Source: a virus
Length of the DNA: 24,209 nt
Virus record (IMG/VR): IMGVR_UViG_3300038701_001066
Location: 1-24,209 of that record
Reading direction: 5' to 3' (one strand)
Position numbers and translations under genes: made by a program. Below the pieces are notes generated by a model. It worked only from the letters and a program-made list of their open reading frames with translations, did not search any database and was not told the origin of the DNA. This document shows, one piece after another, positions 1-24,209 of this stretch (within the stretch, counting starts at the first letter, position 1; each line of letters starts with the position of its first letter).

Positions 1-2
1 AC

Positions 3-2768
3 CAAGCGGAAAAGGCGCGTCAGGCCGTGTCCATCCTTGGGGCAGATACGGTGGCGGCAGAGGCGCGATCCAGAGGCGTGCCGGAGGCGCTTGTTGCGGG
101 GCTGGATCAAGGCGTCATGGAGCGGGCGGGGGCAATCCCGCCCGAAGTGCTTTCCGTCATCCGGGATATGTCGGACGCGGCACGGCAGCAAAGCCCGTCC
201 GATTGGGCCGACCTTGACCTTTCCCAAGACGGAATCGACCGCACGATCAACGAAGGCTTGCGCAAAGAGTTTGACGAGGTTCAGGCAGTCATCGACCTGA
301 TCCCGAGCGGGCAAGCAGCAGCTTCCATCATTGGCGGCATGGCTGGGTCCATTTTCAGCCTGAAAGACGCGCCGTGGCTTTTTATCGGCGGCGGCGGCGG
401 GTCGCTGTTTCGAGTGGCGGGACGTGAGGCATTGATCAACGCAGCGCAGGAAACGACGGTCCTTCCGGCACAATTCGAGATGGCCGAACGGCTGGACATT
501 CCAGAGCCCGACATTGCCACGCAGCTTGCTCTTGCCACGGCTGGCGGTGCGGCGTTTGGCGCGGGACTTGAGGCCGCCGCAAGGGGTGTCAGGTATTTCC
601 GGGCCCGCCGTCAGGCCACGGAGATGCGGGACGCCTTGGGTCGCCTTCGGGATGACATTGAAGCCCAGATGATGATGGACGAAGCCGAAAGCGTGTTGTC
701 CGACGGCGGCGTTGACGCGATGGAGCGTTTGGCGGAAATCCCCGAGAGGCTCCCCGAGCGACCACCGTATCTCTTGGAAAACCCGATCAACCCGGAGCGC
801 CCGCCGCTGATCTTGGAGCAATCTCAAAGAGTCGGCGTTGGGGCGGAATATGAAACAAGCGGCACCTTTTCGCTTCTTCATGGATACTCTGGAAAGCCTC
901 AAGCAGAGTTTGACATTGATTACGCCGGGCCGCGCTACCCCGAGGGGAATGTCTATGGTGATGATGTAATTTATCTAGACGCGGATGGAAAATGGACTGC
1001 AAACGACCCCATGAAAATGATGTTTGAGGTCGAGCAGGTTGCCCGCGTCTCTGTGACTTTTGACAAGGCGCTGCGCGTCACACCGGAAACAATTTCGGAT
1101 GTAGCTGCGATGATGGGACGGACAGGACAGGTCTTGGACCCGAAGGATATAGTCGCAGCGGCAAAAGAGAATGGATATGACGGCGTTATTATCGAGGGCT
1201 GGGACAAGTTTGAGCGTGATATAACAGGCCCGCCGCCTGCGGACTGGATGGAAGACAACCCAGAATTTGGGGCCAAGCTAAAAGAAGCCCAAGATCAAAT
1301 TGAACATCTCGGCATGGACCCTGATGCCGCCCAAGATCAAGTTCTTGCGCTAAACCCCCGAAGCCTTAAAGTCGAGGAAGACAATCTTCCACCCGGAACC
1401 CCGCTAAAATCGACCCCAGACTTTACGGCCCCCCAAGGGCGGATCACGACAACGCCGCTGGATGAAGGCCAGCGCGAGCCGCTTTCCGACGCCAACCTGA
1501 TGGAAACCCTGCGGGCCGGGATCGAGGAAGCCGAAGCGGAGGCGGCGACGCTGCAACCAAAGTCGCGCAGGCTTCCGGGCTTTTTCCGGGGCCAGTCAGG
1601 GGCTGATGGGCAGTTTGGCGAAAAGGCAGGCATCGACCCCAACGGCCCCGCCGGTCGGGAATTGAAGGCCATTCTTGGAACTAACAACCTGAACCGCCTT
1701 GCCCCCGGCACATTCCGTCGCGGCGGGCGGCAAGACGTGGACAATCTTGTGGCGTCCGAGATGGAGGAAATGTTCCCCGGCATCACGGAGGCGGCAGGGC
1801 TTGCTCCTGACGGCAACTATCTTGACCGCCAGGGTGTGCTAGATGTGCTGGCCCGCGATCTGCAAGGTGACACGTCATGGCTGCGCGCGGCCCAAGATGC
1901 AGAGCGCCTTCGCGGACAGGCCGCCGAAATTGAACAGGCGATCGAGGCCGGCACATGGGGCGCGGCTGACGACATTCAGGCTAGGACGCGCGCCGAAAGC
2001 GGCACGTTCATCGACTTGAACGATTATCAGTTCGATCAGGACTGGATGGAAGCCAACGACCAGATCGCGGCCAAAGTGAGCGAATACATCGACAGCACCG
2101 GCATCCGCTTCACCGATGCGGAGCGCGCCGAGATCATCGACCTTGCGCAAAAAAATGGCGGCGATGTCGAATATATGGTAGAGCAAATGGCTACGCGCGA
2201 GATTGACTTCGCCGTGGCAAAGGAGGCCGAAGCCGATGAAATCCCCTTCCCCGACCGCGCACAAGGTGATGGTGAAAGCCCGCAGGCAGGCGCAGATGCA
2301 GAGGGCGCAGGCCGTGCTGGACAACCCGAACGCCCCACCGGAGGCGAAGGAGGCGGCGGCGCGCGGGATGGAGATGCTGACGGCCCTCAGCAAGCCGTCA
2401 TCCCCGGCGCAGACCGAGTAGAGACCGGCCAAGCGCAGCGCGACAGGGCAACCATTGCCGCGAGGCAGCAGCAGTCCCGCATGGGGCGTCTCGATCAGGA
2501 GCGTGTCGAGGACGACGCAAACAGTCTTTTCGGCACCCGCACGAGGGACATGTTTGACGACGTGACCAGCCCAGAAGCCAGAACGGTTCAGGATGTGGTC
2601 GAGACGGACATTCGTGACAGCGTTGAGGCGGGTGAAAACTTCCAAACCGCCATAGAAATGCCTGACGGGACGTTCCGCACGGTCAGCGCATCCGATGGGC
2701 TGGATCTTCTGGACGAAATCGAAGCGTTCAGCGCGCGCATCGACCTTTGCGGCATGAGGGGCAGCTAA
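3..2768 (+). CDS. Large virion (ejection/polyvalent-type) protein with ADP-ribosyltransferase-like domain, 5' partial
   Basis: The frame is open from base 3, so the gene very likely starts before the window; the GTG at 27 has no well-placed ribosome site. Numbering from that GTG gives 913 residues. Residues 95-187 hold glycine/alanine-rich hydrophobic stretches that could touch membrane. Residues about 270-450 resemble ART folds of phage polyvalent proteins: an LLHGYSG start, a VIYLDADG strand, GYDGVII at 383-389 and a VLALNPRSLK end. The remainder is charged, with disordered Gly/Glu-rich sequence around 740-800. It overlaps the next large gene by TAATG, and both precede tail fibre genes, which suits internal virion proteins ejected with DNA. 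Bases 830-1390 are more A/T-rich than the flanks (24 G/C of 60 at 961-1020). The virion role is inferred from size and context. The ART call is fold-level pattern recognition, and catalytic residues are not certain. Confidence 0.7.
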   Translation, partial: QAEKARQAVSILGADTVAAEARSRGVPEALVAGLDQGVMERAGAIPPEVLSVIRDMSDAARQQSPSDWADLDLSQDGIDRTINEGLRKEFDEVQAVIDLIPSGQAAASIIGGMAGSIFSLKDAPWLFIGGGGGSLFRVAGREALINAAQETTVLPAQFEMAERLDIPEPDIATQLALATAGGAAFGAGLEAAARGVRYFRARRQATEMRDALGRLRDDIEAQMMMDEAESVLSDGGVDAMERLAEIPERLPERPPYLLENPINPERPPLILEQSQRVGVGAEYETSGTFSLLHGYSGKPQAEFDIDYAGPRYPEGNVYGDDVIYLDADGKWTANDPMKMMFEVEQVARVSVTFDKALRVTPETISDVAAMMGRTGQVLDPKDIVAAAKENGYDGVIIEGWDKFERDITGPPPADWMEDNPEFGAKLKEAQDQIEHLGMDPDAAQDQVLALNPRSLKVEEDNLPPGTPLKSTPDFTAPQGRITTTPLDEGQREPLSDANLMETLRAGIEEAEAEAATLQPKSRRLPGFFRGQSGADGQFGEKAGIDPNGPAGRELKAILGTNNLNRLAPGTFRRGGRQDVDNLVASEMEEMFPGITEAAGLAPDGNYLDRQGVLDVLARDLQGDTSWLRAAQDAERLRGQAAEIEQAIEAGTWGAADDIQARTRAESGTFIDLNDYQFDQDWMEANDQIAAKVSEYIDSTGIRFTDAERAEIIDLAQKNGGDVEYMVEQMATREIDFAVAKEAEADEIPFPDRAQGDGESPQAGADAEGAGRAGQPERPTGGEGGGGARDGDADGPQQAVIPGADRVETGQAQRDRATIAARQQQSRMGRLDQERVEDDANSLFGTRTRDMFDDVTSPEARTVQDVVETDIRDSVEAGENFQTAIEMPDGTFRTVSASDGLDLLDEIEAFSARIDLCGMRGS

Positions 2769-5356
2769 TGAGTTTTTTCGACTGCGTAGACGACGCTTGG
2801 AACGATCTGGACCGCGAGAAGGCCGCGCGACTACAGCAATGGAAGGACTACGCGCAAAAGACGTGGCAGCAACAGGCAGACACATATGAGCAGCAAGGGC
2901 ACCCCCGCCACGTTGCCGAGGCTCTTGCCGGAGAGGACGCCAAAGCGGCGTTCAAGAAACTGGCGGGGCGCGAGAGGCACACGTTCCTTGCTCGCGCGGC
3001 CAACAATCGCAAACAGGCATTGGAGGTCCAGCGCGCAACCGATCTTCGCCGCCAGCAAACCGATCGCGTCGAAGTTCTGGACTACGAGGCGCGGGCGCTC
3101 ACTCGCCGCTTCAACGCAATGGTCTTGGGTTATCTCGATCAGCACCACCGCAACGTATGGCAAAGCGTCAAAGACCCGTTGCGGCTGGATATGATGGTGC
3201 GGGAAATTCTGGGGGAGCCCACAGGCGATGCACAGGCGGCTGCTCTGGCGCAGGCCGTCAGCAAGGCGCTGGACGAAATGCGGCTGATGGCAAACGAGAA
3301 TGGCGCGTCGATTGGGAAGCTGGATCGTTATTTCCCGCAGAAGCACAACCGCATGTCGATCATGAATGCCGGGATCGCAGCCGTGGCCCGCGAAAACGGA
3401 TGGAACAAGACGCGCGCGCGGGCATGGGCGGCCAGAAACCGTGACGCTATGTTCCAGAAATCCTTTGACGAGTGGTTCAAGGACATTGGCCCTCGGATCG
3501 ACTGGACGCGGATCGAGGACAACCTGACCGGGCGACCTTTCCAGCCGGAAGGATCGCCGCCCCCGTCCATCGACATTCAGCGCCGGTTCATGAAGGAAGT
3601 GTTCGACGGGATTGCCTACGGCCCGCAAGCCAAGAGTCCGAAGTATGGCGGCGCGCAAGGCGAGGCGCTGTATTCGCGCATGTCACGAGAGCGGGTTCTG
3701 CACTTCAAATCCGCCGACGACTGGATGGCCTACAACAAGCGGTTCGGATCGGCAGACCCCCACCATACGCTGATGGCTCACGTTCACGGCATGGCCCGCG
3801 ACATTGCCGCCATGAGGGCCTTTGGCCCCAACCCGCAAATGGGGCTGCAATACCGTGCGGATCTGGCGAAGGCGGAAGCCATGAAGCGCGGCGTGGACCC
3901 CGCAACACTGGAAGGCCGCATCAATCACGCACAGCGCATGTTCAACGTGCAGAATGGCGGATCGCAAGGCGGCGGGTATCTGGCAACCCTGTCGGCCAAC
4001 TTTTTCTCTGACGTGCGGCATGTTCAGACCGCGGCGTTTCTGGACCGCGCGATCGTATCATCTCTTTCCGATCTGAACTTTTCGAAGATGGCCGCGCAAG
4101 CAATCGGGGCCGACCGATCCGACGCTTTCAGCCGCTACGTCAAGGGCGTCTCGGACATGGTGAAGGAAGGCACCCTGACCACGGACGAGATGAAGCAGTG
4201 GATGTGGATCTCGGACACTGTGGCGGACCCAGGCGCGGCGGCGGCGCGGTTCAACGGTGAGGCGGCGGGATCGTCATGGGCGGAAAAGCTGTCCTCTGGC
4301 GTCATGCGGATCAGCGGGCTTTCCTCGCACACAGACCAAGGCCGGTTCTCGCTCTATCAGGTGTTTTCCGGCCAGATGGCAAATCAGGTGGGCAAGCGGT
4401 TCGAGGACATTGAGCCGGGAATGCTGGCAATCTTCAAGGACCACGGTATCACCGCCCGCGATTGGGAATTGTTCACGCAAGACGGCATGATGACCGCGCC
4501 CAACGGGGCCAAATTCCTGAACCCGCAATACTGGCGCAACGCAACGGCGCTGGACGATGCCGTGGCGGACGATCTCTACATCAAATTCGGCGCTGCAATC
4601 GAGGATTTCATCGAGATCGGCGTTCCGACACAATCGCTCTACATGCGCGGCTTCATCGACCCTGCCGCCTACAGTATGACCCCAGGCACACCGCAATATG
4701 AGGTTCTGAAATCCGGCGGGATGTTCAAGTCGTTCGTGATGGCGATGACCTTCAACATGCACCGGGCGATGCGGCGCATGCCGGGCAACTCGAAATACCT
4801 GTGGCTGGCGGAAAGCGTGGCCGGCGCAACCATCATGGGCGCGGTGTCGTTGCAGCTTTTGGCACTGTCCAAGGGGCAAGATCCGCTGGCTATGAATGAT
4901 CCGATGTTTTGGGGGCAGGCGCTTGCCAAAGGGGGCGGGCTGGCGATCGTTGGGGATATTGTCGTGACGGGCGAGACGAAATGGGGCGGCGGCTTTGGGT
5001 CGTATATCGCGGGGCCGATGCCGCAAACCGTTGGCGATGCGTGGAACCTGACCGTTGGGAACTTGGTCGAAGTCGGCAAGGCGGTTTTGGCCGGCGAGGA
5101 ACTGGATACCAAATTCCCCGAGGAAATCCGTCGCGCAGTGGCCCGATACACTCCCGGCGGAGATCTTCCGATGCTGGGCCCGGCCTATCAGCGGATGATC
5201 GTGGATCAGCTTTACCGCGCCATTGACCCCGAGGCCGAAGATACGCTCTTGAAGTCCGAACAGCGCCGCCAGAACCGGGACGGCAATGCGTCTTGGTGGA
5301 TGCCGGGAAGCCCGATGCCGGAAAGAGCCCCAGACCTGACATCAGCGATCCGATAG
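2768..5356 (+). CDS. Large internal virion / DNA-ejection-type protein
   Basis: This 862-residue protein probably acts inside the particle or during DNA entry. An in-frame start at 2747 is possible, but the ATG at 2768 overlaps the upstream stop as TAATG and has GAGGGG six bases ahead, so I chose it. Residues 1-130 are highly charged, alpha-helical and glutamine-rich, probably coiled coil. The centre is long and mostly helical, with no enzyme motif I recognise. Residues 677-703 form a hydrophobic stretch, followed by a glycine-rich amphipathic region to about 750. The tail has a DQLYRAIDPEAE segment and a WWMPGSPMPERAPDL end. That end pattern recurs in large hypothetical virion proteins of podoviruses and prophages. 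The role is inferred from size, the paired large gene upstream and the tail genes downstream. Confidence 0.7.
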   Translation: MSFFDCVDDAWNDLDREKAARLQQWKDYAQKTWQQQADTYEQQGHPRHVAEALAGEDAKAAFKKLAGRERHTFLARAANNRKQALEVQRATDLRRQQTDRVEVLDYEARALTRRFNAMVLGYLDQHHRNVWQSVKDPLRLDMMVREILGEPTGDAQAAALAQAVSKALDEMRLMANENGASIGKLDRYFPQKHNRMSIMNAGIAAVARENGWNKTRARAWAARNRDAMFQKSFDEWFKDIGPRIDWTRIEDNLTGRPFQPEGSPPPSIDIQRRFMKEVFDGIAYGPQAKSPKYGGAQGEALYSRMSRERVLHFKSADDWMAYNKRFGSADPHHTLMAHVHGMARDIAAMRAFGPNPQMGLQYRADLAKAEAMKRGVDPATLEGRINHAQRMFNVQNGGSQGGGYLATLSANFFSDVRHVQTAAFLDRAIVSSLSDLNFSKMAAQAIGADRSDAFSRYVKGVSDMVKEGTLTTDEMKQWMWISDTVADPGAAAARFNGEAAGSSWAEKLSSGVMRISGLSSHTDQGRFSLYQVFSGQMANQVGKRFEDIEPGMLAIFKDHGITARDWELFTQDGMMTAPNGAKFLNPQYWRNATALDDAVADDLYIKFGAAIEDFIEIGVPTQSLYMRGFIDPAAYSMTPGTPQYEVLKSGGMFKSFVMAMTFNMHRAMRRMPGNSKYLWLAESVAGATIMGAVSLQLLALSKGQDPLAMNDPMFWGQALAKGGGLAIVGDIVVTGETKWGGGFGSYIAGPMPQTVGDAWNLTVGNLVEVGKAVLAGEELDTKFPEEIRRAVARYTPGGDLPMLGPAYQRMIVDQLYRAIDPEAEDTLLKSEQRRQNRDGNASWWMPGSPMPERAPDLTSAIR

Positions 5357-5365
5357 GAGATAGAC

Positions 5366-5872
5366 ATGGCTGACCTGCAAACTCAATTCAATCAGATCGA
5401 CAACGCCGACGTGAAGGACACGCTGGTTACGGCGGTCAAAGACCCTGACGCCGCATCAGGGCAGAAGGGCAAATGGGCCACCTTGGGGCAGCTTCTTGCA
5501 AGCACGGTTCGACTGGTGGCGGGCAAAGTGCCGTCGCTTGAGGTCACGTCCCTGACCGCAACGACAGCAAACGCTACGACATTTTCGGTTGGGGCGGGTT
5601 CGTCCATGACGAAGATCCTTTCGTCGTCGCAAGACGTTGCGGTGCCAACCATCGCCAGCAAGGGTGACGCGGACATTTCGATCACGGTCTCTGGCGCGGC
5701 AGTGGGCGATTTCGTCATGGTGGCAGGGATTGACGAACTGGCAGGGCCGCTTGTGATAAGAGCCAGGGTGACGGCCACCAACACGGTGACGATCCACGTT
5801 CACAACTCGGACACCGGATCTGTAACCGGCGCGACCTATGAAATCCGAGTGGTTTTGATCCGTTTTTCGTAA
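5366..5872 (+). CDS. Small phage structural protein, beta-rich C-terminal domain
   Basis: This 168-residue protein has a clear ribosome site (AGGAG) before the ATG, and nine bases separate it from the preceding virion gene. Residues 1-60 are polar and helical. Residues 60-95 are Thr/Ala-rich. Residues 95-168 alternate short beta strands in the pattern seen in small phage head or tail decoration domains: VSGAAVGDFVMV, then a strand near ARVTATNTVTIHVHN, then a closing strand. No enzyme motif is visible. Its place between the ejection-type proteins and the tail fibres makes a minor virion component or fibre-associated protein likely. The specific function is not recognised. Confidence 0.6.
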   Translation: MADLQTQFNQIDNADVKDTLVTAVKDPDAASGQKGKWATLGQLLASTVRLVAGKVPSLEVTSLTATTANATTFSVGAGSSMTKILSSSQDVAVPTIASKGDADISITVSGAAVGDFVMVAGIDELAGPLVIRARVTATNTVTIHVHNSDTGSVTGATYEIRVVLIRFS

Positions 5873-5890
5873 TCGTGCATTGGCAGAAAG

Positions 5891-5917
5891 CATGGCTCGG
5901 GTCACTTCTGAGCCATG
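5891..5917 (+). promoter_or_regulatory. Perfect 8-bp inverted repeat enclosing the start codon of the first tail fibre gene
   Basis: CATGGCTC (5891-5898) and GAGCCATG (5910-5917) are exact inverted complements around an 11-base loop. The ATG of the downstream gene (5915-5917) lies in the 3' arm. No convincing ribosome binding sequence precedes that ATG. An RNA hairpin here would hide the start codon. There is no T-run, so an intrinsic terminator is unlikely. Confidence 0.5.
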
Positions 5918-7804
5918 GCTACGCTCTCAAAAACCCCCCGCACCACGCAGATTGCGCTATCTGAGGCGTCGTCTGGCCCTTTCAACCTGTCGTTCCGGCT
6001 ATTTGATACGGACGATGTGACCGTCTATGTGAACGGCGTCGAGACGGACGCTTTCACGCTGACGGCAGGCTTCAAGGACGGGTATACCGACACCGCGTCG
6101 ATCACCCTGACCACGGCGGCCCCTGCATCTTCGGTCGTCACGATTGACTCCGACCTATTCCCTTGGCGGCAGGACGATTTCATCAACGGGCCGAACCTGA
6201 CCCAGCAAATGAACGTCGAGGCTGGCCGACTTTGGGCCGCCATTGCCGACGTGAAACGCGACACAAAGCGCGCCATTCGGATCTTGGACGAGATCGCGCC
6301 CATGTCAGAGACCGCATCTGAGCGCGCCAATCGGATGCTGCAATTTGCCTTGGGCGGAAACGCGATCGAGGCGGGGCCAACGGTTGCGGAACTTTTGGCC
6401 GACATCCCAAAGCTGGCCGTGACCACAAAGAAGCAATACTTCACCCTAACGGCGGGGCAGACTGTCATTTCCGGCTTGGACGATGACAACGCCTTACTGA
6501 CCTATGGCGCCGGGATGGAGGCCGTTTACCTGAACGGCGTTCGGTTGCAGCCCGGAGACGACTACACCCGGACGAATGACAGCACGATCACGCTGGCAGT
6601 CGCAGCCAGCGCAGGGGACGTGGCGCTGATCGAGGTCGTTCGCTTGGTATCCGGGTCGTTGTCGGACTTCATGCTTCGCAGCTTTGACATTGCGACCGCA
6701 TGGGACGTGGATTTGACCGGCACTGACGATAGCGCGACCGGCATCCGGGCGGCGCGCAACAATGCCATCAGCGCGGGCGTGCCGGTCCTGTTCCCGGCGG
6801 GTGACTACAAGGACGGCGCGACGGTCTACAGCCGCACCGGGCCGTGCCTCTTGCTGACCAACACAAGCGAGTCTGGAAGCTATGCCCCTTGGCGCAGCCC
6901 GCAGCACGCTTTGCGCATCATCTGGGACACTGGCGATGAGGCAGGCGGCGACAACGCAACCCCGATCGGCATCCAGATGCAGTCTTACGCAGGCATCAAT
7001 GCTGACGGCATCCGGCTTGACCATCTGAGCGAGGGCGGGGTCGGGACCGGGGTTTATGTGCGCGTGGCATCTTCGCCGGAAAGCAACTTCCTGACCGCGC
7101 ACCAGGGCGAGACGCGACACCAAGGCGGCGCGACAAGCTGCGCCAATTTTGAGGCCAAGTCGTTCTCCACGCTGGGCAACACCCGCGGGCTTGTCTTGAA
7201 GCAGGCCACTGGCTCTATCCAAGCGTGGAATGAGCCACACCCGATCAGCGGCACATGGCCGAAAGCGCACCCCGAGCCTGTAGCGGCGCTGATCACCGGG
7301 ACCGCCGGCGCAACTTACAGCAACGGCACCCCTATCGACGGACAGGACGACCTGTCAGGAACGGTGGTCGGCAACGAGGGCGCATGGCTGACCGGCATTG
7401 AGATGGACGCAGGGTCTCTGCGCCTCAACGGCACGGGCGTTCTCTTTGACGGCGTGGAGGCGCGCTACGGCATCGACCTGAACGGAATGTTCGAAAGAGA
7501 CGCAGTAGCCTTGCGAGGAAACACGCTTTCCTTTGATGAAGATGGGTCGATGAAGGTCGGCTACGGGTCGGCGGCTGGCAACGTCGAGTTTTCCTTCGCC
7601 AACACCGTGCGCGTGACGCTGAACTGCGACAGCAGCCCGAGCCTTCTCATGAACGGTGTCCGCGTTATCACAGAGCGGCAGGCGGCCATTGCAGACGTGC
7701 CCACGGGCGGCAGCGCAACGGCAGCGGCAAACGCCGAAGCAATCAACGCAGTCCTGGCCGTGATGCGCGCCAGCACGGGCCACGGCCTGATTGAAAATTC
7801 GTGA
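5915..7804 (+). CDS. Tail fibre/spike with T7 gp17-like virion-binding N-terminus
   Basis: This 629-residue receptor-binding protein has a start fixed by a stop codon immediately upstream in frame (TGA GCC ATG). Residues 1-125 match the T7-type tail fibre N-terminal domain: a beta-rich LFDTDDVTVYVNG segment, a strand pair, FPWRQDDFINGPNL and a long helix with QQMN...WAAIADVKRDTKRAIRI. Residues 172-243 form a second common phage tail module (VYLNGVRLQPGDDYT...DVALIEVV). From about 260 a beta-helix part begins with GIRAARNNAISAGVPVLFPAGDY, a pectate-lyase-3-like opening. The C-terminal 50 residues are Ala-rich and helical, as in trimeric fibres. A second spike follows 10 bases later. The virion-binding role is well supported; the glycan target is unknown. 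The start codon sits in a hairpin. Confidence 0.85.
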   Translation: MATLSKTPRTTQIALSEASSGPFNLSFRLFDTDDVTVYVNGVETDAFTLTAGFKDGYTDTASITLTTAAPASSVVTIDSDLFPWRQDDFINGPNLTQQMNVEAGRLWAAIADVKRDTKRAIRILDEIAPMSETASERANRMLQFALGGNAIEAGPTVAELLADIPKLAVTTKKQYFTLTAGQTVISGLDDDNALLTYGAGMEAVYLNGVRLQPGDDYTRTNDSTITLAVAASAGDVALIEVVRLVSGSLSDFMLRSFDIATAWDVDLTGTDDSATGIRAARNNAISAGVPVLFPAGDYKDGATVYSRTGPCLLLTNTSESGSYAPWRSPQHALRIIWDTGDEAGGDNATPIGIQMQSYAGINADGIRLDHLSEGGVGTGVYVRVASSPESNFLTAHQGETRHQGGATSCANFEAKSFSTLGNTRGLVLKQATGSIQAWNEPHPISGTWPKAHPEPVAALITGTAGATYSNGTPIDGQDDLSGTVVGNEGAWLTGIEMDAGSLRLNGTGVLFDGVEARYGIDLNGMFERDAVALRGNTLSFDEDGSMKVGYGSAAGNVEFSFANTVRVTLNCDSSPSLLMNGVRVITERQAAIADVPTGGSATAAANAEAINAVLAVMRASTGHGLIENS

Positions 7805-7814
7805 GGACCGCGAC

Positions 7815-10589
7815 ATGAGTAAAGCACGCAAACTGGCGGACAAGGGCGGCGATTACGGGCTGCGCGGGGCTTTCGTGGCCGACGCAGCAACGCAGACATG
7901 GAAGCGCGGCACCGTGGTTTCCGCCGAGGGCTTCCAGTATGTCTACGACACGGCGGCAACGGAGGTGATCGACGATCTGCCGGGGTTTTTGCCCTTCGGG
8001 ATCGTGTCGCCGCAGCACTTCGGCGCGGCGGCTGACGGCACCGCCGATGACAGCGCCGCAGTCGCCGCCGCGCTGGCCTACATCATGGGTATGGAAAAGG
8101 GGCATTTGCATTTCCCGACCGGCGTGTATCGCCTTGCGTCCAGGGTGACGTTTGACAACTCCGGCGGCTCCGGCGCTGGCAACTATACGATTTCCGGTAA
8201 CGGCTCAAGTTCGATCATTGCCGTGGACAACGCGGATGGCGGCATCGAAATCAACAACGTGTCGCGGCACGTCTACATGGACGTTTACAAGCTGGTTTTT
8301 TCGCCAAGGCTGGCAAATTCCGGCACCGCCTTTGAATACACCGCGACTGAGGGCGGAAACGCACAGCGCAACGTCTTTGTAATGCAGGACTGCGTTTTTG
8401 AGCCCCACATCTGGACCGATCTCACATCGTCGTTTTACAACCCCGTGGTTGTCACCGGTGTGAACCGTCCGCTGTTCAATCGCATCATTATCTGGCGCGA
8501 GCCAACGGAAGGCGAAACCAAGCCGAACGCCATCCTCAACCTTGATGGGTGCTACAACCCGGTTGTGCGGGACAGCTACATCAACGGGGCGGCCACCTAT
8601 GGCATCTCGAACATCGTTTCTGACACCAACGAAGGCTTTGTTCTGAACAACGTCATCATCAACCAGGCAGATACTGGCGTTTATGTGGCCCAGCCCAACC
8701 GTCACCCTTTGATCTGGATCACGGATTGCCACATGAACAGCTATGTGGCCGGGGTTCATCTGGACAACTGCAAATATGCGTGGCTGCAAAACAACCTGAT
8801 GTATACCCGCAACGGCGCGGGCGAGTCGTTCATCGACTTCCGGCTTGTCGATTGCGACAACGTGCATATCCAGAACACCACCTATCGCACGATTAACGCA
8901 GGCGTCCCCAACCGCCGCCATGTATCATGCGAAAACAGCCGTGTGGTCAGGATTTCTGACTTCGGCTTTGCTGGCAGCACGGCCATCGCGCCCTACTACT
9001 TCGACGCCACGTCGAAGGATTGCGAGTTGCATGTTCCGAACAGCACGACCGATTATGACTCGTCCGACTACCCCGACACGCTCTACGAGATCGCCAGCGG
9101 TGCAGAGCGGATCAGGGTAATCGCTGGCGGCGAGTTGGAATATCCCGTGTCGCGCGCCTTGCCTGACACGTTGCGGCATGACCTGACGCGGGGCGTGTCT
9201 GCCATCCCGGCGGTGTTCGACTACTCGCCCACCGAGGACACGGCGGGCCGGTTCATCTTCTCGGATATCACGCGGACAAGTGGCGCGGGCACGGCGCAAT
9301 TCGCTGACATTCGAATGACCTTCGAGGACGGAGCCAACGTCTCGCCTGCCATCCAGTTCAAGCACAACATCGAGGCAGGAACAAACCGGGGCACGCCTTG
9401 GATGATTGTTGCGGAACAGAACGTTGCGGGGTCTGTGACTGACTGGGGGTCTGACCCTTCCGCCGTGATGGTGTTCATGCGATCGGTTGCCCAGCCGGGC
9501 CTTGATGAGGTCAATCAGTTCGGCGTTGATATGCAGGTGACAAACAGCCTGCCGCCAAGCAACAACAACACCGAACCCGGCACCAACATCGTCACCCGCG
9601 CGGGCGGTATGCAGGTGCTGGAAATCAACGCGCACCGTTCAAGCGCGTGGGGCGACGACGACGATATCCAGAAGGATCAGGCCGAAGTTATCCAGACCGG
9701 CGGGCGTGGCGGCGGCGAGACATTTGCCTTTGTGAAATTCTCTTTCCGTCCACGCGCAAACCCGTGGTCAGGTATTGCCGTTGGCGGTGATGGCTCTGCC
9801 GGTGATCCGGTGATCCTGCCTGACGAGGCAACGCTTTCCTCCACGGATGACGGCTGGTTTACCGATGAACCGCACTGGCTTATTCTCGACAAGGAAGATG
9901 GCTATGCGGACCCCGTAACGCCCTACGAGATCACGGGCTACAGCGCGGCAACGCGGGCTGTCACGCTGGCCACGGCGCTGCCCGAGGATATCGCAGGTAA
10001 GCGCGTGTCAATCATCGGCGTCATGGGGGCTGGGGTTCACCGCAACGCGATCCGTATCGAGGAAAACAACATGAACGCCCTGGCCGGCGTCACGTTGCGC
10101 AACCGTAGCGGCGAGCAGCTTTCCGAGATCGTGAGCGAAAACATCTATCACGGCCCGGTGTTCGACTATTCGCAGGCCACATTCGACGGCGATATCTTCG
10201 CCAGCGTCCCCCAGCGCGCCGGGTTCAAGTATGAAGCTGCGGCCCGGTTCAACTTCGACCTGATTTCGGAGCGGACAGCGGCCACGGCTGCGGCGGTCAA
10301 CTTCTTCGGCAACAACAGCACGGGCGTGCAGACGGAATACGCCTCGATCCGGGGTCTGATTGCCAACGAGACAGCCGGGAGCGAGCGAGGCGCGCTGAAT
10401 TACTTTGCGCCGAATGCAGGCGTCGAAACGGCGATTGCCCGGATGATCCCGCCTGGCACCGATGGCGACACGTCGATGTGGCTGGCCACGAGAAAAAGCG
10501 GGGTAATCACATTGCAGCCTGTCAGCTACGGCGCGGACGACAGCGGCGGCACAGGCTTTGCAGTGCTGCGCGTCCCGAACCCGACTTAA
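7815..10589 (+). CDS. Tail spike protein with pectate-lyase-type beta-helix
   Basis: This 924-residue protein starts at the ATG at 7815, which has GAGGA seven bases upstream; a TTG at 7791 is less likely because it overlaps the preceding gene. It lacks the T7-like virion anchor, so it may attach through the preceding fibre. Residues 64-108 carry the classic opening of phage pectate-lyase-3 beta-helix spikes: VSPQHFGAAADGTADDSAAV, then a LHFPTGVYRL strand. Repeating short strands continue to roughly 470. Residues about 480-650 form a different beta-rich region. A further module follows from about 650 with a GWFTDEPHW segment, and the C-terminus is again beta-rich. Such proteins bind and often cleave surface polysaccharide. 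Catalytic residues cannot be assigned by eye. The next gene follows within 30 bases. Confidence 0.83.
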   Translation: MSKARKLADKGGDYGLRGAFVADAATQTWKRGTVVSAEGFQYVYDTAATEVIDDLPGFLPFGIVSPQHFGAAADGTADDSAAVAAALAYIMGMEKGHLHFPTGVYRLASRVTFDNSGGSGAGNYTISGNGSSSIIAVDNADGGIEINNVSRHVYMDVYKLVFSPRLANSGTAFEYTATEGGNAQRNVFVMQDCVFEPHIWTDLTSSFYNPVVVTGVNRPLFNRIIIWREPTEGETKPNAILNLDGCYNPVVRDSYINGAATYGISNIVSDTNEGFVLNNVIINQADTGVYVAQPNRHPLIWITDCHMNSYVAGVHLDNCKYAWLQNNLMYTRNGAGESFIDFRLVDCDNVHIQNTTYRTINAGVPNRRHVSCENSRVVRISDFGFAGSTAIAPYYFDATSKDCELHVPNSTTDYDSSDYPDTLYEIASGAERIRVIAGGELEYPVSRALPDTLRHDLTRGVSAIPAVFDYSPTEDTAGRFIFSDITRTSGAGTAQFADIRMTFEDGANVSPAIQFKHNIEAGTNRGTPWMIVAEQNVAGSVTDWGSDPSAVMVFMRSVAQPGLDEVNQFGVDMQVTNSLPPSNNNTEPGTNIVTRAGGMQVLEINAHRSSAWGDDDDIQKDQAEVIQTGGRGGGETFAFVKFSFRPRANPWSGIAVGGDGSAGDPVILPDEATLSSTDDGWFTDEPHWLILDKEDGYADPVTPYEITGYSAATRAVTLATALPEDIAGKRVSIIGVMGAGVHRNAIRIEENNMNALAGVTLRNRSGEQLSEIVSENIYHGPVFDYSQATFDGDIFASVPQRAGFKYEAAARFNFDLISERTAATAAAVNFFGNNSTGVQTEYASIRGLIANETAGSERGALNYFAPNAGVETAIARMIPPGTDGDTSMWLATRKSGVITLQPVSYGADDSGGTGFAVLRVPNPT

Positions 10590-10614
10590 CCAGTATCAAG
10601 ACAAGGCATCTTTT

Positions 10615-10917
10615 ATGACACGACCCTCCCTCACTAACCAGATCAGCTTGGGCAACCTGCTGCAAATCCTCAGCATGGTCGTGATCGGGGCCGGTGCTTA
10701 TTTCATGCTGCAAGCCAGCAGCGACCAGCACCGCAAGATGCTGGATGATCATGAGGTCCGAATCCGCGCTGTCGAGAGCAGCACCACCCGCCAAGACGAG
10801 AAGCTGGAAACCGTGGCGCGCGACGTGTCCGATATCAAGATCGAGCAGCGGGCCACCAACGCCCTGCTGCGCCAGCTTATCACCAACACCACGGGGCAGT
10901 TCCCGAACCAGCCGTAG
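10615..10917 (+). CDS. Small membrane-anchored coiled-coil protein of the lysis region
   Basis: This 100-residue protein starts at the ATG at 10615, after an AAGG eight bases upstream. An earlier in-frame start at 10558 would lie inside the spike gene and is less likely. Residues 13-33 form one clear transmembrane helix (LLQILSMVVIGAGAYFMLQA). Residues 36-90 are charged heptad-like helix, probably coiled coil, with an R/E/D pattern and no cysteine. It sits directly before the endolysin, so a role in lysis timing or as a holin-associated protein is plausible. XhlA-type proteins have a similar size but the opposite order of helix and coil, so I do not assign that family. Confidence 0.7.
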   Translation: MTRPSLTNQISLGNLLQILSMVVIGAGAYFMLQASSDQHRKMLDDHEVRIRAVESSTTRQDEKLETVARDVSDIKIEQRATNALLRQLITNTTGQFPNQP

Positions 10918-10926
10918 GAGGCACCG

Positions 10927-11637
10927 ATGCGCGTATCTGACAAGGGCTTGCTGGAAATCGCGGAACACGAGGGCATTGTTCCTGCACCGTATCGTGACAG
11001 CGTGGGCGTCTGGACCTTCGGCGTGGGACACACAGCGGCGGCTGGCGGTCTTGATCCGCAGGAAATGAACGGGGCCATGCCGACCGGCGCGGCGCTGGAA
11101 AAGGCCATTGACCGGGCGATTGAGATTTTCCGGCTGGACGTGCGGAAATACGAGGATCGCGTGAATGCCGCGATCAAGGTTCCGCTGAAACAGCATGAGT
11201 TCGACGCGCTGGTATCGTTCGATTTCAACACGGGCGGCATCTACCGGGCCAAACTGACCCAAGCCATCAACGCGGGCGATCACAACGCGGCGCGGCATTT
11301 CATGGGCTGGCTGCGGCCCCCTGAAATCCGCAAACGGCGCACGGCGGAAATGCGGCTGTTCCAGTATGGCGATTACGACGCCAACGGCGATCAGATCCCG
11401 ATCTGGAAAACCAACGGCAAGGGCAAGCTGATCGGCATCCTCTACACGATCAGCGGCGCGGAATTGCTGCTGCGGATGAAAGGGCCGGTTCGTCCCGATG
11501 TGCCGCGTGACCGGGTGCCGATAGGGGATATGCCGCCACCACCAAAATCCACCATTACCACCAGCACAGGCGGAAACGGCTGGCTGTCGGAGCTGGTGGC
11601 CGCCCTCGCAGCGATCTTCAAAGGAGGCAAGGCATGA
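10927..11637 (+). CDS. Endolysin, GH24 phage lysozyme
   Basis: This 236-residue muramidase would cut the glycan strands of peptidoglycan at the end of infection. TAGGAGG precedes the ATG. The catalytic triad pattern E-x8-D-x5-T is present as E15, D24 and T30, within EHEG...PYRDSVGVWTFGVGH, the T4/lambdoid GH24 signature. Substrate-cleft motifs follow: LKQHEFDALVSFDFNTGG at 87-104 and the RR(T)AEMRLF segment near 137-145. There is no N-terminal signal or SAR helix, so export should need the holin encoded next. The C-terminus is unusual: residues 187-215 are Pro/Thr-rich and residues 217-231 form a hydrophobic or amphipathic helix (GWLSELVAALAAIF). The holin gene overlaps the end by ATGA. Confidence 0.93.
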   Translation: MRVSDKGLLEIAEHEGIVPAPYRDSVGVWTFGVGHTAAAGGLDPQEMNGAMPTGAALEKAIDRAIEIFRLDVRKYEDRVNAAIKVPLKQHEFDALVSFDFNTGGIYRAKLTQAINAGDHNAARHFMGWLRPPEIRKRRTAEMRLFQYGDYDANGDQIPIWKTNGKGKLIGILYTISGAELLLRMKGPVRPDVPRDRVPIGDMPPPPKSTITTSTGGNGWLSELVAALAAIFKGGKA

Positions 11638-11843
11638 CGTTTTTCAAAGGCTGGCGCACCATCGCGTTCAACGTGATCGCGGGCATCCCGCTGGTGCTTG
11701 AGGCGGCTGTGCATATCGCAAGCCTGCCCGAGGTCGCCGCCGTTCTGCCTCGTGACTGGCTGCCTTGGTATTCGCTGGCGCTGGTCCTGGCGAACATGGG
11801 CCTGCGCTGGATCACGACCACGCCGATCGGGAGGAAAGAATGA
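11634..11843 (+). CDS. Holin-like small protein with two membrane helices
   Basis: This 69-residue protein overlaps the endolysin stop as ATGA and has a strong AGGAGG site. Two hydrophobic helices are visible at about residues 9-27 (TIAFNVIAGIPLVLEAAV) and 44-62 (PWYSLALVLANMGLRW). Between them is a short loop containing P and R, and the tail is charged (IGRKE). That fits a small class II holin, and its position between endolysin and spanins supports this. It would form the inner-membrane lesion that releases the endolysin. The assignment rests on topology and context because holins share little sequence. Confidence 0.8.
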   Translation: MTFFKGWRTIAFNVIAGIPLVLEAAVHIASLPEVAAVLPRDWLPWYSLALVLANMGLRWITTTPIGRKE

Positions 11844-12055
11844 TCCGCACCTACCTCATTAGCGGGCTTGTCGGAGCGATGCTTGCCGCCGTGGCCTACG
11901 CCTACTTCACCGGGGCGCGCAATGCGGCTGACAAGGCCGAGAGCGAGTCCCTGAAATCCACCATCGAAAGCGGAGAACAGTTCAATGAAGGCGCTGCTAA
12001 TCCCGATGCTTGCGGTTGGTTTGACCGCTTGCGTGAAGCCTGCCCCGCCGATTAA
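11840..12055 (+). CDS. Inner-membrane spanin (Rz-like), short
   Basis: This 71-residue protein starts at 11840 in an ATGA overlap with the holin, with GGAGG ahead. Residues 5-24 form an N-terminal membrane anchor (YLISGLVGAMLAAVAYAYFT). About 45 residues of charged, probably periplasmic sequence follow, with helix up to about residue 52 and two cysteines near the end. A lipoprotein gene begins inside it in another frame. That overlapping arrangement is diagnostic of Rz/Rz1-type spanin pairs, which fuse inner and outer membranes in the last step of lysis. It is much shorter than the roughly 150-residue lambda Rz. The call rests mainly on architecture and position. Confidence 0.7.
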   Translation: MIRTYLISGLVGAMLAAVAYAYFTGARNAADKAESESLKSTIESGEQFNEGAANPDACGWFDRLREACPAD

Positions 12056-12191
12056 ATCGGTGCCCTGCATTGTGCTTGAGCCGCGGACTGATGCGCTCAG
12101 GGACGGGCTGCTGGCACACCCTGAAACACCCGATGCCGTAGGCAATCCCGCCACTGACATCATCCTCGGAACCAACAAAGTCTGCAAGTGA
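11985..12191 (+). CDS. Outer-membrane lipoprotein spanin (Rz1-like)
   Basis: This 68-residue protein overlaps the i-spanin gene by 71 bases in another frame, with GGAGA eight bases before its ATG. Residues 1-15 form a lipoprotein signal peptide with lipobox LTAC, so C16 would be lipidated. The mature part is about 53 residues and starts proline-rich (VKPAPPIKSVP), as Rz1 proteins do; it contains two further cysteines. It would sit in the outer membrane and pair with the inner-membrane spanin. The lipobox together with the nested position makes this call stronger than either alone. Confidence 0.8.
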   Translation: MKALLIPMLAVGLTACVKPAPPIKSVPCIVLEPRTDALRDGLLAHPETPDAVGNPATDIILGTNKVCK

Positions 12192-12203
12192 CAGGAGAAC
12201 GAC

Positions 12204-12548
12204 ATGGCTGTAATCACCGCAACGGTTTCGGACCTTGTGCCAGGCGCGAAACTCTACACCTACGAGGCGCTGACCGAGAGCGATACCGCAGAGCCGATCC
12301 GGCCACCGACGGCGCGGGCCCTTGGCGGATCTGTTCAGTTCACCGGAACCTTCGGCGGCGCTACCGTGGTGCTGCAAGGATCGAATGACGGCACGAATTG
12401 GGTCACACTCAAGGACACGCAGGGTGAGGACATCAGTGCCACGGATGCCGGCATGTTCGAGTTCACTTCGGCGGCCCGCTATCTGCGCGTATCGGCTTCC
12501 GGCGGCACGAGCCAGTCGATCAACGCCTACATCAACACGGTGGGATGA
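12204..12548 (+). CDS. Small beta-sandwich phage protein, probably virion-associated
   Basis: This 114-residue protein has AGGAG before its ATG. Residues 40-112 show a compact beta pattern: GGSVQFTGTFGGATVVLQGS, then NDGTNWVTLKD, a turn, and an ARYLRVSASGG strand. Such discoidin-like small domains are common among phage structural or accessory proteins, usually unannotated. It lies between the spanin pair and the esterase gene and almost abuts the esterase start. I suspect it works with the esterase or decorates the virion, but nothing in the sequence proves this. Confidence 0.6.
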   Translation: MAVITATVSDLVPGAKLYTYEALTESDTAEPIRPPTARALGGSVQFTGTFGGATVVLQGSNDGTNWVTLKDTQGEDISATDAGMFEFTSAARYLRVSASGGTSQSINAYINTVG

Positions 12549-12549
12549 T

Positions 12550-14040
12550 ATGAGAACGGCGACACTTATGAGGCGGCGGGGCGGGGCGGGGGTGCCTGCT
12601 GTGCTGTTTGACGAGCCGTCAGCATGGGCTGACACGCGCGAAAACACGCCCACGACGAACTACGTCAGGACATCACCTTTCGCGCGCGTGGTTTATGACA
12701 CTGCCGCGACGGAAATAACGATCAACAGCTACAATGACCTTTTTTCCGCGTATCCGCAGTTTACGGAACTGGGCCTGACCGTGAATGGGGTGCATCAATC
12801 TGTATTGCCGGGCGGGGCGGGGGCGCAAAGCAACACCATCACACTGCCATCGGGCAGCAAGCGTATTGAGATAGTAAACGGCACACAGACTCGCCCGTCA
12901 GGGTCCATTTTGGGGACGTTTCTGGTTTCGATTGAGGCAAATGACGGGCTAGTGCGTGTTCCGCCAGCCGCATCCAACGATTTGCTGTTTTACGGCGACA
13001 GCATCACTGTAGGGGCGAACTCGCAATACCCGACCGGGCGCGGATATGCAATGCTGGTGCGTCGTCAGTCAGGACAGAATGTCGGAGTTGAGGGGTTTGG
13101 GTTCCGGTCCCTGTGGGATGACTGCAAGGATGCCACGTCTCGGGCGGCGTTTGTCGGAAAAGTTGTCGATTGGGGTCCGTCAAAAATGTGGATCGGCATC
13201 GGCCACAATGACTATTTTTTAGATCGCTGGTCGGCGGCAGATTATGGCGCTGCATACGCAGCATTGCTAGACGACTTGAATGCAGCACTGCCGGGCCTGA
13301 CAATTTACGCACAAAGCCCAATCATCAGAAACCCTGATCCGATAAATGGATTTAGCGAAACTCTGACAGACTATCGCGCGGAAGTTGCCGCTGCCGCGTC
13401 TGGGCGCTCGTGGGTGACATATGTTGACGGGCTAGATATGCTAGGCTTCCGAAGTCTTGATGATGGAGTGCATCCCACGACTGACGGTCATTTTGGTATT
13501 GCAGAATACATCAACTATTTTCTGGGATACGATACACCGCCTGTATCTGCTGTCATATCTGATCGCAGCGGCACATCCGTGTCTGGCCCAGATATGTTTG
13601 GCATGTATCGCATTGAAAAGATTTCGGGAGGCGCTGGATTTAACGCGTCTGCTGATGCTGGTCTGACCGAATTTAATGGCGATTTCCGGCTGCGCATGGT
13701 GGTGAAAAACGAGCCGTTTGATCGCGTGGTTGGCGTCAGAAAAACTGACCCAACACTAGACAGTAACTATACTGGCATCGAATACGCTATTTATGACCGC
13801 GCGGTGTGGGAAGGGCTTCCGCCAACGCCTGTGGGTGGATCATATGAAGGTGATTTTCGCCTTCCAGCGTGGATTATGCGTGAGGGGTCAACTCTGACAT
13901 ACCGCTACGGATATGACCCTGACGCAGCCACAGTGATGCGCACAGTAAGCGGGGTCACAGATACCCTGTATTTCGACACATCGCTGTTCAACATCGGCGC
14001 GATAGTGGACGTGTCCATATACGATGCAAGCGGGGGATGA
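12550..14040 (+). CDS. SGNH/GDSL-type esterase, probable polysaccharide deacetylase
   Basis: This 496-residue protein starts at the ATG at 12550, one base after the upstream stop; a second ATG at 12568 is possible. Residues 20-140 are a beta-rich N-terminal domain. The SGNH hydrolase core follows: block I LLFYGDSITVG with nucleophile S151, a block II glycine in GFGF near 182-185, block III IGHND with N220, and block V DGVHPT with D305 and H308. All four conserved positions are therefore present. Residues 330-496 form a further beta-rich domain. SGNH enzymes of phages commonly remove O-acetyl groups from surface glycans. It could be a virion enzyme or a late accessory gene. Parts of the gene are A/T-rich compared with neighbours (25 G/C of 60 at 13741-13800) and use ATA and CTA codons, suggesting recent acquisition. 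Confidence 0.85.
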   Translation: MRTATLMRRRGGAGVPAVLFDEPSAWADTRENTPTTNYVRTSPFARVVYDTAATEITINSYNDLFSAYPQFTELGLTVNGVHQSVLPGGAGAQSNTITLPSGSKRIEIVNGTQTRPSGSILGTFLVSIEANDGLVRVPPAASNDLLFYGDSITVGANSQYPTGRGYAMLVRRQSGQNVGVEGFGFRSLWDDCKDATSRAAFVGKVVDWGPSKMWIGIGHNDYFLDRWSAADYGAAYAALLDDLNAALPGLTIYAQSPIIRNPDPINGFSETLTDYRAEVAAAASGRSWVTYVDGLDMLGFRSLDDGVHPTTDGHFGIAEYINYFLGYDTPPVSAVISDRSGTSVSGPDMFGMYRIEKISGGAGFNASADAGLTEFNGDFRLRMVVKNEPFDRVVGVRKTDPTLDSNYTGIEYAIYDRAVWEGLPPTPVGGSYEGDFRLPAWIMREGSTLTYRYGYDPDAATVMRTVSGVTDTLYFDTSLFNIGAIVDVSIYDASGG

Positions 14041-14050
14041 TCTGTCATAA

Positions 14051-14140
14051 GAACACGCCCCGTTGGGGTGTTCACCGGCCCGCGCGGTTCAGCGGGAAAT
14101 CCGTATTCGTCCAAGGCCCCCGACTTTCGCCGGTCGGGGG
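14051..14140. terminator. Three tandem hairpins at the convergent junction (possible bidirectional terminator)
   Basis: Stem 1 is GAACAC(g)CCC / GGGGTGTTC at 14051-14073 with one bulge. Stem 2 is CCCGC / GCGGG at 14079-14096. Stem 3 is CCCCCGAC / GTCGGGGG at 14117-14140, perfect over 8 bp with an 8-base loop. They fill the 115-base gap between the end of the rightward late block and the end of the leftward operon. None has a clear T-run, so a terminator role is inferred from position. Confidence 0.4.
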
Positions 14141-14155
14141 TCACGGGTTGCGGGG

Positions 14156-14524
14156 TCAACCACCCAGCCACCGATATACATGCACCACGCCTGTTTCACG
14201 CTCAGGCACTGTCACACGCGGCGGGATGGCGACGTATCCATCTGGCGGATAGACCGTCACACGCTCGGACTGCCCGTCAATCTGCCACTCCATTTCGACG
14301 GTGACGGTCAGGCCCTCCCACGTCAAAGCGAATGTCTCGCTGGCGGCGTGGACTTCGGTATTTCGAAACGTCACGCTTGCGACTGCATCAGGGGCCGTGG
14401 GGGCGTGTATCGTGACGCTGGACGCATCATAGCCGCTGGACGGTGTTCCGGGCCATACACGGGCGTCCTGTGCGGTGGCTGTGGTGGCGAGTAGGGCGAA
14501 GATGGCTGATAGTGTGCGGGTCAT
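14156..14524 (-). CDS. Secreted/periplasmic protein of unknown function
   Basis: This 122-residue protein begins one base after the upstream stop, with GAGGA before the ATG. Residues 1-19 form a signal peptide (MTRTLSAIFALLATTATAQ) with an AxA cleavage site. The mature part is a single beta-rich domain with alternating Thr/Val strands, a conspicuous FALTWEGLTVTVEMEWQIDG segment and a VVHVYRWLGG end; there is no cysteine and no membrane anchor. It is the last gene of the leftward operon, where phages often carry lysogenic-conversion or exclusion genes. I do not recognise the family, and the role is open. Confidence 0.65.
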   Translation of the reverse strand: MTRTLSAIFALLATTATAQDARVWPGTPSSGYDASSVTIHAPTAPDAVASVTFRNTEVHAASETFALTWEGLTVTVEMEWQIDGQSERVTVYPPDGYVAIPPRVTVPERETGVVHVYRWLGG

Positions 14525-14525
14525 G

Positions 14526-15167
14526 TCAGGTGTCCTCGGGCATCTGGTCTATATTGCAGCGGTGGACGTCAAAGGTCAGCGCGACCACCCACGGGTTAGC
14601 GGCCCATGCGTCGGGGCCGTGCAGGCTGCTCCAGAGGTCACGGAAGGACACTCCATGCGGGCTATAGTGCTCCCATCGAAGTTCGTTCGTTTCGTTAATG
14701 GGCGTTACGCCCTCGGCCACCGCATCCGCCTCGCTGATGTCCTGCAATCGCTGCACGCGCACGTCAGTGACGATCAGGGTCAGGCGGCTGGCCCACCGGG
14801 GCATGTGGATGGAGGGACGCCACGATCCCCAATAGTCATGCCAGCCGTGGTCTGGATCGGCTCGGTAGTGAACCTTTCCACCTTTTGCATCAGCGGGTTT
14901 CTTGCCCCAGCCAATTCCACTTATGGCGAACGCCTCCCGCACATAGATCCGGTCGCCGGGGGTGTAGGGAAAGGAAACGGTGACACGGATTTCCGCGCCA
15001 GTGACCGTCTTGCCAATGATCCGCTGCATACTGTCAACAGACCCATCAACCACGCTTCGGAAAACGTAATCCGGCTGCGGCTTCAACACCCGCCGCGTTT
15101 GCGACTTACGCCCGTCGATAAGCGCCCGGATCATGGGCGCGCTGAATATGATTGGTATGTCGCCCAT
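14526..15167 (-). CDS. ASCH-type phage protein (often called morphogenetic protein)
   Basis: This 213-residue protein starts at 15167, where TGATG joins it to the upstream gene and GGGGAG supplies the ribosome site; the frame stays open further upstream but those starts lack support. It has the motifs of a widespread phage family assigned to the ASCH/PUA-like fold: IIFSAPMIRALIDGRKSQTRRV at the N-terminus, YTPGDRIYVREAF at 68-80, IHMPRWASRLTLIVTDVRVQ at 120-139, DISEADAVAEGV, and a FRDLWSSLHG...WAANPWVVALTF end. ASCH domains are thought to bind RNA or nucleotides; the phage role is unproven, and the name 'morphogenetic' comes from homologue annotations. Confidence 0.8.
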   Translation of the reverse strand: MGDIPIIFSAPMIRALIDGRKSQTRRVLKPQPDYVFRSVVDGSVDSMQRIIGKTVTGAEIRVTVSFPYTPGDRIYVREAFAISGIGWGKKPADAKGGKVHYRADPDHGWHDYWGSWRPSIHMPRWASRLTLIVTDVRVQRLQDISEADAVAEGVTPINETNELRWEHYSPHGVSFRDLWSSLHGPDAWAANPWVVALTFDVHRCNIDQMPEDT

Positions 15168-15571
15168 CACTCCCCCTCCCCACGCTTGACGCTGGCGACG
15201 ATGGCGGCGGGGTCGAGGGCGCGGATGGAGTGCGCCGCGTGCAGGCGCCCCACCACCCCAACCCAAGGCTGACCGGGGACAGTTACCCGTGTCACAACAT
15301 CCGCCGCAGCATCCAGAGCCGCCCGGACTGCCCGCTCTAGGTCGGCGTCGGTGTGAGCGGCGTCTGGTTCGTGCGCAAACGCAGGCCGGTCGCAATTCTG
15401 CCAGCGCCAATAATCCCCTGATCCGACTTGTTCTTGCCACCGGCCTTTCGCCTTCATCTGGCGTTGTCCGTCCTTCTTGTAAGGCTCCCACCGCACAGTG
15501 ACGTGGCGAACATCGGTGAAGTGCTGGCGTTGATTGCTGGCCTCGATGGCTTCGATTTCCGGCGCGCTCAT
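15167..15571 (-). CDS. Hypothetical phage accessory protein
   Basis: This 134-residue protein overlaps both neighbours (ATGA at its start, TGATG at its end) and has GGAGGGCGGGG upstream. Residues 20-60 contain a VTVRWEPYKKDGQRQ...GRWQEQ segment and a GDYWRWQNCDRP motif. The rest is alanine-rich helix around 75-105, with a GQPWVGVVGRL strand. No catalytic or metal-binding pattern is evident. I do not recognise the family; the overlaps show that it is translated within the operon. Confidence 0.6.
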   Translation of the reverse strand: MSAPEIEAIEASNQRQHFTDVRHVTVRWEPYKKDGQRQMKAKGRWQEQVGSGDYWRWQNCDRPAFAHEPDAAHTDADLERAVRAALDAAADVVTRVTVPGQPWVGVVGRLHAAHSIRALDPAAIVASVKRGEGE

Positions 15572-16038
15572 TCCCCGCCCTCCTTGATGGCTGCGAGGGC
15601 CTTTCTGGCAAGCGAGCCTTCCTCATTTTCCTCGCACCCGATAAACTCTAGGCACCTCACCGCCTTCGCCAGCTTCTCGGCCAGCGCATCACGCTCCGCC
15701 CTTGCCTTTTCTTTGGACTCATACTGGATGCGCGACTCTTGGTGCCAGTAATCCACGCTGGCCTCTTTGTCTTGGATTTCGGTGTGCGCCGCGTCCAATT
15801 CGGCGGCCAGCGCGTCACGCTCGGCGGTCAGGGCCTCGATGCGGGCGACGTGGTATTTCTCTGCGCTGTCGTAAATGTCGCCATCGACGTAGCGGTGAAA
15901 ATCTGCATCGCGTTCCGTGTCGCCTTCATATCGCGCAATTGTGGCCAATTCGGAAAGCACGGCAGAAACAACGCCTTGATCGTAATCCTCACGCTCTCGC
16001 ATCCAGATTTCGCGCGGCCATTGGGGTTTATCACTCAT
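15568..16038 (-). CDS. Hypothetical coiled-coil phage protein
   Basis: This 156-residue protein has AAAGGA before the ATG. The N-terminus has PQWPREIWMREREDYDQGVV, a tryptophan/acid-rich start common in phage operon proteins. Residues 60-135 are alternating Ala/Glu/Arg/Lys heptads with two ERDALA repeats, a strong coiled-coil signal. It overlaps the next gene by ATGA. No function is recognisable; such proteins probably oligomerise. Confidence 0.6.
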   Translation of the reverse strand: MSDKPQWPREIWMREREDYDQGVVSAVLSELATIARYEGDTERDADFHRYVDGDIYDSAEKYHVARIEALTAERDALAAELDAAHTEIQDKEASVDYWHQESRIQYESKEKARAERDALAEKLAKAVRCLEFIGCEENEEGSLARKALAAIKEGGE

Positions 16039-16050
16039 CGTCCTATCCTT

Positions 16051-16197
16051 TCAAAACAGCGCCATCTGCGCGGGTGGGGGTGTTGTTGCCCCCGCGCCGT
16101 CCGTGTCTTTGGTTTCGGGCGCGGGGGCTGACACCGCCGTTGCGACTGGTGACAGTCCAGGCTTGACGCGCGGGCGGTGTGTCTGGTGTGGGGTCAT
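16051..16197 (-). CDS. Small proline-rich protein, 48 residues
   Basis: This frame was found by following the overlap chain: its ATG overlaps the upstream 30-codon gene's stop as ATGA, and it ends 12 bases before the next gene. The product is rich in Pro, Thr and Ala (VKPGLSPVATAVSAPAPETK, then TTPPPAQMALF) and should be disordered. The composition resembles GC-rich filler sequence, so the support is mainly architectural. Confidence 0.35.
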   Translation of the reverse strand: MTPHQTHRPRVKPGLSPVATAVSAPAPETKDTDGAGATTPPPAQMALF

Positions 16198-16286
16198 GCC
16201 CCGGTGTTCTGCTTCCTACGCCGCGCCGCCTCGATCAGCAGGTGCAGGGTGATAGTGCGGATCGTCGCGCGGTGGGCGGGGGTCAT
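16194..16286 (-). CDS. Very small basic protein, 30 residues
   Basis: The ATG at 16286 overlaps the stop of the DUF551-like gene (ATGA), and its own stop overlaps the next ATG the same way. The product is one basic amphipathic helix (TIRTITLHLLIEAARRRKQN). The double overlap is the evidence for translation. Function is unknown. Confidence 0.4.
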   Translation of the reverse strand: MTPAHRATIRTITLHLLIEAARRRKQNTGA

Positions 16287-16474
16287 GGGGCGGCGTCCGG
16301 TGGCGGCGGTAGTGGCATCCAGTGGGTAACGTCATATGCGGTGTTATTGTAATATCCGTAGGTTGCCCTGCTATCCCCTGCATAAACAAACGCATCTGGG
16401 ATGACGCCCTTCTTCGCATCATACACAATGCATTTGCCAGTCGGCGCTGTCTCAATAGGCTGCCACTCCATCAT
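16283..16474 (-). CDS. DUF551-family phage protein
   Basis: This 63-residue protein begins with MEWQPIETAPTGKCIVYD and ends with THWMPLPPPPDAAP. The WxPIxTAP start together with a THWMPLPxPP end is the signature of DUF551, a small domain found repeatedly in phage accessory operons. Function is not known. It starts with two consecutive ATG codons and overlaps both neighbours by ATGA. Confidence 0.8.
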   Translation of the reverse strand: MMEWQPIETAPTGKCIVYDAKKGVIPDAFVYAGDSRATYGYYNNTAYDVTHWMPLPPPPDAAP

Positions 16475-16710
16475 TCCTCGCCCCTCGCAACACGGGCCAT
16501 TTTCTTGCCGATGTGGGCGCAGTTGGGCGTCTCCATCCCGGCGATGCGGTCAAGGCGGGATTGGAGTTCGATAACTTCGCGGTTTCTGTCGTCCAGCAGT
16601 GGGCCGTAAACTTCGTCAACCATGTGGTCGCGCCACCAAACGACATCGCGTTTAGCATGGGAAAATTCCCTGCCAGTCAGCCAGTCCGCAATTCGGTGTG
16701 TCAGTTTCAT
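16471..16710 (-). CDS. Hypothetical phage protein, 79 residues
   Basis: The start is the ATG at 16710, which has GGAGG seven bases upstream and overlaps the stop of the membrane mini-gene as TGATG; a TTG at 16731 is unlikely. The product is mainly helical (KLTHRIADWLTGREFSHAKR, then DDRNREVIELQSRLDRIAGM), with a NCAHIGKKMARV end. No known domain is recognised. Confidence 0.6.
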   Translation of the reverse strand: MKLTHRIADWLTGREFSHAKRDVVWWRDHMVDEVYGPLLDDRNREVIELQSRLDRIAGMETPNCAHIGKKMARVARGEE

Positions 16711-16838
16711 CAGCAAGCCTCCGTTGGGCAATCAGGGTGAATTACGCGGTGAGGGTCATGCAGCATGGCATAGGCCGACAGACCCAAGAATACGGCAAGC
16801 GCAGTCATCAGCGCCACCGCGGACCAATCGCGGATCAT
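16710..16838 (-). CDS. Single-helix membrane protein, 42 residues
   Basis: This small gene was found by following the overlap chain. Its ATG at 16838 overlaps the upstream stop (ATGA) and its TGA overlaps the next ATG (TGATG). Residues 6-26 form one transmembrane helix (SAVALMTALAVFLGLSAYAM). The tail is polar, with two cysteines (HPDCPTEAC). It is one of three small membrane proteins in this operon. Function is unknown; a membrane-acting phage factor is a reasonable inference. Confidence 0.55.
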   Translation of the reverse strand: MIRDWSAVALMTALAVFLGLSAYAMLHDPHRVIHPDCPTEAC

Positions 16839-17329
16839 TTCTTTTCCACCAAGATGCGGGGGATCAGCGCAACGCCTTTCATGTGCGGGATAACATGGAC
16901 CGGCATGTTGTGGAACTTGGCGACGTATCCATTTTGGTCCTTGAGATAGAATTCTCCTGCGTCGATCAGGGTTGGTCTGGTCGCAACGAACCCGCGCATG
17001 ATTTCCTCGAACTCAAAGCCGCCGAGGCACACGACAAAATCATCTGTCCGCGCGCCACGGTAGGCCACGCTATGCAAAACCTCGTCCATGGCGTCCATGA
17101 TCGCCTCTGACACGGCTTGGCGCTTCGGCTCGTTGTAGGTGTAGACCTTCTCGCTGTGCCAGTAGGGCTCAAGCGCGCCGCAGTTGTGCAACCAGCGCCA
17201 GATGCGATCGATCATGAACCGGCGCAGCCAAGGCCCCTTCTTGTTTTCAAGGACGCGGTAGCCGACCGGCTGATGTCTGTGCGTTCTTTCTGTCATGCTG
17301 ACCATGTGCACGGGTTGAAAACGGATCAT
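16835..17329 (-). CDS. Hypothetical phage protein, 164 residues
   Basis: The ATG at 17329 overlaps the upstream stop as ATGA, so it is preferred to the GTG at 17341. The N-terminal part is basic and aromatic (RFMIDRIWRWLHNCGALEPY). The middle is helical (SEAIMDAMDEVLHSVAYRG). The C-terminal half alternates strands (DFVVCLGGFEFEEIMRGFVA, then VHVIPHMKGVALIPRILVEK). It looks like a folded soluble protein, but I recognise no family or active site. Confidence 0.6.
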   Translation of the reverse strand: MIRFQPVHMVSMTERTHRHQPVGYRVLENKKGPWLRRFMIDRIWRWLHNCGALEPYWHSEKVYTYNEPKRQAVSEAIMDAMDEVLHSVAYRGARTDDFVVCLGGFEFEEIMRGFVATRPTLIDAGEFYLKDQNGYVAKFHNMPVHVIPHMKGVALIPRILVEKK

Positions 17330-17535
17330 GCCATCCCCCACACGATAGCCGACACAATCAACACGCCTGCCAGCGCGGCCCAGATCACAGCATACCCACG
17401 CGGCTTGCGCGGCATATACAGAAACGGGTCGGCGCTCGGCGGGGCATCACATTCCGGACTGTGGCCGCCGGCGTCGCGGGCGATCTGTGCGCGCGTATGC
17501 ATCGCAATATCGGTGCTGGTGGAGTGTTCATTCAT
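17326..17535 (-). CDS. Small C-terminally anchored membrane protein
   Basis: This 69-residue protein starts at the ATG at 17535, four bases after the integrase stop, with AGAGGA ahead. A polar N-terminal 45 residues precede a basic stretch (MPRKPRG) and one C-terminal transmembrane helix at about 49-68 (VIWAALAGVLIVSAIVWGMA). This tail-anchored layout suggests an inner-membrane phage accessory protein with its N-terminus in the cytoplasm. Function is unknown. Confidence 0.6.
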   Translation of the reverse strand: MNEHSTSTDIAMHTRAQIARDAGGHSPECDAPPSADPFLYMPRKPRGYAVIWAALAGVLIVSAIVWGMA

Positions 17536-17539
17536 CGGT

Positions 17540-18745
17540 CTATCCTCTCTCTGCGTTCCCACGGCGCATCTCGACCACGGCGTTTGCTGCATCTGACCGG
17601 CCTCTCACGTAGCGGTCGGTCGTGCTGATCTGTGTGTGCTGGCTTGCGTCCCGTAGATGGAACGGCGAGACAAGACCCTTGGCCTCCGTGATGCCGGAGG
17701 ATCGAAGGTCCATCATTTTGAGCGACGAGGATAGCCCTACGGCGGCTCTGACGGTCGCAAACTGCTTTGCCAGGATGTTGTTGCGGGGCGGAAGGCCGTC
17801 ATCACACACGAACACCGGCCCGACACGGTTCTGGATATGCCCAAGACGCGCGCGGATCTCCGGCAGAGGGGCTAGGGACCATGTGTAAGCCTCGGGCAGC
17901 CGATCGCGGGTCTTGGACACAACTTTGGTGATTGAGGATAGGTCGGGGGCGATCATGTCCCACGTCAGGCCGCCGTCCCAGATCATGCCGTTGTGCTGGA
18001 CGCCGCCCTTCCTACCCTCTGCCGGGGCCCATTCGCCGTAAATGTCCACGCCGCGCAACAGCAACTCGAACCGCATCAGGACGGCAAGGGAAAGCAGGCG
18101 CATACCTCTCGTGTCGGCTTCGGCAACAATGGCCCGGACCTGCTCTCGGGTCGCAGTGACGGACTTCGGGGCTGGGGCCTTGATCCGCATTTCAGACCGG
18201 ACGGCCTTGACCTTCATGCAGCCATCGACCTCGCACCGGATGCCGTGCGACACGATCAGGCCGAAGTGGGTCCACCACCGCTTGATGTAATCGGCGGATT
18301 TGCTTTCAGCGCGCATGGACCGCGTCCAACAGGCCATCACGGCATAGCTGGTGGTGTCTATGGCTTGATCTCCGGCCCGCTGAGTGACCGTCTCGATCCA
18401 TCGGCGGTAGGTGTCGCGGGTTCCGGCCCGAACGTCGTGGACGGCACTGTGGTCGTCTGTCAGATAGCGATGCGCAAGCCATCCCCATGTGCCGATCTCG
18501 TAGGCCGATCCGTTGATGGTTGCCCACCACGTCAGCAAGTCGCGCGTGAGTCTCCTGCATTGTGCGGCACGGGCGAGATTGCCTTCCGGGGTAGGGTCGT
18601 CAAGCCTGACGGTCTTGTGCGCGTATCCGGCCTCGACATATCGTCTGGACGGCACCCAATACCACGCGCCTCGGATCTGCTTCATGAACGGCGCATAGAA
18701 CGGGTCGCTGTCGTCCCACACGCTCTTGTGGATTGCTCTGGCCAT
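17540..18745 (-). CDS. int: Tyrosine-family site-specific recombinase (phage integrase)
   Basis: This 401-residue protein would integrate and excise the phage genome. The start is the ATG at 18745, which has AAAGGA ahead; an earlier in-frame ATG at 18808 would overlap the upstream gene by 28 bases. Residues about 50-170 form an N-terminal core-binding-like helical region. The catalytic domain follows 195: R231 in FELLLRGVDI, K278 in SKTRDRL, R348 in MMDLRSSG, H370 in QHTQISTTDRYVRG and the nucleophile Y379. The usual first His of the HxxR box is Met345, a deviation I believe also occurs in some alphaproteobacterial phage integrase-like proteins. It lies inside the leftward operon rather than at an obvious genome end, and no attachment site is visible beside it. 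Confidence 0.88.
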   Translation of the reverse strand: MARAIHKSVWDDSDPFYAPFMKQIRGAWYWVPSRRYVEAGYAHKTVRLDDPTPEGNLARAAQCRRLTRDLLTWWATINGSAYEIGTWGWLAHRYLTDDHSAVHDVRAGTRDTYRRWIETVTQRAGDQAIDTTSYAVMACWTRSMRAESKSADYIKRWWTHFGLIVSHGIRCEVDGCMKVKAVRSEMRIKAPAPKSVTATREQVRAIVAEADTRGMRLLSLAVLMRFELLLRGVDIYGEWAPAEGRKGGVQHNGMIWDGGLTWDMIAPDLSSITKVVSKTRDRLPEAYTWSLAPLPEIRARLGHIQNRVGPVFVCDDGLPPRNNILAKQFATVRAAVGLSSSLKMMDLRSSGITEAKGLVSPFHLRDASQHTQISTTDRYVRGRSDAANAVVEMRRGNAERG

Positions 18746-18780
18746 CTGTCTGTCCTTTCTGTCCGCCGTTCCGTGGCGGA

Positions 18781-19170
18781 TTATCTCCAAGGGCCGCTGG
18801 ACAGCCATTCCTGACGGCCATCCTTGATCTCGATCACTTCATCCGCCGCCAGTATCGTCCACGTCTCGACCAGCGCATTGAGCAGGCGGTTGTGAAACGC
18901 AGCGGGGTATTGCTCTGCCAGGGCCCGCGCCTCCGAACCGTCAAGGATTTCGTGACAGTTCATGCAGCCAAACGCGACGGCCAGATCCGTTACCTTGGTC
19001 GAGATGCCTTTGCCGCTGACGGGCAGGTGGCATCCGACGGTGGTTTCAGATGATGCGCAGGGCCGACCAAGAAAAGACGCGATCCGCAACGTGCAGGGCT
19101 GGCCGGATGCTGACGCCATGATCATCGGGGATCGTAGCTTGGGCATCATGTGTGGCAGGTATCGATTCAC
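18781..19170 (-). CDS. YbcO/DUF1364-type HNH-like nuclease
   Basis: This 129-residue protein probably begins at the GTG at 19170, which has AAGGAG eight bases upstream and overlaps the previous stop (GTGA); ATGs at 19149 and 19146 lack a ribosome site. The DUF1364 pattern is clear: LRSP near the start, C26 in QPCTLRI, C38, an ETTVGCHLP segment with H48, KVTDLAVAFGCMNCHEILDG with C69, C72 and H73, and a C-terminal helix with VETWTIL. The cysteines and histidines suggest a zinc-supported treble-clef nuclease fold. Relatives such as E. coli prophage YbcO are presumed endonucleases in recombination or replication. Its place between the recombination genes and the integrase agrees. Confidence 0.82.
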   Translation of the reverse strand: MNRYLPHMMPKLRSPMIMASASGQPCTLRIASFLGRPCASSETTVGCHLPVSGKGISTKVTDLAVAFGCMNCHEILDGSEARALAEQYPAAFHNRLLNALVETWTILAADEVIEIKDGRQEWLSSGPWR

Positions 19171-19334
19171 TTCTTCGGCTCCTTGAGTTGGCTGGATGTC
19201 ACGGCGCGCGCGATCCGTTGCGTGATTGATCCTGCCGGGTTCCGCATTTGCGACGGTCGCTGCCCCCGGATCAGGTGTTCGCCGCGCCAGTCGTCGGGCT
19301 TGTCAGTGGGTTGCGGGGTTTGACGGTCTGTCAT
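19167..19334 (-). CDS. Small hypothetical protein, 55 residues
   Basis: The ATG at 19334 overlaps the upstream stop (ATGA), and the TGA overlaps the nuclease GTG start (GTGA). The product is basic and polar (KPDDWRGEHLIRGQRPSQMR, then QRIARAVTSSQLKEPKK), with no hydrophobic stretch or cysteine. The overlaps on both sides are the main evidence that it is real. It may help translational coupling of the nuclease gene. Confidence 0.5.
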   Translation of the reverse strand: MTDRQTPQPTDKPDDWRGEHLIRGQRPSQMRNPAGSITQRIARAVTSSQLKEPKK

Positions 19335-19543
19335 GCTGCTTTTTCCATCTTTGCTTTGCGCTCAAGAAATGGCCGCCCTTCCTTTTGGAAATACAAGATT
19401 CTGTCTTGCGGCACTTTGAGGGCTCTTGCGATTTGCCAAGCCCCAAGGCCAAGACTTTCGGCCTCATCCAGCCACGCCAAAAGAGATATGGGGCGGTATG
19501 CGCCTGATTGATCGACCTCTGGAGTCCATTCAGGCTGCGTCAT
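19331..19543 (-). CDS. Small helix-rich protein, possible DNA-binding
   Basis: This 70-residue protein starts at 19543 with GGGAGA ahead and overlaps the end of the upstream HTH gene by 14 bases. Residues 20-55 read ISLLAWLDEAESLGLGAWQI, then ARALKVPQDRILYFQKEG, which could form a helix-turn-helix-like fold. A basic tail follows (LERKAKMEKAA). DNA binding is a guess from this pattern. Confidence 0.55.
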   Translation of the reverse strand: MTQPEWTPEVDQSGAYRPISLLAWLDEAESLGLGAWQIARALKVPQDRILYFQKEGRPFLERKAKMEKAA

Positions 19544-19757
19544 GGTCTTCTCCCTTCCACCATTTCCGGGGCATGGTCCCTTCGGCATTGCACGGCGGGA
19601 AGTGCTTGTTGGTGTCGTCCCGCAGTCGCTTCATCAACCCTGCGATGGCATTCTTGCTCACGCCAAACCGCTCCCCGATCTGCTTGAAGGTCATTCCCTC
19701 GTTGTCGTAGAGGTCGAGGATTGTCAGAAGTTGCTCGTCGGTCCATTCGCGGCTCAT
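19530..19757 (-). CDS. Small helix-turn-helix DNA-binding protein
   Basis: This 75-residue protein starts at 19757, where ATGA joins it to the previous gene and GGTGGAG serves as ribosome site. Residues 5-45 form a typical HTH: WTDEQLLTILDLYDNEGMTF, then KQIGERFGVSKNAIAGLMKR. The layout (W-start, EGMTFKQIGERFGVSKNAI) resembles the sigma-70-region-4/GcrA-like class of alphaproteobacteria, but the similarity is only partial. The tail is charged with WW. It may regulate transcription within the phage or bind DNA during recombination. Confidence 0.7.
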   Translation of the reverse strand: MSREWTDEQLLTILDLYDNEGMTFKQIGERFGVSKNAIAGLMKRLRDDTNKHFPPCNAEGTMPRKWWKGEDHDAA

Positions 19758-20074
19758 GTCGGCACTCCACCAAGCCCGCAGTATCCGACCTCGCGCTTCA
19801 CCCCGTAGCCTTCCGGGTTGGCCGCCACGTTTGCCGCAGCCTTCTTGTGGAAGGTCATGGGTGGCTTGTTGTTGCCTTCCTCTTGTGCAAGGCAAGCCAT
19901 CTCGCGCTTCACGGCTGACTGGAACAGAGCGTCGGACGCCATGATCGCGCGCCACCGCCAAAGAATGCAGCGGTCGCCATCACAATTCGGACCAACCTTC
20001 TGGTCAAACGTCCTGGCAACGGGGCACGGGAATGTCTCGCGGGCTTGGGCCGGGGTCAGGTAAATGTCGGTCAT
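19754..20074 (-). CDS. Cysteine-containing phage protein (CPxxR...C-x4-C-x2-WRW)
   Basis: This 106-residue protein overlaps both neighbours by ATGA and has GAGGA upstream. Residues 6-40 show LTPAQARETFPCPVAR, then CDGDRCILWRW, with C17, C31 and C36; C61 follows. A conserved end region reads NPEGYGVKREVGYCGLGG with C99. This CP...C...CxxWRW arrangement recurs in short phage operon proteins and suggests a small metal-binding or redox fold. Function is unknown. Confidence 0.65.
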   Translation of the reverse strand: MTDIYLTPAQARETFPCPVARTFDQKVGPNCDGDRCILWRWRAIMASDALFQSAVKREMACLAQEEGNNKPPMTFHKKAAANVAANPEGYGVKREVGYCGLGGVPT

Positions 20075-20310
20075 TCCGCGCCATCCTCAATGACGTGTGA
20101 CGGCATCCAGCGACGAGCAACCTCAAGCGGCCAGCCGTAAAGGCACGTTACTTCCCATCCTGACGTGCAAAACACCCCGACCAAGAAACACGCCTCTGCT
20201 GCCGTCATGCCGTCTGGCGTGTGCAGATCGCCGCCTTCGTCAATTCGGATTTCCCACTTCTCGTTTGGAAGGTCTGGGTGGTGGTAGATAATTTTGAGCG
20301 TGTCAGTCAT
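20071..20310 (-). CDS. Hypothetical phage protein, 79 residues
   Basis: It starts in an ATGA overlap with the recT-like gene and ends in one with the cysteine-containing gene, and GGGGG precedes the ATG. The sequence is a mixed alpha/beta mini-domain (LKIIYHHPDLPNEKWEIRID, then TSGWEVTCLYGWPLEVARRW). No family is recognised. Confidence 0.6.
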   Translation of the reverse strand: MTDTLKIIYHHPDLPNEKWEIRIDEGGDLHTPDGMTAAEACFLVGVFCTSGWEVTCLYGWPLEVARRWMPSHVIEDGAE

Positions 20311-21293
20311 TTGTCGCCCCCTTTCGCCAGCCGGCTTTCATGCCAGCCGCCGCACCAATCAACGGCCTTGGCTTCGTCGCTCTCATAGGGGCAGGCTGTC
20401 ACGGGCTCACCATTCTGAAACGCCTTCGCTCCTTCTGTGTATTCGTCGGCACCTGGAAAGGCCCCGTCCCACGGCACACCGTCCGTCCAGTGGGCGTCAT
20501 CCATAACTTCGCCGGATACGTCCTTTGGGGCTTCCTGCTCGGCCAGCTTGGCGGCAAGGTTTTGGCGCGGCTCTTGCGGGGTCACGTCGCGGATAGGCTC
20601 CGGCGCATCTTCCTCGACCATCAGGCGGCGCAAGTCCTCGGCGGATAGATCGAGACGCTTGCAAAGGCGGCGGATCACCGTCTTTTTCCACATCTCCTCC
20701 GACCATTGCTGCCAAATGCCGTTGGGCTTGTCGTGCTTGCGCTGCTGAGGGCTGGACCGGCGGATCTTGTCGATCTGCGCGGCGTCCATAAATTCGCGCA
20801 CGATTGTCCCGTCTTTCAGTTTGCCGATCGCGTAGGCCGCAACGGGATCGCCCTTGTCGCCAAACAGGACGGGCTGGTGGACCAAGCGTTCCTCGTCACC
20901 CACAACGTAGTCAAAGCGGCCTTCGTCCAGTTCCCGCTGGTAGACGATGTGCGCCCGAATATCGCGCACATCACCAGATCGGCGGGCCATCTTGATCAGG
21001 CCGAAAACCATTGGCATTGCCTGTGCTTTGCCGCTGAACGGAACAATCGCGGCCTCTCGACCATCTGGAACAAGCCCGGCGGCGGCAATGGTGCGGATCG
21101 ACTTCATCACCGACGCGGCATCGCAACGCAGGATTTCAGGGTTGTCTTGAACGGCCACAATGGCGGCGTTGCGAAAGGCATCGATCGACACGTTGGACGG
21201 CAGGGCCAGTTCCTTTGCGTCGATCATCTTTTTCAGATCGCTCTTGAACCGAACAACTGGGTGCTGCTGGCTCTGGGGGGCAATGTCGTTCAT
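20307..21293 (-). CDS. recT: RecT-family ssDNA-annealing protein with RMF/CrpP-like C-terminal tail
   Basis: This 328-residue recombinase anneals single strands produced by the exonuclease encoded just upstream. The start is the ATG at 21293 with GAGGA ahead; a GTG at 21305 would overlap the exonuclease stop. The RecT core spans about 15-225, with AAGLVPDGREAAIVPFSGKA at 71-90, a VFGLIKMARRSG helix at 96-107, VHQPVLFGDKGDPVAAYAI at 138-156 and EEMWKKTVIRRLCKRL at 199-214. Residues 226-280 are an acidic, probably flexible linker. Residues 280-320 then read GADEYTEGAKAFQNGE followed by CPY, W313 and GGW, the spacing seen in ribosome modulation factor/CrpP-like domains. RecT proteins usually end near 270 residues, so this extension is unusual. 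Confidence 0.9.
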   Translation of the reverse strand: MNDIAPQSQQHPVVRFKSDLKKMIDAKELALPSNVSIDAFRNAAIVAVQDNPEILRCDAASVMKSIRTIAAAGLVPDGREAAIVPFSGKAQAMPMVFGLIKMARRSGDVRDIRAHIVYQRELDEGRFDYVVGDEERLVHQPVLFGDKGDPVAAYAIGKLKDGTIVREFMDAAQIDKIRRSSPQQRKHDKPNGIWQQWSEEMWKKTVIRRLCKRLDLSAEDLRRLMVEEDAPEPIRDVTPQEPRQNLAAKLAEQEAPKDVSGEVMDDAHWTDGVPWDGAFPGADEYTEGAKAFQNGEPVTACPYESDEAKAVDWCGGWHESRLAKGGDK

Positions 21294-21301
21294 CGAAGTC
21301 C

Positions 21302-22279
21302 TCACACGTTGGGCAGACGGCCATCCGCCTGCATTTCACCGAACCGATGCAACAGGCTCGGCGGGTATTGATAGGTCAGCATTTCCGCGCCGACGCCGGG
21401 CCAGTCATGCGCTTTCAGGCAGTCGGCCATCTGATCAAGCCCGTGACGGCACAGAACGCGCGCCCAATAGAGCGTATCCTCGTCCAGACGGGTCGGGATC
21501 ACCTCGTAAGGCTCGGTTGATTGCAGGAACACAAAGGCGCACTCCTTGGCCGTGGTCTGAAACACCTGCTCGGACCCCATGACGGCCAGCGCCATCTGCA
21601 TCGGATAGCCGTGATCCGTGATCGCCCGCTGGACGGCCAGTTTCAGGTCGTTTCCTTTTGGGGCCATCGTTTTCAGGTCGCCAAAGTCGTAGCCGTTTGA
21701 CGGTATGCAGTCGGGGCGGCTCTTGACCCAGATCCCGGTCTGCTCGTCCTGCCATATCATGCTGATTTCGATCAGGTCTGATTTCAGCACTTCGACGGCA
21801 AGCGGGTTGGCCGCCAAGTTCTCGGCCATGTAGGTGATCTTCTCCATCTGCTCTGGCTTCAAGAGCATCCGGCCAGCCGCGCGGGCATCGAAGTCAGTCC
21901 AGAACGCAGCACGGGGCGCGGCGCTCTCGGACCATTCACCTGTCCGCTCAAACGCGGCGATCTGGGTTGCTGTCGGCCTTTGCGGGGCCCCCTCCGGCAC
22001 AAAAATGAAATGCTCCTCAAACACCTCGTCGCCCAAGATCAGGCTATGGGCGGCCTTGCCCAAAGAAAGCGCATCGCTCTGCTCTTTCTGCGGATACCTG
22101 TTCGGGTTGCCGTCCCACGTTTTCCAGAACGCATGTGGGCTGTGCAGGGCAATCTTTCTCAGTCCGGTGCTGGATACCGACGGGCCAGGGCAGACATCTT
22201 GGGTGTGATACCATTCCATCGGCATCCGGTATGCTCCCGGCTCCGTGATCTGCTCGCCATGTTGGATTGTGCGGATCAT
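21302..22279 (-). CDS. RecE-like PD-(D/E)XK exonuclease
   Basis: This 325-residue nuclease pairs with RecT in double-strand-end recombination. The ATG at 22279 overlaps the upstream stop (ATGA). Motifs of the lambda-exonuclease/RecE C-terminal fold are in order: LSLGKAAHSLIL with H78 (71-82), E171 in EISMIW, D190 in KSRPDCIP, D201-L-K203 in FGDLKTM, and Q228 after GYP in YPMQMALAV. The spacing D190 to DLK is short, as in RecE/DUF3799-type enzymes. At 325 residues it matches the nuclease part of RecE, not full-length E. coli RecE. It would degrade the 5' strand to leave 3' ssDNA. RecT is encoded 8 bases downstream. Confidence 0.88.
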   Translation of the reverse strand: MIRTIQHGEQITEPGAYRMPMEWYHTQDVCPGPSVSSTGLRKIALHSPHAFWKTWDGNPNRYPQKEQSDALSLGKAAHSLILGDEVFEEHFIFVPEGAPQRPTATQIAAFERTGEWSESAAPRAAFWTDFDARAAGRMLLKPEQMEKITYMAENLAANPLAVEVLKSDLIEISMIWQDEQTGIWVKSRPDCIPSNGYDFGDLKTMAPKGNDLKLAVQRAITDHGYPMQMALAVMGSEQVFQTTAKECAFVFLQSTEPYEVIPTRLDEDTLYWARVLCRHGLDQMADCLKAHDWPGVGAEMLTYQYPPSLLHRFGEMQADGRLPNV

Positions 22280-22497
22280 TCGCAGTCGTCCCATTCCTTG
22301 ATGTTGGTGTAGATCGTGCCGTCAGTGGCGCGCACGTCGATTGACCGCTTGCCATACGTCACGGCCAGCACGTCGCCGGTCAGGGATGCGCCGTCGGCGG
22401 TGAACGACACCACAGCCCCAAGCATTGGGACGCCACGGCTTTGCGCGACGTTGCGGCGCTGGCCCAAAAGTGCGGCGGACATGGCGAGGCGGGTCAT
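22276..22497 (-). CDS. Hypothetical phage protein, 73 residues
   Basis: This small protein overlaps both neighbours by ATGA. An N-terminal helical part (RLAMSAALLGQRRNVAQSRG) precedes a compact beta part (PMLGAVVSFTADGASLTGDV, then GKRSIDVRATDGTIYTNI), perhaps an SH3-like barrel. No family or site is recognised. Confidence 0.58.
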   Translation of the reverse strand: MTRLAMSAALLGQRRNVAQSRGVPMLGAVVSFTADGASLTGDVLAVTYGKRSIDVRATDGTIYTNIKEWDDCE

Positions 22498-22676
22498 TCT
22501 GCGTCGTCCTCTGCGTCGCCCAAAGCGTAAAGCAAAACGTCCAGCATGCTTTCGTGGCTGGTAAACGCTGCGACTTCATCGGTCATCAAGCCACTTTCTG
22601 GATTGCGCTGCTTCACAACCCACCCGCCATTCGGCAGGCGGCGAAGCATGATGTCGCGTGTCAGGTCGATCTTCAT
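22494..22676 (-). CDS. Hypothetical phage protein, 60 residues
   Basis: This short acidic protein is joined by ATGA on both sides. It has a beta hairpin-like start (MLRRLPNGGWVVKQRNPESG) and a helical end (HESMLDVLLYALGDAEDDAE). The R-x-x-N-G-G-W-x-V hairpin pattern is common in small phage operon proteins. Function is not recognised. Confidence 0.58.
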   Translation of the reverse strand: MKIDLTRDIMLRRLPNGGWVVKQRNPESGLMTDEVAAFTSHESMLDVLLYALGDAEDDAE

Positions 22677-23218
22677 TCTGCGTTTCTCTCCATCATGGCG
22701 TGGGCGCGGTCGTCGTCGGCCATCTCTTGCAGGCCAGCAAGGCGTTCATTCTCGGCGGCGAGGCAGGCAGTGCAGAAATGCCGGTCGGCATAGACCTCGT
22801 GAAGATCGCCGGTGCCGACCAGCGCGTGACATTCCGTGCATCTTTCCTCGGTCTCGATGTCGTCAATGGCGTCCATGCAACCGATCAGCGTGTCGGACTG
22901 CGCGAAGTAGAAGCCCGGATCTTCGTCGCCGGTCACGTTCTCATGCTGGCCGATATAGCAGCGCGGCATGGGACAGGTGATATGCCAAATGCCCGACTTG
23001 GTGGTATAAGCCCACGCTTCTTCGATGCTTAATGTATCCGGCACGGCCTGCATGGCGCGGTTAAACGCGGCGGCGGTGTGTTCCGAGACGTGGGGCGGCA
23101 CGAAAAGCACGATGTATTCGCCTGCGCTTGCCCCAACAAATGACAGGCTGTCATTGTCATGCCCGGTCAGATGGCGGTGTTCAGCCGCGCGAACATCGTG
23201 GAAGTTTGCGGTAATCAT
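22673..23218 (-). CDS. Phage protein with C-terminal zinc ribbon
   Basis: This 181-residue protein starts at the ATG at 23218, which overlaps the previous stop (ATGA); an earlier start at 23296 would sit inside the upstream gene. Residues 25-120 form an alpha/beta part with an EYIVLFVPPHVSEHTAAAFN segment and C82/C87. Residues 127-152 have two CxxC knuckles, CTEC and CTAC, about 18 residues apart, typical of a zinc ribbon or DksA/TraR-like finger. A helical tail follows. I infer zinc binding and possibly nucleic-acid or polymerase contact; the exact role is unknown. Confidence 0.68.
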   Translation of the reverse strand: MITANFHDVRAAEHRHLTGHDNDSLSFVGASAGEYIVLFVPPHVSEHTAAAFNRAMQAVPDTLSIEEAWAYTTKSGIWHITCPMPRCYIGQHENVTGDEDPGFYFAQSDTLIGCMDAIDDIETEERCTECHALVGTGDLHEVYADRHFCTACLAAENERLAGLQEMADDDRAHAMMERNAE

Positions 23219-23349
23219 ATCGCCACCATTGCGGCCACAACCCAGAACGCGAGACAGATCACAAAGATCAGCCCCCAAACCAGCGGGATCGTCCATGCGT
23301 CATGCCCTTGCACCTCGTCGTGCAACTCTTGGACCTTCTGGTTTTTCAT
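23215..23349 (-). CDS. Internal-start product: 44-residue membrane peptide
   Basis: Within the operon's first gene, the ATG at 23349-23347 is preceded by CAGGAGGAAACA, a better ribosome site than the gene's own. It is in frame and would make a 44-residue protein with a polar start (MKNQKVQELHDEVQGHDAW) and one transmembrane helix. Dual-start membrane proteins occur in phage holins and antiholins. The site is directly visible; its use is inference. Confidence 0.4.
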   Translation of the reverse strand: MKNQKVQELHDEVQGHDAWTIPLVWGLIFVICLAFWVVAAMVAI

Positions 23350-23691
23350 TGTTTCCTCCTGCGCTTTCAGAAATTGCCAGCCGTAGAGGGCCAGCAGGTT
23401 GTCAAGTCGCAACGGGGCCAGAACCCCACCGCACTTTTCCGGCAAATTCGCCATGCTGTGACGGCTCGGCCAGTTCAGTTCGATCATCAGACCAAAGGCG
23501 CGGCGGGTCATCGGGCCAAAGTGTCCGACGTAATCCAGCGCGTGCATCTCGTCGCCACGGATCGCAAAATGCTCCCACCAGCGCCGGTCCTCGTCGGCCT
23601 GACGCACGGTCCAGTATTCCCAACCGTCGATCTCAAACTCAAACTCTGGGAATGCGTAGCCGGCAAGGCAGTCAGGCGTTTCGCGTGTCAT
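23215..23691 (-). CDS. First gene of the leftward operon: soluble domain plus C-terminal membrane helix
   Basis: This 158-residue protein has GAAAGGG before its ATG. Residues 10-110 are a soluble, tryptophan-rich domain (EFEFEIDGWEYWTVRQADED, then HALDYVGHFGPMTRRAFGLM). Residues 134-157 form a strong transmembrane helix (IPLVWGLIFVICLAFWVVAA). Codon 115 is an ATG with a near-ideal ribosome site, so the helix could also be made alone. As the first gene behind the operator region it is the earliest leftward product. The family is not recognised; membrane-acting exclusion is possible. Confidence 0.65.
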   Translation of the reverse strand: MTRETPDCLAGYAFPEFEFEIDGWEYWTVRQADEDRRWWEHFAIRGDEMHALDYVGHFGPMTRRAFGLMIELNWPSRHSMANLPEKCGGVLAPLRLDNLLALYGWQFLKAQEETMKNQKVQELHDEVQGHDAWTIPLVWGLIFVICLAFWVVAAMVAI

Positions 23692-23723
23692 TTCCGCGCC
23701 CTTTCAAGGCAAATCACTCCCCC

Positions 23724-23780
23724 TTAAACTTCCACATCGGAAACTTTATAGCAAGGGAAACTTTCCGCTTGGGAAGTATT
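23724..23780. promoter_or_regulatory. Operator array between divergent transcripts
   Basis: Four related sites fill the gap: AAACTTCC at 23726-23733 (GGAAGTTT on the minus strand), GGAAACTTT at 23739-23747, GGAAACTTT at 23756-23764 and GGAAGTATT at 23772-23780. The three plus-strand copies begin 17 and 16 bases apart. The third copy extends to the perfect palindrome GGAAA-C-TTTCC (23756-23766). On the minus strand TATAAA (23750-23745) could be a -10 box for the leftward operon, so bound protein would block it. These are likely sites for the nearby Cro-type protein. Confidence 0.6.
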
Positions 23781-23783
23781 TTG

Positions 23784-23820
23784 TTGACTAGGCGCTGCGT
23801 TGCTTGGAGAAATATCGGCC
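23784..23820 (+). promoter_or_regulatory. Candidate rightward promoter and leader of the Cro-type gene
   Basis: TTGACT at 23784-23789 is a good -35 element just right of the operator sites. The -10 region around 23807-23814 is weak (agaaatat). If used, transcription would begin almost at the ATG (23821), giving a leaderless or very short-leader mRNA. GGAG at 23806-23809 is an alternative, distant ribosome site. Confidence 0.35.
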
Positions 23821-24054
23821 ATGACAGACAAGGTTTTGCCAATAGCCGAGCGTGTGATTGACCTTTGCGGAGGCGCAAAAGCCGTTGCCGATGCTATCGG
23901 ATGCAAGCCGCCTGCTGTCTACAGATGGACTTATCCCAAGGATCGCGGTGGGCGCGGCGGGGTTGTTCCTCACGACAAGGCGCAAATCCTTCTGCGCAAG
24001 GCGTCGGAAAACGGTTGGCCGCTCAAGCCGTCGGATTTTTTCGATGCCGACTGA
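23821..24054 (+). CDS. Cro/CI-type helix-turn-helix regulator, 77 residues
   Basis: This small transcription factor starts at the ATG at 23821; a TTG at 23800 is in frame but unlikely. Residues 8-38 form the HTH: IAERVIDLCGGAKAVADAIG, then CKPPAVYRWTYPKDRGGRGG. The WTYPKDxGGxGGxVP segment, with a PSDFF end, is typical of a family of short Cro-like proteins encoded divergently from phage operons in Alphaproteobacteria. It has no C-terminal peptidase or oligomerisation domain, so it is not a lambda-CI-type repressor. It is divergent from the leftward operon and faces repeated operator-like sites, so it probably controls both directions. Whether it acts as lysogenic repressor or as Cro cannot be settled from the window. 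Confidence 0.82.
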   Translation: MTDKVLPIAERVIDLCGGAKAVADAIGCKPPAVYRWTYPKDRGGRGGVVPHDKAQILLRKASENGWPLKPSDFFDAD

Positions 24055-24100
24055 CGAAATCTGCGGGCAAGGGAACCCCACGCCCTTGAAGCACCGAAGC

Positions 24101-24132
24101 GCGGCGGGCGGTGGCCCAGGCAGACCCGCCGC
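24101..24132 (+). other. Stable hairpin between the Cro-type gene and the terminator
   Basis: GCGGCGGG (24101-24108) pairs perfectly with CCCGCCGC (24125-24132) around a 16-base loop. A smaller hairpin, CAAGGG/CCCTTG, lies at 24068-24088. Together with the following terminator this makes the transcript structured throughout. It could be part of an attenuator or a small RNA; neither is shown. Confidence 0.4.
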
Positions 24133-24153
24133 AACTACCTCCCTGTGTTAACT

Positions 24154-24184
24154 GCCCGGCCCGTGAATGGGTCGGGCCTTTTTT
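24154..24184 (+). terminator. Rho-independent terminator after the Cro-type gene
   Basis: GCCCGGCCC (24154-24162) pairs with GGGTCGGGC (24169-24177), nine pairs with one G-T, loop GTGAAT, followed by a run of six T. It lies about 100 bases after the Cro-type gene and 15 bases before the next start codon, like lambda tR1 between cro and the rightward genes. Confidence 0.85.
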
Positions 24185-24198
24185 GAAAGGAAAGACAG

Positions 24199-24209
24199 AT
24201 GGGAAAACC
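24199..24209 (+). CDS. Start of the next rightward gene, 3' partial
   Basis: ATG at 24199-24201 is preceded by AAAGGAAAGACAG, a good ribosome site, and continues as MGK to the window edge. Only three codons are visible, so the product is unknown. Confidence 0.4.

Follow-up and report, generated by a model that had tools for sequence, protein, structure and literature searches.

The RecT-type single-strand annealing protein encoded in the window, the whole stretch of DNA analysed here (a 24.2-kb virus record from IMG/VR, whose records are frequently fragments), ends in a C-terminal domain whose assignment to the RMF/CrpP fold is supported by sequence profiles and by structure prediction. Our leading reading, in which we place a little less than even confidence, is that this tail forms a portable C-terminal docking module, in which a disordered, acidic linker is followed, usually by way of an HWTx9PG motif, by an RMF-fold two-helix hairpin, and that its partner would be the RecE-like exonuclease encoded immediately upstream.

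The recT locus and the C-terminal tail

The gene lies in a run of overlapping genes on the minus strand, with the following features.

21302..22294, (-): RecE-like exonuclease (exonuclease VIII type, DUF3799; phrog_412 1.3e-58, DUF3799 6.7e-13), the candidate docking partner
20307..21305, (-): RecT-type single-strand annealing protein with tail, 332 aa (PF03837 5.5e-36, phrog_148 9.5e-60)
20604..21176, (-): RecT annealing core, residues 44-234 (Pfam PF03837; AlphaFold2 pLDDT mostly 80-94)
20472..20615, (-): disordered linker, residues about 231-278 (AlphaFold2 pLDDT <50, in the full-length model at residues 227-274), its end overlapping the HWT motif
20451..20492, (-): HWTx9PG motif, residues 272-285, common to other tailed recombinases
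20331..20444, (-): predicted RMF-fold hairpin, residues 288-325 (Pfam, NCBIfam, AlphaFold2, Foldseek, VIA-align)
20071..20310, (-): 79-aa ORF matching no Pfam, NCBIfam or PHROG family, its start overlapping the recT stop (ATGA)
19754..20074, (-): W, a 106-aa four-cysteine protein with invariant cysteines (CPxA, CxGxxC, WRW, CGxGG), its start overlapping the preceding ORF

The recT gene opens on a GTG, with an ATG four codons further in, and overlaps by 4 bases the exonuclease gene upstream of it, this adjoining RecE-like gene making the two a RecET-type exonuclease/annealase pair. The core belongs to the RecT family by its PF03837 profile match and by its predicted fold, and in the full-length model it resembles Listeria phage LiRecT 7ub2 (Foldseek E 4e-10). 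W matched no Pfam, NCBIfam or PHROG family. Further downstream, on the same strand, the window encodes a small helix-turn-helix protein (19530-19748, Sigma70_r4/GcrA-like), a YbcO-like nuclease (18781-19170, PF07102) and a 422-aa protein without clear family match (17540-18808); in another locus, L274, a counterpart of the first and a gene similar to the second follow a tailed protein, and a protein similar to the third is found at the same position (L274 292-1533).

The sequence-only reading had proposed an RMF/CrpP-like C-terminal domain at 20310-20456, which corresponds to RecT residues 284-332 and spans the hairpin, and its proposal is borne out by profiles, predicted fold and residue pattern alike. 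Pfam PF04957 (RMF) matches residues 288-325 with E 1.6e-7 and 31.7 bits (cut-off 27.9), the last 48 residues on their own reach 36.4 bits, and the NCBIfam model NF041886 (Rmf_CrpP_fam) gives 38 bits for a cut-off of 28. The tail stays under the cut-offs of the phage-type model NF041887, of the true-RMF equivalog NF011162 (21.6, cut-off 40) and of the CrpP model NF033696 (13.8 bits, cut-off 55). Single-sequence phmmer against the PDB matched the V. parahaemolyticus RMF 2jrm at E 0.002, and a 13-row profile did so at 3.8e-9. AlphaFold2 predicts a two-helix hairpin with a mean pLDDT of 91, for which Foldseek returned RMF 2jrm (probability 0.99) and 9iot_y (0.98) as the top two and the sole high-probability PDB matches, with VIA-align Z values of 5.4 and 6.8, respectively; within the full-length model 41 residues of the tail superpose on the same structures at 1.8 and 1.3 A, respectively. 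No other RMF match occurs in the window's record, and the exact DNA motif appeared in none of 100 shuffles of the window. The conserved unit is larger than first seen, including the HWTx9PG motif directly upstream of the hairpin, and the 60 residues preceding the hairpin carry a net charge of -8.

Spread of the tail and exchange of cores

In IMG/VR about 25 related proteins end in the hairpin, often with HWTx9PG added; they come from two RecT-like families, from a divergent part of the second of these and from phrog_11517. The tail is present on seven type-1 (phrog_148) RecT proteins, window included, and 23 untailed type-1 relatives have different ends, counts that, like the others given here, depend on profile thresholds and on the removal of near copies; in the whole records of the six other tailed type-1 proteins the sole RMF match lies inside RecT. 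The wider search was done with DNA patterns, the tail alignment having no sufficiently conserved stretch. A pattern for the hairpin occurs in at least 119 viral contigs, chiefly in small free-standing ORFs; two matches, L145 and L156, lie on the second RecT-like family (phrog_561), and a search seeded with these two yielded eight distinct tailed type-2 proteins. Loci with a tailed phrog_561 protein comprise L145, L156, L206-L210, L240, L245, L286, L303 and L310, to which L289 and L313 add divergent phrog_561/4171 proteins. A core-independent pattern joining HWTx9PG and the start of the hairpin was found in 15 contigs, with 11 in-frame matches, every one at a protein C-terminus; ten of these proteins are RecT-like, and the eleventh, from phrog_11517, occupies the annealase slot. 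A phrog_3657 protein with the hairpin is also encoded in a bacterial genome (L325), in a locus that has a YqaJ exonuclease. The following two proteins are likely annealase-slot proteins.

L274 5185-6099, (-): phrog_11517 protein ending in the RMF hairpin, beside a DUF3799 exonuclease
L332 6789-7892, (-): phrog_3657 protein with the RMF hairpin at its end, next to a YqaJ-type exonuclease

Hence, the fusion of an RMF domain to RecT, which had been noticed in this one protein, is real and is not peculiar to it, since several core families have the tail; a one-off fusion or a sequencing artefact is ruled out by its presence on at least seven type-1 and at least eight type-2 proteins. On the type-1 core tree the tailed proteins form a single clade, and the type-2 core tree requires four tail changes, at least three of which are imposed by branches with good support. 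Outside these viral records, a scan of genome contigs with RecT yielded nothing related for one query and, for the other, a single Sphingomonas relative lacking the tail, and no tailed SSAP was seen by tblastn in the named-phage collection (two tails and two recombinases as queries) or in the plasmid collection (window RecT and one tail).

Some other sequences resemble the hairpin. The annealases of L211, L217, L218, L219, L221, L340, L347 and L360 have RMF-like hairpin ends without CPY, e.g. GYEGGMRGIRKGLTA...NYDAGF, which are perhaps distant versions of the RMF-fold tail (those of L347 and L360 were assessed by eye). In Streptomyces phages a small free-standing RMF-like ORF (L029 1468-1638, (+)) is flanked by the genes of the capsid maturation protease and the scaffolding protein, and a 387-aa ORF with the motif in L146 apparently contains three degenerate RMF-like repeats.

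Pairs of related loci differ in their cores under a constant tail. Up to the recT start the DNA of L309 and that of L314 agree at 96% of positions, and from the linker on at 86%; between these limits the cores show no DNA similarity and 44% amino acid identity, the tails being 95% identical in amino acids. L206 and L209 share 90% in the exonuclease region, 37% amino acid identity in the core and 97% of the DNA of linker and tail, and in L206 and L035 cores from different families precede a 261-nt linker and tail that is 98% identical, the upstream region differing as well. Tails on different cores diverge chiefly at silent sites, as expected under purifying selection: between L035 and L209 the tail codons show five silent and no replacement differences, and for L309 and L314 the tail dN/dS is 0.15. 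Core exchange under a constant tail, together with the chiefly silent differences, therefore suggests, as far as sequence comparison goes, that selection acts on the tail independently of the core. The exchanged cores could also result from recombination between phages that both already had the tail, which counts against the docking module.

Candidate partners of the tail

In lambda both the exonuclease and SSB are bound by Red-beta through its C-terminal domain, which recombination requires and annealing does not (PMC5052646, PMC7496540). RecT is expected to end in a small helical domain that binds a partner (PMC9772228); the RMF-fold tail sits where such a domain would. As a docking module, it would bind a protein rather than RNA: the core would bind and anneal single-stranded DNA like other RecT proteins, and the tail would tether the annealing protein to another component of the recombination complex, for which the RecE-like exonuclease is the likeliest candidate; in this way the annealing protein would be loaded onto the 3' strand upon its exposure, the job that the Red-beta C-terminal domain has in lambda. 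A host- or partner-targeting role, which the sequence-only reading had offered, is compatible with the evidence; in our leading reading the exonuclease is the first candidate, followed by host SSB or the replisome and then by W.

The exonuclease is put first by its co-occurrence with the tail. It is RecE-like in 26 of 27 tailed loci and YqaJ in the remaining one; untailed loci comprise 16 with a RecE-like enzyme, 32 with a YqaJ-like one and five with none seen, the seeds of the RecE-like HMM having been taken from tailed loci. All 23 untailed type-1 RecT proteins have a YqaJ neighbour, and many of the tailed loci came from searches with W, with the HWT pattern or with that of the hairpin, independently of the exonuclease. 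On the exonuclease tree tailed loci stand apart from untailed RecE-like ones, with core types mixed and one untailed exception (L244). The converse search, starting from the exonuclease, gave a set of 31 loci that overlaps those found previously, with the hairpin detected by profile on the neighbouring protein in 23 of them and on three core families; where the exonuclease is more than 60% identical to that of the window, the neighbour has the hairpin in 7 of 7 loci. Against this partner speak L332, where the hairpin adjoins a YqaJ-type exonuclease, and the RecE-like exonucleases beside untailed annealases, namely in the 16 loci counted above and, within the converse set, in L341, L343 and L352. 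Mantel tests among tailed loci gave r about 0 for tail against exonuclease distances, and tail distances did not track core distances either; it should be noted that the association of tail and exonuclease thus rests on presence and absence, because the divergence of the one is untied to that of the other, and that it could mark a phage lineage.

The tail could instead dock the annealing protein on a host protein, for instance SSB or a replisome component, setting its host range and bringing it to the fork. The host range of SSAPs depends on recognition of the C-terminus of the host SSB (PMC10711431), Red-beta binds SSB via its C-terminal domain (PMC7496540), and a shared host partner would keep the tail constant while cores swap. 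However, hairpin and linker are strongly acidic, which makes them unlikely to receive the equally acidic tip of SSB, and the tail correlates with the type of exonuclease, which a host partner does not require; we consider such a host partner unlikely.

It is also conceivable, though we take it to be quite unlikely, that the tail has no specific partner and serves as a C-terminal cap that stabilises or solubilises the protein, passed down within one phage lineage along with the exonuclease and the W gene. A cap would accommodate the linkage of the tail with the W gene downstream, the lack of co-variation between tail and exonuclease sequences and the single clade of tailed type-1 proteins, but a dN/dS far below 1 with invariant hairpin residues, the occurrence of the tail on several core families and the degenerate hairpins found at the corresponding position of other annealases speak against it.

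W itself, encoded two genes downstream in the same overlapping-gene run, is a third, improbable partner. It is found near 13 of 15 SSAPs with the tail and 1 of 53 without it (Fisher 4.5e-11), its co-variation with the tail is weak (r 0.25, p 0.05), and when W alone was the query, 10 of 12 strong loci encoded a tailed protein upstream of it, the other two being a locus cut at a contig end and one (L279) where it comes after SSB in an Erf module. This last phage is tail-less, and a W-type gene also follows an untailed annealase (L242). Around 6 of 23 tailed loci no W was found in the available sequence, so W is linked but non-obligatory, and its role as an obligate partner is ruled out.

The least probable reading is the one suggested from the sequence alone, in which the tail would bind ribosomes, rRNA or RNA of another kind and couple recombination to growth state. 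In E. coli RMF, mutational analysis distinguishes fold residues from basic residues tied to rRNA contact or dimer formation (PMC8126665). The fold residues G16, G23, C29, P30, W40, G43 and W44 are all present in the window (7/7) and are kept, position by position, in 15-20 of 20 tails, as RNA binding would have it, but the basic R3, K5, R11 and R45 are replaced by W, G, D and H in the window (0/4 kept) and retained in 1, 0, 1 and 2 of the 20 tails, respectively. The hairpins are moreover acidic, with net charges of -2 to -8 versus +5 for the E. coli RMF segment. RMF is reported as conserved in gammaproteobacteria (PMC8126665). A ribosome role for the tail is hence unlikely on these residues, because those for rRNA contact or dimer formation are absent in the window and in nearly all relatives, and RNA binding with growth-state coupling is very improbable. 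A docking tag is likelier than a ribosome binder, since the RNA-contacting residues are missing and the tail is common to several recombinases beside one kind of exonuclease.

Relation to known proteins and implications

The tail shares with RMF (PF04957; PDB 2jrm, 6h4n, 4v8g, 9iot) the two-helix hairpin, the complete set of fold residues and a score above the Pfam cut-off. It differs in being acidic, in lacking the four basic residues, in falling below the NF011162 cut-off and in its fusion to a recombinase, as the end of a 332-aa protein, whereas true RMF is free-standing and of about 55 aa. Rmf/CrpP and phage Rmf-like proteins (NF041886, NF041887, phrog_13106, phrog_10492) are close in that NF041886 is passed and the motif is common to many small phage ORFs, but the phage proteins are chiefly free-standing ORFs of about 45-130 aa and not the C-terminal domain of a recombinase. 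With the Red-beta C-terminal domain the tail has in common that a small helical domain follows the annealing core; that domain is described, however, as a relative of lambda Orf, and its fold is absent among the Foldseek and VIA matches of the tail, though the two may be related.

The core lies within the RecT/Red-beta annealing proteins (LiRecT 7ub2; phrog_148, phrog_561) by sequence and predicted fold; in the LiRecT structure the C-terminal residues are unresolved (PMC9772228), and in the literature searched we found no description of an RMF-type C-terminal domain on RecT/Red-beta proteins and no paper connecting RMF domains with recombinases. Shuffling of C-terminal domains among SSAP families is already known (PMC8093625) and likewise places one module on distinct SSAP families, but the module there is a helix-turn-helix; an RMF-fold module in such a role was not found in the literature searched.

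It is possible, and we propose it tentatively, that phages have made the RMF fold a pairing module between RecE-like exonucleases and whatever single-stranded DNA protein fills the annealing slot. As the tail would mark this slot, the phrog_11517 and phrog_3657 proteins are predicted to be annealing or recombination-mediator proteins, and both families are here flagged as likely to act in recombination. If the docking module is correct, a fold known from ribosome hibernation would have a new function, and phages would swap annealing cores while keeping one docking tail; as a portable tag, the tail might be used in recombineering to match annealing proteins with exonucleases of choice.
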